Assembly: GCF_009184545.1 (NCBI RefSeq)
Contig: NZ_QJOW01000002.1
Coordinates: 62,001 to 126,000, forward strand
DNA from: Halosegnis rubeus
GTDB lineage: Archaea > Halobacteriota > Halobacteria > Halobacteriales > Haloarculaceae
Direction of reading: 5' to 3'
DNA length: 64,000 nucleotides
The number at the start of each line of letters is the position of its first letter. Position 1 is the stretch's first letter. The position numbers and the translations under genes were made by a program. The notes under the pieces were generated by a model that had not been told where the DNA came from, did not search any database, and saw nothing but the letters and a program-made list of their open reading frames with translations. This document shows, piece by piece, positions 1 to 64,000 of this stretch.

Positions 1-86
1 TCCCGCCGGGGCTGGTCTTCTTCCTCGGCGGCCTACTGGTGTTGTGCACCGCGGTCCTTCTGTCGTACACTCAAAGAGCTGTTTGA
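1..86 (+). CDS. C-terminal end of a truncated membrane-protein gene
   Basis: The reading frame starting at base 3 runs without a stop to TGA at 84-86 and encodes about 27 residues. They are strongly hydrophobic (…LVFFLGGLLVLCTAVLLS…), consistent with the last membrane segment of an integral membrane protein, followed by the short tail YTQRAV. The rest of the gene lies outside the window, so no family can be named. A T-rich stretch at 103-110 downstream could end its transcript. Confidence 0.45.
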   Translation, partial: PPGLVFFLGGLLVLCTAVLLSYTQRAV

Positions 87-146
87 GCTTAGGACACGGC
101 TTTTTATACTCCCCGTGTAGCGAGAGGTGCTGACTTCGGCCCTCCC

Positions 147-668
147 CTATCTCGGTAGCTCGAACCGCTCGAACGTCTCGCCGTCGGGCGAGACCAGCGA
201 GCCACCGATAACCTTCGCACCGACCGATAGCTCTGCGTGTGCCGGGCGGTAGCGGCGCGGGTCGGCGTGGCTCCCCGGATTCAGTACCGACACCTGTCCG
301 AGCCGTCGAAACTCGGGCTTGTGGCTGTGGCCGACACAGACGAGGTCCGCGTTCGACTGCCGGCCGAACATGGCGAGTGCGGTGTCGTGGTGGCGGTGGC
401 CGTGGACGAGCGCCAGCCGGACGCCCTCGTGTTCGACGACGGTCTCGTCGCCGATGCGTTCGCGGACGGCCGGCGGGTCGTTGTTGCCGGCGACGGCCGC
501 GAACTCTCCGCCGGCCGACTCCACGACGGACTCGAACTCGTCGAGCACCGTCTCGGTCGTAAAGTCGCCGCAGTGACAGACGAGGTCTGCCTCGCGGACG
601 GCGCTCGCGGTCCGGCCGTCGAGCCGTGAGCCGGTGGTCCCGTGGGTGTCGGAGAGCACGACAATCAT
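147..668 (-). CDS. YfcE/MJ0936-type metallophosphoesterase
   Basis: The 173-residue protein is a small calcineurin-like phosphoesterase that binds two metal ions and probably hydrolyses phosphodiesters in the cytoplasm. All family motifs are visible: SDTHG at residues 6-10, GD at 34-35, GNND at 61-64, GH at 90-91 and GHSH at 113-116. The start at 668 is chosen because the beta strand MIVVLSDTHG begins there; an upstream ATG at 740 would add 24 residues that fit no phosphoesterase. It is divergent from the cation transporter at 727. The physiological substrate cannot be read from the sequence. Confidence 0.88.
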   Translation of the reverse strand: MIVVLSDTHGTTGSRLDGRTASAVREADLVCHCGDFTTETVLDEFESVVESAGGEFAAVAGNNDPPAVRERIGDETVVEHEGVRLALVHGHRHHDTALAMFGRQSNADLVCVGHSHKPEFRRLGQVSVLNPGSHADPRRYRPAHAELSVGAKVIGGSLVSPDGETFERFELPR

Positions 669-726
669 ACGCGAACTCGGTCCCCAGAGGGCAAGGACTT
701 TGCCGTCGCTCCGTGTCCTCGGGACA

Positions 727-1686
727 ATGGCGAGTAGCAAATCAGTTGTCCTCGCGGCGCTCGTCGCGAACGGCGCGATTGCCGTGCTGAAGTTCGCCGG
801 CTATCTCCTCACCGGGTCGCCGGCGATGCTCTCGGAGACGTACCACTCAATCTCCGACACCGGCAATCAGGTCTTTCTGCTCATCGGGCTCCGGTACGGC
901 GGGAAGTCGGCCACCCGCGACCACCCGTTCGGCTACGGGAAAGCGCAGTTCTTCTACTCGTTTCTCGTCAGCGTGCTCCTCTTTGGCATCGCCGGCTGGG
1001 AGTCGCTCAAACACGGCTATCACGCCATGCGTGAGGCGTTGTTTCACCCCGCGCCCGTCGAGGTGACGGAGGTGACCCTGCCGCTCGTCGGTGCGGCGAT
1101 TCCGAGCGTCTGGGTGAACTACGCCGTCCTCGTCGGCGCAATCGCCTTCGAATCGTACGCGTTCAAACAGGCGTACGCCTCGATGTCCGGTCAGATTGAC
1201 GAGCACGGCTGGTCCGGGTTCCGGGAGGCGTTCACGAAGACCGCAGACGTGACCGTGTTGACGGCGCTCACCGAGGACACGATTGCTCTCGGCGGTGCGG
1301 GTATCGCCCTCCTCGGCGTCTTCCTGACGCGCACCACCGGAAACCCGATTTACGACGCCACCTCGGCCGCCATCATCGGGCTTATGCTGATGGGCTTTGC
1401 CGTCGCGCTCGCGTGGGAGAACAAGCGACTCCTGCTCGGTGAGTCAGTTCCGGCCGACGCAGAACAGCAGCTCCGCAATATCGTTCTCGAAGCCGACGGG
1501 GTCGACGGTATCGTCGACTTCCGGACCGTCTACTTCGGCCCGGAGAACGTCCTCGTCACAGCCGACATCAGCTTCGAGGCCCGGATTCCGACCGGCGAGA
1601 TGGACGAGCGTATCACCACCATCGAGCAGTCGCTCATCGAGGCCAACCCCGACATCAAGAAGGTGTACGTCGAACCGGAGCGGTAG
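727..1686 (+). CDS. cation diffusion facilitator (CDF) transporter
   Basis: This 319-residue protein belongs to the CDF family, which exports divalent metals such as zinc, manganese or cobalt in exchange for protons. About six hydrophobic segments are visible. The metal-site residues lie in HSISD (residues 40-44) and again near TEDTIAL in a later segment. The C-terminal part (from about residue 235) looks like the usual soluble ferredoxin-like domain (VDGIVDFRTVYFGPE). The long form with an extended loop between segments resembles the ZNT9/SLC30A9 branch. The start at 727 avoids a 31-residue non-hydrophobic extension. Metal specificity is not determined. Confidence 0.9.
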   Translation: MASSKSVVLAALVANGAIAVLKFAGYLLTGSPAMLSETYHSISDTGNQVFLLIGLRYGGKSATRDHPFGYGKAQFFYSFLVSVLLFGIAGWESLKHGYHAMREALFHPAPVEVTEVTLPLVGAAIPSVWVNYAVLVGAIAFESYAFKQAYASMSGQIDEHGWSGFREAFTKTADVTVLTALTEDTIALGGAGIALLGVFLTRTTGNPIYDATSAAIIGLMLMGFAVALAWENKRLLLGESVPADAEQQLRNIVLEADGVDGIVDFRTVYFGPENVLVTADISFEARIPTGEMDERITTIEQSLIEANPDIKKVYVEPER

Positions 1687-1852
1687 CGAACAGGTGGACA
1701 CGGCCCCGGACCGGTCGTCCACGCATTCCCCTGCGTCGGCCCGGGTACGGCTCAGCGCACACGGCCGGTGGTCTCGGCATCCGTGATAAACGCTAGCTTT
1801 ACTTCCGCTCCGCCGGGCGACCCTTTTTATCCAAGAACGACCGAGCGCCTGT

Positions 1853-4027
1853 GTGAGCGAGAGCGCGTCGTATCTCCGCTACTTCCCGTACGAGGAGCCG
1901 TACGACCACCAGCGGGACGCGATGGGGCGGATTCACGACGCGCTCGCCGACGAACGCGACGTGCTGTTCGAGGGGGCCTGCGGGACGGGCAAGACGCTCG
2001 CCTCGCTCGTCCCCGCACTGGAGTACGCCGACGCCGAGAACAAGACGGTCGTCATCTCCACGAACGTCCACCAACAGACCCGCCAGTTCATCGAAGAAGC
2101 CCGCGCGATTACCCGCAACGAACAGATTCGGACGGTCGTGTTCAAAGGGAAGGGGTCGATGTGTCACATCGACGTGGGGTACGAGGAGTGTCAGGCGCTC
2201 CGCGACACGACCCGCGAACTCGCCGAGAAACAGGAGGAGTTGGCGGAGCTGGAAGCTCGCCAGGCGGAACTGCTCGATGCCGCACGCGACGGCGACGACC
2301 AAGCTAGCGAGGCTCGCTCGGCCGTGATGGACGAACTGGAAACCGTCGAGGAGAGCGTCGAGAGCCTCGAAGCCGAGGGGAACATCTGTGAACGCTACCA
2401 CGCGAACCTCACGGAGGACACGGACGAGTTCTACGCGTGGCTCACCGGCGACGTGCGCACGCCCGAGGAGGTGTACGACTACGCCGAACGCGCCGGCTTC
2501 TGTGGCTACGAACTCCTGAAGAAGGGGATGGACGGCGTCGATTTGGTCATCTGTAACTACCACCACCTGCTCGACCCGATGATTCGCGAGCAGTTCTTCC
2601 GGTGGCTCGGTCGCGACCCCGAGGACGTGATTGCGGTGTTCGACGAGGCGCACAACATCGAGGAGGCGGCCCGCGACCACGCCACCCGACAGCTCGCGGA
2701 GCCGACGCTCGATTCGGCGCTCACTGAGCTGGACGACGTGGACGACTACCGCGTCGATGCCGCCGAACGCGTCATCTCGGCGTATCTGACCGGGCTGACC
2801 GAGAGCTACGACGCCGCTCTCTCACTCGGCGAGAAGCAGTCCGTCGGCGACGACTGGCACGACCTCGATATCGACAACGAGGCGGGCCGCGACGAGATAA
2901 CGCTCGGCTTCCTGGAGGCGTACGAGGGACCGGGATTCAGACAGGACCTCGAAGCCGCCCTGAATCTCGGCTCCACCCTCGACCGCCGGTATCAGGAGCA
3001 GTACAAGGACGGCGAGACGACGACCCGGAAAGAGTGTCGCGTGCTGCAGGCGGCCGGTTTCATCGACGAGTGGGTCGACAGCACCGACGAGACCACCTAT
3101 CCGGTCGTCTCCGTGCGCCGGGACGACGCCGGGCTGTACGGCCGCGCGGAGCTGTTCGCCTGTCTCCCCCGGTCGGTGACGGAGCCGCTGTTCGAGAGCG
3201 TCCACGCCGCGGTCCTGATGTCCGCGACCTTGCGGCCGTTCGACGTGCTCGGCGACGTGCTCGGGGTAGGGAGTGGTGACGAGGACGGTCCCGTGACGAT
3301 GGCGTACGGCGAACAGTTTCCGGAGTCGCGCCGGCGCACCTACGCCGTCGACACGCCGGCGCTGTTCGCCAGCGCGCGCGACGACCCCGCGGTCCAGGAG
3401 ACCATCACCGAGACGCTGGAAGACGTGATTCAGCTCACGCCCGGCAACACGCTCGTCTTCTTCCCCTCCTACGGTGAGGCCGAGCGCTACTACGGCCGGG
3501 TCGAGACCGACGGCCGGCCGTATCTCGACCGCGCGGGCGTCTCTGCACAGGAGCTCAAAGCGGAGTTCACGAGCGACGACGACGGCGTCCTCTTCACGTC
3601 GCTGTGGGGCACCCTCGCCGAAGGAGTGAGCTACGACGACGACCAAGCCCGGTCGGTGGTCGTGGTCGGCGTCCCGTACCCGCATCTCGACGACCGGATG
3701 GCCGCTGTTGAGCAGGCGTATGCGACCGCCTTCGACGACGAGGACGCCGGCTGGGAGTACGCCGTCGAGGTGCCGACGGTTCGCAAGACGCGACAGGCGC
3801 TCGGCCGCGTCGTGCGCTCGCCCGACGACTTCGGCGTGCGTGTGCTCCTCGATGAACGCTACACCCAGTCGAAGGCCCGCGAGATGGGTCAGTACTCGGT
3901 GTTCTCCTCGTTCCCCGAACAAGAGCGGGCCGAACACATCGACATCGCGTCTCAGAAGCTGAAGTACGCGATGTTGAATTTCTACGCCGACATGGACGCG
4001 TGGGACGGCCCGCCACCACAGCCGTAG
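1853..4027 (+). CDS. XPD/DinG-type iron-sulfur DNA helicase
   Basis: A 724-residue superfamily 2 helicase of the Rad3/XPD/DinG type, expected to unwind DNA 5' to 3' in repair. Walker A (ACGTGKT) is at about residues 42-48 and the Walker B box VFDEAH at about 262. Four cysteines at about 103, 112, 179 and 216 lie between the two boxes, as in the 4Fe-4S domain of XPD. Near the C-terminus are the conserved RQALGR residues of motif VI. The start is GTG at 1853, with a T-rich TATA-like element at about 1823-1829, suggesting a leaderless mRNA. Its TAG ends at 4027, one base before the stop codon of the convergent gene. Confidence 0.92.
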   Translation: MSESASYLRYFPYEEPYDHQRDAMGRIHDALADERDVLFEGACGTGKTLASLVPALEYADAENKTVVISTNVHQQTRQFIEEARAITRNEQIRTVVFKGKGSMCHIDVGYEECQALRDTTRELAEKQEELAELEARQAELLDAARDGDDQASEARSAVMDELETVEESVESLEAEGNICERYHANLTEDTDEFYAWLTGDVRTPEEVYDYAERAGFCGYELLKKGMDGVDLVICNYHHLLDPMIREQFFRWLGRDPEDVIAVFDEAHNIEEAARDHATRQLAEPTLDSALTELDDVDDYRVDAAERVISAYLTGLTESYDAALSLGEKQSVGDDWHDLDIDNEAGRDEITLGFLEAYEGPGFRQDLEAALNLGSTLDRRYQEQYKDGETTTRKECRVLQAAGFIDEWVDSTDETTYPVVSVRRDDAGLYGRAELFACLPRSVTEPLFESVHAAVLMSATLRPFDVLGDVLGVGSGDEDGPVTMAYGEQFPESRRRTYAVDTPALFASARDDPAVQETITETLEDVIQLTPGNTLVFFPSYGEAERYYGRVETDGRPYLDRAGVSAQELKAEFTSDDDGVLFTSLWGTLAEGVSYDDDQARSVVVVGVPYPHLDDRMAAVEQAYATAFDDEDAGWEYAVEVPTVRKTRQALGRVVRSPDDFGVRVLLDERYTQSKAREMGQYSVFSSFPEQERAEHIDIASQKLKYAMLNFYADMDAWDGPPPQP

Positions 4028-4507
4028 CTACAGCGCGATCGATTCGACTTCCATCTCGCGGCCCGGATGCCACACGGCCAGCCGGTCGACGGTCCACTCT
4101 CGCGGCTCGATCTCCCGGCCCAGCAGACTCGCCGCGTCGCCGCCACGCGCGATTGTGACGTGGGGGTCGTACTCCTCGCCCTCGAACCCCTCGACGGGGT
4201 CGAACACCTGACACAGTTTCTGGTGGAGCTGTTCGAGCCCGGCAGAGTCGACGGCGAGATACGCCACCGGGGCGGTCCCCGTCGGTGGCTGGCGAAACAG
4301 GTCGACCGCCTCGATGCGGATCTCGAAGGGGTCGACGCCGTCGAGCACCGACCTGACCTGGCGGACCATCCCTCGCAGTCGCTCGTCGGGCAGTCGTTTC
4401 ACGACGAGACTGTGGCCGCGACGCGGGGTCGCGGTCAGACACTCGCTTGCGAGTCCCCGTGCGAGTCGGATGATATCGCCCGGGACGGGAACGTTGACGC
4501 TGTGCAC
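4028..4507 (-). CDS. 2H phosphoesterase (LigT/2'-5' RNA ligase-like)
   Basis: The 159-residue protein carries the two His-containing signatures of the 2H phosphoesterase superfamily: HSLVVK with His32 and HVTIAR with His116 and Thr118, separated by the usual distance. Family members hydrolyse or form 2',3'-cyclic or 2'-5' phosphodiesters in RNA or nucleotides, and the true substrate of archaeal members is often unknown. The gene is convergent with the helicase, with stop codons directly adjacent (4025-4027 and 4028-4030). Confidence 0.88.
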   Translation of the reverse strand: MHSVNVPVPGDIIRLARGLASECLTATPRRGHSLVVKRLPDERLRGMVRQVRSVLDGVDPFEIRIEAVDLFRQPPTGTAPVAYLAVDSAGLEQLHQKLCQVFDPVEGFEGEEYDPHVTIARGGDAASLLGREIEPREWTVDRLAVWHPGREMEVESIAL

Positions 4508-4530
4508 GCTCGGTAGTGTCGCGCCGGTCG

Positions 4531-4704
4531 CTAAATCCTATCGAGGAGGAACGCGACGATGAGCGCGATGATAATCAGCCCGATGATGGAGTCGAGCGCA
4601 CCGAGCAGCGTGAACGTCACGTCGAGTATCGCGCCCAGTATCTCCAACCCGACCCAGAGGGCGACGAGCACCAATACCAGCTTCAACACGCCATCTTCGT
4701 CCAT
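4531..4704 (-). CDS. 57-residue two-helix membrane protein
   Basis: A small protein, MDEDGVLKLVLVLVALWVG…, with two hydrophobic stretches (about residues 8-26 and 38-53) joined by a short loop, ending LLDRI. The ATG at 4704 is preferred to one at 4785, because the latter adds a 27-residue stretch lacking acidic haloarchaeal character. It lies just upstream of the 2H phosphoesterase gene in the same direction (23 bases) and may share its transcript. I do not recognise a function. Confidence 0.7.
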   Translation of the reverse strand: MDEDGVLKLVLVLVALWVGLEILGAILDVTFTLLGALDSIIGLIIIALIVAFLLDRI

Positions 4705-4790
4705 GACCCCGCGTTCGTCGGTCGGCCTGATAAGTTGACTGGGCACGTTGAGTGTTACCACGGTCGGACAACGTTGCGCTTGCACAAGTG

Positions 4791-4797
4791 TTTAATA
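4791..4797 (+). promoter_or_regulatory. TATA box of the arginine cluster leader
   Basis: The sequence tttaata is an archaeal TATA-like box. A start site about 25-28 bases downstream would fall at 4820-4824, at the ATG of the mini-ORF at 4824 and 175 bases before argG. The argG transcript would then carry a long leader. Confidence 0.55.
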
Positions 4798-4823
4798 TCG
4801 CGTGGTAGGTACAGAGAGGTACG

Positions 4824-4910
4824 ATGCACCACACCCTCACTCGTGGCGGCGCGGCTTCCACGTCGAGCGGTGTGCTCGTTCTCTCGCGGCGACCGCGGCC
4901 GGGCCTTTGA
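4824..4910 (+). CDS. candidate 28-codon leader peptide upstream of argG
   Basis: A complete ATG-to-TGA ORF of 28 codons begins where transcription from the TATA box at 4791 should start, so it would be translated leaderlessly. Its second half reads VLVLSRRPRPGL and holds three of its four arginine codons (CGG, CGA, CGG). The stop codon lies in the loop of a hairpin at 4900-4915. By analogy with leader peptides this could sense charged tRNA-Arg. That is inference; the ORF could equally be chance in a GC-rich leader. Confidence 0.3.
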   Translation: MHHTLTRGGAASTSSGVLVLSRRPRPGL

Positions 4911-4915
4911 GCCCG
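4900..4915 (+). promoter_or_regulatory. hairpin with T-run at the end of the argG leader ORF
   Basis: CGGGC (4900-4904) pairs with GCCCG (4911-4915) around a six-base loop holding the mini-ORF stop codon. The run tattttcc follows at 4926-4932. The arrangement resembles an attenuator, but the stem is only five base pairs. Confidence 0.3.
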
Positions 4916-4958
4916 CACAATACCTATTTTCCACGACGGTCGCCCGCTTTCAACGATT

Positions 4959-4977
4959 TACCGCCCGGTCGGCGGTA
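4959..4977. promoter_or_regulatory. palindrome 23 bases before argG
   Basis: TACCGCC (4959-4965) and GGCGGTA (4971-4977) form a perfect 7-bp inverted repeat with a five-base spacer. It could be an operator or an RNA hairpin controlling argG. No regulator can be assigned. Confidence 0.35.
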
Positions 4978-4999
4978 GCCACACACCCACAACACACAT

Positions 5000-6292
5000 A
5001 TGACGGATACAGTTGCGCTCGCCTTCTCCGGCGGGCTTGACACGACGGTCTGCGTCCCGCTACTGAAAGAAGAGTACGGCTACGACGAGGTCATCGCGGT
5101 CACGGTCGACGTCGGCCAACCCGACGCCGAGTTCACCGAGGCAGAAGAGACGGCCGACGCGCTCGGACTCGACATCCACGTCATCGACGCCAAAGACGAA
5201 TTCGCCGCGCTCGCACTCGATGCCGTCCGCGCCAACGCCACCTACCAGGGCTACCCGCTCGGCACCGCCCTCGCTCGCCCGGTCATCGCGAAGGCCATCC
5301 TCAGCGTCGCCGAAGCGGAGGGCTGTACCGGCATCGCCCACGGCTGTACCGGCAAAGGAAACGACCAGCTCCGCTTCGAGGCGGTCTGGCGCGACTCCGA
5401 CCTCGAGGTCATCGCCCCCGTGCGCGAACTCGGTCTCACCCGCGAGTGGGAACAGGAGTACGCCGCAGAACGCGACCTCCCGGTCGAAGCCGGCAAGGGC
5501 GGCGACTACTCAATCGACACGAACCTCTGGTCTCGCTCCGTCGAGGGGAAGGAACTCGAAGAGCCGAGCTTCGTCCCCGGTGAGGACATCTACGAGTGGA
5601 CGGAACTGCCGTCCGCCGCCACGGAGGAAATCGAGCTCACCTTCGAGAAGGGGTATCCCGTTGCGCTCAACGGCGAGGAGTACGACGACGTGGAACTCAT
5701 CGAGACGCTGAACGAACTCGCCGGCTCCTACGGCGTCGGTCGCACCGACGTGATGGAAGACCGCATGCTCGGGCTGAAGGTACGCGAGAACTACGAGCAT
5801 CCGGCCGCGACGACGCTGCTCAACGCTCACCAGGGACTCGAGGACCTCGTGCTCACGAAGGAGGAGCGTTCGTTCAAGACGCAGGTCGACAACCAGTGGG
5901 CCGAGAAGGGGTATCAGGGGCTCATCGACGGCCCGCTGATGAAGGCGCTCGACGCCTTTATCGCGACGACGAACGAGCGCGTGACGGGCACCGTGACCAT
6001 CCGCTTCGAAGGCGGACAGGCGCGCGTCGTCGGGCGCGAGTCACCGTACGCCGTCTACTCCGCCGAGGCCGCCTCGTTCAACACCGAGGCCGTCACCGGC
6101 AGTATCGAGCAGGCCGACGCGACGGGCGTCGCCAAGTACCACGGCTTCCAGGAGCGTCTCGCGAACCGCCGCATCGCGGCCGCGAACAAGGAACAGGGCG
6201 TCACCGCTACCGACGGGGGGATCGGCGAGGAATCGCCCCTCTCCGGGACGGACATCGACCAGACGGCGAAGAAACAGGAGGAGGACGAGTAG
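5000..6292 (+). CDS. argG: argininosuccinate synthase
   Basis: The 430-residue enzyme joins citrulline and aspartate using ATP, the penultimate step of arginine synthesis. The N-terminus has the PP-loop SGGLDTT at residues 10-16. The family motifs GKGNDQLRFE, GGDYSIDTNLW and the C-terminal YHGFQERL region are present. The C-terminal tail is longer than in most bacterial ArgG and rich in acidic residues. The gene opens the arginine cluster and its TAG is directly followed by the argH ATG. Transcription probably begins near 4822, giving a long leader. Confidence 0.97.
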   Translation: MTDTVALAFSGGLDTTVCVPLLKEEYGYDEVIAVTVDVGQPDAEFTEAEETADALGLDIHVIDAKDEFAALALDAVRANATYQGYPLGTALARPVIAKAILSVAEAEGCTGIAHGCTGKGNDQLRFEAVWRDSDLEVIAPVRELGLTREWEQEYAAERDLPVEAGKGGDYSIDTNLWSRSVEGKELEEPSFVPGEDIYEWTELPSAATEEIELTFEKGYPVALNGEEYDDVELIETLNELAGSYGVGRTDVMEDRMLGLKVRENYEHPAATTLLNAHQGLEDLVLTKEERSFKTQVDNQWAEKGYQGLIDGPLMKALDAFIATTNERVTGTVTIRFEGGQARVVGRESPYAVYSAEAASFNTEAVTGSIEQADATGVAKYHGFQERLANRRIAAANKEQGVTATDGGIGEESPLSGTDIDQTAKKQEEDE

Positions 6293-7741
6293 ATGAGCGG
6301 GGAATCTGCGGGCGACGTGGTGCGGCGCGAACGGTTCAGCGGCGGCCCCGCCCGCGGATTCCTCTCGTCGCTCGCGGCCGACGAGTGCATCTTCCACGCC
6401 GACCTGCAGGTGGACCGCGCCCACGTCGTCATGCTCGCCGAACAGGACATCATCGCGGACGACGAGGCGAGCGAGATTCTGGCCGCGCTCAACGCCGTCG
6501 AGGCCAGCGGCCACGACGACCTCCCGGACGGGGAGGACGTGCACTCGGCAATCGAGACGGCCGTTATCGACCGTATCGGCCCAGTTGGGGGGAAGATGCA
6601 CACCGGGCGCTCACGCAACGACGAGGTGGCGACGTGTCTGCGCTATCGCCTCCGTGACGACCTCCTCGGTGCCGTCGAGACCGTGCTCACCTTCCGCGAA
6701 TCGCTGTGTGAGTTGGCCGAACAGGAGGCCGAGACGACGATGCCCGGCTTCACCCACCTGCAGTTCGCCCAGCCGACGACCGTCGGCCACTACCTGCTGT
6801 CGTACGAGTCGGCGCTCGCTCGGGACACCGAGCGTCTGCTCGCGGCCTTCGACCGCACGAATCGCTCGCCGCTCGGCGCGGCGGCCTTTGCCGGCACGAC
6901 GTTCGATATCGACCGCGGGCGCACCGCCGACCTGCTCGGCTTCGACTCCGTCGTCGAGAACAGCATGGACGCCGTCTCGGCGCGTGATTTCCTCACCGAG
7001 ACAACGGCCGCGCTCGCCACCCTCGCGACGACCCTCTCGGGGGTCGCGGAGGATATCATCGTCTTCGCGAACAAGGGATACGTCGACCTCCACGACGACT
7101 ACGCGTCGACCTCCTCGATAATGCCACAGAAGAAGAACCCCGACTCGCTGGAGCTGGTGCGTGCCGCCGCCGGCGACGCGAGCGCCGGTCTCAACGGTCT
7201 GCTCACGACGCTGAAGGGGCTACCGCGCGCGTACAACCGCGACCTCCAGCGCGCCCACGGCCACGCCTTCGAGTCGGTCGACGCCGTGGCCGAGGCGGCC
7301 GAGGTGGCCGCCGGCGCGGTCGCCACGGCCGACTGGAACGACGAGACGCTCGCGGAGGAGGCGGGCGCGGGCTTCTCGACGGCGACCGGCGTCGCGGACC
7401 TGCTCGCGGCCGGCGGACTCCCGTTCCGCACGGCCCACGAAGTCGTGGCCGAGGCCGCAGAACAGGGGGCCGACCGCGCGGCAATCGAGTCGGCCGCGGC
7501 CGATGCCGGCGTCGACCTCGGTGAGTACGTCGACGTGGCCGCACTCGATGCCGCACTCGACCCGACCGAGAGTGTCGCTTCGCGCGACTCACACGGCGGG
7601 CCGGCACCCGAGACCGTCGCCGCCGCGCTCGACCGCGCCGCGGGCGACGTTGCCGACGCCGAGGCGGCCCTCGCTGCGCGCCGCGAGACGCTCACCGACG
7701 GCGCGAACCTCCTGGAGACGGAGGTCGATTCCTATGTCTGA
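6293..7741 (+). CDS. argH: argininosuccinate lyase
   Basis: The 482-residue enzyme splits argininosuccinate into arginine and fumarate. The fumarase/aspartase superfamily signature GSSIMPQKKNP is present as SSIMPQKKNP at about residues 275-284. The N-terminal TGRSRND motif (MHTGRSRNDEVAT) follows the substrate-binding loop. The C-terminal third is very rich in Ala and Glu. The ATG follows the argG stop with no gap, so the two are co-translated. The gene ends in two tandem hairpins (7755-7787), separating it from lysW. Confidence 0.97.
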   Translation: MSGESAGDVVRRERFSGGPARGFLSSLAADECIFHADLQVDRAHVVMLAEQDIIADDEASEILAALNAVEASGHDDLPDGEDVHSAIETAVIDRIGPVGGKMHTGRSRNDEVATCLRYRLRDDLLGAVETVLTFRESLCELAEQEAETTMPGFTHLQFAQPTTVGHYLLSYESALARDTERLLAAFDRTNRSPLGAAAFAGTTFDIDRGRTADLLGFDSVVENSMDAVSARDFLTETTAALATLATTLSGVAEDIIVFANKGYVDLHDDYASTSSIMPQKKNPDSLELVRAAAGDASAGLNGLLTTLKGLPRAYNRDLQRAHGHAFESVDAVAEAAEVAAGAVATADWNDETLAEEAGAGFSTATGVADLLAAGGLPFRTAHEVVAEAAEQGADRAAIESAAADAGVDLGEYVDVAALDAALDPTESVASRDSHGGPAPETVAAALDRAAGDVADAEAALAARRETLTDGANLLETEVDSYV

Positions 7742-7754
7742 GCCGTTCCTGCGG

Positions 7755-7787
7755 CGGCGGCCACTGCCGCCGTCCCCCTCCGGGGAC
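7755..7787 (+). terminator. two tandem hairpins after argH
   Basis: CGGCGGC (7755-7761) pairs with GCCGCCG (7766-7772) over a four-base loop, and GTCCCC (7772-7777) pairs with GGGGAC (7782-7787). No strong T-run follows, so they may be a processing or partial termination signal rather than a full stop. Confidence 0.4.
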
Positions 7788-7863
7788 ACATAACAACATT
7801 CTGGTACTCGAATCAGAAACCGGCTTCGGACGCGCTCTACCTCTATAGCAGCGGCGCCAAACA

Positions 7864-7873
7864 GTTAATTTTA
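7864..7873 (+). promoter_or_regulatory. TATA-like element for the lysW operon
   Basis: The AT-rich run gttaatttta is the only TATA-like sequence in the 181-base gap between argH and lysW. It would place a start site near 7895-7900, leaving a short leader before the lysW ATG at 7923. Confidence 0.45.
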
Positions 7874-7922
7874 GTTGACACATCCGACGGAGTTAAGGGG
7901 ATGTGGTGTGGATAGATGACTG

Positions 7923-8087
7923 ATGACAGAGTGCATTGAATGTGGAGCGGACGTGACCCTCCACGACGATTTGGAAGTCGGCGAGATTGTTGACTGTGCG
8001 ACGTGTGGCGCGGAGCTCGAGGTGCTGGGGACCGACCCCGTCGAGCTCGACACCGCGCCCGAACTGGAGGAAGACTGGGGCGAGTAA
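7923..8087 (+). CDS. lysW: LysW amino-group carrier protein
   Basis: A 54-residue acidic protein with a zinc ribbon made of CIEC (residues 4-7) and CATC near residue 25. It ends in the family signature EDWGE, whose terminal glutamate is the attachment point. LysW-type carriers hold glutamate (or aminoadipate) by an isopeptide bond while the attached amino acid is converted to ornithine (or lysine). The start is ATG at 7923; an ATG at 7916 is in another frame. The stop is three bases before argX. Its place in an arg cluster without argA/argJ shows that arginine is made on the carrier. Confidence 0.95.
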   Translation: MTECIECGADVTLHDDLEVGEIVDCATCGAELEVLGTDPVELDTAPELEEDWGE

Positions 8088-8090
8088 GCG

Positions 8091-8957
8091 ATGCGAATCG
8101 GCATGTTGTACTCGCGGATCCGCCGGGACGAGAAGCTCCTCCTCTCGGAGCTGCGCGAGCGCGGCCACGACGTGGTAAAGATTGACGTGCGCAAACAGCG
8201 GTTCGGGCTGACGGAGCCACCGGCCGACATCGAGGGCTGTGACCTCGTCATCGATCGCTGTCTCGCGACCTCGCGCTCGCGGTACGTCACCCGCTTCGTC
8301 GAGCAGTACGACGTGCCGGTCGTCAACGACCCGGAGACCGCCGCCGTCTGTGCCGACAAGGCGCACAACAGCCTCGTCCTCGCGGACGCCGGCATCCCGA
8401 CCCCGAACACCGAGGTCGCGTTCACCAAGGAGGCGGCCATGGAGATTATCGAGTCGTTCGGCTACCCCTGCGTCATCAAGCCGGTCGTCGGCTCGTGGGG
8501 GCGTCTCATGGCGAAAATCGACACCCGCTCTGCGGCCGAGGCCATCCTCGAACACAAGGAGACGCTCGGCCACTACGAGCACAAGGTGTTCTACATCCAG
8601 GAGTTCGTCGAGAAGCCGGGCCGCGACATCCGCGTGCTCGCCACCGACGGCGAGCCGGTCGCCGCGATGGCCCGCTCGTCGGACCACTGGCTCACCAACG
8701 CCGCGAAGGGCGCGGAGACCGAACACACCGAGGTGGACGACGAGATGCGCGACCTCGTCGCCCGCGCCAGCGAGTCGGTCGGGGGCGGCTTGCTCGGCGT
8801 CGACCTGATGGAGACGGGCGACGCCTACACCGTCCACGAGGTGAACCACACGGTCGAGTTCAAGGCGCTCAACGAGGTCGCCGAAACAGACGTGCCCGCT
8901 ACCGTCGTGGACTGGCTCGAAGCCCGCGCCGAGGCCGGGATGGAGGCCACCGTATGA
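8091..8957 (+). CDS. argX: glutamate-LysW ligase ArgX (ATP-grasp)
   Basis: The 288-residue ATP-grasp ligase attaches glutamate to the C-terminal Glu of LysW. ATP-grasp features are visible: CVIKPVVGSWGR near residues 126-137, FYIQEFVEKPGRDIR at about 168-182, and the metal-binding GVDLMET…VHEVNHTVEFK at about 237-260. The RimK/LysX family includes aminoadipate-specific LysX. The ArgX call rests on the arginine neighbourhood, though haloarchaeal members may be dual-specific. Its TGA overlaps the argC ATG (ATGA). Confidence 0.93.
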   Translation: MRIGMLYSRIRRDEKLLLSELRERGHDVVKIDVRKQRFGLTEPPADIEGCDLVIDRCLATSRSRYVTRFVEQYDVPVVNDPETAAVCADKAHNSLVLADAGIPTPNTEVAFTKEAAMEIIESFGYPCVIKPVVGSWGRLMAKIDTRSAAEAILEHKETLGHYEHKVFYIQEFVEKPGRDIRVLATDGEPVAAMARSSDHWLTNAAKGAETEHTEVDDEMRDLVARASESVGGGLLGVDLMETGDAYTVHEVNHTVEFKALNEVAETDVPATVVDWLEARAEAGMEATV

Positions 8958-9985
8958 GGGCTGCCGTCGTCGGCGGCTCCGGCTTCACCGGCGGCGAGCT
9001 GTGTCGGCTCGTCGACGGCCACCCCGACTTCGAGCTGGTACAGGCCACCTCCCGCGAGTACGAGAACAAGACCGTCGGCCACGCCCACCCGAACCTCCGC
9101 CATCTCGACCTCCGCTTTTCGGACCCTGCGGACCTCGAGTCGGTGGACGTGCTCTTTGCCGCGACGCCACACGGCGTCTCGATGCAACACATCGACGCGT
9201 TTCGGGACGCGGCCGACACCGTCGTCGACCTCTCGGCGGACTTCCGTCTCCCCGAGGCGTCGACCTACGACGAGTACTACGACGGCCACGACCGCCCGGA
9301 ACTGCTCGCCGACGCGGAGTACGCGCTCCCGGAACTGAACCGTGCGAATCTCCCCGGCGCGAATCTCATCGCCGCCGGCGGCTGTAACGCGACCGCCTCC
9401 ATCCTCGGGCTGCTTCCGCTCTTCGAGGCCGACATCCTCTCGGGTGACGAACAGGTCGTCATCGACGTGAAGGTCGGCTCCTCGGAGGGAGGCGCGAGCG
9501 GCGGAAAGGCCGCCTCACACGCCGAGCGCTCCGGCGTCGTTCGCCCGTACGCGCCGACGGGCCACCGTCACGAGGCCGAAATCAGCGAGTATCTCGGCAT
9601 CGACGTGTCCTTTACCGTCCACGCGGTCGACATGATTCGCGGCGCGAGCGCAACCTGTCACGTCTTCCCGAACTCGCCCGTCTCCAAGGGCGACCTCTGG
9701 GGAGCCTACCGCGGCAGCTACGAGGACGAGCCGTTCGTCCGGCTCGCCTCGGGCGGCGGCGGAGTGTATCGCTACCCCGAGCCGAAGGCCGTCGCCGGTT
9801 CCAACTTCGCGGAGGTCGGTTTCGAACTCGACGCCGCGAACAAGCGACTCGTCGTCTTCTCGGCCATCGATAACATGATGAAAGGCTCCGCCGGACAGGC
9901 CGTCCACGCCGCCAACATCGCATACAGCTTGGACGAGACCGCCGGTCTCGAACACACCGGACTCCACCCGGTGGGAGCGCCGTGA
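8954..9985 (+). CDS. argC: LysW-glutamyl-phosphate reductase ArgC
   Basis: The 343-residue NADPH-dependent reductase converts LysW-bound glutamyl phosphate to the semialdehyde. The N-terminal dinucleotide fold begins VVGGSGFTGGEL at residue 5. The catalytic cysteine is Cys144 in GGCNATA. The later conserved region GVYRYPEPKAVAGSN(F) is also present. The ATG at 8954 overlaps the argX stop. An open frame upstream of 8954 is only a shadow of argX. Confidence 0.95.
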   Translation: MRAAVVGGSGFTGGELCRLVDGHPDFELVQATSREYENKTVGHAHPNLRHLDLRFSDPADLESVDVLFAATPHGVSMQHIDAFRDAADTVVDLSADFRLPEASTYDEYYDGHDRPELLADAEYALPELNRANLPGANLIAAGGCNATASILGLLPLFEADILSGDEQVVIDVKVGSSEGGASGGKAASHAERSGVVRPYAPTGHRHEAEISEYLGIDVSFTVHAVDMIRGASATCHVFPNSPVSKGDLWGAYRGSYEDEPFVRLASGGGGVYRYPEPKAVAGSNFAEVGFELDAANKRLVVFSAIDNMMKGSAGQAVHAANIAYSLDETAGLEHTGLHPVGAP

Positions 9986-10110
9986 TGCCCTCTTTCGAGT
10001 CGATTTTCAGTACCATGACGAACGACGATTTTCAGGCGATTACGAGCACAGCCCCTTCCATTCCCGCCCGTACTAATTCGGCCGGCGCGTCCACGAGGTG
10101 GACAGCGTGA
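9985..10110 (+). CDS. possible 41-residue coupled microprotein between argC and argB
   Basis: The argC stop TGA (9983-9985) shares its A with an ATG at 9985 that opens a 41-codon frame. This frame ends in TGA at 10108-10110, overlapping the probable argB GTG at 10107. The two overlaps give the exact coupling pattern of the surrounding operon. However, codons such as AGT, TTT, ACA, AAT and AGG are unusual for this genome, and no domain is recognisable (MPSFESIFSTMTNDDFQAIT…). It may be a real peptide, a coupling device, or chance. Confidence 0.3.
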   Translation: MPSFESIFSTMTNDDFQAITSTAPSIPARTNSAGASTRWTA

Positions 10111-10916
10111 CAGTCGTCGTCAAAATCGGCGGCGCACGCGCCGTCAACCCCGAGGGCGCACTCGCCGATATCGCCGAGTTGGACGAGGACTGTGTCGTCG
10201 TCCACGGCGGCTCCACCGCCGTCGACGACACCCTCGACGCGATGGGGAAAGCGCCGGAGTACGTCGAGACGCCCTCGGGCGTCGTCGGTCGCTTCACCGA
10301 CGAGGAGACGATGGACGTGTTCAAGATGGCGCTGCCCGGGCTGGTGAACACCGACCTCGTCACCGGCCTCCAGAACGCCGGCGTGAACGCCGTCGGACTC
10401 TCCGGCGTCGACGGCGGCCTGCTCACGGGCAAGCGCAAGTCGGCGGTCCGTGTCGTCGAGGACGGAAAAAAGAAGATTCGCCGCGGCGACCACTCCGGGA
10501 CGATTCAGGAGGTGAACGCCGACCTGCTCGAGACGCTGCTCGCGGGCGGTTACACGCCAGTCGCGTCGCCGCCGATACTCGCCGATGGAACGGCGGTCAA
10601 CACCGACGCCGACCGCGCGGCCGCGGCAGTCGCCGGCGCACTCGGGGCGACGCTCGTCGTCCTCACCGACGTAGAAGGTGTCTACGCCGACCCCGCCGAC
10701 CCCAGCACGCGCATCGAATCCGTCGCGACGTCCGCGGAGTACGACGCCCTCACCGACGCCGCGGAAGGGTTCATGACCCGGAAGGTGATGGCCGCCACCG
10801 AGGCCCTCGAGTCCGGTGCCCGTGAGGTCGTCGTCGCGTCGGCCAACGCCGACCGACCGATTCTGACCGCACTCGATGCGGGTGGAACTCACATTCACCC
10901 GGAGGCGCTCGCATGA
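10107..10916 (+). CDS. argB: LysW-glutamate kinase ArgB
   Basis: The 269-residue amino-acid kinase phosphorylates the side chain of LysW-bound glutamate. The fold starts at once with VVVKIGGARAV, followed by VVHGG (residue ~33), the substrate loop GLSGVDGGLLTGKRK, and the ATP-site segment LVVLTDVEGVYADP. The GTG at 10107 is preferred over GTG at 10098 because homologues begin directly with the first strand. It also overlaps the TGA of the preceding 41-codon frame. The argB stop overlaps the argD ATG. Confidence 0.93.
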   Translation: MTVVVKIGGARAVNPEGALADIAELDEDCVVVHGGSTAVDDTLDAMGKAPEYVETPSGVVGRFTDEETMDVFKMALPGLVNTDLVTGLQNAGVNAVGLSGVDGGLLTGKRKSAVRVVEDGKKKIRRGDHSGTIQEVNADLLETLLAGGYTPVASPPILADGTAVNTDADRAAAAVAGALGATLVVLTDVEGVYADPADPSTRIESVATSAEYDALTDAAEGFMTRKVMAATEALESGAREVVVASANADRPILTALDAGGTHIHPEALA

Positions 10917-12040
10917 GTTCCTTCGTCTTCTCCGAGAAGCCCATTCCGATGGAGTCGGGCGAGGGCGCGATACTCACGGCGCGTGACGGCACCGAGTATC
11001 TCGACTTCGGGGCCTCCTACGCCTGTACGCCCGTCGGCCACTGTCACCCGGACGTGGTCGACGCCATCACGGAGCAGGCGAAGGACCTGCTGTACGTGCA
11101 GGCCTCCTACCCGCAGGCGGCCCGCACCGCGCTGTACGACCAACTCGCCGACGTTGCGCCGAGCGATGTCGACAACGTCTGGCTCTGTAACTCCGGCACG
11201 GAGGCGAACGAGGCGGCGCTGAAGTTCGCTCGCTCCGCGACCGACCGCACCAAGATTATCGCCACGACCCGCGGCTTCCACGGGCGCACGATGGGCGCTC
11301 TCGCCACGACGTGGAAAGACGAGTACAAAGAGCCATACGAACCGCTCATCGGGGACGTGGAGTTCGTCCCCTACGGCGACGCCGAGGCGATGGCCGAGGC
11401 CGTCGACGACGAGACCGCGGCCGTCATCCTCGAACCGCTCCAGGGCGAGGGTGGCATCAATCCCGCCTCGACGGAGTATCTGCAGGCGGTGCGCGTCCAC
11501 ACCGCACAACACGGCGCTGCGCTCGTCATGGACGAGATTCAGACCGGACTCGGGCGCACCGGGACGATGTGGGCCTGCGAGCAGCACGACGTGGTACCGG
11601 ACGTCCTCACCTCGGCGAAGGGGCTCGCCTCGGGACTCCCGCTCGGGGCGACGCTCGTCCGCGACTGGGTCGCCGACGGCGCGGCCAGCCACGGCTCCAC
11701 CTTCTCCGGTACGCCGGTCGTCTGTGCGGCCGCCGGCGCGACGCTCGACGTGCTCGAACACGAGAATCTTCCCGACCACGCCGCCGAGATGGGCCAGTAT
11801 CTCCGCGAGCAGCTCACCGAGCGCGTCGGCGACGACGTGCGCGACGTGCGCGGCGAGGGGCTGATGGTCGGCATCGAGGTGAAACGCGGAGCGAACCGCC
11901 TGCTGCGCGACTTGGCGCTCAACCACCAGGTGCTCGCGCTGCCGGCCGGCCGGACCGTGCTCCGCCTGCTCCCGCCGCTCGTCGTCGACGAACAGGAGTG
12001 TGATGCGGTCGTCGATGCAATCGAGGCGGTCGTGTCGTGA
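10913..12040 (+). CDS. argD: LysW-ornithine/acetylornithine aminotransferase ArgD
   Basis: The 375-residue class III PLP aminotransferase converts LysW-bound glutamate semialdehyde to LysW-bound ornithine using glutamate. Visible signatures are CNSGTEANEAALK near residue 90, ATRGFHGRTMGAL, LVMDEIQTGLGRTG around 205-218, and the PLP lysine in TSAKGLASG at about residue 233. The ATG overlaps the argB stop and the last codons overlap argE (GTGA). Confidence 0.95.
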   Translation: MSSFVFSEKPIPMESGEGAILTARDGTEYLDFGASYACTPVGHCHPDVVDAITEQAKDLLYVQASYPQAARTALYDQLADVAPSDVDNVWLCNSGTEANEAALKFARSATDRTKIIATTRGFHGRTMGALATTWKDEYKEPYEPLIGDVEFVPYGDAEAMAEAVDDETAAVILEPLQGEGGINPASTEYLQAVRVHTAQHGAALVMDEIQTGLGRTGTMWACEQHDVVPDVLTSAKGLASGLPLGATLVRDWVADGAASHGSTFSGTPVVCAAAGATLDVLEHENLPDHAAEMGQYLREQLTERVGDDVRDVRGEGLMVGIEVKRGANRLLRDLALNHQVLALPAGRTVLRLLPPLVVDEQECDAVVDAIEAVVS

Positions 12041-13113
12041 CCCGGACTGCGCTCGCTCCGAACGACAGCGCGGACACCGAAGCGCGTGAACTACTGTATG
12101 ACCTCGTGTCGATTCCCTCGCCGACGGGCGAGGAGAGCGAGGCCGCCGAGCGACTCGCGGCCTTCTTCGAGGCGAACGACCGCGAGGTGTGGCTCGACGA
12201 GGTCGGCAACGTCCGCGCGCCGGCCGACGACTCGCTCCTGCTTACCTCACACATCGACACCGTCTCAGGCGAGATTCCGGTGCGCGTCGAGCAAACCGAC
12301 GACGCGGACGAGTACGAGGCCGACGGTCCCGTCCTGTGGGGCCGCGGCAGCGTCGACGCGACCGGGCCGCTGGTCGCGATGGCCGTCGCCGCCGTCCGAA
12401 CCGGCGTCTCCTTCGCCGGTGTCGTCGGCGAGGAGGTCGACTCCCGCGGTGCCCACCACCTCGTGGAGACGCGCGAGGCCCCCGACGCCGTCATCAACGG
12501 TGAGCCGTCCGGCTGGGACGGTGTCACCCTCGGCTACCGCGGCATCCTCTCGGGGACGTACGTCGCGACCAGCGAATCCGGCCACACCTCCCGACCGGAA
12601 CCGAACGCCATCCAGCACGGGCTGGGATGGTGGAACCGCGTCGAGGACAGATTCGAACACGACCCTTACGAGCCGACGTTCGAGCAAGTGACGGCCAAGC
12701 CGATTGCCGTCGACGGCGGGACGAGCGAGGACGGACTCAGCGTCGAGACGACACTCGACGTGCAACTCCGCGTCCCGCCCCGATTATCGGTCGCTGACGT
12801 GCGCGAGCGCGCCGACGCCGAACTCGACGCCGGCCACGTGAACTGGCACGACTCCGTCCCGCCGGTGATGGTCTCACCGCGCAGCGAGGCGGCCCGCGCG
12901 TTCCGGGTGGCTATCCGCAACGCCGACGGCGACCCGCGGCTCCTCCGGAAGACCGGCACCAGCGACATGAACCTGTTCACGCCGTGGGACGTGCCGATGG
13001 CGACGTACGGTCCCGGCGATTCGGGCCTCGATCACGCACCGAACGAACGACTCCCGCTCGCGGAACTCGACCGCGCGACTGCCGTGCTTGAAGAGGTGGC
13101 GACACGCCTATGA
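12037..13113 (+). CDS. argE: LysW-ornithine hydrolase (ArgE/LysK, M20 family)
   Basis: The 358-residue M20 metallopeptidase releases ornithine from LysW. Zinc-site motifs are TSHIDTVSG (about residues 70-78), the GRGSVD segment near 106 and GEEVDSRGAHH near 130. A late GTSDMNLF segment supplies a further ligand region. The start is GTG at 12037, overlapping the argD stop; its own TGA overlaps the argF ATG. M20 paralogues act on many amides, so the specificity call depends on the operon. Confidence 0.92.
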   Translation: MTRTALAPNDSADTEARELLYDLVSIPSPTGEESEAAERLAAFFEANDREVWLDEVGNVRAPADDSLLLTSHIDTVSGEIPVRVEQTDDADEYEADGPVLWGRGSVDATGPLVAMAVAAVRTGVSFAGVVGEEVDSRGAHHLVETREAPDAVINGEPSGWDGVTLGYRGILSGTYVATSESGHTSRPEPNAIQHGLGWWNRVEDRFEHDPYEPTFEQVTAKPIAVDGGTSEDGLSVETTLDVQLRVPPRLSVADVRERADAELDAGHVNWHDSVPPVMVSPRSEAARAFRVAIRNADGDPRLLRKTGTSDMNLFTPWDVPMATYGPGDSGLDHAPNERLPLAELDRATAVLEEVATRL

Positions 13114-13997
13114 CACACTTCACCGATATCGACGACCTGACCAGCGATGAACTGGCCGACGTACTCACCCGCGCCGAGGACCTGAAAGAACGGCTCCGGC
13201 ACGGCACGGCCCATCCCGAACTCGCCGGCGACTCGATGGCGATGATCTTCGAGAAACCCTCAACGCGCACGCGCATCTCCTTCGAGACGGGGATGACACA
13301 CCTGGGGGGCCACGCCCTCTTTCTCGGTCCGAACGACATCCAACTGGGCCACGGTGAACCAATCAGGGACACCGCACGCGTCCTCTCGCGGTACGTCGAC
13401 GTGGTGATGGCCCGGATGTTCGACCACTCGGACGTGACCGAACTCGCCGAGTACGCCTCGATTCCGGTCGTCAACGGCCTGACCGACGATGCCCACCCGT
13501 GTCAGACGCTCGCCGACCTGCTCACGATTCGCGAGCTGACGGGGGGGTTCGACGCCTCCGTCGCGTGGGTCGGGGACGGCAACAACGTCTGTCGCTCGCT
13601 CATCAAGGGGGCCGCGATGACCGACCTCGATTTGACCGTGGCGACGCCGGACGGCTACGGTCCCGGCAGGGACGTACTTGACCGCGCGGGCGACCTCGGC
13701 GGGTCGCCGACGCTCACCGACGACCCCGACGCCGCCATCGCCGACGCCGACATCGTCTACACCGACGTATGGGTCTCGATGGGCCAAGAGGACGAGCGCG
13801 AGCAGAAGCTGGCGGCCTTCGAGGGGTTCCAGATTACGCCCGAACGACTCGGCGACCGCCCGCTGATGCACTGTCTGCCCGCCCACCGCGGCGAGGAGGT
13901 GACCGACGCGGCGCTGGAAAGCGACAACGCCGTCGTCTGGCAGCAGGCGGAAAACCGCCTCCACGCACAGAAGGGACTGCTCGCCGGACTCGTCTGA
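13110..13997 (+). CDS. argF: ornithine carbamoyltransferase
   Basis: The 295-residue transferase makes citrulline from ornithine and carbamoyl phosphate. The carbamoyl-phosphate loop KPSTRTRISFE is at about residues 49-59, HPCQ is at about 128-131, and the ornithine-binding MHCLPAHRGEE motif is at about 252-262. It closes the arginine operon; the chain lysW-argX-argC-argB-argD-argE-argF plus argG-argH covers all steps from glutamate to arginine except carbamoyl-phosphate synthesis. Confidence 0.97.
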   Translation: MTHFTDIDDLTSDELADVLTRAEDLKERLRHGTAHPELAGDSMAMIFEKPSTRTRISFETGMTHLGGHALFLGPNDIQLGHGEPIRDTARVLSRYVDVVMARMFDHSDVTELAEYASIPVVNGLTDDAHPCQTLADLLTIRELTGGFDASVAWVGDGNNVCRSLIKGAAMTDLDLTVATPDGYGPGRDVLDRAGDLGGSPTLTDDPDAAIADADIVYTDVWVSMGQEDEREQKLAAFEGFQITPERLGDRPLMHCLPAHRGEEVTDAALESDNAVVWQQAENRLHAQKGLLAGLV

Positions 13998-14065
13998 GCC
14001 GACTCTCCGCTAGAAACTCGGTTACTCTCGGTAATGCTTTTTATCCCTCTCTCGAACCTTCATAC

Positions 14066-14422
14066 ATGAGCGACAGCGAGACCGACGACCGACTCGAAGT
14101 GTGGTGTGCCGGCGAAGAGTGGTGTCCGATCACCGCGACCGCGACCATCCTCGGCAAGAAGTGGCACCCGGTCATCATCCACCGGCTCATCACCGAGGAG
14201 CGGGGGTTCAACGACCTCCAGCGGGCCGTCGACGGCATCTCCTCGAAGGTGTTGTCGGACTCGCTCGAACAGCTCGAAGACCACGGGCTGGTCGCTCGTG
14301 AGGTCGTGAGCGAGAAACCGTTCCGCGTCGAGTACTCCGTCACCGAGCGCGGAGCCTCACTCGAACCTGTCATCGAGTCGATGCGCGAGTGGGGCGAGAC
14401 GCACCTGGCCGCCGAGGAGTAA
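14066..14422 (+). CDS. HxlR-family transcriptional regulator
   Basis: The 118-residue winged-helix protein has the HxlR arrangement: a cysteine in WCPITATATILGKKWHPVIIHRL, then RGFNDLQRAVDGISSKVLSDSLEQLEDHGLV and the wing RVEYSVTERG. Such proteins are dimeric regulators, often responding to redox or reactive compounds through the N-terminal Cys. A TTTTTAT box at 14038-14044 lies 22 bases before the ATG, so the mRNA is probably leaderless. The target is not evident; the adjacent genes are biosynthetic. Confidence 0.9.
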   Translation: MSDSETDDRLEVWCAGEEWCPITATATILGKKWHPVIIHRLITEERGFNDLQRAVDGISSKVLSDSLEQLEDHGLVAREVVSEKPFRVEYSVTERGASLEPVIESMREWGETHLAAEE

Positions 14423-14468
14423 CTGTCGCGACCGCCCGCTATTTGTGCCGTGACCGCACACATGTGGC

Positions 14469-15776
14469 ATGGCCAACCTGACGCTGCCCGACCACCCCAC
14501 GCCCCCGGAGGGGGCCGACGACGTGTGGCTCCACTGTATCGAGTGTTCTCACACCCTGCCGCCGTTCGACGATGTCGTCTTCACCTGCCCGGAGTGTGAC
14601 GGCCTGCTGGAGGTCCGCTACGCCGACTACCCGACGTTCGACGACTTCTCCGGCGACGAGCGCGTGTGGCGCTACAGCGCCGCGCTCCCGTTTGAGGCGG
14701 GCGTCTCGCTCCCCGAGGGCGGCACCCAACTCCACGAGGTGCCGCGACTCGAAGACGACATCGGCGTCCGGAACCTCCGCGTCAAACACGAGGGGATGAA
14801 CCCGACCGGCTCGTTCAAAGACAGGGGGATGACCGTCGGCGTCCGGGTCGCACAGGAGCTCGACGTGGACCGGCTCGCCTGCGCCTCGACCGGGAACACC
14901 TCCGCCGCGCTCGCGGCCTATGGTGCCCGCGCCGGACTCGAAACGCTCGTGCTCCTCCCGGAGGGAAAAGTCGCCGCCGGCAAAATCGCGCAGGCGAGTC
15001 TCCACGGCGCGCGCATCCTCGAGGTCGACGGCAACTTCGACGACTGTCTCGACCGCGTGCAGGACCTCGCGAACCGCGGCGAGGCGTACCTCCTGAACTC
15101 TCTCAATCCGTACCGACTGGAGGGCCAGAAGACGATCGGTCTCGAAATCCTCGAACGGTTCCGTAACGAGGAGGGTCGGTTCCCGGACCGCATTGTCCTT
15201 CCGGTCGGGAACGCCGGTAACACCGCCGCGCTGTACAAGTGTTTCCGCGAACTCGTCCAGTCGGGCGCGCTCGCGCCCGGCGACGTGCCGAAGCTGACCG
15301 GCGTGCAGGCGGAGGGGGCCGCGCCGATGGTCGAGGCGATTCGCGAGGGGAACGACGAGACCCGCCGCTGGGTGGAGGTCGAGACAATCGCGACCGCAAT
15401 CCGCATCGGCAACCCCGTCAACGCGCCGAAAGCGCTGCCGGGAATCCGCGAGACGGGCGGCACCGCTGTCGCCGTCTCCGACGCCGAAATCACGGACGCA
15501 CAGCGGGACCTCGCCGGCGAGGGCATCGGCGTCGAACCGGCGAGCGCGGCGAGCGTCGCCGGCCTCCGCAAACTCGTCGCCAGCGGCGAAATCTCCACCG
15601 GCGAAGACGTGGTCTGTCTCACGACCGGCCACCTGCTGAAAGACCCCGACGCCGCCGCGGCCGCCGGTAACGCCCCCGAGGGTGTCCCGAACGACACCGA
15701 CGACATCCTCCGACACCTCGCCGGCAAATCCGTCGGCGGGAGCGGACTGCTCGGGTTGCTCCGTCGCCTGCTGTAG
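14469..15776 (+). CDS. thrC: threonine synthase
   Basis: The 435-residue PLP enzyme converts O-phosphohomoserine to threonine. The N-terminal 45 residues form a zinc-ribbon-like segment with CIEC and CPEC, common in archaeal ThrC. The PLP lysine lies in NPTGSFKDRGM at about residues 113-123. ACASTGNTSAALAAYGARAG binds the cofactor phosphate region, and the later VGNAGNTAAL loop is conserved. The gene follows HxlR by 46 bases but may have its own promoter. Confidence 0.95.
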   Translation: MANLTLPDHPTPPEGADDVWLHCIECSHTLPPFDDVVFTCPECDGLLEVRYADYPTFDDFSGDERVWRYSAALPFEAGVSLPEGGTQLHEVPRLEDDIGVRNLRVKHEGMNPTGSFKDRGMTVGVRVAQELDVDRLACASTGNTSAALAAYGARAGLETLVLLPEGKVAAGKIAQASLHGARILEVDGNFDDCLDRVQDLANRGEAYLLNSLNPYRLEGQKTIGLEILERFRNEEGRFPDRIVLPVGNAGNTAALYKCFRELVQSGALAPGDVPKLTGVQAEGAAPMVEAIREGNDETRRWVEVETIATAIRIGNPVNAPKALPGIRETGGTAVAVSDAEITDAQRDLAGEGIGVEPASAASVAGLRKLVASGEISTGEDVVCLTTGHLLKDPDAAAAAGNAPEGVPNDTDDILRHLAGKSVGGSGLLGLLRRLL

Positions 15777-15794
15777 TCGACACTCCCGACGTTC

Positions 15795-16496
15795 TTACGG
15801 CGACCGGCTGACCCGCCGCCCGACGACGAGTATCGCGCCGCCGAGCAGTGCGCCCACGACCACACGCAACGGTCGCGCGACGGCGTATCCGAACACCGCT
15901 CCGACCGGTCCAGACGGGCCGAAGACGACCTGCGTCCGCCCGAAGCCGTCGGTCGCCGCAGTCGGCCAGACCACCGTCTCGTTCGCGCGCTCGCCGTTGC
16001 CCGGAATCAGGCGTGGAACCGTCTCGCCCGGGCCCCGAACCGTCACCGCGTACTCCCCAATCGAAGGCCGGTAGCTCGACTGGTCGAAGTCGAACACCAC
16101 GACGCCACCGAGTCGCCGCGTCGCCGGCCGTTGGCCGCCGTAGCGAACGGTGACCCGTTGGCCGTCGAGCGTTGCCGTCAGATTCCGCGGGCGCGTGACG
16201 ATGCGCTCGCTTTCGACGACGCGTTCCCGATACGACTCGTCCGTCCGGAGTCGCCGCGCCGTCGCCTCGCCGACGGTCGCCGTCTCCACCCACCGGGTCG
16301 TGCCGTCCTCGGCGACGGTGACGGTGAGTGAACTGTCGAGTATCACCGCGTCGGGCTGGTCGGGCGGATACCCCTCGTCGTCGGCCAGTCCACAGATGCC
16401 GCACACGTCGACGGGTGGTGGTGCACTACCGACGGCGCTCGCGGCGAGCACGACGACGAAAAGGAGCGCGAGGAGGACAAGGGTGGACCGTCGCAT
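15795..16496 (-). CDS. secreted/membrane-anchored protein of unknown function
   Basis: The 233-residue protein begins MRRSTLVLLALLFVVVLAAS, an export signal. A CGICG motif follows near residue 32, then a long beta-rich region with NLTATLDG, and a second membrane segment near the C-terminus (about residues 205-226) followed by the positive tail GRRVSRSP. This predicts an extracytoplasmic domain anchored at the C-terminus. The ATG at 16496 is preferred to GTG at 16502. It is convergent with thrC (18 bases). No family is recognised. Confidence 0.75.
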   Translation of the reverse strand: MRRSTLVLLALLFVVVLAASAVGSAPPPVDVCGICGLADDEGYPPDQPDAVILDSSLTVTVAEDGTTRWVETATVGEATARRLRTDESYRERVVESERIVTRPRNLTATLDGQRVTVRYGGQRPATRRLGGVVVFDFDQSSYRPSIGEYAVTVRGPGETVPRLIPGNGERANETVVWPTAATDGFGRTQVVFGPSGPVGAVFGYAVARPLRVVVGALLGGAILVVGRRVSRSP

Positions 16497-16531
16497 ACCC
16501 ACTCGTGACAGCCGAGTGTGAAGAAACTATC

Positions 16532-18127
16532 TTAGCGGCCGATTTCGACGCCGTCGAGCGCGATGTAGGTAATGTCGATGATGCGGTCGTCGTCGAGCAG
16601 CTTCTCGCGTGCGCCCTCGGGAATCTCGTGGTCGACGTTGTAGACGGTGAGCGCCTCACCGCCGATGGTCTCGCGGGCGTTGTACATCCCGGCGATGTTG
16701 ATGTCGTACTCGCCCATGACCGAGCCGATGAGGCCGATGACGCCCGGCTCGTCGGTGTTGCGCGCGATGACCATCTGGCCGCCCGGAATCGCGTCGACGC
16801 GGTATCCGTCGACGCGGACGATACGCGGGTCCTCGCCGTTGAACAACGTTCCTTCCACGGCGACGGAATCCGTCTCGCCCTCGACGGTGACGGTGACGAG
16901 ACTCTGGAAGTCGTCGGACTGGCGGCGCTTGCTCTCGGTCACCTCGATGCCGCGCTCCTCGGCGACACCCTGTGCGTTGACGCTGTTGACGTGCATCTGT
17001 GACGGCTTGAACACGCCTTTGAGTGCGCTCGCGGTGACGAGGTCAATCTCCTCGTCGGCGATGTCTCCCTCGTAGGCGATCTCGACGCGCTCGATGCGGT
17101 CGTCGAGCAGTTGGACGGCGATTTCGCCCGCGGTCTCGGCGATGCCGATGTACGGCTCCACGCGCGGGAAGGCGGCGGCGTCCATCGAGGGCGCGTTCAG
17201 GGCGTTCACGACCGGCTCGTCGGCGAAGGCCGCGAGCACCTGGTCGGCGATGGAGGTGGCGACGTGCTCCTGTGCGGCGCTCGTGGAGGCTCCGAGGTGC
17301 GGGGTGACGATGATGTCGTCCACGTCGAGCAGCGGCGAATCGTCGGGCAGGGGTTCCTCGCCGAACACGTCGAGTGCCGCGCCCGCGAGCGTGCCGTCCT
17401 CGACGGCGGCCGCGAGTGCCGGCTCGTCGATGATGCCGCCGCGCGCGCAGTTGACGACGTAGCCGCCCTCCAGCTTCGCGAGTTCCTCCTCGCCGATGAG
17501 ATTCTCCGTCTCCGGCGTGAGCGGGGTGTGGATGGTGAGGAAGTCCGCGCGGTCGAGGACGCTGTCGAGCTCCGCCAGTTCGGCACCGAGCTGGTCGGCC
17601 CGCTCCTCGGAGATGTAGGGGTCGTACGCGACGAGGTCCATCCCGAGCGCGGCGAGTCGCTTTGCGACTTCTTGGCCGACGCGGCCCAGCCCCACGACGC
17701 CGAGCGTCTTGGCGTTGACCTCCGTGCCGAGATACTCACTCTTGGCCCACTCGCCGTTGTTGAGCCGGCTGTGTGCCTGCGGAATCGAGCGCGCGCTGGC
17801 AAAGGCCATCGCGACGGTGTGTTCGGCGGCGGCGCGGACGTTCCCCTCGGGGGCGTTCGCCACGATGACGCCGTGGTCGGTTGCAGCGTCGATGTCGATG
17901 TTGTCGACGCCGATGCCGGCGCGGCCGACGATGCGGAGGTCAGGGGCGCTTTCGAGCAGTTCGCGGGTCACTTCCGTGCCGGAGCGGACGACGAGCGCGT
18001 GCGCGTCTGCGACTGCTTCGTGAAGCGCGTCACCCTCCAGTTCATAGCCCGTTTCGACCTCGTGGCCGGCCTCGCGGAGCCGGTCGAGCCCGGCGTCTGC
18101 GATGGGGTCCGTGACGAGTACCTTCAT
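16532..18127 (-). CDS. serA: D-3-phosphoglycerate dehydrogenase
   Basis: The 531-residue enzyme oxidises 3-phosphoglycerate, the first step of serine synthesis. The N-terminal two-thirds is a D-isomer dehydrogenase with the NAD motif GVVGLGRVGQEVA at about residues 143-155, VGRAGIGVDNID, the catalytic Arg in NCARGG, Glu in FGEEPLP and His in TPHLGAST. The remainder is the ASB domain and a C-terminal ACT domain (GGQMVIARNTDEPGVIG…), the long form subject to serine feedback in relatives. The ATG at 18127 starts MKVLVTDPIADAG, the normal N-terminus. Confidence 0.96.
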   Translation of the reverse strand: MKVLVTDPIADAGLDRLREAGHEVETGYELEGDALHEAVADAHALVVRSGTEVTRELLESAPDLRIVGRAGIGVDNIDIDAATDHGVIVANAPEGNVRAAAEHTVAMAFASARSIPQAHSRLNNGEWAKSEYLGTEVNAKTLGVVGLGRVGQEVAKRLAALGMDLVAYDPYISEERADQLGAELAELDSVLDRADFLTIHTPLTPETENLIGEEELAKLEGGYVVNCARGGIIDEPALAAAVEDGTLAGAALDVFGEEPLPDDSPLLDVDDIIVTPHLGASTSAAQEHVATSIADQVLAAFADEPVVNALNAPSMDAAAFPRVEPYIGIAETAGEIAVQLLDDRIERVEIAYEGDIADEEIDLVTASALKGVFKPSQMHVNSVNAQGVAEERGIEVTESKRRQSDDFQSLVTVTVEGETDSVAVEGTLFNGEDPRIVRVDGYRVDAIPGGQMVIARNTDEPGVIGLIGSVMGEYDINIAGMYNARETIGGEALTVYNVDHEIPEGAREKLLDDDRIIDITYIALDGVEIGR

Positions 18128-18231
18128 ACGGAGAGCGGAGAGCGGCGCGTGGTTAACGCTTTGCTCCCCGACAGCTTTCACCCCCGTGTCCAAGCACAGC
18201 GCTTATCGGCCGCTCTGGTAAATGACGGGTA

Positions 18232-18762
18232 ATGGCCGTCATCGGAACCGTCGGGCTACCGGGGAGCGGAAAGGGCGAGTTCGCCAGCGTCGCGAGCGAC
18301 CTCGACATCCCGGTAGTCACGATGGGTGACGTGATTCGGACGGAGTGTCGCCGGCGCGGTCTCGACCCCGCGGACCACCACGGCGAGGTGGCACAGGCGC
18401 TCCGCGACGAGGACGGTCCACTCGCCATCGCCGAACGCTCCATCCCTATCATCCGCGACGCGTTAGAACACAGCGACACCGTCGTCGTCGACGGGCTTCG
18501 CTCGGCCGCCGAACTCCAACACTTCCGGTCGGCCTTCGGCGACGAGTTCGAACTCATCGCCATCGAAGCGCCCTTAGAGGACCGCGCCCACCGCATCGAC
18601 TCCCGCGGCCGCGACAACAACGCACAGGAGACGCTTCGCCAGCGCGACGAGCGGGAACTCGGCTTCGGGCTGGGCGAGGCAATCGAGCAGGCCGACCGGA
18701 CCATCGAGAACGACGGCTCGCTCACACAGTTTCACGACCAGGTCGAGGAGATTCTCCAATGA
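18232..18762 (+). CDS. UPF0200 P-loop nucleotide kinase-like protein
   Basis: The 176-residue protein has a Walker A loop GLPGSGKGE at residues 8-16 and the general fold of small nucleotide kinases. The SRGRDNNAQETLRQRDERELGFGLGEAI segment is typical of archaeal UPF0200 (MJ1399-like), often labelled dephospho-CoA-kinase-like. The phosphate acceptor is not established. Its TGA overlaps the ATG of the UPF0201 gene, a pairing seen widely in archaea. It is divergent from serA. Confidence 0.85.
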   Translation: MAVIGTVGLPGSGKGEFASVASDLDIPVVTMGDVIRTECRRRGLDPADHHGEVAQALRDEDGPLAIAERSIPIIRDALEHSDTVVVDGLRSAAELQHFRSAFGDEFELIAIEAPLEDRAHRIDSRGRDNNAQETLRQRDERELGFGLGEAIEQADRTIENDGSLTQFHDQVEEILQ

Positions 18763-19154
18763 TATTCGCCGTCGACGTACGGGCGGAAACCCCCGTCAAC
18801 GAGACCGAGCTGCCAGACCGCGTCGAGCGTGCCGTCCGCACCATCTTCCCCGACGCCGACATCACGTGGGAGACGGGGCGGCTCGTCGCCGAGACACACG
18901 ACCTCGCGCACTTCTCTGAACTCCTCCACGAACAGGAGATTCTCGACACCGCGCGCAACGCCTTCGAGGTTGACGAGGAGGGCTTTTCGTTCCGCCTGAA
19001 GAAGGCTGCTGCCTTCGAGGGCGTCGTCAACTTCGCCGTCGGCTCGCCGGGCGAGCTCGGCGTCATCGACGTGCGGGTCGACGTGCGCGAGCCGTCGGTC
19101 GAACAGTACATCGACCACGTCATCCCCTCGACGGAGGACGGCGAACCGGTCTAG
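18759..19154 (+). CDS. UPF0201 / exosome-associated RNA-binding domain protein
   Basis: The 131-residue protein starts MIFAVDVRAETPVNETELPDRVERAV and matches the archaeal UPF0201 family, ferredoxin-like proteins sometimes annotated as RNA-binding proteins of the exosome gene neighbourhood. It is translationally coupled to the UPF0200 gene (ATGA). Its last stop codon TAG shares the palindrome CTAG (19151-19154) with the stop of the convergent molybdopterin protein. Function is inferred only from family membership. Confidence 0.82.
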   Translation: MIFAVDVRAETPVNETELPDRVERAVRTIFPDADITWETGRLVAETHDLAHFSELLHEQEILDTARNAFEVDEEGFSFRLKKAAAFEGVVNFAVGSPGELGVIDVRVDVREPSVEQYIDHVIPSTEDGEPV

Positions 19155-20164
19155 AGCCCCGAGACCTGAATCGCGACCCACTCCGAGTAGTCGCGGCGTC
19201 GCCACACCCGCACTTCCGTCACCCACTTCACCCACTGAAAGCCGCGGCGTCCGGGCGCGACCAGCCGCATCGGCCGCCCGTGGCCGTGGCTCAGCGGCTC
19301 CCCGTCGACGTGCGTCGCGAGCAGTGCATCGCGCGCCTCATCCAGTGGGAGCGACCACCGGTAGCCCGTCACCGAGCGGAACTGCACCCACGACGCCCCC
19401 GCCGTCGGGCCGGCCGTCCCGAGTAGCGCTTCCACCGAGAGTCCGCGCCAGTCGTGCTCCGAGTACCAGCCGCTCGTGCAGTCGAGGAGGGCGCGCTGTT
19501 CGGTGTCGAACGCGAGGTCGCTCCGCTCGAACTCCCGTTCCGTCTCGACCGCGCCCGTCACAGAGAGCGTCCACGCGCCCGAATCGAGCGGGTCGGGGTC
19601 GTCTGCGACCCACGCGGTCACGGGGAAGTCGTTCCCCTCGCCGGACCCCTGTTCGCGCGACCCGGTGTACCGGCGGGCCGTCCCGAGCGCGTTGCTCGCA
19701 CGATACGCGACCGCGCCCAGCGTCACCATTCCGACCCACGACAGCGTCTGTCTGCGGTCGCGGAGACTCGCCTGCGAGGGAATCCGGAGGCGGTCGCGCA
19801 GGTGGCCGACGAGCACGACTGTCGTCGCCACCCCGAGGACGGCGTGGACGAAGAGGAGGGTGAACGCTCCCGGGAGGCTCGCGCCGAACACCCACGCGAC
19901 ACCGGTCGCGAGCGCAGCGACGGCGAGCACGGTGAGCAGTATCGAGACGGCCACGCGACCGGAGCGGGCGCGCACGCCGGCCCGGACGCGGGCGCGGACC
20001 CGCCACAGTTTCACGCCGAGAAAGCCCACGAGCGTGATGCCGACCCCGCCGTGAAGGAGAAACAGCCACGCGTCGCCGGGTCGCGCGACCAGTCCCGCAA
20101 GCCCCGTCGCGAGCGCGATGGTCACCCCCGCGAGCAGGGAGTAATCCACGACGTCGGCGTCCAT
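19151..20164 (-). CDS. membrane-bound molybdopterin-dependent oxidoreductase
   Basis: In this 337-residue protein about four N-terminal hydrophobic segments (residues 5-150) resemble a b-type cytochrome or anchor domain. The C-terminal half is a sulfite-oxidase-type molybdopterin domain. The molybdenum-ligand cysteine is in LLDCTSGWYSEHDWRG. The SHGHGRPMRLVAPGRRGFQWVKWV segment is typical of the family. It is likely a membrane-tethered oxidoreductase of unknown substrate (the YedY/sulfite oxidase superfamily includes reductases). The start at 20164 omits 28 uncharacteristic residues. Confidence 0.88.
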   Translation of the reverse strand: MDADVVDYSLLAGVTIALATGLAGLVARPGDAWLFLLHGGVGITLVGFLGVKLWRVRARVRAGVRARSGRVAVSILLTVLAVAALATGVAWVFGASLPGAFTLLFVHAVLGVATTVVLVGHLRDRLRIPSQASLRDRRQTLSWVGMVTLGAVAYRASNALGTARRYTGSREQGSGEGNDFPVTAWVADDPDPLDSGAWTLSVTGAVETEREFERSDLAFDTEQRALLDCTSGWYSEHDWRGLSVEALLGTAGPTAGASWVQFRSVTGYRWSLPLDEARDALLATHVDGEPLSHGHGRPMRLVAPGRRGFQWVKWVTEVRVWRRRDYSEWVAIQVSGL

Positions 20165-20257
20165 ACGACCGGATACGGCTACTGATACTTGAGTGCTCGA
20201 CCAGTGGGTATGGGTACCAGAAACTTTTATTACCGAATGTCTTTTCATGTTAAGTCT

Positions 20258-21136
20258 ATGTCTAGTGTCATCCTCTACGCGGACGCCGATGCTGGTCGGC
20301 GGAGCGCCGTCTCCGAGGAGTTGGAGGCGACTCGGCGATTCGCTCCGGCCACGGCGTCGTCGCTCCGGGCGACCCGCGAGCGACTCGCCGCACAGAGGGT
20401 GGATGCGGTCGTCGTGGGAGCGACAGTCGCCGACGGTACCGCGGCCGACCTCGTGGCGACCGTCGCATCCGTCGCGCCGTGGCTCCCGCTGTTCGTGTAC
20501 GCGGCCGACGGTGAGACCGGCATCGACGCGGCCGACCGCGAGACGCTGCTCACCGACCGCTACGACGCCGACGAGATCTCACCGGTCACGCTCGTCGACG
20601 AACTCGCCGCCACCATCAGCGAGCGGCCGACCACGCCCAACGCCGACCGCGAGCGCACTCGCCTCGCCGCGCTCGACGGGTACGATATCCCGGCGGCGAC
20701 TCGGCTCCCGTTCGACCGGCTCACCGGTCTGGCGGCCGACGTGCTCGATGCACCCGTCTCGTTCGTCAGCGTCATCACCGACCGCGAACAGCAGCTGCTC
20801 GGCGCGAGCGGGCTCGATGTCGACTGCATCGACCGCGCGAACTCCGTCTGTACCCACGGTCTCAACGAAGAGTCACATCTGGCTATCGACGACCTGCTCG
20901 CCGACCCGAAGTTTGCCAACATCGACGCATTAGTCCAGACCGGACTGCGCTCGTATCTCGGCGTCCCGCTCCGGACTCCCGGCGGCGAGCCGCTCGGGAT
21001 GTTCTGTGTGATGGACACCGAACCCCGCGAGTACAACGAGTGTGACGTTGAGCGTCTGCGTGGCTTCGCCCGTACGGCCATGGACATGCTCACGCTCCAG
21101 CGGCCCGACCCGCTGGAATCGCCGTTCGGCGCTTAA
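20258..21136 (+). CDS. GAF-domain sensor protein
   Basis: The 292-residue protein has a receiver-like N-terminus ([22 protein letters not shown]…[15 protein letters not shown], residues 2-105). A GAF domain follows from about residue 135: [35 protein letters not shown], with CTHGL and [19 protein letters not shown]. No kinase or output domain follows, so it may act through protein contacts. The ATG at 20258 is 26 bases after a TTTTATTA box at 20225-20232, fitting a leaderless start. Its TAA overlaps the metX stop. Confidence 0.85.
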
Positions 21137-22329
21137 CTGGAGAAGAGACTCGTGTGGACGGGCGCGAAGTCGTCGCCCTCGTCGCGCTCGACCGTGTCCG
21201 AGACGGCGCTGCCTCTGACGCCCGAATCGAGGAAATCTCCCAGCGGCGGGCCGACGTGTTCCGGCTCGACGAGGAACGCGTCGTGGCCGTGGTCCGACTC
21301 GACCACGTGGTGGGCGCTCCGGGTGCCGGTAGCGCGGAACGCCTCGGCTAGCTCCTCGCCCTGTTTGGTCGTGAAGTGCCAGTCGCCGGTGAAGGAGACG
21401 ACGAGCGCCTCGCCGTCAAAGGCGGCCAGCGCCTCGCTGTCCGACTCGTAGCCGCCGGCGAGGTCGTAGCTGTCCATCGCGCGGGTCAGGTACAGGTAGG
21501 CGTTCGCGTCGAACCGCTCGGCGAACCGCTCGCCGTTGTAGTCCAGATACGACTCCACCTCGCGGTACGGGAAGAATCCCGCGGCGGGGTCGAGCTCGAA
21601 GGCGTCGCGGGCGGCGTCCATCCCCGCGGAGCGGCGACCGAACTTCTTGGCCATCGACGACTTGGAGAGATACATCACGTGGCCGAGCTGGCGCGCGAGC
21701 GCGAGTCCCTGTACCGGGTCGGGACCGTCGCCGTAGTAGTCGCCCCCCTGCCAGTCGGGGTCGGTCGTGATGGCGCGGCGGGCGATGGACTCGATTGCGA
21801 GACACTGCGCGTCGAGTCGCGCCCCCGTCGCGACGGCGAGGACGCGGTCCACGTGGTCGGGGTGGCGTTTCGCCCAGTCGAGGGCGTTCATCCCGCCGAC
21901 GGAGCCACCGACGACGGCGTGGAGGTTCGGGACGCCGAGCTCATCGAGCAGGAGTCGCTGGGCGCGCGTCCAGTCGCCGACCGTGACGGCCGGGAACCGC
22001 GTCCCCCACGGCTCCCCGTCCGGTCCCTCCGACGGCGGGCCGGAGGAGCCGTAACAGGAGCCGGGAACGTTCGCGCAGACGACGAAGTACTCGTTCGTGT
22101 CGACGGCCTTCCCCGGACCGACGATGTCGTCCCACCACGCGGCGGCCTGGCCGGCCGTGTCACTGCGCCGCCGGCGACCGGCGACGTGTTGTGAGCCGGT
22201 GAGCGCGTGACAGACGAGGACGGCGTTGTCGCCCGTGAACTCGCCGTACGTCTCGTACGCGAGCGTGAGGTCGGAAATTGACTCCCCGCAGTCGAACTCG
22301 AACTCGCCGAGCGAAGCGGTGTCGCTCAT
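21133..22329 (-). CDS. metX: homoserine O-acetyltransferase
   Basis: The 398-residue alpha/beta hydrolase-fold enzyme activates homoserine by acylation for methionine synthesis. The nucleophile is Ser in [15 protein letters not shown] (about residue 149), and the acid/base partners lie in FTGDWHF and SDHGHDAFL. The family motif [11 protein letters not shown] is near residue 38. It overlaps metY (ATGA at 22326-22329), so both enzymes come from one mRNA. Acetyl versus succinyl specificity was not tested, but MetX with MetY is the usual acetyl route. Confidence 0.94.
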
Positions 22330-23585
22330 ATCGCCCCCTCCAGGTCGGCGATGATGTCCTCGCTGTTCTCGATACCGACCGAGAGCCGGAGCAGGTCGGG
22401 CGTGACGCCGGAGGCGCGCTGTTCTGCCTCGGAGAGTTGGGCGTGGGTCGTGCTCGCGGGGTGGATGACGAGCGTGCGCGAGTCGCCGATGTTGGCGAGG
22501 AACGTCGCCACCTCCACCGACTCACAGACGCGCGTGCCGCCCTCGTAGCCGTCTTCGAGTCCGAAGGTGACCATCCCGCCGTAGCCGTCCAGATACTCGC
22601 TCGCGAGGTCGTGGGTCTCGTGGCGCTCCAGTCCGGGGTAGTTCACCCACGCCACGTCGTCGTTGGCGTCGAGATACTCGGCGACGGCGAGCGCGTTCTC
22701 GCAGTGGCGCTCCATCCGAAGCCCGAGCGTCTGGACGCCCTGGAGGGTGGCCCACGCGTCGAACGGCGACTGCTGGTCGCCGAGCGACCGGAGACTCCGC
22801 TGGCGGACGGCGTACTCGAAGGCGCGGTCGCCGTACCGCTGGGTGAAATCCAGCCCGTCGAACGCGGCGTTCGCGGTCACCTCGGGGTAGTCGCCGGCGT
22901 GCCAGTCGAACTCGCCGCCGTCGACGAGAATCCCGCCGACGGTGGTCCCCGAGCCGTGAATCCACTTCGTCGTGGACTCCCACACGAGGTCGGCGCCGTG
23001 CTCGAAGGGCCGACACAGCGCCGGCGTCGCGAACGTGTTGTCCACGAACAGCGGCACGTCGTGGTCGTGGGCGACCTCGGCAATCTCCTCGATGGGCGGT
23101 GTCACGAGCGACGGATTGCCGATGGTTTCGAGGTGGATGTAGGCCGTCTTCTCGTCGATGGCTTCGGCGTAGGCTTCCGGGTCGAGGGTGTCGACGAACC
23201 GGGCTTCGATTCCCCGGCGCGCGGCGGTGTGGTTCAGGTAGGCGTGCGTGCCGCCGTAGATGGACGCGGCGGAGACGACGTTGTCGCCCGGTTCCGCGAG
23301 CACGAGCGTGGCGGCGTCGAAGGCGGCCATCCCCGAGGCGGTAGCACAGGCTCCGGTCCCGCCGTGGAGGGCGGCGAGCCGTCGCTCCAGCACGTCCGTC
23401 GTCGGGTTCGACATGCGCGAGTACATGTGGTCGTCGCCTTCGAGCGCGTACAGTTCGGCGGCCTGCTCGGCGCTCTCGAACTCGTAGGACGTGGTCTGGT
23501 GAATCGGGAGCGACGCCGCCCCGGTCGCCGGGTCGCCTTCGTCGCCGGCGTGGAGTGCTCGCGTGTCGAAACCGAGCGTGTTCAT
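22326..23585 (-). CDS. metY: O-acetylhomoserine sulfhydrylase
   Basis: The 419-residue PLP enzyme of the Cys/Met metabolism family forms homocysteine from O-acetylhomoserine and sulfide. [22 protein letters not shown] is near residue 53. The PLP lysine is in [17 protein letters not shown] at about residue 205. The N-terminus [24 protein letters not shown] is characteristic of MetY. It is the first gene of the metY-metX operon, with a likely leaderless start 28 bases after a TATA element. Confidence 0.94.
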
Positions 23586-23591
23586 GTACAG

Positions 23592-23619
23592 TATGCATAT
23601 TCATCCAAGTTCGTATAAC
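23592..23619 (-). promoter_or_regulatory. metY promoter with TATGCATA palindrome
   Basis: On the minus strand a TATA-like ttatac lies at 23614-23619, about 28 bases before the metY ATG at 23585. Between them is the 8-bp palindrome TATGCATA (23592-23599), just upstream of the expected transcription start. It is a candidate operator. Confidence 0.4.
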
Positions 23620-23692
23620 TCCCAGTTACGGCAACTGTTGCCGACAGCGGGATACCACGAGGTTTATTCGCGTCACAGGACACGAGACGGGT

Positions 23693-25171
23693 ATGACAGA
23701 CGCGGACAACGTCCTCTTCGTCGTGCTGGACACCGTCCGGAAGGACCACCTCACGCCGTACGGCTACGACCGGGAGACGACGCCGACGCTCGAGTCGCTC
23801 GCCGAGAAGGCGACCGTCTACGAGCAGGCCGTCTCGCCGGCCCCGTGGACGCTGCCCGTCCACGCCTCCATGTTCACCGGCCTGTATCCGAGCCAACACG
23901 GCGCGAGCCAAGAGCAGCCGTATCTCGACGAGTCCATCGGCACGCTCGCCGAGGCGCTCCAGTCGTCGGGGTACGACACGGCGTGTTACTCCTCGAACGC
24001 GTGGATTACGCCCTACACCCGACTGACCGCGGGGTTCGACGAGCAGGACAACTTCTTCGAGGTGATGCCCGGCGAGTTCCTCTCGGGGACGCTCGCCGAC
24101 CTCTGGCAGAAGGTCAACGACAACGACACGCTCCGCAGCGTCGCCAACAAACTCGTCGAGGTCGGCAACGACATCCACGAGTACTTCGCCGGCGCGGAGG
24201 GGGCCGACTCCAAGACGCCGGAGGTCATCGACAACGCCATAGAGTTCACCGACGACGCCGACGAGTGGTTCACGTTCGTCAACCTGATGGACGCTCACCT
24301 CCCCGTGTATCCGCCCGACGAGTACGCCCAGCAGTTCGCCCCCGGCGTCGACGCCACCGAGGTGTGTCAGAACTCGAAGGAGTACAACTCCGGCGCGCGC
24401 GACATCTCCGAGTCGGAGTTCGACGACATCCGCGGGCTCTACGACGCCGAGATCCGCCACATGGACGCGGAACTCGACCGGCTGTTTTCCCACCTGAAGG
24501 CGACCGACCAGTGGGAGGACACGCTCGTCGTCGTGTGTGCCGACCACGGGGAACTCCACGGGGAACACGACCTCTACGGCCACGAGTTCGGCATCTACGA
24601 CCCGCTCGTCAACGTCCCGCTCATGGTCAAGACACCCGGGGAGGAGGGCGGTCGCGACGACACGCAGGTGGAGATGCAGGACCTCTATCACACGGTGCTC
24701 GACTTCACCGGCGTCTCCGCCGGTCGCGGTGAACCCCTCGACACGACGCGCTCGCTGCTGTCTGGCGACTACCGCGACTTCGCCGACGGCGAGTACGCCT
24801 TCGTGGAGTACCACCGCCCGGTGGTCGAACTCAAGCAGTTGGAGACGAAGGCCGAGGAGGCCGGTATCACCCTCGATGAGGAGTCGCGCTACTACTCGCG
24901 GATGCGTGCTGCCCGCCGCACGGACGGCAAGTACATCCGCAACGAGCGCACCACGGACGAGGCCTACCGCATCGACACCGACGCCGGGGAACGCGACGAC
25001 CGCATCGACGACCCCGACGAGGTCATCGAGGAGATCGAGGCGACGCTGCGCGAGTTCGAGACGCGCGTCGGGGAGACGTGGGACGACGACTACGACCCCG
25101 ACGCCGATGTGCTCGGGGAGATGGACGGCACCGCGAAGGACCGCCTGCAGGACCTCGGCTATCTGGAGTAG
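23693..25171 (+). CDS. sulfatase-fold hydrolase with Thr at the nucleophile position
   Basis: The 492-residue protein has the alkaline-phosphatase/sulfatase core: metal ligands in VLFVVLDTVRKDH (residues 7-19) and VVVCADHGELHGEHDLYGHE (about 280-299). At the position of the sulfatase C/S-x-P-x-R signature it reads T-L-P-V-H (within APWTLPVHASMFTG). The formylglycine-forming Cys or Ser is thus replaced by Thr and the Arg by His. Thr nucleophiles occur in phospho-transferring relatives, so a phosphodiesterase or phosphotransferase role is more likely than sulfate ester hydrolysis. It is coupled by TAGTG to a UPF0104 membrane protein, suggesting a role in lipid or surface-glycan chemistry. Confidence 0.85.
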   Translation: MTDADNVLFVVLDTVRKDHLTPYGYDRETTPTLESLAEKATVYEQAVSPAPWTLPVHASMFTGLYPSQHGASQEQPYLDESIGTLAEALQSSGYDTACYSSNAWITPYTRLTAGFDEQDNFFEVMPGEFLSGTLADLWQKVNDNDTLRSVANKLVEVGNDIHEYFAGAEGADSKTPEVIDNAIEFTDDADEWFTFVNLMDAHLPVYPPDEYAQQFAPGVDATEVCQNSKEYNSGARDISESEFDDIRGLYDAEIRHMDAELDRLFSHLKATDQWEDTLVVVCADHGELHGEHDLYGHEFGIYDPLVNVPLMVKTPGEEGGRDDTQVEMQDLYHTVLDFTGVSAGRGEPLDTTRSLLSGDYRDFADGEYAFVEYHRPVVELKQLETKAEEAGITLDEESRYYSRMRAARRTDGKYIRNERTTDEAYRIDTDAGERDDRIDDPDEVIEEIEATLREFETRVGETWDDDYDPDADVLGEMDGTAKDRLQDLGYLE

Positions 25172-26187
25172 TGGACCGCTCGCTCCCGGTCGACCGCGCG
25201 ACGGTCTGGAAAATCCTCGCCGGCTTCGCCGTCGCCGGCATCGTCCTCTACTTCGTCGCCTCGCAGTTCGGGCTCGGCGAGGTAGTCGACACGCTCGCCG
25301 GCGCGGACTTCCGGTGGCTCGCCGTTGGCTGTCTCTCCACGACGCTGTGTCTCGTCCTCTGGGGGAAGGCGTGGCACGTCGTCCTTCGGGTCGCCGGCAT
25401 CGACGTGTCATTCCGCAAGCTCGTGGGCACCTACTTCGCCGCCACGTTCGCCAACTATGTCACGCCACTCGGACAGGCGGGCGGCGAGCCGTTCATCGCC
25501 TACGTGCTCTCGCGCGACACCGAGGCCAGCTACGAGGAGTCGCTCGCGTCGGTCGTCACCGCTGACCTGCTGAATCTGCTCCCGTTTTTCTCCTTTTCGG
25601 CCATCGGCCTCTCGGTCCTGCTCGCGCAGTCGTCGCTCCCGGGTGCGGCCCAGTCGCTCGCGTGGGGGTTGCTCGCGATGGCTGTCGGCGTCCCCGTCCT
25701 CGTCGGACTGGCGTGGCGGTATCGCGAGACCGTTCGCGGCGGCGTGCTCCGGCTCGTCCGACCCGTCGCCCGAATCACGAGCCGCGTCTCAACCGACGGA
25801 GTGGCTCGCCGCATCGACGAGCTGTACGACTCTTTCGGCCGTATCGCGCAGGACCGCCGCGCGCTCGTCGTCGCCGTCGCTTTCGCGTACGCCGGGTGGG
25901 TGTTCTTCGCCCTGCCGCTGTACTTCGCCGGCAGGACGCTCGGCGTTCCGGGAATCGACCCGCTGCTCGTGTTGTTCGTCGTTCCGGCCTCGACGCTCGC
26001 CGGCCTGACGCCGTCGCCCGGTGGGACGGGTGGCGTCGAACTCGCGCTCGTCGCGCTGTTGGTCGCGCTCACGCCGGTGTCGAACGCCGTCGCGCTCTCG
26101 GTTGCGCTCGTGTATCGCGTGATGAGCTACTGGTTCGCGCTCGTGGTCGGGGGGCTGGCCGCGGTGGGTGTCGTGGCCCGTTCCTGA
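25171..26187 (+). CDS. UPF0104/LPG-synthase-like integral membrane protein
   Basis: The 338-residue protein has about eight hydrophobic segments. The conserved TYFAATFANYVTPLGQAGGEPFIAYVL region and the later LTPSPGGTGGVELALVALL segment are typical of the UPF0104 family. That family is related to the membrane domain of lysylphosphatidylglycerol synthase/flippase MprF. The GTG at 25171 shares a G with the preceding stop (TAGTG). Coupling to a phosphatase-fold enzyme suggests joint modification or flipping of a lipid-linked substrate, but this is inference. Confidence 0.85.
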   Translation: MDRSLPVDRATVWKILAGFAVAGIVLYFVASQFGLGEVVDTLAGADFRWLAVGCLSTTLCLVLWGKAWHVVLRVAGIDVSFRKLVGTYFAATFANYVTPLGQAGGEPFIAYVLSRDTEASYEESLASVVTADLLNLLPFFSFSAIGLSVLLAQSSLPGAAQSLAWGLLAMAVGVPVLVGLAWRYRETVRGGVLRLVRPVARITSRVSTDGVARRIDELYDSFGRIAQDRRALVVAVAFAYAGWVFFALPLYFAGRTLGVPGIDPLLVLFVVPASTLAGLTPSPGGTGGVELALVALLVALTPVSNAVALSVALVYRVMSYWFALVVGGLAAVGVVARS

Positions 26188-26845
26188 TTTCGATGTATCG
26201 TCTGGTGGATTTGGCTACATCGGTGGCAAGCCTGGTTTGAAACCTCCGAGCGTGTTGATTGCTGGCTACTCTGTCACGGACGCCTCGAAAGCCCCAGGCG
26301 TGTCGCGGTCGTTCCGTGACATATCGATCGCTCACTGCGTTCGCTCCCGATAGTGGTCACGGAGCCGACCATGCGAACGCGACACGCCCGTCTCTGCAAG
26401 ACGCTGCGCGTCTTGCTGACCCTGAAGTCTGCCATGGCAGACTTCAGGACCTCTTTCGGTCCGCCCGACAGCACCGCCCACACGCCTCCCCAGCCGATTC
26501 GCTCCCTCCGGTCGCTCATCCACTGTCAGAGCACGCGCTGACAAGCCGTCGCTCGGTGCCCTCGCGACGACCTCGCGCTGACTCGCGCGCCGATGCGCGC
26601 TCGGACCACGCCACCGCATCCGTCTCGCTCGATTGAGCAACCGTTGTGGTGGCCTGACGCACCGCGCGCCAGCGCGTGTGCGTCGTGGGGAAGGGTTGGG
26701 AGAGTGGCCGACGGCCACGGGCCAGCGAGCGGGAGCGAAGCGACACGCGAGCGGGCGGTCCGTCGCGCCCGCGTGGCGCGATGCGACCGCTAACAGTGCT
26801 GTTTCCCCGAGGCCAAGCAACGAGGACGGTCGCGGTGCTGGCAAC
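26188..26845. repeat. dispersed structured non-coding element, copy A
   Basis: No convincing gene lies between 26187 and 27030. The region is a diverged copy of 50210-50690. Matching blocks include 26205-26245 against 50246-50280, 26477-26577 against 50351-50451, and 26606-26830 against 50484-50662. Several hairpins in the 3' half are kept in both copies with changed stems, for example GCGCGC-cgat-GCGCGC here and GGCGCGC-acgag-GCGCGCC in copy B. Copy A has an extra segment of about 170 bases (26276-26448) made of three inverted repeats. Stretches that appear open in other frames are shadows of the repeat. Confidence 0.8.
26297..26448. repeat. three consecutive inverted repeats inside copy A
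   Basis: First, an imperfect stem-loop at 26297-26388: GGCGTGTCGCG pairs with CGCGACACGCC, CCGTGAC with GTCACGG, and TATCG with CGATA, in nested order. Second, GCAAGACG (26396-26403) pairs with CGTCTTGC (26409-26416). Third, a perfect 28-base palindrome without spacer at 26421-26448, whose left arm is CCTGAAGTCTGCCA. The segment is absent from copy B. Confidence 0.75.
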
Positions 26846-27029
26846 ATCAAATAGACATGCGTCAAACTCGTGTCAGCTTCAGTTGACGGCCCTGACGCTG
26901 AAGACACAACAACCGGCGCAAAGGTTCAAACCAGAAGCCGCGGCCACCGACCGTATGCTGTAACGAGTCGCCCGCGACGCCCGAGACGGGAGTCCGGCGC
27001 AGCGTCGCGCGTACCCAGCCGGCTGTTCG

Positions 27030-28019
27030 CTATCCGAGGAGTCGCTCGTAGACCGAGATGACTCCCTCGCGCACGTCGGCCATCGGGACGCCGGCAGCGT
27101 CGGCCACCGCGAGCGCACCACCCATCCCGACTCCCTCCTTCGCCTCGCCGGCGAGGTATCGCTCGAAGGCGACGTGGCTGTCGTCGAAACCGGGGTCGGT
27201 GACGGTCACGTCGAGGTCGAAGGCGTCGGCGGCCGCCGACAGGTCGACGTTCGGGTCGGCGTCGACGAACGAGGTGGTAGCAAGCGAGAGCCGGCCATCC
27301 GCGTCGGCGTGACGAGCCAGCGCGGCGACGGCGAGCAACTGCGTGCCGCCGGCCAGCGTCACCGGCGTGTCAGTCTCCAGCGCGCCGACGGCTACCCCGC
27401 CCAGCACTGCGGCCGTCGGGTCGCCCATCCGGCGGACGGCGCGTCGCGGCTGGCCCGTACACGAGCCGGCATCGAGGTCGCTGGTCTCCAGTCCCGCCGC
27501 CACCATCTCTCGTTTCAGATCGAGCGGATTCGAGGCGAGCGACGAGGAGACGCCCGTCGCGTCCGTCTCACCGAGTGCCGTCAGGACGCCGAGAGCGGTC
27601 GTCGTCCCACCGGGAACTGTCTCGGCGAGCAGCAGGTCTTCATCGAGTGCGCGCCCGAACTGTCGGGCGGCCTCCCACGCGCCGTACGCCGTCGGCACGG
27701 GTTCCTCCTCGCGGATGTCGCGGCCCGGCGTCGCGCCGACGGTGACGGTGCCGGCCGCCGTCGGCTTCGCGAGGCCGGCGTCCACGACCGTCAGCGGCAG
27801 GTCGAGCCGTTCGCGCACGGCGCGGGTCACGACCGCCGGCGTCGGACAGCCGGCCGGCGAGACAGGGGTCACCGGCGCTCGCACCGGCTTTCCGTACTCT
27901 AGTATCTCGGCGTCGGCACTCGGCGTGTGGACGAGCAGGTCGCCGTCCATTCCCGCCGCGCTCAGCCCATCGATGGCCGCAGTGTCGGTCGTCCCGGCGG
28001 CAAGTACGAGGCGCGTCAT
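27030..28019 (-). CDS. CobT-like (TIGR00303/UPF0284) phosphoribosyltransferase-fold protein
   Basis: The 329-residue protein begins MTRLVLAAGTTDTAAIDGLSAAG. It contains LAETVPGGTTTALGVLTALG, CTGQPRRAVRRMGDPTAAVLGGVAVGA and GGTQLLAVAALA, the signature blocks of the archaeal CobT-like family. Members are proposed to act on nicotinate mononucleotide in the lower-ligand step of cobamide synthesis. No other cobalamin gene is adjacent here. The start at 28019 is the ATG giving the standard N-terminus; upstream frame is antisense to the SDR gene. Confidence 0.88.
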   Translation of the reverse strand: MTRLVLAAGTTDTAAIDGLSAAGMDGDLLVHTPSADAEILEYGKPVRAPVTPVSPAGCPTPAVVTRAVRERLDLPLTVVDAGLAKPTAAGTVTVGATPGRDIREEEPVPTAYGAWEAARQFGRALDEDLLLAETVPGGTTTALGVLTALGETDATGVSSSLASNPLDLKREMVAAGLETSDLDAGSCTGQPRRAVRRMGDPTAAVLGGVAVGALETDTPVTLAGGTQLLAVAALARHADADGRLSLATTSFVDADPNVDLSAAADAFDLDVTVTDPGFDDSHVAFERYLAGEAKEGVGMGGALAVADAAGVPMADVREGVISVYERLLG

Positions 28020-28098
28020 ACTCGTCGTGAGGGGAGCCGACGCTTGTGTCGTCCGGTCCGGAGCGAGCGCTTTTGCTCGCGGCGACCGTCCCCTCCGT

Positions 28099-28977
28099 AT
28101 GGCTTGGAGCACGGATGATATTCCCGACCAGAGCGACCGCCGATTCGTGATTACCGGTGCGAACAGCGGCATCGGTAAAGAGGCGGCTCGCGAACTCGCG
28201 CGCGCCGGCGGCACGGTCGTGATGGCCTGTCGCTCGCTCGACCGCGGTGAGACCGCCCGCGACGAGATTCGCGAGGAAATTCCCGGTGCGAGCCTCCGTG
28301 TCGAGCCGCTCGACTTGGCGAGTCTCGACTCAGTCCACGACTTCGCCCACCGGCTCGACGGTCCCATCGACGTGCTCATCAACAACGCCGGCGTGATGGC
28401 GATTCCTCGCGCCGAGACCGACGACGGCTTCGAGATGCAGTTCGGCGTGAACCACCTCGGCCACTTCGCGCTCACCGGCCTGCTCGTCGACCAGCTAGAA
28501 GACCGCGTCGTCACCGTCTCCTCGCGCGCCCACGAGAACGGCGATATCGACTTCGACGACCCGCACTCGCGCGTGAACTACGACCGCTGGGAGGCGTACG
28601 GTCAGTCGAAGCTCGCGAACCTCCTGTTCGCGTACGAACTCGACCGGCGCAGCGACCTGACGAGTCTGGCCTGTCACCCCGGCTTCGCCGCGACGAATCT
28701 ACAAAACGGCGCGGCGACCTCACTCCCGATGCGTGTCGTCATGGGTGTAATCAACCGCGTCATCGCACAGTCGGCTGCCGACGGTGCGCTTCCCACCCTC
28801 TACGCGGCGACCGACCGCGACGCCGAAGGCGGCCAGTATATCGGTCCCAACGGTCTCGGCCAGATGCGCGGTGCGCCCGAACCACAGGAGTCGACCGACC
28901 GCTCGTACGACGAGCCGCTGGCAAAGCGGCTGTGGACACTCTCGGAGGCCGAAACCGAAGTCACCTACCCGTTCTGA
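28099..28977 (+). CDS. short-chain dehydrogenase/reductase (retinol dehydrogenase-like)
   Basis: In the 292-residue Rossmann enzyme the cofactor loop is TGANSGIGKEAAREL (residues 20-34), NNAGVM is at about 94-99, a catalytic serine lies in VTVSSRA and the YGQSK catalytic motif is at about 170-174. The long C-terminal part and the segment DGFEMQFGVNHLGHFALTG resemble the retinol-dehydrogenase/WW-oxidoreductase group. The substrate is not predictable. It is divergent from the CobT-like gene, with 79 bases between starts. Confidence 0.9.
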   Translation: MAWSTDDIPDQSDRRFVITGANSGIGKEAARELARAGGTVVMACRSLDRGETARDEIREEIPGASLRVEPLDLASLDSVHDFAHRLDGPIDVLINNAGVMAIPRAETDDGFEMQFGVNHLGHFALTGLLVDQLEDRVVTVSSRAHENGDIDFDDPHSRVNYDRWEAYGQSKLANLLFAYELDRRSDLTSLACHPGFAATNLQNGAATSLPMRVVMGVINRVIAQSAADGALPTLYAATDRDAEGGQYIGPNGLGQMRGAPEPQESTDRSYDEPLAKRLWTLSEAETEVTYPF

Positions 28978-29017
28978 ATCGAAACCGTCTCCGGGCCACC
29001 CCGTGTTTCCCCTGGAA

Positions 29018-30397
29018 ATGAGCACGCGCCGTATCAAAGACCCCGTCCACGGCTACATCGAGTTGGCCGAGCCGCTGGTCGAGCGACTGGTCGACACGCC
29101 GGAGTTCCAGCGGCTCCGCCGCGTTCGCCAGCTCTCGGCGACCCATCTCGTCTATCCCGGGGCGACCCACACTCGCTTCGAGCACTCGCTCGGCGTCTAT
29201 CACCTCGCTAGCGAGGTGTTCAGCAATCTCCGCGGACAGTCGTACTTCACCGACGGCGCGACGACCGCCGAGCTGGACGAAATCGAACAGACCCTTTCGT
29301 GTGCGAGTCTCCTTCACGACATCGGCCACCCGCCGCTGTCACATCTCGGCGAGCGCCACCTCGACGTAGATGCGCTTCGAGACCGACTCACCGAGACGGG
29401 CTTAGTCGCCCGGTTTCGGGCCGTCGCGCCCGACGTGAACGGCTGGCCGAAACCGATCGAGCGGGCCGCACCTCACGAACTGCTCTCGTGCGTTCACATC
29501 TTGGAGGTGTACGACGACGCGCTCGATGCGCTTGGCGTCTCGCCGGCTGAGGTTGCCGGCTACGTGCTCGGCTGGAGCCTCGCCTACGAGACGGGTGCAG
29601 CGTGGCAGTACGGCGTCGGTCCCGAGATTCTCCACTCCCCCGTCGACGTGGACCGACTCGACTACATGGTCAGAGACGACCACATGACCGGCGCGGACGT
29701 GCTGGATATCGACACCGACCGGATGACGAGCGCCTACACCGCCCACCCGAAGGCCGGTCTCGCACTCGCGGAGGGTGCACTCTCGGCCATCGGCAACTAT
29801 CTGGAGGGGCGCGTCTCCCTGTACCAGTGGGTCACCCAACACCACAAATCGGTGTACGCGAACATGCTGTTCCAGCGACTGCTCGATGAACTCGCCGTCC
29901 GCGAGGACCTCATCACCGCCGACGCAGTCCTCTCTGGTATCGACGACTTCTGGCTGCTCGAACGGTTCCGCGAGACGGCAGCTGACCCGCCAGGCGGGGC
30001 GTTCGGTGACCTTTACGACCGGTATCGGTCGCGGGACTTCGCCGAGTCGTGCTGGAAACACCGACTCGGATTTGGTGATGCGGTCCCCGACGGCGTCGAC
30101 CCCGACGCCTACGCTCGGTGGCTCATCGACAACGACGACAGGCTCGAAGCGACGCTGGCCGACGACCTCGGCCTCCCGGCCCACGAGGTGTGGATCGAAC
30201 ACTCCTACGTGCCAGAGTACGAGCCCGGTGAACTCCGCGACATCCCGCTTGCACACCGCGGTCGGGTCCAGTCGGTCGCCGACCACGGACTCTACGGCGG
30301 TCGCGAGTTCGAACGCACGATTCCCTTCGTGTACGTTCCGGAGGGGTACGCCCGCGACGCCGTCGCCGCACTCGCCGCCCGGTATCCGCGTCAGTGA
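29018..30397 (+). CDS. HD-domain phosphohydrolase (SAMHD1/YpgQ-like)
   Basis: The 459-residue protein has the HD metal site: His in THTRFEHSLGVYHLA (about residue 50), His-Asp in CASLLHDIGHPPLSH (about 98-104), and a distal Asp in VDVDRLDYMVRDD (about 212). The opening KDPVHGYIELAEPLVERLVDTPEFQRLRRV is typical of archaeal dNTP triphosphohydrolase-like HD proteins. A role in nucleotide pool control is likely. Its TGA (30395-30397) is shortly followed by the CBS gene promoter. Confidence 0.9.
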   Translation: MSTRRIKDPVHGYIELAEPLVERLVDTPEFQRLRRVRQLSATHLVYPGATHTRFEHSLGVYHLASEVFSNLRGQSYFTDGATTAELDEIEQTLSCASLLHDIGHPPLSHLGERHLDVDALRDRLTETGLVARFRAVAPDVNGWPKPIERAAPHELLSCVHILEVYDDALDALGVSPAEVAGYVLGWSLAYETGAAWQYGVGPEILHSPVDVDRLDYMVRDDHMTGADVLDIDTDRMTSAYTAHPKAGLALAEGALSAIGNYLEGRVSLYQWVTQHHKSVYANMLFQRLLDELAVREDLITADAVLSGIDDFWLLERFRETAADPPGGAFGDLYDRYRSRDFAESCWKHRLGFGDAVPDGVDPDAYARWLIDNDDRLEATLADDLGLPAHEVWIEHSYVPEYEPGELRDIPLAHRGRVQSVADHGLYGGREFERTIPFVYVPEGYARDAVAALAARYPRQ

Positions 30398-30444
30398 CTG
30401 CCACCGCCGCTAACTTTATACCCTGCCATATGTTTCCAAGTATC

Positions 30445-30849
30445 ATGGACGATATCTTTGTCGCGCGGCTCATGTCGACCGACCCCAAGACGGTCACGCC
30501 TGACATGCTCGTCGAGCAGGCGGCGAAGCTGATGATCGATTCCGACGTGGGCTCGGTGCTCGTCGTCGAGGACGACAACCAACTCGCGGGGATTCTCACC
30601 CGGACGGACTTCGTCCACATCGTCGCGGGCCAGAAGCCGAAAGACCAGACGCCCATCTTGGCGTACATGTCCGACACGCCGGTCACCATCTCCGCGCAGG
30701 CTAGCGTCGCCGACGCCGCCGACCTCATGGTCGAATCCGGCGTCCACCACCTCCCCGTCGTAGACGACGACGCCGGTCTCATCGGCATCGTGACGACGAC
30801 CGACCTCGCGGCCCACATCGCCGGGCTCGACCGCAGCGTGCCAGCGTAG
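30445..30849 (+). CDS. two-CBS-domain protein
   Basis: The 134-residue protein is made of two CBS domains (about residues 8-62 and 72-128) with the usual pattern ARLMSTDPKTVTPDMLVEQAAKLM … LAGILTRTDF and YMSDTPVTISAQASVADAADLM … LIGIVTTTDL. Stand-alone CBS pairs bind adenine nucleotides and regulate partner proteins. The ATG at 30445 lies 27-33 bases after an actttatacc TATA box (30412-30421), fitting a leaderless start; an in-frame ATG upstream is ignored. Confidence 0.9.
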   Translation: MDDIFVARLMSTDPKTVTPDMLVEQAAKLMIDSDVGSVLVVEDDNQLAGILTRTDFVHIVAGQKPKDQTPILAYMSDTPVTISAQASVADAADLMVESGVHHLPVVDDDAGLIGIVTTTDLAAHIAGLDRSVPA

Positions 30850-30880
30850 GCTACAAGCCTCCCTCGCTCTTTTCGTCGTC

Positions 30881-31342
30881 GTGGACGAACTTCCAGACGG
30901 CTCGGCCGACGCACTCCAGGAGTACATCGATACCCACCACGAGTTCCTCTCGTGGCTCGGCGTCACGGTCGAGCAACTCGAACGCGGCTGCGCCGTCATG
31001 GCCATCCCGTACGACCGGAAGCTGACGAACGTGCCGTGGACCGGGAGCGAAGACGACACCCACCACCCGATTCAGGGTGGCGTCGCCGCCACGCTCACCG
31101 ACACCGCCGGCGGGATGGCACTTCGAGGCGAACTCGACAACCCACTCACCGCCGGCATGGCGACGATCAATCTCAACGTCAACTATCTGGAGGCCGCCCG
31201 CGGCGACCTCACCGCGACCGCGGAGGTGACTCGTGCGGGAAAGACGGTCGGCGTCAGCGAGATTCTCCTCGAAAGTGAACGCGACGGCGAGACGACGCCC
31301 GTCGCGCTCGCGACCGGAGCCTACCGGCTCTTTCGCGCCTAA
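30881..31342 (+). CDS. PaaI-type hotdog thioesterase
   Basis: The 153-residue hotdog-fold protein has the segment HPIQGGVAATLTDTAGGMA, the PaaI/YdiI active-site helix, and LNVNYLEAARGDLTATAEVTRAGKTVGVSE. It probably hydrolyses an acyl-CoA, perhaps an aryl-CoA. The start is GTG at 30881. Its TAA shares two bases with the TAG of the convergent acetyltransferase (31339-31342). Confidence 0.88.
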   Translation: MDELPDGSADALQEYIDTHHEFLSWLGVTVEQLERGCAVMAIPYDRKLTNVPWTGSEDDTHHPIQGGVAATLTDTAGGMALRGELDNPLTAGMATINLNVNYLEAARGDLTATAEVTRAGKTVGVSEILLESERDGETTPVALATGAYRLFRA

Positions 31343-31791
31343 AGCGACTTCTCGAACCGGACGACCTCATACTCGCCGTCCCGTCGTCGCCCGGTCTCGC
31401 GGTAGCCGTGGCTCGGGTAGAATCTCATCGCCTGCTCCTGTCGCGCCGTCGTCTCCAACTCGACGTGCTCGTAGCCCGCCTCGCGGGCGTGGGCTTCCAG
31501 CGCTTCGATGATTCGCGAGCCGTACCCCTCGCCCTGTGCATCGGGGGCGACGGCCATCCGGAGCAGTTCGACGCCCGACTCGCGGGGCTTGTATCCGCCC
31601 ATCGCGACGATACCGTCTCCCGCTTCGAGGACGAACAGTTCGCCACCGTTGTCGCGATAGGATGCGACCGGCGTGTCGAGGTCCTCGTTGCCGGGTACGT
31701 CGTCGGGGTCGGAGCCGGCAGACCGGATTGCTGCGCGGTGGAGCGCAATCACCGCCTCGCGGTCGTCCTCCCGAACGGGTCGGATGCTCAC
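31339..31791 (-). CDS. GNAT N-acetyltransferase
   Basis: The 150-residue protein shows the GNAT acetyl-CoA site LLRMAVAPDAQGEGYGSRIIEALEAHA around residues 77-102, followed by HVELETTARQEQAMRFYPSHGYRETGR. The substrate is unknown. The start is GTG at 31791, which overlaps the TGA of the nicotinamidase gene, so translation is coupled. A longer frame upstream lies inside that gene. Confidence 0.87.
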   Translation of the reverse strand: MSIRPVREDDREAVIALHRAAIRSAGSDPDDVPGNEDLDTPVASYRDNGGELFVLEAGDGIVAMGGYKPRESGVELLRMAVAPDAQGEGYGSRIIEALEAHAREAGYEHVELETTARQEQAMRFYPSHGYRETGRRRDGEYEVVRFEKSL

Positions 31792-32363
31792 GCGAAGGTG
31801 ACCTCGTCGGTCGTCGTGCGCTCGCCCACCAGCCACTCGACGTGGTCGGTCGCGTACTCGTGGTGTTCTGTCTCGATTGCGCCGATTGCGTCTTCGGCGA
31901 GCACGACCCGGTAGTCGCGCAGCCCGGCGCTTGCGGCCGTGTGGAGGACGCAGACGTTCGCGAGCGTCCCGCAGATGAGCAGCGTCTCGATTCCCCGCGC
32001 CGAGAGCCAGCCGTCGAGCTCCGTCTCGTGGAACGCGTCGTACGTGTGTTTTTCCACGACGTGATCGCCGTCCTCGACGGGGAGGTCGTCACACAGCTCG
32101 GCTCCCCACGAGCCTTCGAGGACGTGTTCACCCCAGCGGTCGAACTCGTCGTAGCTGTGGTTCCCCTCGAACTGGTCCGGCGGGTGCACGTCGCGTGTGT
32201 AGACGACGCGCGCGCCGGCGTCGTGGGCTGCGTGTGCGAGGTCGACACACGGCTCGACTACCGTTTCGCTGCCGGGGGCATACAGCGCCCCGTCGGGGTG
32301 ACAGAAGTCGCGTTGCATGTCGACGACGACGAGCGCCGTCGTTGCTGGGTCGAACGTCGCCAT
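31788..32363 (-). CDS. nicotinamidase/isochorismatase-family hydrolase
   Basis: The 191-residue protein has the cysteine-hydrolase triad: Asp in VVVDMQRDFCHPDGAL (residue ~15), Lys in VVEKHTYDAF (~104) and Cys in GTLANVCVLHTA (~140). The sequence DVHPPDQFEGNHSYD matches nicotinamidases, which convert nicotinamide to nicotinate. Nicotinate phosphoribosyltransferase is encoded 1.6 kb away, supporting a role in NAD salvage. Isochorismatase-like activity on another amide cannot be excluded. Confidence 0.87.
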   Translation of the reverse strand: MATFDPATTALVVVDMQRDFCHPDGALYAPGSETVVEPCVDLAHAAHDAGARVVYTRDVHPPDQFEGNHSYDEFDRWGEHVLEGSWGAELCDDLPVEDGDHVVEKHTYDAFHETELDGWLSARGIETLLICGTLANVCVLHTAASAGLRDYRVVLAEDAIGAIETEHHEYATDHVEWLVGERTTTDEVTFA

Positions 32364-32443
32364 GTCGGATGGACGGCGGCGACGCCGAAAAGTATCACCC
32401 CGTGGACACCGCCGTTTTTGAGTATGGGGTCCGAGTATGTGGT

Positions 32444-33931
32444 ATGCGAGCACGTTCGACCGTCTTCCTCGTCGTTCTCGTCGCCCTCGCCGGCTGTAGC
32501 GTCGGCTACAGCGGCTCGACCCCGACGCCGACCGACGAAACGACGCCGACCCCCGCACCGGAGACCGCGACGCCGACGCCGTCGCCGAACCAGACCGCCA
32601 CCGCCGAACCCGCGACCGAGCTCCCCGACCCCGAAACCGACGTGCTCGGGTGGGAGAACGGCTACTGGGCCAACGAGACCATCAGCGTCGACCGCAGCGA
32701 CGGACTCAGCGAGGCCGAACGCGAGCGCATCGTCGCCCGCGCGATGGCCCGCGTCGAGGTCGTCCGCGAGATGGAGTTCAACTCGACGGTCCCCGTCGAG
32801 TTGATGTCTCGCGAGGAGTACCAGGACAGCGAGTACAGCGGCGGCGGCGACCGCTCTGCGGCCTTCACCACCTTCGACAACGCGAAGTTCGAGGCGCTGT
32901 TCCTCGTCGGTGAAGACCGCGACTCACTCGCTGTCCAGCAGTCGAATCGCGGCTCCTCGGTCGCCGGCTTCTACACGCCCCGCAACGACCGTATCGTCGT
33001 CATCTACGGCGGCGAGACCGCAGATCTCCCCGGTGAGCGCACGCTCGGCCACGAACTTACCCACGCTCTCCAGGACCAGCAGTTCGACCTCACGACGATT
33101 ACCGCCAGCAGTCGCGAACAGTCCAACGCACAGAACGGTCTCATCGAAGGCGATGCGAGTCTCACCGAGGAACGATACATGGAACGGTGTGGCGAGGAGT
33201 GGGAGTGTCTCTCCGCGCCACAGTCCGGATCCGGGTCCGGGAGCAGCGACATCCATCTGGGTATCTACATCATGGACTTCTTCCCGTACGACGACGGCCC
33301 GGCATTCGTCGAGTTCTACCAGGAGCGTGGCGACTGGGACCGCATCAACCAGATGTACGACGACCTGCCGGCTTCGACAGAACAGGTCGCCATCCCCGAG
33401 AAGTACGCCGTCGACCCCGACCCGCCGACCGACGTGACCCTGCGCGACCAGAACACGAACGGCTGGGAGCGGGTCGACCCGCCGGAGCGAACCCCGACCG
33501 CGCGACTCGGTCAGTCGGCGATGACCGCCATGTTCGGGTACACGCTCTATGCAGACACCGGAAACCAGCCCGTCATTCAGCCACAGGAGCTGTTGAACAT
33601 CAACTCCGAGGGGAACATCGTCCAGCCGCCGTTCAAATACACCGCGCCCCCGGTGCGCGGCTGGGACGGCGACCGCATGCACATCTACCAGAAGGACAAC
33701 GAGACGGCCTACGTCTGGAAGTCCGTCTGGGATAGCCGACAGGACGCCCAGGAGTTCGCCGACGCCTACGCTGACCTGCTCGCCTACTGGGGCGGCAGCC
33801 AGCAGTCTGGCGGTCTCTACACTATCGACAGCGGGGCGTACGCCGACGCCTTCCGCGTCACCGTCGAGGGCGACACCGTCACCATCGTGAACGCGCCGAC
33901 GACCGGCGACCTGCCGGACGTTCACGAGTAG
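32444..33931 (+). CDS. Hvo_1808-family surface lipoprotein with HExxH motif
   Basis: In the 495-residue exported protein the N-terminus MRARSTVFLVVLVALAGCSVG ends in a lipobox (LAGC), so Cys18 is probably lipid-modified. A Thr/Pro-rich low-complexity linker follows (residues 24-60), typical of haloarchaeal surface lipoproteins. A zincin-like HELTHALQDQQFD motif lies at about residues 203-215, suggesting metallopeptidase descent. The conserved DNET and YADLLAYWGG segments match the haloarchaeal Hvo_1808 family. The activity is unproven. Confidence 0.85.
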   Translation: MRARSTVFLVVLVALAGCSVGYSGSTPTPTDETTPTPAPETATPTPSPNQTATAEPATELPDPETDVLGWENGYWANETISVDRSDGLSEAERERIVARAMARVEVVREMEFNSTVPVELMSREEYQDSEYSGGGDRSAAFTTFDNAKFEALFLVGEDRDSLAVQQSNRGSSVAGFYTPRNDRIVVIYGGETADLPGERTLGHELTHALQDQQFDLTTITASSREQSNAQNGLIEGDASLTEERYMERCGEEWECLSAPQSGSGSGSSDIHLGIYIMDFFPYDDGPAFVEFYQERGDWDRINQMYDDLPASTEQVAIPEKYAVDPDPPTDVTLRDQNTNGWERVDPPERTPTARLGQSAMTAMFGYTLYADTGNQPVIQPQELLNINSEGNIVQPPFKYTAPPVRGWDGDRMHIYQKDNETAYVWKSVWDSRQDAQEFADAYADLLAYWGGSQQSGGLYTIDSGAYADAFRVTVEGDTVTIVNAPTTGDLPDVHE

Positions 33932-33961
33932 ACTTTTCGCCGGGCCGACCAACCGTTCGGT

Positions 33962-35101
33962 ATGTTCGACATCGTCTCGCCCGACGCCATCGCGAGCGGC
34001 CGGGCGACGGACGCCTACTTCCAGCGCACCCGCGAGGCGCTCGACGGCGCAGGCCGCGACCCGCACGTCGTCTGTGAGGTGACCGCAGACCAGTTCCCGT
34101 CCGGTGAGTTCGAGATCTTCGCCGGCATTGAGGACGCTGCCAACCTGCTCGCCGGCCGCGACCTCGACGTCTCCGCGCTCCGCGAGGGCCAACTGTTCGA
34201 CGGGGGGCCGGTGATGCGCATCGAGGGGAACTATCTGGAGTTTGCCGAACTCGAAACGTCGCTGCTCGGCTTCCTCTCGCCCGCGAGCGCGTGGGCGACG
34301 GGTGCGAGAGAGATTGCAACCGCCGCCCGCGACCGAACTGCGCTCTCGTTCGGTGCCCGCCACGTCCACCCCTCGACGGCTGCCGCGCTCGAACGCAGCG
34401 CTCTCGTCGGCGGGATGGACGGCTTCTCGCACGTCGGCGCGGGCGACGTACTCGACCGGGCGGCCAGCGGGACGATGCCACACGCGCTCGTCATCGCCTT
34501 CGGCCGCGGCAACCAGGAACAGGCGTGGCGGGCGTTCGACGAGCACGCCCCCGAGGACGTGCCCCGCATCGCGCTCACCGACACCTACGCCGACGAGACG
34601 GAGGAAGCGGTTCGGGCGGCCCGTGCGGTCGAGAACCTCGACGGCGTTCGCCTCGATACCACCGGCTCCCGGCGGGGTGACTTCGAGCACATCGTCCGGG
34701 AGGTTCGGTGGAGCCTCGATGATGCCGGATTTGCGGACGTGGAAATATTCGTCTCCGGGGGTATCACCGCTGAGGCGGTCCGACAGCTCCGGCCGTACGT
34801 CGACGGCTTCGGCGTCGGCTCGGCCATCTCCGACACTCCACCGACGGATTTCGGACTCGACATCGTCGAACGCGACGGCGAGGGCGCGGCCAAGCGCGGG
34901 AAGCTGACGGGCGCGAAATCTGTCTACCGCGTCGGAGACAGCCACGTCGTCCAGCCGGCGGAGGCTCCCGCGCCCGACGACGGCGAATCGCTGCTCGAAC
35001 CGCTCATCGAGGATGGCGAAATCGTCCGGGAGTTCGATATCGACGACGCAGCCGAGCGGTGTGCACAGGATGCGGAGCGCGTCGGGTTCAGAGCAGAATA
35101 G
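33962..35101 (+). CDS. pncB: nicotinate phosphoribosyltransferase
   Basis: The 379-residue enzyme joins nicotinate to PRPP in NAD salvage. Recognisable features are the N-terminal TDAYFQRT, SFGARHVHPSTAAALERSALVGGMDG near residues 120-141, ALTDTYADETEEA, LDTTGSRRGD and the phosphate-binding VSGGITAEAVRQL…DGFGVGSAIS. It is the short archaeal type. With the nearby nicotinamidase it forms a salvage route from nicotinamide. Two T-runs at about 35217-35236 may terminate its mRNA. Confidence 0.92.
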   Translation: MFDIVSPDAIASGRATDAYFQRTREALDGAGRDPHVVCEVTADQFPSGEFEIFAGIEDAANLLAGRDLDVSALREGQLFDGGPVMRIEGNYLEFAELETSLLGFLSPASAWATGAREIATAARDRTALSFGARHVHPSTAAALERSALVGGMDGFSHVGAGDVLDRAASGTMPHALVIAFGRGNQEQAWRAFDEHAPEDVPRIALTDTYADETEEAVRAARAVENLDGVRLDTTGSRRGDFEHIVREVRWSLDDAGFADVEIFVSGGITAEAVRQLRPYVDGFGVGSAISDTPPTDFGLDIVERDGEGAAKRGKLTGAKSVYRVGDSHVVQPAEAPAPDDGESLLEPLIEDGEIVREFDIDDAAERCAQDAERVGFRAE

Positions 35102-35158
35102 CGTAGACGAGCACCCCTCACGCCAGCATCCGCGAGCGAGGAACGAGCGAGCGGTTCA

Positions 35159-35183
35159 CTGCGGCGAGCAAAGCGAGCCGCAG
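35159..35183. repeat. hairpin with 11-base GAGCAAAGCGA loop
   Basis: CTGCGGC (35159-35165) pairs perfectly with GCCGCAG (35177-35183) around the loop gagcaaagcga. The loop matches those of the tandem hairpins at 54225-54321 (GAACGAAGTGA, GAGCGAAGTGA), although the stem sequence is unrelated. Confidence 0.6.
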
Positions 35184-35231
35184 GACCGAGCCCCGACCAA
35201 CGGGAGGGGCGACGTGTCTTTTTGCCGCAGA

Positions 35232-35267
35232 TTTTTGCCGACGAGCCGGAGGCTCGTCGTGCAAAAA
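35232..35267. terminator. large inverted repeat and T-run between pncB and RNase P RNA
   Basis: TTTTTGC at 35232-35238 and GCAAAAA at 35261-35267 enclose CGACGAGCC (35239-35247) and GGCTCGTCG (35251-35259). On the minus strand the five T of this repeat directly follow the RNase P RNA 3' end and probably terminate it. On the plus strand the T-runs can stop pncB transcripts. Confidence 0.6.
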
Positions 35268-35269
35268 GG

Positions 35270-35612
35270 TGCGGCTGAGGGGAGTAAGCCCCCTTCTGTT
35301 CGGTCCGGCATTCGGCTGAGCACCCGTCGCGGTCTCCGGGCTACCAATGAACGACGGGCTTGCACCGGCGAGGATTCGCCGTTCCATCGCTCCCACTCCA
35401 TCGGCGTTTTGCGGGTTAGCTTCCTTCCCTCGCGGGTCGGGTCGCGCGCATCATCACTCCGGAGTGGACGTGTCGTTGCTGTTCCAGTGCCAGCGGTCTC
35501 CCGCTCTGGACGTGTGTCCAGTCGCCTGCCCGGTCGGTGGGGGGACTTTCCTCGCCACCGGGGTCCTACTCCCGGTAAGGCGGTGGCCGGACTCCCTCTG
35601 CCATCTGCCCAT
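35270..35612 (-). ncRNA. rnpB: RNase P RNA (archaeal type A)
   Basis: On the minus strand the universal motif GAGGAAAGTC is at 35553-35544 and ACAGAAgggggCTTA at 35299-35285, the hallmarks of conserved regions I and V of RNase P RNA. The intervening sequence is GC-rich and rich in complementary helices, with GGCAGATGGC near the 5' end as in other haloarchaea. The RNA is the catalytic subunit that matures tRNA 5' ends. The 5' end is estimated from a tttagg box at about 35627-35632 and the 3' end from the T-run at 35262-35268, so both are approximate. Confidence 0.9.
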
Positions 35613-35674
35613 TTGCCCCCACCGACCCTAAACACGTTGGACCGCGCTACCGGTCCAATCGGCGTCGGCTGGGG

Positions 35675-36111
35675 GACAAGAAATCCGACAACGAAGCGCA
35701 GTGGTTCCGCGGCAATCGACTTGAAGAGCCGACGACGGAGCCGGCCTTCTACACGAACTACGGCAGCGCCGTCGACGTGAGCGCGGCCGGCGGAAGCGCC
35801 GACCTACAGGCGATTGCGACGAATCCCGACGCCTACAACGACCTCGTCTACTCGACCGTCAACACGGTCGACGCCGACGGGAACGTCGTGTCGGGCTACG
35901 GCTGGAAGGCCGGCACCTCGATGGCCGCCCCGCAGGTCGCGGGGGCCGTTGCGCTCGTGCGCTCGCTCGACCCCGACGCCAGGTCGCGGAGGTCGAACAG
36001 CTCATCCGCGACACCGCCTCCTCGGAGGATGAAGGCGAACTCTACCACGGTTCGGGCCACCTCGACCTCGAAGCGCTCGTGAAGGCAGCGAGCACGGCCA
36101 AGAAGCAGTAA
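35675..36111 (+). pseudogene. C-terminal remnant of a subtilisin-like protease
   Basis: The frame starting near 35675 encodes EAQWFRGNRLEEPTTEPAF followed by YTNYGSAVDVSAAGG and, further on, GWKAGTSMAAPQVAGAVALV. This is the serine active-site block of S8 subtilases. No N-terminal domain with the Asp and His of the triad exists upstream, because the RNase P RNA lies there. One base is missing near 35980: the frame changes from …SLDPDA to QVAEVEQLIRDTASSEDEGE… and ends at TAA 36109-36111. It is therefore a truncated and frameshifted pseudogene. Confidence 0.85.
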
Positions 36112-36142
36112 GCCTCGCGGCCAGTCGCTGACTGCTCTTTTC

Positions 36143-38731
36143 TCAGCGGAGTCGACCCAGCAGTTCGTAGTCGTGGTCGGGCGTGTACCGCCGGAACAGC
36201 AGGCTGTTCGACAGCACGGAGACGCTCGAAATCGCCATCGCGCCGGCCGCGAGCACCGGCTGAAGGAGTCCGAGCGAGGCCAGTGGGACCATCGCCGTGT
36301 TGTAGCCGAGCGCCCACACCAGATTCTGTTTGATCTTCGCGAGCGTCGCCTCGGAGATGCGGACGGCCTTCACCACGTCGACCGGATCACCGCGCATCAG
36401 CGTCACGTCGGCGGCTTCGATGGCCACGTCCGTCCCGCTCCCGAGTGCCGTGCCGACGTAGGCCACTGCGAGTGCCGGCGCGTCGTTCACGCCGTCTCCC
36501 ACCATCATCGCCCGCTTGCCCTCTGCCTGAATCGCCTCGACGGCGTCGGACTTGTCCTCGGGGAGCACCTCGGCACGGACGTTCTCGGGGTCGATGCCGA
36601 CCGCCTCGGCGACCGCGCGTGCAGTGCGTTCGTTGTCGCCGGTGAGGAGGGTCACGTCGATACCGCGCTCGCGAAGCTGGCGCACGGCATCTGCCGCGCT
36701 TGGCTTCACCGTGTCGGCGTTCGCGACGACGCCGACGACCTCTCCGGCGTGGGCGACCAACATCGCCGTCTTTCCTTCACGCTCCAGTCGCTCCATCGTC
36801 TCCAGCGCCGAGTCGGGGTCGATGCCGTTCTCGCGCAGGAGCGTCCGATTCCCGACGAGCACCTCCTCGCCGTCGACGGTCGCGACGACGCCCTGTCCGG
36901 GGACGTTCTCGAACGTCTCCGGGTCGGTCACGTCCACCCCTCGGGCCGTCGCGCCGTCGACGATGGCCTGTGCCAGCGGATGTTCGCTCCCGCGCTCGGC
37001 ACTCGCCGCGAGCCGGAGCACGTCGTCCTCGCCGAGCCGCTCGCGCGCGGTGAGTCGGCCACCGTCGGTCGCCGTTTTCTCTTTCGTGTCGTCGAGTGCG
37101 ACTACGTCGGTCAGCTCCATCTCCCCGGTCGTGAGCGTCCCCGTCTTGTCGAAGACGACCGTGTCCACGTCCTTCGCGCGTTCGAGCACGTCACCGCCCT
37201 TGAACAGGACGCCGTTTTGTGCGCCGAGCGTCGTCCCGACCATCGTTGCGGCGGGTGTTGCCAGCCCGAGCGCACAGGGGCACGCGATGAGAACCGCCGA
37301 GGCGAACACGACGACGGCGAACTCGAAGACAGAGACGGTGCCGCCGGCGACCGCCGGTCCGCCCGCGACGAGCCCCCACAGCGGGAGCGCGTCGACGAAC
37401 CCGGCCAGCGTCTCGGGGAACAGGAACCACACCACGCTCCACAGCAGGGCGTTCGCGATGACCGCCGGGACGAAGTACGCCGAGATGCGGTCGGCGAGGT
37501 TCTGGATGTCCGGCTGGCGCGATTGTGCCTCCTTCACCGTCTGGACGATCTGCTGGAGTGCGGTGTCGCTGCCGACCTTCGTCGCTTCGACGACGAGCAC
37601 GCCGTTCTCGTTGATCGTCGAGCCGACCACCTCATCGCCCGCGGACTTCTCGACGGGGACGGACTCGCCGGTCACCATCGACTCGTCGACGGCGCTTTGT
37701 CCCTCTTTCACGACGCCGTCGGTCGGAATCTGCTCGCCGGGACGAATCTTCAGCCGGTCGCCGACCTCGACCTCGTCGAGTGGCACCTCCCGCTCTGTGC
37801 CGTCATCCTCCAGCAGGGTCGCGGTGTCGGCTTCCATCTCCAGCAGGGCGCGCAGCGCCTCGCCGGCCTGTCCCTTCGAGCGCGCCTCCAGATAGTTGCC
37901 CAGCGTGATGAACACGAGGATGAACGCGGCCGTGTCGAAGTACACCTCGCCGGCCACCACGTTGAGCAGGACCGCGACCGAGTAGATGTACGCGGTCGAG
38001 GACCCCAACGCGATGAGCACGTCCATGTTCGCGCGGCGGTTGCGCACGAGCGCCCGATACGCGTTCTCGTAGAACGGCCGGCCGAGCACGATCTGGACGG
38101 GCGTCGCGAGTGCGAACGCGACCCACCCTGCCGACACCCCGAACACCTCGTCGCCGACGAGACCCAACCCCAGCAGGTGGTCGGCCATGAACACGAGCAG
38201 TGGGAGCGACAACACTGCGCCGAAGAGGGTCAATCGAAGCTGGCGGCGAATCTCGTCCTGTCTCGCTGTCTCTCTGGCATCACCGTCCGACGCCCCGTCG
38301 GCTCCCTCGCTCTCTCGGACGGGACTGTAGCCGGCCTGCTCGACGGCATCGTAGAAGGCGTCCATGCTCGCCTCGGCCGGGTTGTACGTCACCTGCGCCT
38401 CGTCCGTCGCGTAGTTCACGTCGGCCGCGACGACTCCCGCCGTCGCTTCGAGCGCCTCCTGTACCGTCTCCGAGCAGTTGGCACACGACATGTCGGTGAT
38501 GGCAACTGTCGTGGACTCGGTCACCGGCGCGTAGCCGGCGTCCTCGATCGCGTCGAATATCTCGCTCAACGAGACGCGCTCGGGGTCGTACGTCACGGAT
38601 CCTTCGTCGGTGGCGTAGTTGACGTTCGCCTCCGTCACGCCGTCGAGCGAGCCGACCGCCTCGCTGACGGTTTGTGAACAGTTCGCACAGCTCATCCCGC
38701 GGATGCTGATGTGGCTCGTCCGTTGGCTCAT
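36143..38731 (-). CDS. copA: copper-type P1B heavy-metal ATPase
   Basis: The 862-residue transporter pumps Cu(I) or a similar soft metal out of the cell. Two HMA domains at the N-terminus carry GMSCANC (about residues 12-18) and DMSCANC (about 78-84). The channel motif CPC is in [13 protein letters not shown], the phosphorylated Asp in [12 protein letters not shown], and the hinge in [14 protein letters not shown] with two GMSCANC-type sites points to copper. The start at 38731 begins [19 protein letters not shown] palindrome lies 10 bases upstream. Confidence 0.94.
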
Positions 38732-38740
38732 TGTCTCTAT

Positions 38741-38755
38741 GTACGCACTCCGTAC
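38741..38755 (-). promoter_or_regulatory. palindrome in the copA promoter
   Basis: GTACG (38741-38745) and CGTAC (38751-38755) form an inverted repeat with a five-base spacer, 10-24 bases upstream of the copA start codon. Its position at the expected transcription start fits a metal-responsive repressor site. No regulator gene is adjacent. Confidence 0.35.
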
Positions 38756-39103
38756 TTACCGGGTTTCCCCTTTCGAACCCTCGCTATCCGTGGCTCGAAA
38801 CGTACGAATCCAAAGTAACGCTCCCGGGCAAACCGTACGGCGTGACCCTTCGCTCGGGCTGTGGTCTCTGTGGCGTCTCTGATCTTCTCTCTCGCTCGAA
38901 TTACACCTGTGAACGGTGTGATTTGGATTTGAAAGCTCGAGGGCTCGTGAACTTACAATATCGAACAAGCCGACTGTTTTCTTCCATCCTTGACCTCGGA
39001 TTGACGCGACGAAACTGAATTTGATATTGCGGTATGTGATTTATAAATTGACCATCGACGGATCCCTACGCGACACAGGGTCTGTCGAAAAACGGTGTGT
39101 CGG
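38756..39103. other. intergenic region between copA and rio2
   Basis: About 350 bases, AT-richer than its surroundings. A plus-strand frame covers 38731-39018 and encodes two CxxC pairs (CGLCG and CERC, 17 residues apart) that could be a zinc ribbon remnant. Its codons (TTA, CAA, CGA, ACA) are unlike local genes and no start fits, so I do not call a gene. One copy of the 29-base motif described below lies at 39016-39044. Confidence 0.4.
39016..39044 (+). repeat. 29-base dispersed motif, copy 1
   Basis: This copy begins tgaatttgatattgc and ends tgatttat. It matches 26 of 29 positions of the copy at 41899-41927 in the same orientation. It lies between the copA start and the rio2 end, so the gene it serves, if any, is unclear. 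Confidence 0.6.
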
Positions 39104-40009
39104 CTACGCGAGCAGGCGGATTCCGTCGAAGTTGCCGTCGCGCAGCGTCGCAGCGAGGTGTTCGGTATCGATTTCGGGCGTCTCGCCCGGATACTTCCGC
39201 TGGAAGTAGCCGAGGACGTTGTCACAGTCGCGTTCGAGAAACTCCTCGGCGTTCTCGTGGTCGGTCGGGACGGCCTGTGGCCAGTCGAACACCGTCACGC
39301 CATCGCTGGCGACGAAGACGTTGTACTCGGACATGTCGGCGTGGACGTACCCCTGCCGGTAGGATTCGGCCATCTCGTCGAGAATCAGGTCGAGGACGCC
39401 GACGGCCTGTTCCGGGTCGAGTTTCGCCTTCGACAGCTCCACGCCGTCGAGCTTCTCCATCACGAGCGCGTGGCGGCTCTGCCCCACGGGCTGTGGGACC
39501 GACACCTCGGGGTAGACCCCGCGCAGCGCCTCGTGTTCTCGTTCGGCCGCCTTCCGTGCGGTGTAGAACCACGAGATGTGGTTGTTGTCGGCCGTGTACT
39601 CGCGTTCGCGATTCACCTCGCGGAAGTTCGTGTACCCCTCGCGGTGGAACTTCAGAGCCAGCGGCTTGTACGAACGCGCCTCGTACACGTCCGACTCCTT
39701 GCCCACGCCGAGTGGTGCACCGACGCCCTCGATGGTCTCTCGTTCGGAGAAGGTGCGAAGCGCAAGCGCGTCGTACCCCTCGAAAGTGAGCCGAAAGCCG
39801 GTGTACTGGATGGTTTTGCGCTCTATGAGTTCGCGCTGTTCACACCGGTCGAGCCGGTACTCCATCTCCTCGCCGTCGAGCCGCGAGAACTCCGCGATCT
39901 TCCCGCGTGCGACCCACCGCGAGAACCGCATTCCCTGTTCGAGCCCGGACAGCAGATAGAAGTCCTCCGGCTCTAACTCCGCCATCAGCGGAGCAACGTT
40001 CTGGACCAT
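39104..40009 (-). CDS. rio2: Rio2 serine/threonine protein kinase
   Basis: The 301-residue atypical kinase acts in maturation of the small ribosomal subunit. The N-terminal 90 residues form a winged helix (YLLSGLEQGMRFSRWVARGKIAEFSRL), specific to Rio2. Then come the nucleotide loop GVGKESDVYEA, the catalytic HADMSEYNVFVA segment and the metal-binding FDWPQA. The ATG at 40009 gives MVQNVAPLMAELEPEDFYLL. The divergent SDR gene lies across a region holding motif copy 3. Confidence 0.93.
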   Translation of the reverse strand: MVQNVAPLMAELEPEDFYLLSGLEQGMRFSRWVARGKIAEFSRLDGEEMEYRLDRCEQRELIERKTIQYTGFRLTFEGYDALALRTFSERETIEGVGAPLGVGKESDVYEARSYKPLALKFHREGYTNFREVNREREYTADNNHISWFYTARKAAEREHEALRGVYPEVSVPQPVGQSRHALVMEKLDGVELSKAKLDPEQAVGVLDLILDEMAESYRQGYVHADMSEYNVFVASDGVTVFDWPQAVPTDHENAEEFLERDCDNVLGYFQRKYPGETPEIDTEHLAATLRDGNFDGIRLLA

Positions 40010-40062
40010 ACGGCCTGCTACCCTCCGGAGACGCAAAAGGCACTCGTGGTTGTCTGTACACG

Positions 40063-40091
40063 GTAAATGGTATACTGCGATATCGAATCGG
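40063..40091 (-). repeat. 29-base dispersed motif, copy 3 (inverted, diverged)
   Basis: On the minus strand this sequence matches about 20 of 29 positions of the 41899 copy, including the core CGATATCGCAGTATACC-like block. It lies between the divergent rio2 and SDR genes, about 80-105 bases before the SDR start. Confidence 0.4.
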
Positions 40092-40169
40092 GGGTTCAGC
40101 ACGAATGGACGGACTGACGACCCCATGGTCGAGGAAACAGTCTTGTGGGCGGCCGAGCCACGTTCGGTC

Positions 40170-40937
40170 ATGACACTCGAAATGTTCTCACTGGCTGGGT
40201 CGGTCGCGGTGGTCACGGGCGGGAGCCGTGGTATCGGCGAGGCAATCGCCGTCGCGATGGCGGACGCCGGTGCGGCCGTCGTCCCGGTCGCCCGCAGCGA
40301 GGATGCCCTCGGCACGACCGTCGACCGCATCCACGACGCCGGCGGCGAGGCCGTCGCCTGTGTCGGCGACGTGACCGACGAAGCAGACATCGAGCGCGTA
40401 TTCGACACGGCGGAACGAGAGTTCGGTCCCGTCGACACGCTCGTCAACAACGCGGGGACGAACCCCTTCTTCGGGGACGCGACTGACCTCGACACCGAGA
40501 CGTGGGAACACATCATGGACGTGAACGCGACGGGCACCTTCCGGTGTACCCGCGAGTTCGCGACTCGCGTGACCGACCGCGACGGTGAGGGGTCGGTCAC
40601 CAACATCGGTAGCGTCGGCAGCGTCGTCGGATTACCGTCGCAGGCCCCGTACACGGCCTCGAAGCACGCTATCGCGGGGATGACGAAGACGCTCGCTGCC
40701 GATTGGGCCCCCGACGTTCGGGTCAACTGCCTCGCGCCCGGATACGTCATCACGGAGTTCACCGAGGGCGTCCGGGGGAACGACGAGATTCGCGAGGAAC
40801 TGCTCGACGGGATTCCGGCGAGCAGATTCGCTGAACCCGAGGAGATTGCCGGCACCGCGGTCTATCTGGCGAGCGACGCCGCGGGCTACGTCACCGGCGA
40901 GGTCCACGTCGTCGACGGTGGTCTCGCCGCGATCTAA
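40170..40937 (+). CDS. short-chain dehydrogenase/reductase (FabG-like)
   Basis: In the 255-residue Rossmann enzyme TGGSRGIGEAIA is near residue 14, NNAGT near 92, a serine in NIGSVGSV and YTASKHAIAGMTK at about 157-169 form the active site. The C-terminal GTAVYLASDAAGYVTGEVHVVDGG is classical. Its acceptor is unknown. The ATG at 40170 gives a normal-length SDR; an in-frame ATG at 40125 is possible. Its stop overlaps that of the convergent hydrolase. Confidence 0.9.
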   Translation: MTLEMFSLAGSVAVVTGGSRGIGEAIAVAMADAGAAVVPVARSEDALGTTVDRIHDAGGEAVACVGDVTDEADIERVFDTAEREFGPVDTLVNNAGTNPFFGDATDLDTETWEHIMDVNATGTFRCTREFATRVTDRDGEGSVTNIGSVGSVVGLPSQAPYTASKHAIAGMTKTLAADWAPDVRVNCLAPGYVITEFTEGVRGNDEIREELLDGIPASRFAEPEEIAGTAVYLASDAAGYVTGEVHVVDGGLAAI

Positions 40938-41854
40938 TCCACGATTCGGTCGGCGACGGCGTCCATCGCCTCGTCCGCGACGGCGACCCCGTCAGTCAGC
41001 GAGAGGAAGCCGTGACACATCGACGGGTAGTGTTGGTGTGTCGTGTCGACTCCGGTGGCGTCGAGCGTCTCGGCGTACGCGACCCCCTCGTCGCGGAGCG
41101 GGTCGTGGCCGGCGGTGACGACCGTTGTCGTCGGAAGCCCCGACTGGTCGCCACGGAGCGGCGCGACGTACGGGTTCGCGCGGTCGACCGGTGAGCGGAG
41201 ATACGCCTCCCAGAAGTGCTCGATTGCGCCCCGCGAGAGCAGCGGTCCCGACTCGTTTTCGGTGTACGAGTCGCGCGTCCGGTCGTCGTCGATCATCGGA
41301 TACAGCAGAGTCTGACGGTCCGGCGTCGGGATATCGCCGTCGCGACAGAAGCGAGCGACGCCGGTCGCGAGGTTCCCGCCGGCGCTCGTCCCCGCGACGC
41401 TCACGCGCGTGCGGTCGCCCCCGAAGGCGTCGACGTTGTCACGCGCCCACGCGTACGCGCTGATGCAGTCGTCAAGGCCCGACGGAAACGGGTGTTCGGG
41501 CGCGAGTCGGTAATCGACGGCCAGCACGACGGCCGGCGTCCGGACTGCGATATCTCGGCAGATGTCTTCGACGGAGTCCAGCGAGCCGAGCGCCCACAGG
41601 CCGCCGTGATAGAAGACGACCGTCGGAAGTTCGCCGCCGACGGCCGGGCGGACGGCGCGTATCGGGACTGCGCCGTGAGGACCGTCGATTTCGACGTCGC
41701 GCGTGTATCTGACCGCCGTGTCTCGGTCGGGGGCGAACACGTCATCCTCCAGTTCGCGCGCGCTCTCGACCGAGAGGGTGTGCCAGTCGGGGACGCCGGT
41801 CGCCGCGAATGCGTCGACAATCGTCGCAAGATCGCTGTCTAGCGGTTCGCTCAT
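40934..41854 (-). CDS. alpha/beta hydrolase with HGGxW oxyanion motif
   Basis: In the 306-residue enzyme of the hormone-sensitive-lipase type, the oxyanion motif is YHGGLW at about residues 81-86, the nucleophile elbow GTSAGGN at about 152-158, and an Asp and His follow in GHDPL and CHGFLSL. HSL esterases have HGG(G/A), while yeast-type kynurenine formamidase has HGGxW. Because kynureninase is encoded divergently 118 bases away, arylformamidase is a reasonable alternative to a general esterase. Neither is shown by sequence alone. Confidence 0.85.
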   Translation of the reverse strand: MSEPLDSDLATIVDAFAATGVPDWHTLSVESARELEDDVFAPDRDTAVRYTRDVEIDGPHGAVPIRAVRPAVGGELPTVVFYHGGLWALGSLDSVEDICRDIAVRTPAVVLAVDYRLAPEHPFPSGLDDCISAYAWARDNVDAFGGDRTRVSVAGTSAGGNLATGVARFCRDGDIPTPDRQTLLYPMIDDDRTRDSYTENESGPLLSRGAIEHFWEAYLRSPVDRANPYVAPLRGDQSGLPTTTVVTAGHDPLRDEGVAYAETLDATGVDTTHQHYPSMCHGFLSLTDGVAVADEAMDAVADRIVD

Positions 41855-41898
41855 GCGACAGCGTCGCCCGACACGCCCCTCAAACTTCGGGGTGGAGA

Positions 41899-41927
41899 TG
41901 AATTTGATATTGCAGCATATGATTTAT
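41899..41927 (+). repeat. 29-base dispersed motif, copy 2
   Basis: Located between the divergent hydrolase and kynureninase genes, 45-75 bases from both starts. It reads tgaatttgatattgc…tgatttat and overlaps the AT-rich box tttatta (41922-41928) that probably serves as the kynU TATA element. A shared operator-promoter unit is plausible. Confidence 0.55.
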
Positions 41928-41972
41928 TATCGGGTCCGAAAGACCCCTGTAGCTGGGTTTCGATGGGTGTGT

Positions 41973-43286
41973 ATGGAGACGCCATCGGTCGATATCGGCC
42001 TCGACGCGCGCCGTGAGACGGCAGCTGCCGCCGACGCCGCCGACCCGCTCGCGTCGTTCCGGGAGCGATTCGACGTACCGGGAACGTACATGGACGGCAA
42101 CTCGCTCGGTGCGCTGTCGACAGACGCCGAGGCGAGTCTGGACCGCGCCGTCGAGCAGTGGCGCGAGCACGCGGTCGAGGGATGGACTGATGCCCAACCG
42201 GACTGGTTCCGCTACGGCGAGCGACTCGGCGGGAAACTTGCCCCGCTCGTCGGCGCGCGCGAACAGGAAGTCGCGGTCTGTGGCTCCACGACGACGAATA
42301 TCCACACGCTCATCGCGACCTTCTACGACGCCGCAAACGGCGGAAGCGCAGCCAATGCCTCGAATCCCGGGACGATTCTCGTCAACGACCTCGACTTCCC
42401 GACCGACCACTACGCCATCCGCGCCCAGCTCCGCCAGCGCGGTCTCGACCCCGACGACCACCTCACGGTCGTCGAATCCGAAGACGGTAAGACGATTATC
42501 GCCGCCGCCATCGAGCGTGCGCTCCGCGAGCACGACGTGGACGTGCTCTTCCTCCCGAGCGTCTTCTACCGGTCCGGTCAACTGCTCGATGTCGAACGGC
42601 TGACCGACCTTGCACACGAATACGGCGCGTACGCCGGCTTCGATTTAGCCCACTCTGCGGGCGTCGTTCCCCACTCGCTGCACGATCACGGCGTCGACTT
42701 CGCCGTCTGGTGTCACTACAAGTATCTGAACGGCGGTCCCGGCGCGATAGCGGGGCTGTTCTGTCACGAGTCGAACGCCGACCTCCACCCTGCCCTCGCT
42801 GGCTGGTGGGGTCACGAGAAGCAGACGCAGTTCGAGATGCACCACGAGTTCACCCCCGCTGCGGGAGCTGGCCGCTTCCAGATCGGCACGATACCGATCC
42901 TCGCGGCCGCCCCACTCGACGGCGCGCTCGACGTGACGCTCGAGGCTGGTATCGACCGAATTCGCGAGAAATCCGTCGCACTTACCGACTACCTTATCGA
43001 CCTCGTCGGAACTCTTCCCGACTCGTTCGAGGTCGGGTCGCCCCGCGAGGCTGCTCGCCGCGGGGGCCACGTCGCAATCGAACACTCCGAGGCGTACCGA
43101 CTCACCGAGGCGCTGAAAGCTCGTGACGTGGTCGTCGACTTCCGCCCGCCGAACGTGATTCGCGTCGCGCCAGCCCCGCTGTACACTGGATTCGGTGACG
43201 TGCTCGACGTAATCGAGACGCTCCGCGAGGTCCACGAGACGCGCGCACACGAGCATTTCGACACCCACTCCGGCGGCGTCACCTGA
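41973..43286 (+). CDS. kynU: kynureninase
   Basis: The 437-residue PLP enzyme cleaves kynurenine or 3-hydroxykynurenine to (hydroxy)anthranilate and alanine. Family features include YMDGNSLGALS at about residue 45, AVCGSTTTNIHTLIATFY, LPSVFYRSGQLLDV, GFDLAHSAG and the PLP lysine in WCHYKYLNGGPGAIAG at about residues 248-263. The late WWGHEKQTQFEM and RFQIGTIPIL blocks also fit. No tryptophan dioxygenase is in view. The ATG at 41973 starts METPSVDIGLDARRETA. Confidence 0.93.
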   Translation: METPSVDIGLDARRETAAAADAADPLASFRERFDVPGTYMDGNSLGALSTDAEASLDRAVEQWREHAVEGWTDAQPDWFRYGERLGGKLAPLVGAREQEVAVCGSTTTNIHTLIATFYDAANGGSAANASNPGTILVNDLDFPTDHYAIRAQLRQRGLDPDDHLTVVESEDGKTIIAAAIERALREHDVDVLFLPSVFYRSGQLLDVERLTDLAHEYGAYAGFDLAHSAGVVPHSLHDHGVDFAVWCHYKYLNGGPGAIAGLFCHESNADLHPALAGWWGHEKQTQFEMHHEFTPAAGAGRFQIGTIPILAAAPLDGALDVTLEAGIDRIREKSVALTDYLIDLVGTLPDSFEVGSPREAARRGGHVAIEHSEAYRLTEALKARDVVVDFRPPNVIRVAPAPLYTGFGDVLDVIETLREVHETRAHEHFDTHSGGVT

Positions 43287-43354
43287 TTTCTATCTCACGT
43301 CGCGGCTTACCGACCCGCCGCAAGGTTGAATCGCGCACTTCGCGAACCGCCGGC

Positions 43355-43939
43355 ATGGACGTAGAGATACTGCTGTACGACGGCTTCGACGAGCTCGACG
43401 CGGTCGGTCCCTACGAGGTGCTGGCGAACGCAGTCGAGTACGCCGACGAAGGAGGGTCGGTTCGCATGGTCACGCTCGAGGACCGCGAGTTCGTCACCGC
43501 GAGCCACGGTCTCCGAGTCGGAAGCGACGGCGAACTCGTTGAACCGGACCTGCTGGTCGTTCCTGGCGGCGGCTGGAGCGAGTCCGGGCCGGGCGTGCGC
43601 GCAAAGTACGACGACGGCCGAATTCCCGACCGGCTCGCCACGCTCCCCGAGACGACGGACGTCGCCACCGTCTGCACCGGGGCGATGTTGGCGGCGAAGG
43701 CCGGACTCTTCCGCGAGAAAGCGACCACCCACGCCGTCGCGCGCGATGACCTCGCCGCCTCGGGGGTGGAGGTCGTGGACGCGCGCGTCGTCGACGACGG
43801 TGTCGTCTCTGCCGCGGGCGTCACCTCCGGACTCGACGCCGGCTTCTATCTCGTCGAACGCGCCTTCGGCTCCGAGATTCGCGACCGCGTCGCCCGCGAG
43901 ATGGAGTACGAACCGCGCGACGACGTACTCGTGGTATAG
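43355..43939 (+). CDS. DJ-1/PfpI family protein
   Basis: The 194-residue protein has the DJ-1 elbow cysteine in VATVCTGAMLAAKAGLF at about residue 107, a conserved acidic residue in YDGFDELDAVGPYEVL near the N-terminus, and GGGWSESGPG. The pattern resembles isonitrile-hydratase-like and AraC-associated PfpI proteins. The enzymatic role cannot be decided. It follows kynU by 68 bases in the same direction and may be cotranscribed. Confidence 0.87.
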   Translation: MDVEILLYDGFDELDAVGPYEVLANAVEYADEGGSVRMVTLEDREFVTASHGLRVGSDGELVEPDLLVVPGGGWSESGPGVRAKYDDGRIPDRLATLPETTDVATVCTGAMLAAKAGLFREKATTHAVARDDLAASGVEVVDARVVDDGVVSAAGVTSGLDAGFYLVERAFGSEIRDRVAREMEYEPRDDVLVV

Positions 43940-44040
43940 CCCCGTAACGTCGCTCTCACGGCTCTTTGCTGTCTATTCTGTGTTCGTGGCTCCCACCAGC
44001 TATCGGTAAGCGTAAACTGCATGATGCTATAGCAAAACAG

Positions 44041-44880
44041 CTACGGACGGAACTGGTCGCGGTAGTCCGCGACGAACTGGGCCAGCGTCCGTGGCTCGCG
44101 GCCGAGCAGAGCTGCGACCGCGTCCGTTATCCGCGCGGTCAGCCCGAACCGAGTGGCCTGATACTCTGCGAGCATGAACAGGATGAATCCTGCAGATAGC
44201 CCGCGGTCGCGCATCCGACGGGCAACGGCGCGACGTGATGGATTCGGACACGTTATTTCGCGGTCGAGTTCAGCACTGAACACCGTTGCCGCCTCCTCGA
44301 AGTTGAGTGCCGTCGGTCCGGTGAGTGTCACTGCCGGCCGGTCCAGCCGACGCTCGCCGGTAAGTAGTCTGGCCGCGACCACCCCCACGTCGCGCGCGTC
44401 AACGAAGCCGAGTCGGCCCTCCCCTGCCGGGACGAACAGCTCACCCCTCTCGCGTATCTCCGGGCTGTGGATGCCGCTGAGGTTCTGCATGAAGTACGCC
44501 GCCCGAAGCGCGGCGGTCTCGGCGTCGAGTCGTTCGAGGTGGCGCTCGATGCGCCGGTGTGGGAGCACGGGGAGTTTGTCGGCACCGAGCACGGACAGAA
44601 AGACGAGTCGCTCGACGCCGGTCCGAACCGCTGCGTCGGCGAAGTCCGTGACGCGACCCGGCGTGACGCCCGGCGGAAACATGAGGAAGACGGCTTCGAC
44701 GCCGTCGAGTGCGTCCCCCCACGTCTCCGGCTTCGTGTAGTCGAAGGTGACGGTCTCGACGCTTAGGCTGGTCGCCGTCGGGTCCCGAACGCCTGCTCGG
44801 ACCGGCAACTCGGTCGGGTTGAGTTCCGTGACGACGGCGGACCCGACGGTTCCGGTCGCGCCCGTCACGAGCACCGTCAC
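44041..44880 (-). CDS. NmrA-like NAD(P)-binding protein
   Basis: The 279-residue atypical SDR of the NmrA/azoreductase type has the cofactor loop VLVTGATGTVGSAVV at residues 3-17. FLSVLGADKLPVLPHRRIERHLERLDAETAALRAAYFMQNL is the typical core, with a C-terminal LAQFVADYRDQF. The GTG at 44880 overlaps the stop of the upstream frameshifted gene. Such proteins often act as quinone or flavin reductases or redox sensors. Confidence 0.85.
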   Translation of the reverse strand: MTVLVTGATGTVGSAVVTELNPTELPVRAGVRDPTATSLSVETVTFDYTKPETWGDALDGVEAVFLMFPPGVTPGRVTDFADAAVRTGVERLVFLSVLGADKLPVLPHRRIERHLERLDAETAALRAAYFMQNLSGIHSPEIRERGELFVPAGEGRLGFVDARDVGVVAARLLTGERRLDRPAVTLTGPTALNFEEAATVFSAELDREITCPNPSRRAVARRMRDRGLSAGFILFMLAEYQATRFGLTARITDAVAALLGREPRTLAQFVADYRDQFRP

Positions 44881-45510
44881 CGGTCGCTTACCTTCGGGAG
44901 TTCGTGCAGGTAGTCGTCGCCCTCGGCGCAGTCGAGCATAAACGCGGCCACGTTCGCCCGGGTGGCTGCGTCTCGGAGTCCGAGTTCGAGGTCGGCCCAT
45001 GGTCAATGTTACCGGTGTACGCACCGTCGGTGAGTCGGGGCGCGCGGACGACGGTCCAGTCGGTGTCGCTGGCCTTCACGTGGTCGACGTGGCTCTCGGC
45101 GTCGGCCAGCACCTCCGTCGCAACGAGCTTCAGCAGCCCCCCCATCACCCGCCCGCCGAAACTCACCGACTCGCCCGGCTCCCGGACGCCGTCCCCGACC
45201 AGCGTGATGAATCGCTCAACGCCGGCGTCGGCCATCGCTTCGAGGATGTGGTCGCCCGCCGCGGTGAGCAGGTCGTCCGGACTCTCCTTCCCCTGCCCGA
45301 GGACGCTCACCACGGCGTCGGCTCCGGCAACCGCCTCCCCGACGTTGGTTCCTCCGTAGGCGTCACCGGTCACGACCGTCAGCCGGTCGTCCTCGTGGGT
45401 GATATCCGCCGGGTCGCGTGCGAACCCCGTCACCTCGTGACCGCGGTCGAGTGCCTGTGCCACCAGCGGCTCTCCTGTTCGTCCCGTCGCGCGAACACTG
45501 CGAGTTTCAT
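44877..45510 (-). pseudogene. NAD(P)H-binding reductase gene with two frameshifts
   Basis: The start codon ATG at 45510 opens MKLAVF, but the family continuation ATGRTGEPLVAQALDRGHEVTGFARDP lies one frame over, consistent with one missing base near 45492. The product then continues normally (SVLGQGKESPDDLLTAAGDHIL, VVRAPRLTDGAYTGN) until about 45000. There a second missing base, next to a GGG run, is needed to reach LELGLRDAATRANVAAFMLDC and the stop at 44877. With both corrected it is an intact NAD(P)H-binding protein of about 211 residues. Either the gene is dead or the assembly has two G-run errors. Confidence 0.8.
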
Positions 45511-45530
45511 ACCACACTACTGGCGGCGAG

Positions 45531-45565
45531 AGAACATATACTCCTAACTTCGAAGTGTAGGAGTA
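45531..45565. promoter_or_regulatory. divergent promoter and palindromic operator of the HxlR locus
   Basis: The acatata box (45534-45540) is 25-30 bases from both the reductase ATG (45510) and the regulator ATG (45566), so it can serve both strands. TACTCCTA (45539-45546) and TAGGAGTA (45558-45565) form a perfect 8-bp inverted repeat, and between them ACTTCGAAGT (45547-45556) is itself palindromic. It is an obvious site for the adjacent HxlR regulator. Confidence 0.65.
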
Positions 45566-46009
45566 ATGGCGCTGTCGCACCGGCTCGCGGGCCACAAGCT
45601 TCAGGAGTGGTCGACGACACGTCGCGGTATGGACACACAGGACCGCGAGCGCGCGCAGAAGTGCCGGGCGTCGCTGTCGGCGGGCGAACGCGAACGGGTC
45701 GAACAGCGGGTCTCGTCGTTGCTCGACTTACTCGGGAAGGCTCACACGATGGCGCTGTTGCGCGAGTTCGCCTTCGCCGACGCGCCGCTGCGATTCTCTG
45801 ATATCGAAACCCGTCTCGATATCTCACCGGACACGCTCTCACAGCGGCTGAGCGAACTGGTCGAGCGCGGACTGCTCGACCGGCAGTCGTACGACGAGAT
45901 ACCGCCACGCGTGGAGTATCGCCCCACCGACCGCGCCGAGGCGCTGTTCCCCGCCTTCGGCCACTTCCACCAGTGGGCGATGGAGTACGAACTCGACTAC
46001 GAAAACTGA
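45566..46009 (+). CDS. HxlR-family regulator
   Basis: The winged-helix protein is 147 residues from the ATG at 45566. If translation starts at the internal ATG at 45629 it is 126 residues. Core motifs are LLGKAHTMALLREFAFADAPLRFSDIETRLDISPDTLSQRLSELVERGLLDRQ and the wing RVEYRPTDRAEAL. Cys33 in RAQKCRASL may be the sensory cysteine usual in this family. It faces the frameshifted reductase across a shared promoter with a palindrome, the classical arrangement for control of a quinone or electrophile detoxifying enzyme. Confidence 0.87.
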   Translation: MALSHRLAGHKLQEWSTTRRGMDTQDRERAQKCRASLSAGERERVEQRVSSLLDLLGKAHTMALLREFAFADAPLRFSDIETRLDISPDTLSQRLSELVERGLLDRQSYDEIPPRVEYRPTDRAEALFPAFGHFHQWAMEYELDYEN

Positions 46010-46068
46010 AGTCGATTCAGGTCGGCTCACTCGCCTGTTTTTTCCGGGTGGCAGCTCAAAGAGGCCTG

Positions 46069-47043
46069 ATGACAGCGACCAGCGGACTCGCCATCGACGC
46101 GCGCGGCGTCGAGGTGACCTACGGCGACGGAACCGAGGCCGTCCGTGGCGTTGACCTCCAGATACCCGAAGGGGAGTTCTTCGGCTTTCTCGGAGCCAAC
46201 GGCGCGGGCAAGACGACGACAATCAAGACGCTGGTGACGCTGTTGACGCCGACGGCCGGCAGCGTCACCGTCAACGGCTACGACACCCTGACCGAGGGGC
46301 GGTCCGTCCGCCAGTCGGTCGGTTACATGGCACAGGAGACGGCAATCGACACCGACCTCACCGCCCGCGAGAACATCAAGTTCGCCTGCGAGGCGTACGG
46401 TGTCACCGGCAGCGAACGCGAGGAACGAATCGACAGCCTGCTCGACTTGGTCGACCTCGCCGACGTTGCTGACAAGACCGCGGACGGCTTCTCCGGCGGG
46501 ATGAAGAAACGACTCGACGCCGCGACCGCCCTCGTGCACGAGCCGCCGCTCGTCTTTCTCGACGAGCCGACGACCGGGCTGGACCCGAAGGCGCGAAACC
46601 GCCTGTGGGAGTATTTCCAGCGCATCAACGACCGCGGGACGACCGTCTTCCTGACGACGCAGTATCTGGAGGAAGCGGATTACCTGTGTGACCGGCTCTC
46701 GCTCATCCTCGACGGGCAGATTGTCGAGACCGGCTCGCCCGACGAACTGAAATCCCGCGTCGGCGGTGAACGGCTCGATATCGACCTCGCCGACGAGACC
46801 GACACCGACCGCGCGCTCGATATCGCACGGGAGTTTTTCGCGGCCGACGCCACCGTCGAGCGAACCGACGACGGGGTGGCTGTCACGGCCCGCACCGCCC
46901 GCGAGCGCGGGCCGGACCTGCTCGTCGCACTGCGCGACGGTGACGTGGCCGTCACCGGCTTCAACGTTCGCGCTCCATCGCTCGATGACGTGTTCCTCGC
47001 CGTCACCGACGACGAGGACGGGCTCACGGAGGCGGCTCAATGA
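46069..47043 (+). CDS. ABC transporter ATP-binding protein (DrrA-like)
   Basis: The 324-residue ATPase has Walker A GANGAGKTT at about residues 42-50, signature FSGGMKKRLDAA at about 142-153, Walker B PPLVFLDEPTTGLDP at about 163-177 and the His-loop replaced by TTQYLEEAD, typical of daunorubicin-resistance-type exporters. A C-terminal domain after residue 225 is usual. Coupled by ATGA to the permease, it forms an exporter of drugs, lipids or other unidentified substrates. Confidence 0.93.
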   Translation: MTATSGLAIDARGVEVTYGDGTEAVRGVDLQIPEGEFFGFLGANGAGKTTTIKTLVTLLTPTAGSVTVNGYDTLTEGRSVRQSVGYMAQETAIDTDLTARENIKFACEAYGVTGSEREERIDSLLDLVDLADVADKTADGFSGGMKKRLDAATALVHEPPLVFLDEPTTGLDPKARNRLWEYFQRINDRGTTVFLTTQYLEEADYLCDRLSLILDGQIVETGSPDELKSRVGGERLDIDLADETDTDRALDIAREFFAADATVERTDDGVAVTARTARERGPDLLVALRDGDVAVTGFNVRAPSLDDVFLAVTDDEDGLTEAAQ

Positions 47044-47870
47044 GCAACGGCTTCCTGTGGGACGTGTGGGTGAACTTCAAGCGCTGGAATCTGAAGGCGG
47101 TGCGCAATCCGTTCGTGCTCGTCGTCTCGCTCGCCCAGCCGATTATCTTCCTCGTCCTGTTCACGCAGGTGTTCGGCGGGGTGGCGACGGGCGCAATCAA
47201 CCGCGGCGGCGGCAGTATCACCTATGAGACGTATCTCGTGCCGGCCATCGCGATTCAGGTGGCACTCGCCGCGGCCGTCACCTCCGGTATCGGCTTGGTC
47301 GAGGATATCGAGGAGGGTATCTTCGAGAAGATTCTCGCCAGTCCCATGCACCGCGGCGGTGTCTTCCTCGGGAAGGCGACCGCCGAACTGCTGCGCATCG
47401 CCGTGCAGATCGGTATCATCCTCGTGCTCGGAACCCTGCTTGGGGCCTCAATCGCCGGCGGTATCCCGAGTGCCCTCGCCATCATCGGTATCGGCGTCGT
47501 CTTCTCGCTGTGGTTCATGGGGCTGTCGAACGTGATTGCGCTCGTCACCCGCGATCAGGAGTCGACCATCATCGCCTCCAACGTGATGCAGTTTCCCCTC
47601 CTCTTCTTGTCGACCGGGTTTCTTCCCCTCGACGCGCTGCCGGGATGGGTTCAGACCGTCGCGAAGTACAACCCCGTCACCTACGGCATCGACGCCGCGC
47701 GGGCGGTGATGCTCGGTCGCGACACAATGACCGTCATCGAGGTGACGCAGTTCACCGGCGTCTGGAACACGCTCGTTCCCGCACTCGCCATCCTAACCGT
47801 TCTCGACCTCGCGTTCGGGGCCGCCGCCGTCTATCTCATCGGGCGGGCGTCGAGCTCCTCGGTGTCGTAG
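47040..47870 (+). CDS. ABC-2 type permease
   Basis: The 276-residue integral membrane protein has about six hydrophobic segments (near residues 25-45, 68-88, 105-130, 140-160, 175-195 and 240-262). It belongs to the ABC-2 exporter family, with the EDIEEGIFEKILASPMHRGGVFLGKATAELLRI coupling region and FLSTGFLPLDALPGWVQTVAKYNPVTYGIDAARAVM. It overlaps the ATP-binding gene and completes the exporter. Confidence 0.92.
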   Translation: MSNGFLWDVWVNFKRWNLKAVRNPFVLVVSLAQPIIFLVLFTQVFGGVATGAINRGGGSITYETYLVPAIAIQVALAAAVTSGIGLVEDIEEGIFEKILASPMHRGGVFLGKATAELLRIAVQIGIILVLGTLLGASIAGGIPSALAIIGIGVVFSLWFMGLSNVIALVTRDQESTIIASNVMQFPLLFLSTGFLPLDALPGWVQTVAKYNPVTYGIDAARAVMLGRDTMTVIEVTQFTGVWNTLVPALAILTVLDLAFGAAAVYLIGRASSSSVS

Positions 47871-47912
47871 CCCCCAACGCTCATTGCTCGCTCCCGCGAA
47901 ATCATCACGAGA

Positions 47913-48572
47913 ATGACTGGTGTCTACGCGGCGAAACTCGGCGACGAGACCGACCGGCTCCACGAGCGCGTGCGCGACCGGTACGCGCTCGATTCCACCG
48001 ACGACCGCGTCTGGGTTGGCCGCGGCGAGATGGATATTACCCGTGGCACGCTCGTTCTCCCCGGACTGTACGTGATGCCGCGCTGGAATCTGCTGTTTCC
48101 CGAACGGGGCGAAGCGGTTCCGTTCACCGTGACGACGGCCGGCATCGAGGTGGCGGGTCGGGAGGCGCTCATCACCCAGCGCGCGTTCATTTTCGACTCG
48201 AAGCGTCGGCGATTCGACTCGCTGACCGTCTACGATGCGTCGCGCGACCGCCTGTTCGATTTCCTCGGGAGAGACGGCCACATCGTGAGCGAACTCCACC
48301 CCCGCGTCGCGGACGGTGAACTCATCGTGGAGGGGGGCAAGCAGTGGCTCCGTGCCGGCGGCCGGTATCTCCCGCTCGCCGGCCCGATGGCCGCCACCGT
48401 CGAGGTACGCGACAGATTCCTCCCCGACGAGGACCGCTTTCGGGTGCGGGCAGAGGTGTCGAACCCACTCGCCGGCGAGATCCTCGGCTACACCGGGCGA
48501 TTCACGCAGACGACGGACGCGAGCGCCGAGCCCGTCGAGCCGTGTGCGAGGCCGACGACGCTGCCGCCGTGA
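47913..48572 (+). CDS. DUF4166-like protein
   Basis: A 219-residue soluble protein, mostly beta strand by pattern: LVLPGLYVMPRWNLLFPERGEAVPFTVTT, then FDSKRRRFDSLTVYDASRDRLFDFLGRDGHIVSELHPRV, and a C-terminal SNPLAGEILGYTGRFTQT. The last blocks resemble DUF4166 domains, which are also found fused to dehydrogenases. Function is unknown. It follows the ABC permease by 42 bases but has no evident link to it. Confidence 0.65.
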   Translation: MTGVYAAKLGDETDRLHERVRDRYALDSTDDRVWVGRGEMDITRGTLVLPGLYVMPRWNLLFPERGEAVPFTVTTAGIEVAGREALITQRAFIFDSKRRRFDSLTVYDASRDRLFDFLGRDGHIVSELHPRVADGELIVEGGKQWLRAGGRYLPLAGPMAATVEVRDRFLPDEDRFRVRAEVSNPLAGEILGYTGRFTQTTDASAEPVEPCARPTTLPP

Positions 48573-48674
48573 ACCGTCTCGACGCGAGTGTCGCTGTCGG
48601 TGGACTCGTCGGCTGGCGACTGGCTCCGCCCGCGGCGAGCGAAACACGTTAGCCGGTGGACGGGTACTGCCGGT

Positions 48675-49409
48675 ATGCGCATCGAGAACAGCTTCATCCC
48701 CGTCAGCGGCGTCGGGGAGACCACGGAGCGGAATCTCTGGGCCGCGGGCGTCACCAACTGGGACAGCTTCGACCCGAGCCACGTCGGTCCGACGACCGGC
48801 GAGCGGATCGAGGCGTTCATCGACACCGCCCGCGACCGCCTCGACCGTGAGGACAGCCGCTTTTTCGGCGAGCGATTCCCGTCGAGTGAACTGTGGCGCT
48901 GTTATGAGAACTTCCGTGATGACACCGTCTTCTTCGATATCGAGACGACCGGGCTTTCGCCCGGGCGCGACGACGTGACGACCGTCTCCTTCCACCGCGA
49001 CGGCGACACCACGACCCTCGTCCGCGGCGACGACCTCACCGCCGGGAACCTCCGCGAGCAGTTGGACGGCTCCCTGCTCGTCACGTTCAACGGGGTCTCC
49101 TTCGACGTGCCCTTCCTCGAGGAGTCGTTCGACCTCGACATCGACACGCCCCACATCGACGCGATGTACGCCGCGAAGAAGGTGGGCCTGTCCGGCGGGC
49201 TGAAGGCCATCGAACCGGAGGTGGGAATCGAGCGCGACCGCCCAGACATCTCCGGGCGCGACGCCGTCCGACTGTGGCGCGAACACGAGCGCGGCAAGGA
49301 CGGCTCGCTGGAGACACTCGTCTCCTACAACCGCGAGGACACGGTCAATCTGAAGACCCTACTCGATGAGGTCACCGACCGCCTCCACGACCAGACCTTC
49401 GTCGAATGA
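48675..49409 (+). CDS. RNase H-fold DEDD exonuclease (YprB-like)
   Basis: The 244-residue protein starts with a helix-hairpin-like region (IPVSGVGETTERNLWAAGVTNWDSF). The exonuclease motif FFDIETTGLSPGRDDV follows at about residue 88, then VTFNGVSFDVPFLEE with a second acidic site, and YNREDTVNLKTLLDEV near the C-terminus. These are the DEDD positions of ribonuclease-H-like exonucleases. The substrate, RNA or DNA, is unknown. Its TGA overlaps the ATG of the lipoate ligase gene. Confidence 0.87.
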   Translation: MRIENSFIPVSGVGETTERNLWAAGVTNWDSFDPSHVGPTTGERIEAFIDTARDRLDREDSRFFGERFPSSELWRCYENFRDDTVFFDIETTGLSPGRDDVTTVSFHRDGDTTTLVRGDDLTAGNLREQLDGSLLVTFNGVSFDVPFLEESFDLDIDTPHIDAMYAAKKVGLSGGLKAIEPEVGIERDRPDISGRDAVRLWREHERGKDGSLETLVSYNREDTVNLKTLLDEVTDRLHDQTFVE

Positions 49410-50209
49410 GCGCGGAGTGGCGACTGCTCCGCGAGCAGACCCTGCCGGGCGGGGAGGCGATGGCGTACGACGAGACCGCCGCCCGGACCGCCGCGGCGGG
49501 TGGTCCCCGGACCGTTCGGCTGTATCAGTGGCAACCCAGTACGCTCTCGCTCGGCTACCGACAGGCTCCCGAGAGCGTCGACTGGGACGCCTGCGAACGG
49601 GCCGGAATCGACGTGATTCGGCGCAACACCGGCGGCGGCGGCATCTACCACGACACCCACGGCGACATCTCCTACTCGATTATCGCCCCCGCCGACGAGG
49701 TTCCGGGCGACCTGATGGAGACGTACGAGCGGTTCTGTCAGCCCCTCTTTTCCGCCTTCGATGCGCTCGGTATCGACGCACACTTTGCCGACGAGGAGCA
49801 GCCGGCCATCCACGAGCCGGCCTGTTATCTCCGCGCGCTCCACCCGGCCCACGATATCGTCGCCGGCGACGGCCGGAAGCTGTCGGGCAACGCCCAGTAT
49901 CGCCGGAAGGACGCGGTCATCCAACACGGCTCGATCTCCTTCCGGAGTGACCCGGAGCGCCACCTGCGGTGTTTTGCCGAGGATGTGTCGCCCACCGAGT
50001 TCGAGGGCCGGGTGACGAGCATTGAGGAGCTTCGCCCGGAGCTGTCGCGGTCGGACGTGGTGGCGGCGCTGGAGGAGGCGCTCGCCGAGTGGGCCGGTGC
50101 CGAGACGGGGGAGTGGTCGGACGACGAGGTGGCGTTTGCCGAACGGCGCGCCCGGGAGAAGTACGGGTCCGAGGCGTGGACGCGACACCGCGACGACCCC
50201 ACGACCTAG
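49406..50209 (+). CDS. lplA: lipoate-protein ligase A-type enzyme
   Basis: The 267-residue protein of the biotin/lipoate ligase fold carries the RRNTGGGGIYHD motif near residues 72-83, LSYSIIAP-like ISYSIIAP next to it, and the catalytic-lysine segment GRKLSGNAQYRRKDAVIQHGS near residues 153-173. The family attaches lipoate or octanoate to E2 and GcvH proteins. Archaeal members are sometimes two-part enzymes; here no separate accessory gene is in view. Confidence 0.85.
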   Translation: MSAEWRLLREQTLPGGEAMAYDETAARTAAAGGPRTVRLYQWQPSTLSLGYRQAPESVDWDACERAGIDVIRRNTGGGGIYHDTHGDISYSIIAPADEVPGDLMETYERFCQPLFSAFDALGIDAHFADEEQPAIHEPACYLRALHPAHDIVAGDGRKLSGNAQYRRKDAVIQHGSISFRSDPERHLRCFAEDVSPTEFEGRVTSIEELRPELSRSDVVAALEEALAEWAGAETGEWSDDEVAFAERRAREKYGSEAWTRHRDDPTT

Positions 50210-50690
50210 GTTTTTGCTATCGTTTGAGTGTGTTTCTCGCTGATTTTGGCTACGTTGGTGAGCACGGCTTGAAATCCCCGGGCGTATCGTCTGGTGATTG
50301 CTCTGTTGTGAATAGCCGGAACGCCCCTTTCAGTCCACCCACGGCAACAGCCCACACGCCTCCCCAGCCGACTCGTTCGTTCCACTCACTCGTCCACTGT
50401 CAGAGCAAGCGCTGACAAACCGTCGCTCGGTGCCCTCGCGACGACCTCGCGACGACGGGCGCGCACGAGGCGCGCCGGCTCACGCCACCGCACTGCGTTG
50501 CTTGATCGGGCAACCGAGGCGGTGGCCTACCGCACCGCTCGCTGTGCGAGCGTGTGCGGTCCGGGGGAGGGTTGGCGCGGTCCGTCGCGCCCTCGTGGCG
50601 CGACTTGACCGCCAGCGGTCGCGGTATCGTTTCCCCGGTGCCAAGCAACGAGAGCGGTGTCGGTGTTGCTGAAGCTGAGTCCACCAGCAC
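50210..50690. repeat. dispersed structured non-coding element, copy B
   Basis: No gene is seen between 50209 and 50796. The sequence aligns with 26188-26845 but lacks that copy's inverted-repeat insert. Conserved hairpins include GGCGCGC-acgag-GCGCGCC near 50458-50477, CCACCGC…GCGGTGG around an inner GTTGC…GCAAC (about 50486-50526), and GCTCGC-tgt-GCGAGC within CGCACC…GTGTGCG (about 50530-50560). The 3' block ccccggtgccaagcaacga (50634-50652) recurs in altered form about 70 bases later. Open frames here are shadows. Confidence 0.8.
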
Positions 50691-50795
50691 AGTGCCCTCC
50701 CCGAAGCCAAACAACGACAACAAAGTCGAAACCGGACACACCACCAGAGCCGGCCAAATAAGACCACTTTTCATGTCCGACACCCGACCACGACC

Positions 50796-51659
50796 ATGAG
50801 CGCAGACGACATCCGAATCGGGGCACACACCTCAATCGCGAAGAGCGCGGGTCCGTACGACGGGCCGGCGAACGCCGTCCACCAGCAGGTCGACTACGGC
50901 GGCAACTGCGGGCAAATCTTCTCCCACTCGCCGCAGGTGTGGCAGTCGCCGGACGTCGACGACGAAGCCGCGACGCAGTTTCGCGACCTCGCGGAGGAAA
51001 ACGACGTGCGCCCGTGGGTCATCCACAGTTCCTATCTCGTCAACCTCTGTACGCCGAAAGACGACCTCCGCCGGAAATCACTGGAGTCGATGCAGGAGGA
51101 GGTCGACGTGGCCGACCGCCTCGGAATCCCGTACGTGAACGTCCACCTCGGGGCACACACCGGCGCGGGCGTAGAGGGTGGCCTGGCGAACGCCGGCTCC
51201 GTGCTCGATGACCTCGACGTGCCCGAGAGCGTGACGGTGCTCATCGAGTCCGACGCGGGGTCGGGCACCAAACTCGGCGGGCAGTTCGAGCATCTCGCGA
51301 CCGTCGCCGACGAGACGAGCGAGCCCATCGAGTTCTGTCTCGACACCGCCCACGTCTTCGCCGCGGGATACGACCTCTCGACCGCGGAAGGCGTCGAGGC
51401 GACGTTCGCCGAGTTCGACGACGTCGTCGGACTCGACCGGCTCTCGTACGTCCACCTCAACGACTCGAAACACGCCTGTGGCACCAACAAGGACGAACAC
51501 GCCCACATCGGCGAGGGCGAAATCGGCGTCGAGGGGATGCGCGCGTTCATCAACACCGCCGCCGACCTCGGCGTGCCGATGGCGCTCGAAACGCCGACGG
51601 AAGACGGGAAATCGTTCCCGTGGAACATCGAGCGAGTCCGCGAACTGCACCAGGCGTGA
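50796..51659 (+). CDS. nfo: endonuclease IV (AP endonuclease)
   Basis: The 287-residue TIM-barrel metalloenzyme cleaves DNA at abasic sites. It begins with [23 protein letters not shown], and has the zinc-site blocks [20 protein letters not shown] (near residue 110), [31 protein letters not shown] and [26 protein letters not shown]. All are characteristic of Nfo. A caaataag TATA-like element lies about 40 bases upstream. Confidence 0.94.
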
Positions 51660-51735
51660 ACGGACGGGTCAGCGGACCGTCTCAGAAGCAAACCGAGAGG
51701 TCGACCCTTTTGAGGCTGGCTCCCGAGTTGACCGT

Positions 51736-52197
51736 ATGGAGAAAGTCTCCGTGGCAGACGTTGAGTCGGGCGGGATGGGAGCGGCAGACCGGCGCGGCCT
51801 GACCGACGCCCTCGACGCGACCGGACTCGCTATCAATCACTACTCCGTCGAACCGGGCGAGGGGCTGTCCGGCGGGCTTCACACCCACATGGATCAAGAG
51901 GAAATCTTCTACGTCGTCGAGGGCGAGGTGACGTTCACCGTCGGCTACGACGGCGGCGAGTCGGTCGTGCTCGACGGCGAAGAGGCCATCCGATTTGCCC
52001 CCGGCGAGTACCAGACCAGCGAGAACACCGGCGACGGCGAGGCAGCGGTCATCGCGCTCGGCGCGCCCCGCGAGAGCGGCGACGTGCGACTCCCGCAGCC
52101 GTGCCCCGATGGCGACAGCGACAACATGCAGATGCAGTTTGGCGACGACGGGATGGTGCTCGTCTGTCCCGAGTGTGGCACGGAACTCGACGCGTAG
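51736..52197 (+). CDS. cupin protein with C-terminal zinc-ribbon tail
   Basis: The 153-residue protein has a single cupin domain: GLSGGLHTHMDQEEIFYVVEGEVTF at about residues 43-67 and FAPGEYQTSENTGDGEAAVIALGAP at about 89-113. A tail follows with CPDGDSDN and CPECGTEL that may bind zinc. Such small haloarchaeal cupins have no assigned reaction. A T-run at 52209-52216 follows the stop and may terminate its mRNA. Confidence 0.87.
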   Translation: MEKVSVADVESGGMGAADRRGLTDALDATGLAINHYSVEPGEGLSGGLHTHMDQEEIFYVVEGEVTFTVGYDGGESVVLDGEEAIRFAPGEYQTSENTGDGEAAVIALGAPRESGDVRLPQPCPDGDSDNMQMQFGDDGMVLVCPECGTELDA

Positions 52198-52236
52198 AGC
52201 CGACGCCGTTTTTTTCAACCGTATCGAACCCGCGGT

Positions 52237-53019
52237 GTGCGCCGCTTCTCCGCCGAGTATCTCGACCGCACGCGCGAGGGGATGTGGGCCGACCGGACCA
52301 CCCTCGAACCCCTCCGACTCGCCAGCCGCAGCTCCGTGCTCGACGTTGGCTGCGGGACGGGCGAACTTGCGGCGGCTCTCGGAAACGAAACGGACGCCCG
52401 CATCGTCGGGGCAGACCGCGACCCGGACCTGTTAGCGTATCTCCCGCCAGACGTACAGGGCGTGCGCGCCGACGCTTACCGACTCCCCTTCCCGGACGAC
52501 AGCTTCGACATCGTCGTCTGTCAGGCGCTGCTCATCAATCTCCCCGACCCCGAGCGCGCACTCGCTGAGCTTTCCCGCGTCGCAAGCGAGTCGGTCGCGG
52601 CCGTCGAACCCGACAACAGCGCCGTCACAGTCGAATCGACAGTCGCGAGCGAGTCGCGGCTGGCGGGCGAGGCGCGCAACCGCTACATCGCCGGCGTCGA
52701 CACCGACGTAACGCTCGGGAGTCGGCTCGCCGAGCTGTTCGAGCAGGCAGGACTCACGAACGTCCAGACGGCCCGTCGCGACCAGACCCAGACGGTCGCA
52801 CCGCCGTACTCGGAAGCGGACCTCGAAGCCGTGGGTCGGAAGGCGCGCGGTGACGCGATTCACACGCAACGAGGTGACCTCGCGGGTGATGCCGACGCCC
52901 TCGACCGACTGCGCGCGGCGTGGCGCGAGATGGGCCGTGAAGCCCTCGAACAGACACAGGCCGGCGAGTACGAACGTCGGGAGACGGTTCCGTTCCACGT
53001 CGCCGTCGGCGACGTATAA
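52237..53019 (+). CDS. class I SAM-dependent methyltransferase
   Basis: The 260-residue protein has motif I VLDVGCGTGELAAAL at about residues 34-48, an acidic residue closing strand 2 (IVGADRD), and LPFPDDSFDIVVCQALLINLPDPERALAELSRV at about 83-115. This is the UbiE/Methyltransf_11 pattern. The substrate is not predictable. The start is GTG at 52237, preceded by the T-run that ends the cupin transcript. Confidence 0.88.
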   Translation: MRRFSAEYLDRTREGMWADRTTLEPLRLASRSSVLDVGCGTGELAAALGNETDARIVGADRDPDLLAYLPPDVQGVRADAYRLPFPDDSFDIVVCQALLINLPDPERALAELSRVASESVAAVEPDNSAVTVESTVASESRLAGEARNRYIAGVDTDVTLGSRLAELFEQAGLTNVQTARRDQTQTVAPPYSEADLEAVGRKARGDAIHTQRGDLAGDADALDRLRAAWREMGREALEQTQAGEYERRETVPFHVAVGDV

Positions 53020-53079
53020 AGATGTGAACAGAAACCGGTTTCTGCGGGAAGCTAACTGTCTGGCCCCACGAGGATGGGT

Positions 53080-54171
53080 ATGGACCCCCGTATCCGCGAG
53101 CACGCCGAGGTGCTCGTCGACCACAGTACCGAAATCCAGCAGGGCGACAACGTTCTCATCCGCGGTCAGCCGGCCGCCGAGGACCTTGTCGTCGCCGTCA
53201 ACGAACTGTGTGCTGAACGCGGCGCCACCACCTCCGTCTCGATGGGCTCGTCCCGCGCGAGTCGCGCCTACATGCGCGCCGTCGACGAGGAGGACATCGA
53301 ACTCAATGAGATGGCGCTGGCCGAAATCGAGGCCGCAGACGCGATGATTTCCATCCGGGGTCAACAGAACATGTCCGAACAGAGCGACGTGCCTCCGGAG
53401 ACCCGACAAAAGCAGTCGGCCGAGAACAAGCCAATCCAGCAGGAGTATCTCGAGAAGCGGTGGAACGGGACGCAGTTCCCGACGCCGTCGGGCGCACAGA
53501 AGGCCGAGATGTCCACGGAAGCATACGAGGAGTTCGTCTGGAGCGCCGTCAACAAAGATTGGGACGCCGTCGAGGAGTACCAGTCGCAGTTGGTCGACAT
53601 CTTGGAGGACGCCGACGAGGTGCACATCAAGTCCGGCGAGACGACGGACGTGCGCATGTCCATCGAGGGCAACATCGTGAAAAACGACTGCGGGAAGCAC
53701 AACATGCCGGGCGGTGAGGTGTTCACCGCGCCCATCGCCGACAGCGTCGAGGGCGAGGTGCTGTTCGACAAGCCGGTGATGGTCCACGGCCGCGAGGTGC
53801 TCGGTGCCCGACTCGTCTTCGAAGATGGCGAGGTCGTCGAACACGACGCCGAGAAGAACGAGGAGATGCTCACGTCGCTGCTCGAAACCGACGAGGGAGC
53901 CAAACGCCTTGGTGAACTCGGTATCGGGATGAACCGCGATATCGACGAGTTCACCTACAACATGCTGTTCGACGAGAAGATGGGCGACACCGTCCACATG
54001 GCCATCGGAATGGCCTACGAGGACACCGTCAGCGAGGAAAACGAGCGCAACGACTCGGCCGTCCACACCGACATGATCGTCGACATGAGCGAGGACTCGT
54101 TCATCGAGGTCGACGGCGAGCGCATCCAGACGGACGGGACGTTCGTGTTTGAGGAGAGCGACGCCGAGTAA
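53080..54171 (+). CDS. M29-family aminopeptidase
   Basis: The 363-residue protein begins MDPRIREHAEVLVDHSTEIQQGDNVLIRG, the usual start of thermophilic M29 metallo-aminopeptidases. GKHNMPGGEVFTAPIADSVEGEV (about residues 206-228) carries metal ligands, followed by the DEFTYNMLFDEKMGDTVHMAIGMAYE block and C-terminal AVHTDMIVDM. The enzyme removes N-terminal residues from peptides in the cytoplasm. An ATG at 53074 is also in frame. Confidence 0.92.
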   Translation: MDPRIREHAEVLVDHSTEIQQGDNVLIRGQPAAEDLVVAVNELCAERGATTSVSMGSSRASRAYMRAVDEEDIELNEMALAEIEAADAMISIRGQQNMSEQSDVPPETRQKQSAENKPIQQEYLEKRWNGTQFPTPSGAQKAEMSTEAYEEFVWSAVNKDWDAVEEYQSQLVDILEDADEVHIKSGETTDVRMSIEGNIVKNDCGKHNMPGGEVFTAPIADSVEGEVLFDKPVMVHGREVLGARLVFEDGEVVEHDAEKNEEMLTSLLETDEGAKRLGELGIGMNRDIDEFTYNMLFDEKMGDTVHMAIGMAYEDTVSEENERNDSAVHTDMIVDMSEDSFIEVDGERIQTDGTFVFEESDAE

Positions 54172-54181
54172 CACGAGGCGT

Positions 54182-54321
54182 CGAAACGACGCGGGAGCGA
54201 GCGCCGCAAGCGACACGCGGAGTAGTTCAGCCGAACGAAGTGAGGCTGAACAGAAACGACGCGGGAGCGAGCAGCGCGAGCGACACGCGGAGTAGTCCAA
54301 ACGAGCGAAGTGAGTTTGGAC
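54182..54321. repeat. two 70-bp tandem repeats with covarying hairpins
   Basis: Two units of exactly 70 bases (54182-54251, 54252-54321) follow the aminopeptidase stop. Each begins with gacgcgggagcgag… and contains agcgacacgcggagtag. Each ends in a perfect 8-bp hairpin with an 11-base loop: GTTCAGCC-gaacgaagtga-GGCTGAAC at 54225-54251 and GTCCAAAC-gagcgaagtga-GTTTGGAC at 54295-54321. The stems differ at several positions but both sides changed together, so the structure appears to be maintained. A third partial unit (cgggagcgacc) follows. Confidence 0.8.
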
Positions 54322-54343
54322 ACGAACGAGCGGGAGCGACCCC

Positions 54344-55012
54344 CTACACCACGTCGCTCTCGATTGTTCGCCCGTCCGTATCGAACGTCTCAATTGCGTC
54401 GGCCGCGGCCTCTGTATCGGCGTCGTCGTCCACCATTGCGAGCGCCTGCTCCAGCGTGGCGAAGACGAACTCGTTGTCGCGAAGCTTTTCGAGTGCAGAC
54501 GCACTGACCGTCCCGCCGTCGCCCTCGTCGGCCCACAGCAGGGCGGCCCGCGGGTCCAGCGGGAGCGTGTCGTCCCCGTCGTCGAACTTTCCGAGACGCT
54601 TGGGGACGGCGCGCTCAAAGCCGGTGTTCGAGACCGTCACGCGAATCGGGAGGTCGTCGGTGTCGGGTAGTAGATGCGCGACGAGACAGGCGGCGGGGTC
54701 GACGTAGCCCGAGTCGTCGGCGCGAAGCCGGTCTGGATGCTCCTCGGCCCACTCCGCGCGGACGCTCTTGCCGACGCCCGCGACGCCGTGGCGTTCCTCG
54801 AACTCGGCTTCGCGTTCGGGGCTGTCCTTGAACAGCAGGTCCTTGGTGAGGTAGATATCGACGCGCGGGACGGGGTCGAGTCCGACGACGATGTCGCCGG
54901 CGACCCAGATCTCGCGCAGCGGCACGGGTAGGGGGTCACTCGCGCGGTCGAGCATGCGCTCGATGGTCGCGACGGCCCGCTCGCGGTCGATGCCGGCGGT
55001 CACGTCTGTCAT
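54344..55012 (-). CDS. haloarchaeal protein of unknown function
   Basis: The 222-residue acidic protein starts MTDVTAGIDRERAVATIERML. A strand-rich core reads REIWVAGDIVVGLDPVPRVDIYLTKDLLF (residues 33-61), and a second domain includes YVDPAACLVAHLLPDTDDLPIRVTVSNTGFERAVPKRLG. No catalytic signature is recognised. The ATG at 55012 is preferred since the upstream extension is rich in Arg and lacks the acidic bias. It is divergent from the frameshifted gene at 55086. Confidence 0.72.
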   Translation of the reverse strand: MTDVTAGIDRERAVATIERMLDRASDPLPVPLREIWVAGDIVVGLDPVPRVDIYLTKDLLFKDSPEREAEFEERHGVAGVGKSVRAEWAEEHPDRLRADDSGYVDPAACLVAHLLPDTDDLPIRVTVSNTGFERAVPKRLGKFDDGDDTLPLDPRAALLWADEGDGGTVSASALEKLRDNEFVFATLEQALAMVDDDADTEAAADAIETFDTDGRTIESDVV

Positions 55013-55085
55013 ACCCGGAGGTAGGCGGTGTCGGACAAACCGCTTGCGCCCGAGGATACAAGCGACGACCCGCCGTGGCCCGGAT

Positions 55086-55513
55086 ATGCGCACCGCGACC
55101 TTCGGCGACGGCGACGACCTCGGCAACCCGGTCGTCTCGCTGGCGATGCGGCTACCGATTGCGACGCCGATTCTGCCCGCGGGCATCGAGAAGGCGGAAC
55201 TGGGCGAGCTAACGACGGACGAGCGCTACGCCGAGAATCCGAGCCGAGCCGCGCCGACGTTCCTGCGGGAGGCGTCTTGTGCCCAACAACGGCTGCTGCC
55301 GTTTGACGCCGAGCGCGCGAGCGTGTTCTACTCGCCGACCGACGGGGTCTCAGCGCGGGCGAAATCGAGGAGCGCGTCCCCGAATCCCATCGGGTCGCCT
55401 ACGACGGCGGGCACGAACTGTTCGCCTCGCGGTGTCGCGGCGAACACATCGAGACAGTGCGGGCGGCCCTCGAATCCGGGCCGGACGCGCTGGGGAGTGA
55501 GCGAAAGCCGTAA
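55086..55513 (+). pseudogene. small gene of unknown function with one frameshift
   Basis: The ATG at 55086 opens MRTATFGDGDDLGNPVVSL and continues to VFYSPTDGVS near 55350. There the acidic coding frame jumps by one base to GEIEERVPESHRVAYDGGHE and LFASRCRGEHIETVRAAL, ending at TAA 55511-55513. Codon use is normal on both sides, so one base seems lost in the ctcagcgcggg stretch. Corrected, the protein would have about 142 residues. No family is recognised; it is either a young pseudogene or a sequencing error. Confidence 0.7.
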
Positions 55514-55536
55514 TCGGTTCGCGACGAATCCTGCGT

Positions 55537-56511
55537 ATGGACTGCGATAAGTGCGGGACGGACGCGGTCACGCATCTCGCCTACTCTGGCTTGCATCTCT
55601 GCGAGGGGTGTTTCACCCAGTCGGTCGAGAAGCGCGTCCGCAAGCGCATCCGCGAGGACGGAGTTGTCCCCGACGACGCCACGCCCGAGGACCCGGACAC
55701 GTGGGTCATCGGTCTCTCCGGCGGGAAAGACAGCGTCGTCCTCACGAAGATTCTCCACGACACCTTCGAGCAGGACCCGCGTATCGAACTCATCGGGCTG
55801 ACGATCCACGAAGGCATCGAGGGGTACCGCGACGAGAGCGTCGACGCCTGTGTCGAACTCGCCGACGACCTCGAGCTTCGCCACGAACTCGTCACCTACG
55901 AAGAGGAGTTCGGGGTCCAGATGGACGACGTGGCCGAAGAGGACCCCGAGGGAATGGCTCCCTGCGCGTACTGTGGCGTGTTCCGCCGGGACATCCTCGA
56001 ACGGTACGCTGACGAACTGGGCGCGGACAAGCTGCTGACGGGCCATAACCTCGACGACGAGGCCCAGACTGCCCTGATGAACTTCCTCGAAGGGAACCCC
56101 CGCCAGATTGCGAAACACTTCGACGCCTCCCTGGGCGGCTTCGACGACCGCGAGACCCAGGAGACGTTCGTCCCGCGAGCGAAGCCGCTGCGCGACGTAC
56201 CGGAGAAAGAAGTCGCGCTCTACGCGCACGTCGAGAATCTGCCCGCCCACATCACCGAGTGTCCACACGCGAGCGAGGCGTATCGCGGTGAGATTCAGGA
56301 ACTCCTGTTGAAGCTCGAATCGAATCACCCGGGAACGCGCCACTCCATCATGGCCGGCTACGAACAGCTCGCCGAGAGCGCGGCCGACTCGCTGCGCGAC
56401 GGCGTCGACGACCTCGGGGAGTGTGACCGCTGTGGCGCGCCGACCGACCGCGACGTGTGTCGCAAGTGCTACCTGGTCGAGGCGGTTGACGGCGAGGTTC
56501 CCGCGCGGTAG
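55537..56511 (+). CDS. ncsA: tRNA 2-thiolation enzyme NcsA (TtuA/Ncs6 family)
   Basis: The 324-residue protein adenylates tRNA uridine 34 for sulfur insertion. An N-terminal zinc finger holds CDKCG and CEGC, the PP-loop SGGKDS lies near residues 64-69, a CAYC pair at about 145-148, and a C-terminal zinc finger CDRCG…CRKC. It adjoins ftsZ2, as in Haloferax volcanii where ncsA and ftsZ2 are neighbours. Sulfur comes from ubiquitin-like SAMP proteins in the well-studied relative. Confidence 0.93.
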   Translation: MDCDKCGTDAVTHLAYSGLHLCEGCFTQSVEKRVRKRIREDGVVPDDATPEDPDTWVIGLSGGKDSVVLTKILHDTFEQDPRIELIGLTIHEGIEGYRDESVDACVELADDLELRHELVTYEEEFGVQMDDVAEEDPEGMAPCAYCGVFRRDILERYADELGADKLLTGHNLDDEAQTALMNFLEGNPRQIAKHFDASLGGFDDRETQETFVPRAKPLRDVPEKEVALYAHVENLPAHITECPHASEAYRGEIQELLLKLESNHPGTRHSIMAGYEQLAESAADSLRDGVDDLGECDRCGAPTDRDVCRKCYLVEAVDGEVPAR

Positions 56512-56645
56512 CGTCTGCCCTGTGGCTGCCGCGCGTCATACGCGTGTCTGCCACGTGTAATACGCGACTTGTCTGTTCTGACTCACCAACTATGTCAGAA
56601 TAAATACGCGCACAGTTACTGCTCAAAACGCAAGACAGCACCGCA
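56512..56645. other. intergenic region between ncsA and ftsZ2 ends
   Basis: The region between two convergent genes holds two similar segments, gtcatacgcgtgtctg (56537-56552) and gtaatacgcgacttgtctg (56557-56575), and an AT-rich stretch before the ftsZ2 terminator. No gene was found. Confidence 0.4.
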
Positions 56646-56667
56646 AAAAGTCAGATACGATATCTGA
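56646..56667 (-). terminator. ftsZ2 terminator hairpin
   Basis: On the minus strand, immediately after the ftsZ2 TAA (56669-56671), TCAGATA and TATCTGA (56651-56667) form a 7-bp stem with a three-base loop, followed by CTTTTTG. This is a bacterial-style stem plus T-run. Confidence 0.6.
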
Positions 56668-56668
56668 T

Positions 56669-57874
56669 TTATCGGATAACGTCGAGACCGTTGTTCGTCT
56701 CGGTCGGGGACTCGCCGCCGTCCGTGTGACCGGTACCGAACTCCGAGCCGGACGACTCCGTCGCCCGCGAGATGTCGGAGTCGACCTTGTTGATACCGTC
56801 CACATCGGCGTCGATGGCCTCGCGCGAGGCGTCGGCCTGCTTTTGCGTCGACGGGCCGAGAATCTGGGCCGACTGAACGCCCGTCATGATGGCCATGACG
56901 CGCACCTTCCCCTTGTACTCGTCCTCGATGCGCGCGCCCCAGATGACGTTCGCGTTGGCTTCGAGTCGCTCGGTGATGTTCTGAGCGATTCCCTCGGCCT
57001 CTTTGAGCGTGAGGTCCGGACCGCCGGTGATGTGGACGAGCCCGCCCGTCGCGCCGCGATAATCCACGTCGAGCAGCGGGTGGTTCATCGCGTCTTTCAC
57101 CACTTCCTGCGTCTTGTTCTTATCCTGCGTCTCGCCGACGAGCATGACCGCGACCCCGCCTTGTCCCATGATAGAGGTCATGTCGGCGTAGTCGAGGTTG
57201 ATGAGCGACGGCTGGGTGATGGTCTCCGAGATGCCCTTCACCGTCTCGGCGATGATCTGGTCCATCACCGAGAACGCCTTCCCGATGGGAAGGTTCGGCA
57301 CGTAATCCAGCAGACGGTTGTTGTCGAGGACGATAATGGAGTCCGCCTCGTTGCGGAGCTTCTCTAGTCCTTCCTCGGCTTTCACCGTGCGGGCGCGCTC
57401 GACGTTGAACGGCGTCGAGACCATCCCGACGACGATAGCGCCCTGCTCTTTGGCGATTTTCGAGACGACCGGCGCAGCACCGGTCCCGGTTCCGCCACCC
57501 ATGCCCGCGGTGACGAAGACGAGGTCCGCGTCGCCGAGGACCTCCTTAATCGTGCCCTGTGCCATCTCCGTGGCGCGGGCACCGACCGACGGCTCACCAC
57601 CGGCACCGAGTCCCTCGGTGAGAGACTTGCCGACCAGAATCTTGGTGTCGGCTTCGATCATCTGCAGGTGCTGTTTGTCGGTGTTGATAGCGATAGTGTC
57701 GGCACCGTTGACGCCGATGTTGTACAGTCGGTTGACGGTGTTGTTGCCCGCGCCACCACAGCCGATGATGGCGATTCGCGGGTCGCCGAAGCCGTCGACG
57801 TCGTTGCCCGCCTCCGAGAGGTCGCGGTTTTCTGCCTCTGCGTTCTCCAACGCGGAGTTGACGAGGTCTTGCAT
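56669..57874 (-). CDS. ftsZ2: cell division protein FtsZ2
   Basis: The 401-residue tubulin homologue polymerises with GTP at mid-cell and drives constriction. The nucleotide motifs are [14 protein letters not shown] near residues 36-49, the tubulin signature [11 protein letters not shown] near 128-138, and the T7-loop NLDYADM near 230. The C-terminal tail is unstructured and ends NNGLDVIR. Adjacency to a ribbon-helix-helix gene and to ncsA identifies the FtsZ2 type. The ATG at 57874 overlaps the cdrS stop (TGATG), so the pair is coupled; an in-frame ATG at 57889 lies within cdrS. Confidence 0.94.
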
Positions 57875-58044
57875 CAGACCTTCGCCCACGGGCGCGTCTC
57901 GTCCTCGTGGTCTTCCTGTTCATTCAGCATCTCACGGACGGCCGAGCGAATCGCTTCGCTGCGATTCGGGAACTCTCCCGTATCGACCATCTGTTCGACG
58001 CCGGCGATCTGCTGTTCCGGAATTCGTAGTGTCACACGCTCCAT
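57874..58044 (-). CDS. cdrS: ribbon-helix-helix regulator CdrS
   Basis: The 56-residue protein is a minimal RHH domain: [40 protein letters not shown], with the DNA-contacting strand RVTLRI at the N-terminus. CdrS controls ftsZ2 and cell division in Haloferax and Halobacterium. The gene is directly upstream of and coupled to ftsZ2, as there. The ATG at 58044 gives a normal RHH start. Regulation is discussed with the operator at 58148-58198. Confidence 0.92.
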
Positions 58045-58147
58045 TGTTGTATTCCCTGAGTAAGACGGCGTGCGGTGCACACCCGCAACACGTTTACAGC
58101 CCGGAAACGCCCGACAGCGCTGGGGTACGTCCGACCCCGCCCGTTCT

Positions 58148-58198
58148 GTAAGACGACCGTCTTACGCAACCGTATGCACAGACTGTGGGGTTATAAAT
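58148..58198 (-). promoter_or_regulatory. cdrS-ftsZ2 promoter with GTAAGAC palindrome
   Basis: On the minus strand the TATA box catttataacc is at 58189-58199, placing a start site near 58165-58168. There a perfect inverted repeat, GTAAGACG (58148-58155) and CGTCTTAC (58158-58165), covers the start. The heptamer GTAAGAC or its complement also occurs at 58060-58066, 58212-58218, 58265-58271 and about 58491-58497. Several RHH dimers could bind, so this is probably the CdrS/CdrL autoregulatory operator. Confidence 0.6.
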
Positions 58199-58268
58199 GT
58201 TTGCATGGTGCGTAAGACAAGAATAGGGAATCGGCGTATACGGCGACGAAACGCGCGATTACGGTGTC

Positions 58269-58799
58269 TTACGAGTCGTTCAACACGTCTGCGGCGGTCG
58301 TCCGACGGCCGCAGGCGGGACAGAACGCCCAGTCCGAGCGGAGTTCGTCGCCACACTCACAGAACACGCGGTGGGTGGCTTTCTCTCCACAGTTGGCGCA
58401 GTAAACGGCAGACGGCGGCAGTTCGTCGCCACACTGTTTGCACGTCTCCGGCTCCGATTCCGGCGCGTTTGCGTCCGGCGCGTCCTCTGTCTTACGCGTC
58501 TCACCGTCCGTCGACGCGTCGGCCTCGACGGCGTTTGCAGCCCCTTCGAGCGTGATATTGACGTTTACGTCCTGTGGAGAGCGTCGGACGCCACCGAGCC
58601 GTTCCTCGATGAGCGTATCGATGCGGTCTGCGAGCATCGCGTCGACCGTCCCCGACTCCGGGGTCGGCTCCGTATCCGACGTTCCGGGCTCGTCGAGATA
58701 CTCGCGCAGCGCCTCGCGCATCACCTCGCTCTTCGAGGCGTCGAACTCGTCGAGCTGTCGGACGAGTTCGTCGTCCGCCCGGAACGTTATCTTACTCAT
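58269..58799 (-). CDS. cdrL: long ribbon-helix-helix regulator CdrL
   Basis: The 176-residue protein combines an N-terminal RHH domain (MSKITFRADDELVRQLDEFDASKSEVMREALREYL) with an acidic linker and two C-terminal zinc-ribbon modules: CKQCG…CANCG (about residues 119-136) and CECG…CPACG (about 146-163). It matches CdrL, encoded upstream of cdrS in Haloferax and reported to control cdrS-ftsZ2. It is 224 bases upstream of cdrS in the same direction. Confidence 0.9.
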   Translation of the reverse strand: MSKITFRADDELVRQLDEFDASKSEVMREALREYLDEPGTSDTEPTPESGTVDAMLADRIDTLIEERLGGVRRSPQDVNVNITLEGAANAVEADASTDGETRKTEDAPDANAPESEPETCKQCGDELPPSAVYCANCGEKATHRVFCECGDELRSDWAFCPACGRRTTAADVLNDS

Positions 58800-58935
58800 C
58801 AGTCGTCTCTGCTTGTGTGGCGCGGTATTTCAATCTTCCCGCGTGTCTGACAGCCGTCTCACCTCCGTCTGTCAACCGTCATCCGGCGTCCGATGATAAC
58901 GGTTAAGTCCGACACCCGACTGGATTCTGGTACGC

Positions 58936-59009
58936 CCGCCCTTAGCTCAGACTGGTAGAGCAGTCGACTGTAGATCGACTTGTCCCCCGTTCAAATCGGG
59001 GAGGGCGGA
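58936..59009 (+). tRNA. tRNA-Tyr (GTA)
   Basis: The 74-base gene folds as a cloverleaf: acceptor CCGCCCT/AGGGCGG with discriminator A, a D-arm around AGCTC, anticodon stem GTCGA/TCGAC with loop ctGTAga, and T-arm CCCCG-ttcaaat-CGGGG. The first pair C1:G72 is typical of archaeal tRNA-Tyr. No intron is present and CCA is not encoded. Its 3' half is the attachment site of the downstream element. Confidence 0.95.
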
Positions 59010-59011
59010 CT
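58982..59011 (+). repeat. attachment site attL
   Basis: This 30-base sequence, gtcccccgttcaaatcgggg plus ten bases, covers the T-arm and 3' acceptor of tRNA-Tyr and is identical to 63515-63544. Confidence 0.9.
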
Positions 59012-59361
59012 TCTCCGCCGAACGATTCAGAGCCGAGAGGAGTTGCGCAGTCGTGCGATTCCATCTCGACGTGTTTGGGTTCAACAGGTCACCTGACTCG
59101 GGTTACCGCCGTCGTGCGTTCGCGTATAGCCGAACGTATTGGGGAACCTAGAAACTTTCGGCCCGAAGTCACGTACTGCTGTCATTCCGGTTCACAAGCC
59201 TTGCGCGGCGTATTTTTTATACAGCGCGTTGAACTCGGTGCCATAGAAAGAGGCCACCCCGACTCCGAAAATACCCCTGCTCTGCAACCAGCCATATGCG
59301 ACCAAGGTGGATTCGAGCCTGAATATCCGCCAGATGTGCTATATGGGAAATACCCCGTGAA
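59012..59361. other. left end of the element without a called gene
   Basis: Between the tRNA and the first leader copy there is no convincing gene. A frame from 59075 runs to 59380 but has mixed codon use and no recognisable product. The box tattttttatac at 59211-59222 could be a promoter. Confidence 0.4.
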
Positions 59362-59393
59362 GACCGCCCGATTGTCATAGGATAGAATGAGGA
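59362..59393 (+). repeat. element leader repeat, copy 1 (before rnhA)
   Basis: The 20-base sequence gaccgcccgattgtcatagg (59362-59381) recurs exactly on the minus strand at 62417-62436. Extended to 59393 it matches 60404-60430 at 25 of 27 positions. It lies about 80-110 bases before the RNase HI start. Confidence 0.75.
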
Positions 59394-59470
59394 AGTATGA
59401 AACGAGTCTCAACGCAGAGTGGCACGTATCGAGTGATGGACAGACGAGAAGACACAGGTGGTGGTTGGTG

Positions 59471-59872
59471 ATGACCACATCCGCTATTATCCACTTCGAC
59501 GGAGGTGCCCGTCCACCAGATAACGGTCGGGGTGCTATCGGGTACATCGTCAAGATAGACAACTCAACCGAGGAGAAGGGAAGCGAACGGATTGGGACGG
59601 CAACCTGCAACGAAGCCGAGTATCAGGCACTCATCCGAGGGCTGGAGACGGCTTCAGAGATGGGGTGTACCGACGTTGAGGTGAAGGGCGACTCGCAGTT
59701 AATCGTCCGCCAAGTCAACGGTGAGTGGAAGACGAGAGAGCCTCATCTTCGTGAACTCCGCGACCGCGCACAGGGGTTGGCTGACGGGTTCGAGAAGTTT
59801 GAGATACAGCACGTCTCACGAGAGGAAAACGGAGAGGCCGATGAGTTGGTGGAGGAAGCCTTCGCAAACTGA
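59471..59872 (+). CDS. rnhA: ribonuclease HI
   Basis: The 133-residue enzyme cleaves RNA in RNA-DNA hybrids. The four acidic positions are visible: Asp in IIHFDGGARPPDNGRGAIG (residue 9), Glu in CNEAEYQALIRGL (~49), Asp in VEVKGDSQLIVRQVNGEW (~73) and a C-terminal Asp in NGEADELVEEA (~125). The archaeal/cyanobacterial short type fits. The ATG at 59471 follows the G-rich run ggtggtggttggtg. In a replicating element it may remove RNA primers. Confidence 0.92.
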   Translation: MTTSAIIHFDGGARPPDNGRGAIGYIVKIDNSTEEKGSERIGTATCNEAEYQALIRGLETASEMGCTDVEVKGDSQLIVRQVNGEWKTREPHLRELRDRAQGLADGFEKFEIQHVSREENGEADELVEEAFAN

Positions 59873-59956
59873 ATTAATCTGCTCGTTAAATATAGAGGCT
59901 GGATTCAGCAACGTGTTTCGGCGGCTTTTTTGAGTCCACCGTGAGTGAAACTGTAT

Positions 59957-60301
59957 ATGACAGACGAAATATCCCTCGATGGCCGGACGCTTGTTGGTGT
60001 TGCAAATACTGACGCTGGTGAAGTGAGTGGGGATACCCGCTTTGAGTTTGAGCAAGAGGGCGACCGGATTTACGCACACTACTCCGGTGGTGATATCGTC
60101 GATGGGCATCTCGTTGGAACGTTCGATGGCAGTGAGTGGGATATTAGGTACACGCAAATCAATTCGGAGCACGAAACTGCGAGTGGGCACTCCATAGGGA
60201 CCGTCAAACTGCTTGATGACGGCCGTGTTCGTGTCGAAGACGAATGGGATTGGGAATCACAAGAGGGAAGTGGTGAGTCAATACTTGAAGAGGTTGCCTG
60301 A
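59957..60301 (+). CDS. small protein of the family often labelled N-acetylglutamate synthase
   Basis: The 114-residue protein reads MTDEISLDGRTLVGVANTDAGEVSGDTRF, EQEGDRIYAHYSGGDIVDGHLVGTFDG and later HSIGTVKLLDDGRVRVEDEWDWES. This beta-barrel-like pattern is widespread in bacteria and haloarchaea, where automated labels call it N-acetylglutamate synthase without biochemical support. It has no GNAT motif, so that name is doubtful. The ATG at 59957 is preferred over 59945. It may be cargo of the element. Confidence 0.75.
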   Translation: MTDEISLDGRTLVGVANTDAGEVSGDTRFEFEQEGDRIYAHYSGGDIVDGHLVGTFDGSEWDIRYTQINSEHETASGHSIGTVKLLDDGRVRVEDEWDWESQEGSGESILEEVA

Positions 60302-60403
60302 AGCAAGCCTCTGGTGTGAAGTACGCGGGCTGTCTTCAGCACGGCTCTCGATATATGATAGACCGTTTAGATACTTTCTCGGTGTCTACCTCCGTGACAC
60401 TTA

Positions 60404-60485
60404 CCCGATTGTCATAGGGTGGAATGAGGAGAGTGACCAGAGGAGTGACCGCCGGAATGACACAGGAGGTGTGTGATGACCACAC
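60404..60485 (+). repeat. element leader repeat, copy 2, with a five-codon gene remnant
   Basis: The leader (60404-60430) is followed at about 60455-60478 by gacacaggaggtgtgtg and ATGACCACA, corresponding to gacacaggtggtg…gtgATGACCACA at the RNase HI start. Here the frame stops after five codons (TGA at 60491-60493). The gene that followed appears to have been deleted, leaving only its leader and start. The remaining bases from 60302 to 60502 hold no gene. Confidence 0.65.
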
Positions 60486-60502
60486 CCTTCTGAACCTCCA
60501 CT

Positions 60503-61426
60503 TCACAGGTACTCTCCCTCGAAGGTATCGCCTCGATACGCTTTCCCTATGGTCATCTCACCGTATGTCTGATTCCCTCGATACTCGTCCCACTTCGGTC
60601 GCATCCGACCAGAGGCTCGGAAGCACTCATCTATCAACTGCTCATCGCCCTTACACCAGAAGTAGAGGTGCTTGACGAAGGCCATATCAGCCCGTGAGGT
60701 GTCTCCACTGTAGCCAGCATCACTCCCATCCCATAGTCGGAGGATCGCGTCTCCATCAACCGAGGTGCGACTGCTTGCTCCGTACTCTCGGATGGTTCGG
60801 CGCACCTGTTCGGGAGTTGCATCAACGTCACCTCCACCGAACTCCTGTTCGCTCATAGGCTTCTGGTCGCCTCCTGTGTCGGGTTGGTCATCGACAGGGA
60901 GATACTCCTCCTGTGTGGTTCGAGCGACTGAGGAGCGGCTCTCGACCGATGTATGGCCGTCGTACACGTCTCCCGTGAGGACGAAGTACCGACTCTCGTC
61001 GTACACTTCTAGGTGGTCACCCTCGGACAAGTCACCGCGATGCTTGCGGTCGTCCGAGTGGTTGGCTTCTGCGATGACGTGCAACCCTGTGCCCGAACTC
61101 GATACCTCGGTGTAGGAGTCGAGCCGTTGCACGATGGTTCGAGCCTCCTTGGTGAACTCACCGTTGCGCTTCACGTCGTCTAAGTCGAAGCCGACGAAGG
61201 GGTCATCCTCGGTGAAGCAGAAGGCTACCTGTCCACCGATCCGGTGAGCCTCTGCCTGTGCCTCGGCGAAGGTGAGCAGGTTCTCCGAGTGTTGCCACTT
61301 GCTCGATGGAGTGACCGGCTCCTTGTCCTGTGTCACGAGCCAGCAGTCGCGCTGTTTCAACCGGCTCGGGAAATCATCACCACCTGTGTTCTCTCGGCTG
61401 TCCTGCTGGAAGGTGAAGGTCGTCAC
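60503..61426 (-). CDS. AEP primase-like protein with NrS-1-type helix-bundle region
   Basis: In the 307-residue protein the archaeo-eukaryotic primase motifs are visible: the metal pair in FVGFDLDDV (about residues 72-80), the [11 protein letters not shown] block (about 112-122) and [15 protein letters not shown] (about 138-152). The C-terminal region, from [19 protein letters not shown] to the end, resembles the helix-bundle domain of phage NrS-1 polymerase-type PrimPols. No helicase domain follows, so the protein is a short PrimPol. It is probably the element's replication initiator. The upstream gene overlaps it (ATGA). Confidence 0.82.
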
Positions 61427-62070
61427 TGTACTTCACCTCCGTACTTACCCCAGACGTACTCGACCAAGTTCTCGCCATCTACACCGAGCATCTCCTCGGC
61501 TTCATCCACCAGATAGGAGTCCTTCGCCATCTCCACATCATCGTACTTGCAGAGGGTGGCAAACCCGAGTGCGGCTCCGTCGATGCCCTCGTAGTAGCGG
61601 CTGAAACCCTGAAGTGACTCCTGCATCACCCTCTGGACAGCCCACCCTTTGATGGGTTCCTTGACTTCTGCTTGCGAGAGGATGACGTGCGCTCGACAGA
61701 ACTTGAAGACGTCTTCCTGTCGGACCTTCTGCCCATCCCACCCCTCGCTGTACCCGTTGGCCCGTCGTTCGGCGGGATGCTGGCGACCGTGTTGCAGGAG
61801 GAACAACACTTCGTATCGCTCCTGCTCGTCAGCGTCTTTCGCCCACAGCGTCGTGCGGGCGCTCGTACAAGGTGGATAACTCGGTCGGTGAGACACCCAC
61901 ACCTTGTCATTCTGGATGTCACTCCACGACTTCGAGCCACTGTCGAGTCGCTCCTCTAACGCGAGCGGTTGCCCTCCATCGGTAACGGGTTCCGCTGTGT
62001 CTGTATCCACGCCCTTCTCGGACGCTTGGCTGTTCTCCTGATTGCCAGAGTCGTTGCTGTTGCGTTGCAT
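61423..62070 (-). CDS. element protein of unknown function
   Basis: In the 215-residue protein the first 55 residues are polar and probably disordered (MQRNSNDSGNQENSQASEKG…). The remainder is helical by pattern, with DEQERYEVLFLLQHGRQHPAERRANGYSEGW and GWAVQRVMQESLQGFSRYYEGIDGAALGFATLCKYDDVEMAKD. No family is recognised. It has an SD-like GGTGA six bases before the ATG at 62070 and overlaps the primase gene, suggesting a common role in replication or its control. Confidence 0.75.
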   Translation of the reverse strand: MQRNSNDSGNQENSQASEKGVDTDTAEPVTDGGQPLALEERLDSGSKSWSDIQNDKVWVSHRPSYPPCTSARTTLWAKDADEQERYEVLFLLQHGRQHPAERRANGYSEGWDGQKVRQEDVFKFCRAHVILSQAEVKEPIKGWAVQRVMQESLQGFSRYYEGIDGAALGFATLCKYDDVEMAKDSYLVDEAEEMLGVDGENLVEYVWGKYGGEVQ

Positions 62071-62416
62071 TTTCTGTCACCTCACAAGCCAGAGTCGTCG
62101 CTCAAGAGCCGTCCTGAACAGTCTCACGACTGCCAGACCCACTGCTCAAACCACCGTCTACACGGACACCCTCAGCAGGAGAAGTGGCTACTCAGCGAGC
62201 GATACGTTTCTGACTTCCTTACATTACTATACGGGAGATTATCACTTAAAGGTGGCGGCGAGTTTTTTCGCCATTTTATGGACATAGAGGCCCCATTAGC
62301 CTGCCTTTCTAGACGAACGTGGGTACCATATCACTTTTAAATCCTACTGTGTTATCTCTGCTGTCTGTCATTCTAAGAGGAGTGGTCTACCACTCCTTTC
62401 ACTCCTCCATATGTAA
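62071..62416. other. AT-rich regulatory or origin-like region of the element
   Basis: No gene is seen between 62070 and the integrase stop at 62435. The region contains a hairpin GGCGA-gttttt-TCGCC (62257-62272), AT-rich runs at 62218-62250 and 62331-62340, and the palindrome AGGAGTGGT-ct-ACCACTCCT (62378-62397). This is followed by two further CACTCCT-like repeats. Placement upstream of the primase operon suits an origin or an operator. Confidence 0.5.
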
Positions 62417-62436
62417 CCTATGACAATCGGGCGGTC
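62417..62436 (-). repeat. element leader repeat, copy 3
   Basis: On the minus strand this is an exact copy of the 20 bases at 59362-59381. It overlaps the last bases of the integrase stop codon and heads the leader of the primase operon. Confidence 0.75.
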
Positions 62437-63433
62437 ACACCGAGTCGAGGTACTCTCTCCGTTGCTCCATCTTCTCCTCCTCGGTCATCTTGTTGTAGTG
62501 CCTGTCGAGAATGTCGGGCGAGACATCTGCCCTGTCAGAGACGACCTGCTTCGGCACGTCGTTCTTCAGGAGATGAGTTAGGCTCCCCTTCCGCAAGCAG
62601 TGGGGACTCCGTGATTGCTCGCACTTGCTGGCGTAGGAGTAGGGGTACTGTTCGGCACAACAGCAGGACTCCCCGTGGTAGCAGGGTCGGGTGATGTGGT
62701 ACACGAGGGCACGGATGTTGCTCTGGCTCACACGCCCTTGCTTAGTAGTAATGAGCGGCTCTCGTCCGTTGTCGTCAGTTACGTCGGGACGAGTGTGGGT
62801 TATCCAATCGCTCAGGACTTCACAGGTACGTTCTGGCAAGGCGATGGTTCGCTCTGCCCTCTTGCCATTCTTGAGAGACGTTCCTTCGTCGGGACGATGC
62901 CGTATTGCGAGTGCTTGCTCCTCCGAGCGGAAGTCTTCGAGATCGAGCGAGTGTAGGGTACCCATCCGTATCGAGGTCGCCCAGAACATCTCGAAGAGGA
63001 CGTGCTTTCGAGAGGCGTACTCGAACCGTTCGAGATACTCCCGAATCTTCCCTGCCCGCTCTCCGTCCAGCATCTCGTCCTTCACGTCTTCGTTGGCATC
63101 GAGGGTCGGAAGCAGAATCTCCTCGTGGGTGCCTGACTCGACAGCGTCGATGCTCTCACAGAATCGCACGAAGGCTCGGAGCGTCGAGAGTTGGGTCCGA
63201 AGCGACACAGGGTTGAGGTCGCCGTCGTCCTTCCGCCAGAGTCGGTAATCGTACAGCCTGCGACCGGTGAGGCCGTTGAGGTTGGTGAGGTTCTCCTGTC
63301 CACACCAGCGCACGAAGTGCTTGAGACGGTATCTGTGAGCCTGTACGGTTCTCTCAGAAGCGTCGTCTTCCCGTTGTGCGAGGTAGAGGTCTACCGCTTT
63401 CTGTGGTGCGATGGGTTCGAGGTTTTGGGTCAT
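62435..63433 (-). CDS. int: tyrosine-type integrase
   Basis: In the 332-residue site-specific recombinase an N-terminal SAM-like core-binding domain (residues 10-100) precedes the catalytic domain. The catalytic residues are Arg in ATSIRMGTLHSL (about 155), His-x-x-Arg in SPHCLRKGSL (about 280-283) and Tyr in LDRHYNKM (about 313). Between them is a cysteine cluster (CYHGESCCC…SKC, about 253-274) that may bind zinc, a feature of some haloarchaeal integrases. It is not split by the attachment site and should catalyse integration into tRNA-Tyr. Confidence 0.93.
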   Translation of the reverse strand: MTQNLEPIAPQKAVDLYLAQREDDASERTVQAHRYRLKHFVRWCGQENLTNLNGLTGRRLYDYRLWRKDDGDLNPVSLRTQLSTLRAFVRFCESIDAVESGTHEEILLPTLDANEDVKDEMLDGERAGKIREYLERFEYASRKHVLFEMFWATSIRMGTLHSLDLEDFRSEEQALAIRHRPDEGTSLKNGKRAERTIALPERTCEVLSDWITHTRPDVTDDNGREPLITTKQGRVSQSNIRALVYHITRPCYHGESCCCAEQYPYSYASKCEQSRSPHCLRKGSLTHLLKNDVPKQVVSDRADVSPDILDRHYNKMTEEEKMEQRREYLDSV

Positions 63434-63514
63434 CGGTTGTCATCTCCGCGAACCCACGACGTCGGTCGGGGAAGCCGAGCAGATTGCCCGATGCCACCCT
63501 GTTATCGCGCCGCA

Positions 63515-63544
63515 GTCCCCCGTTCAAATCGGGGAGGGCGGACT
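63515..63544 (+). repeat. attachment site attR
   Basis: The sequence is identical to 58982-59011 and forms the right border of the element. Only the tRNA 3' half is present. Confidence 0.9.
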
Positions 63545-63785
63545 ACTTCTCACGCCGTATCAGGGCATCCGACAGTTCCCACGCTGTCGTGCGATTTCGG
63601 CGGTTGCTCGACCTCGGAAAATCGTGAGTGGAACGAGGAGACGAACGGTGTCCGTCGCCGTCGGGCGATTTCCGTAGCTGAAACTTGTCTCCCGTCTTCT
63701 TGACCGCCCCGTTGGTCGCCGACTCGTCTTGACTGCCGTCTGGTTTGACACACGTTTTAAATTGGGATGGGTTCCACAGTACAGT
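63545..63785. other. host sequence right of the element, no gene
   Basis: About 240 bases without a supported gene. The TATA-like gttttaaatt at 63754-63763 lies 23-32 bases before the GTG at 63786 and probably starts that gene's leaderless mRNA. Confidence 0.5.
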
Positions 63786-64000
63786 GTGACAGCCCGGGTG
63801 ATCTGCCTCGGTCAGGCGTACGACGGGGCGGTTGGGGACGCGCTGTCGGCTGCCGGCTACACGGTGGAGACAGTCGCGACGCCGGCGGATGCCCGCGAGC
63901 GGCTGCCCGGTGCAGCCGCGCTCGTCGTCGGGCCGGCAATCTCACCCGAGGAGACGCTCTCGTTGTGTCGACAGGACGTGTCGGTCGTGGTCTACGCCGA
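63786..64000 (+). CDS. N-terminus of a receiver-like sensor protein (truncated by window)
   Basis: A GTG start opens TARVICLGQAYDGAVGDALSAAGYTVETVATPADARERLPGAAALVVGP, an alternating strand-helix pattern like the receiver-type N-terminus of haloarchaeal sensor proteins such as that at 20258. The frame is open to the window end (71 codons). The output domain is not visible, so the class remains open. Confidence 0.6.
   Translation, partial: MTARVICLGQAYDGAVGDALSAAGYTVETVATPADARERLPGAAALVVGPAISPEETLSLCRQDVSVVVYA

Follow-up and report, generated by a model that had tools for sequence, protein, structure and literature searches.

Modular intergenic stem-loop repeats with optional modules and many copies are represented in bacteria by the BOX elements of pneumococcus and by the REP/BIME mosaics of enterobacteria, and the REPINs depend on a RAYT. 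REPINs, in which two inverted REPs are paired, form persistent populations of non-autonomous hairpin repeats (Bertels and Rainey 2011, PMC3116915), and the staphylococcal STAR elements are interspersed intergenic repeats that keep their locations within a species and vary in copy number with the lineage (PMC3532100). The haloarchaeon Haloquadratum walsbyi contains PATEs and SMRs, transposase-free repeats with palindromes and copy numbers in the tens to hundreds (Dyall-Smith et al. 2011, PMC3119063); these repeats show no target duplication, small repeats are nested in larger ones, and SwitchRepeats are found in opposite orientation at one site (PMC3119063). The window analysed here (the whole stretch of 64,000 nucleotides) contains two related intergenic sequences, A and B, which we consider, with a probability of roughly 0.7, to be copies of a non-coding, non-autonomous interspersed DNA repeat of Halobacteria with fast hairpin exchange.

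Copy A takes up most of an 842-bp intergenic gap (26188-27029) between two convergent genes, the stop codons of which are located at 26187 and 27030. Copy B is housed in the gap 50210-50795, with a lipoate-protein-ligase-like gene (ending at 50209) on one side and an endonuclease-IV-like gene (starting at 50796) on the other. The two copies have in common a 141-bp ungapped block with 83% identity, a second block of 43 bp with 84% identity and further blocks, and the following features were assigned to them:

26209 to 26860, plus strand: copy A of the repeat (BLAST against the whole genome, alignment of the copies)
26392 to 26448, no strand assigned: twin-hairpin cassette of copy A, GCAAGACGCTGCGCGTCTTGC and CCTGAAGTCTGCCATGGCAGACTTCAGG, without counterpart in copy B
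26483 to 26504, plus strand: box A (core motif) of copy A, CGCCTCCCCAGCCGATTCGCTC, with hardly any variation among 31 cores from many genera
26522 to 26571, no strand assigned: hairpin pair of copy A, inserted between ...GCTCATCC and CTCGCG..., an insertion point also used in other genera
26656 to 26684, no strand assigned: outer stem GACGCAC / GTGCGTC of copy A, enclosing an inner hairpin
26796 to 26840, plus strand: 3' end unit of copy A, TTTCCCCGAGGCCAAGCAACGAG... (genome BLAST and alignment)
50240 to 50740, plus strand: copy B of the repeat (genome search and alignment of the copies)
50357 to 50378, plus strand: box A (core motif) of copy B, CGCCTCCCCAGCCGACTCGTTC
50529 to 50560, no strand assigned: outer stem ACCGCAC / GTGCGGT of copy B, enclosing an inner hairpin

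A whole-genome search with each copy revealed about 24 copies in the 2.66-Mb genome, 17 of which have an intact core, defined as the core motif within a few mismatches. The preliminary description had presented A and B as a two-copy element; the long blocks common to both are present at the places it had given, whereas its count has to be raised to the number just stated. All three pairs of hairpins with differing stem bases that it had reported were recovered in A and B, namely GCGCGC (A, 26585-26602) versus GGCGCGC (B, 50457-50480), GCTC/GAGC versus GTTGC/GCAAC, and CGCGC/GCGCG versus GCTCGC/GCGAGC. We also agree that no protein frame is credible in both copies: the open length of every frame through the core differs greatly among 34 core copies from two species, with its minimum lying at 2-39 codons, and a protein-coding reading was rejected because there is no common frame. 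Apart from a single doubtful 40-bp match (c8_155), all copies are located outside predicted genes; they have a mixed orientation relative to the neighbouring genes, for which reason a role as a fixed 5' or 3' UTR, terminator or leader was discarded.

Elsewhere in the window, two tandem 70-bp units (54183-54322, 86% identical) each carry a perfect 8-bp hairpin with arms that differ between the units (GTTCAGCC/GGCTGAAC and GTCCAAAC/GTTTGGAC), a recurrence of the paired-change pattern of copies A and B in an intergenic repeat that is unrelated to them. A second copy of the 3' half of tRNA-Tyr (58936-59010) lies at 63515-63566 next to an integrase-like ORF (62435-63433), and the segment 58936-63566 is probably an integrated element of small size with att sites. 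The otherwise GC-rich window also has two AT-rich direct repeats of 29 bp (39016-39044 and 41899-41927, 90% identical).

Among 194 Halobacteria genomes at least 90% complete, box A (CGCCTCCCCARCCGAYTCGCTC, at most two mismatches) was present in 105, with 0-76 copies per genome, and 89 genomes were core-free; the reversed control pattern gave four matches in total over the genomes of this survey. These numbers, together with the copies found here, bear out the earlier surmise that this is a haloarchaeal repeat family with many copies. Among the named carriers are Halosimplex, Halolamina, Halorussus, Haloterrigena, Natronorubrum, Haladaptatus and Halococcus, and the distribution within a genus can be patchy (57, 76, 5 and 6 copies of box A in genus g54). 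In the g54 genome G111 (about 3.5 Mb), 73 of 73 copies are on a 2.90-Mb contig that makes up 83% of the genome, an arrangement expected by chance in about one case in a million. The core was found in none of the viral contigs or phage records, and plasmids gave weak partial matches on only five or six haloarchaeal records. A phage or virus origin was rejected on the first of these grounds and a plasmid origin on the second, the matches on six haloarchaeal plasmid records being weak and partial only. One bacterial record among the core matches was taken as chance.

Alignment of the copies showed that the element is modular, consisting of a conserved core, optional perfect hairpin cassettes between or beside the boxes, and degenerate tandem end units. 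The 5' part contains degenerate units with GAAAGCCCCGGGCGTGTCG, followed by optional hairpin modules including the twin-hairpin cassette, whose palindrome in copy A found its matches in other copies of the repeat (genome BLAST). Box A, which reads CCACACGCCTCCCCAGCCGATTCGCTC in this alignment, is followed by a pyrimidine-rich stretch, by box B (GCTCATCC-CTCGCACG), which can take up hairpins between its halves, and then by one hairpin and box C (CAGCGCGCGCCACCGCA). The boxes of the conserved core can also be written as CGCCTCCCCARCCGAYTCGCTC (A), GCTCATCC-CTCGCRCG (B) and CAGCGCGCGCCAC (C). The 3' domain in this genus comprises the stems GCCACCGC/GCGGTGGC and ACCGCAC/GTGCGGT and the string GGGGAGGGTTGG, and the element finishes with terminal units (TTTCCCCGAGGCCAAGCAACGAG), which in many copies are followed by degenerate repeats of themselves. 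The minimal element in other genera is made up of boxes A, B and C and one hairpin (about 110-140 bp), and the insertion point between ATCC and CTCGC takes different hairpins in different genera (e.g. L142, L144 and L165 versus the minimal forms). In G111, the element ends resemble inverted repeats (GCATCTCGATCGTTGGCCACTTGTGACCGCA ... reverse complement), a property of g54 copies that was not seen in the Halosegnis genus, and left and right end subtypes are often unlike within one copy. The twin-hairpin cassette of G111 (about 55 bp, GACGAGA...TCTCGTCTGCCAATCAGAAATC..GATTTCTGATGA) varies in its position within the repeat from copy to copy (L266, L267, L271, L275); it is like a mobile hairpin of its own and reminiscent of the small Haloquadratum repeats nested in palindromes (PMC3119063).

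The congener G004 has the element at 13 of the 17 core loci, in each case flanked by the same gene pair and with unchanged orientation; the flanks are mostly 90-98% identical at the protein level and 89-93% (about 90%) at the DNA level. Copy A has an orthologous copy there between the same genes, and at further loci the address is common to both species and part of the element has been lost in one. Elements at orthologous positions were 70-91% identical (mean 80%, or about 79% without two divergent subtypes), as compared with roughly 75% for the main type at non-orthologous positions, and the orthologue was the best match at only 5 of the 13 loci. Copies at orthologous loci resemble each other little more than unrelated copies do, such that orthologues look like paralogues. 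The outer stem, where paired change is clearest, shows compensatory arm changes within the genus: among 30 copies, 18 carry the allele ACC...GGT and 11 the allele GAC...GTC, one is broken, and the arms thus match in 29. Of 10 orthologous loci, 4 differ in the outer-stem allele and 9 in the inner hairpin. Inner hairpins such as CTCGCCGTGCGAGC, CGCCCGTGGCGC and CGCGCCAGCGC were found inside both outer alleles, showing that inner and outer parts reassort while the outer arms stay matched, and this matching in spite of reassortment indicates that pairing itself is maintained.

Comparison with more distant relatives revealed gain or loss of the element and its inversion. In G002, a more distant congener, identity in the flanks of copy A is 82-87%, the matched ends are 137 bp apart instead of 734 bp, and the element is absent from the orthologous gap. 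In G003, another more distant congener, the gap of copy B has a minimal copy in the opposite orientation, and a second gap common to the genomes also shows an inverted element. At two loci of g54, G111 and G086 have units of about 0.5-0.7 kb, as opposed to gaps of about 20-150 bp in G126 and G218, i.e. the whole unit, end units included, is present or absent at short intergenic gaps. No target-site duplication was visible at these two pairs of occupied and empty sites, where the ends are ragged tandem units, and precise element ends could not be read. Overall, intergenic gaps either contain or lack whole units measuring about 0.13-0.7 kb, the address of the units is kept between close species and their hairpins are rapidly exchanged.

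The finding of paired changes in two intergenic copies does not have to imply a structured RNA. The matched outer arms in 29 of 30 copies despite reassorting inner hairpins, the excess of hairpins and the conservation of the core across the order would all be compatible with a structured non-coding RNA family, or structured mRNA ends, with helices kept by selection, but we judge this explanation to be improbable. In the copies and loci examined, 94 perfect hairpins of at least 8 bp were counted, as opposed to 6-17 in three dinucleotide shuffles (about 8-fold), which places pairing well above chance; hairpins with one mismatch were not in excess over the shuffles. RNAalifold found no consensus pair (0 pairs) across 31 minimal cores from many genera, so the order-wide conservation is one of sequence and not of structure. 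Mismatches in 148 stems comprised 12 G.T and 12 A.C in a strict test (a version allowing long loops was noisy), so G.U is not in excess over A.C; since G.T is the RNA wobble and A.C its mirror image, selection on an RNA from one strand would make the two counts unequal. The following RNA of the same genome served as a control:

35273 to 35602, minus strand: archaeal RNase P RNA, control for G.U pairs

Its 68 pairs include 4 G.U and 0 A.C. A few G.U pairs are present in the 3' stems of this genus, and the wobble test therefore counts against RNA selection overall and is not proof. Rfam gave no match at gathering score and nothing convincing at relaxed E-values, orientation to the neighbouring genes is not fixed, and whole units are absent in congeners. 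The preliminary description had taken the paired changes to suggest selection on RNA or single-strand DNA structure; arm pairing is indeed kept beyond chance, whereas RNA selection finds no support, as there is no consensus helix in the core and no G.U signature, cassettes are replaced wholesale and whole elements are gained or lost. Pairing is strict here, yet the marks of RNA selection are missing, and the element does not behave like an RNA gene; a single-strand-DNA or cruciform structure is possible.

Maintained pairing together with the missing RNA marks would point to the DNA level, with arm-templated correction or an exchange of hairpins. Recombination between copies within these cells would exchange their contents, and complementarity of the arms could be restored in folded single-stranded DNA when one arm templates the correction of the other (quasi-palindrome correction); the DNA hairpin itself may also, or instead, be selected, keeping the arms complementary. 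As a tenable though tentative alternative, a resident transposase of the DDE or Y1 type may move the repeat, which would then be MITE-like, PATE-like or REPIN-like; this would be in line with the presence or absence of whole units, the bursts in copy number, the inverted-repeat-like ends of the g54 version and palindromes like those of Haloquadratum PATEs and SMRs (PMC3119063). Such mobilisation is harder to reconcile with the lack of a visible target-site duplication, with end subtypes that often differ between left and right within a copy, and with the 11 of 32 genomes with at least 10 core copies that had no Y1 transposase match (PF01797; explicit for two, G027 and G056, and for the other nine deduced from their absence from the list of positives). 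The genome studied here has two Y1 transposases. Across all genomes the Y1-free share (61 of 194) is much like that in the high-copy genomes, and a resident Y1 enzyme is therefore not required for maintenance. REPIN- or PATE-type mobilisation by a resident Y1 transposase was rejected, there being no association with copy number, and the comparison of Y1 presence with copy number in the 194 genomes identified no mobilising enzyme.

The near-invariance of box A across the order exceeds what would be expected of a purely neutral repeat. It would suit a chromosomal DNA site that is bound via box A by a putative protein (a nucleoid, segregation or recombination factor) and in which the hairpins act as spacers, as would the confinement of all 73 copies of G111 to the main contig, the absence of the core from viral contigs and phages, its occurrence on only five or six plasmid records and the exclusively intergenic location of the copies. 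We know of no protein that binds box A, and the lack of such a site in 89 of the 194 genomes, along with the range of 5-76 among close species, shows it to be dispensable, making this proposal unlikely. A further reading, namely an order-wide DNA element with inherited addresses, rewritten hairpins, DNA-templated arm correction and a near-invariant 22-bp core read by a putative protein, appears possible but doubtful.

As a non-coding interspersed DNA repeat, the reading that we prefer, the element works like a REP/BOX-type intergenic repeat: it has many intergenic copies, is too short for a transposase, lacks a common frame and is of modular build with stem-loops. Literature searches for haloarchaeal repeats and the core motif yielded no description, in a literature of mainly open-licence texts to which our claim of novelty is limited; the sole paper with a core string in the literature searched concerns a human microRNA, and no sequence match to PATEs or SMRs was present there. 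The earlier statement that no named element matches thus remains valid for Rfam and the literature searched. The family is apparently undescribed, yet it is carried by over half of the sampled haloarchaeal genomes, in up to 76 copies, and it offers a natural system for measuring the birth, exchange and correction of DNA hairpins in archaea. Compared with BOX and REP/BIME, the repeat is archaeal and longer, shows no RAYT-like dependence, has a conserved core that is non-palindromic and exchanges content between loci. It differs from REPINs in that a third of its high-copy genomes are without any Y1 transposase, and from STAR, whose loci keep locus-specific sequences, in that its orthologous loci have swapped content. 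With PATEs and SMRs it has in common the lack of a transposase and of a visible target duplication, the palindromes, the nesting and the inversion at one site; unlike them, it combines an order-wide invariant core and rapid hairpin exchange at fixed addresses with no link to the presence of Y1.
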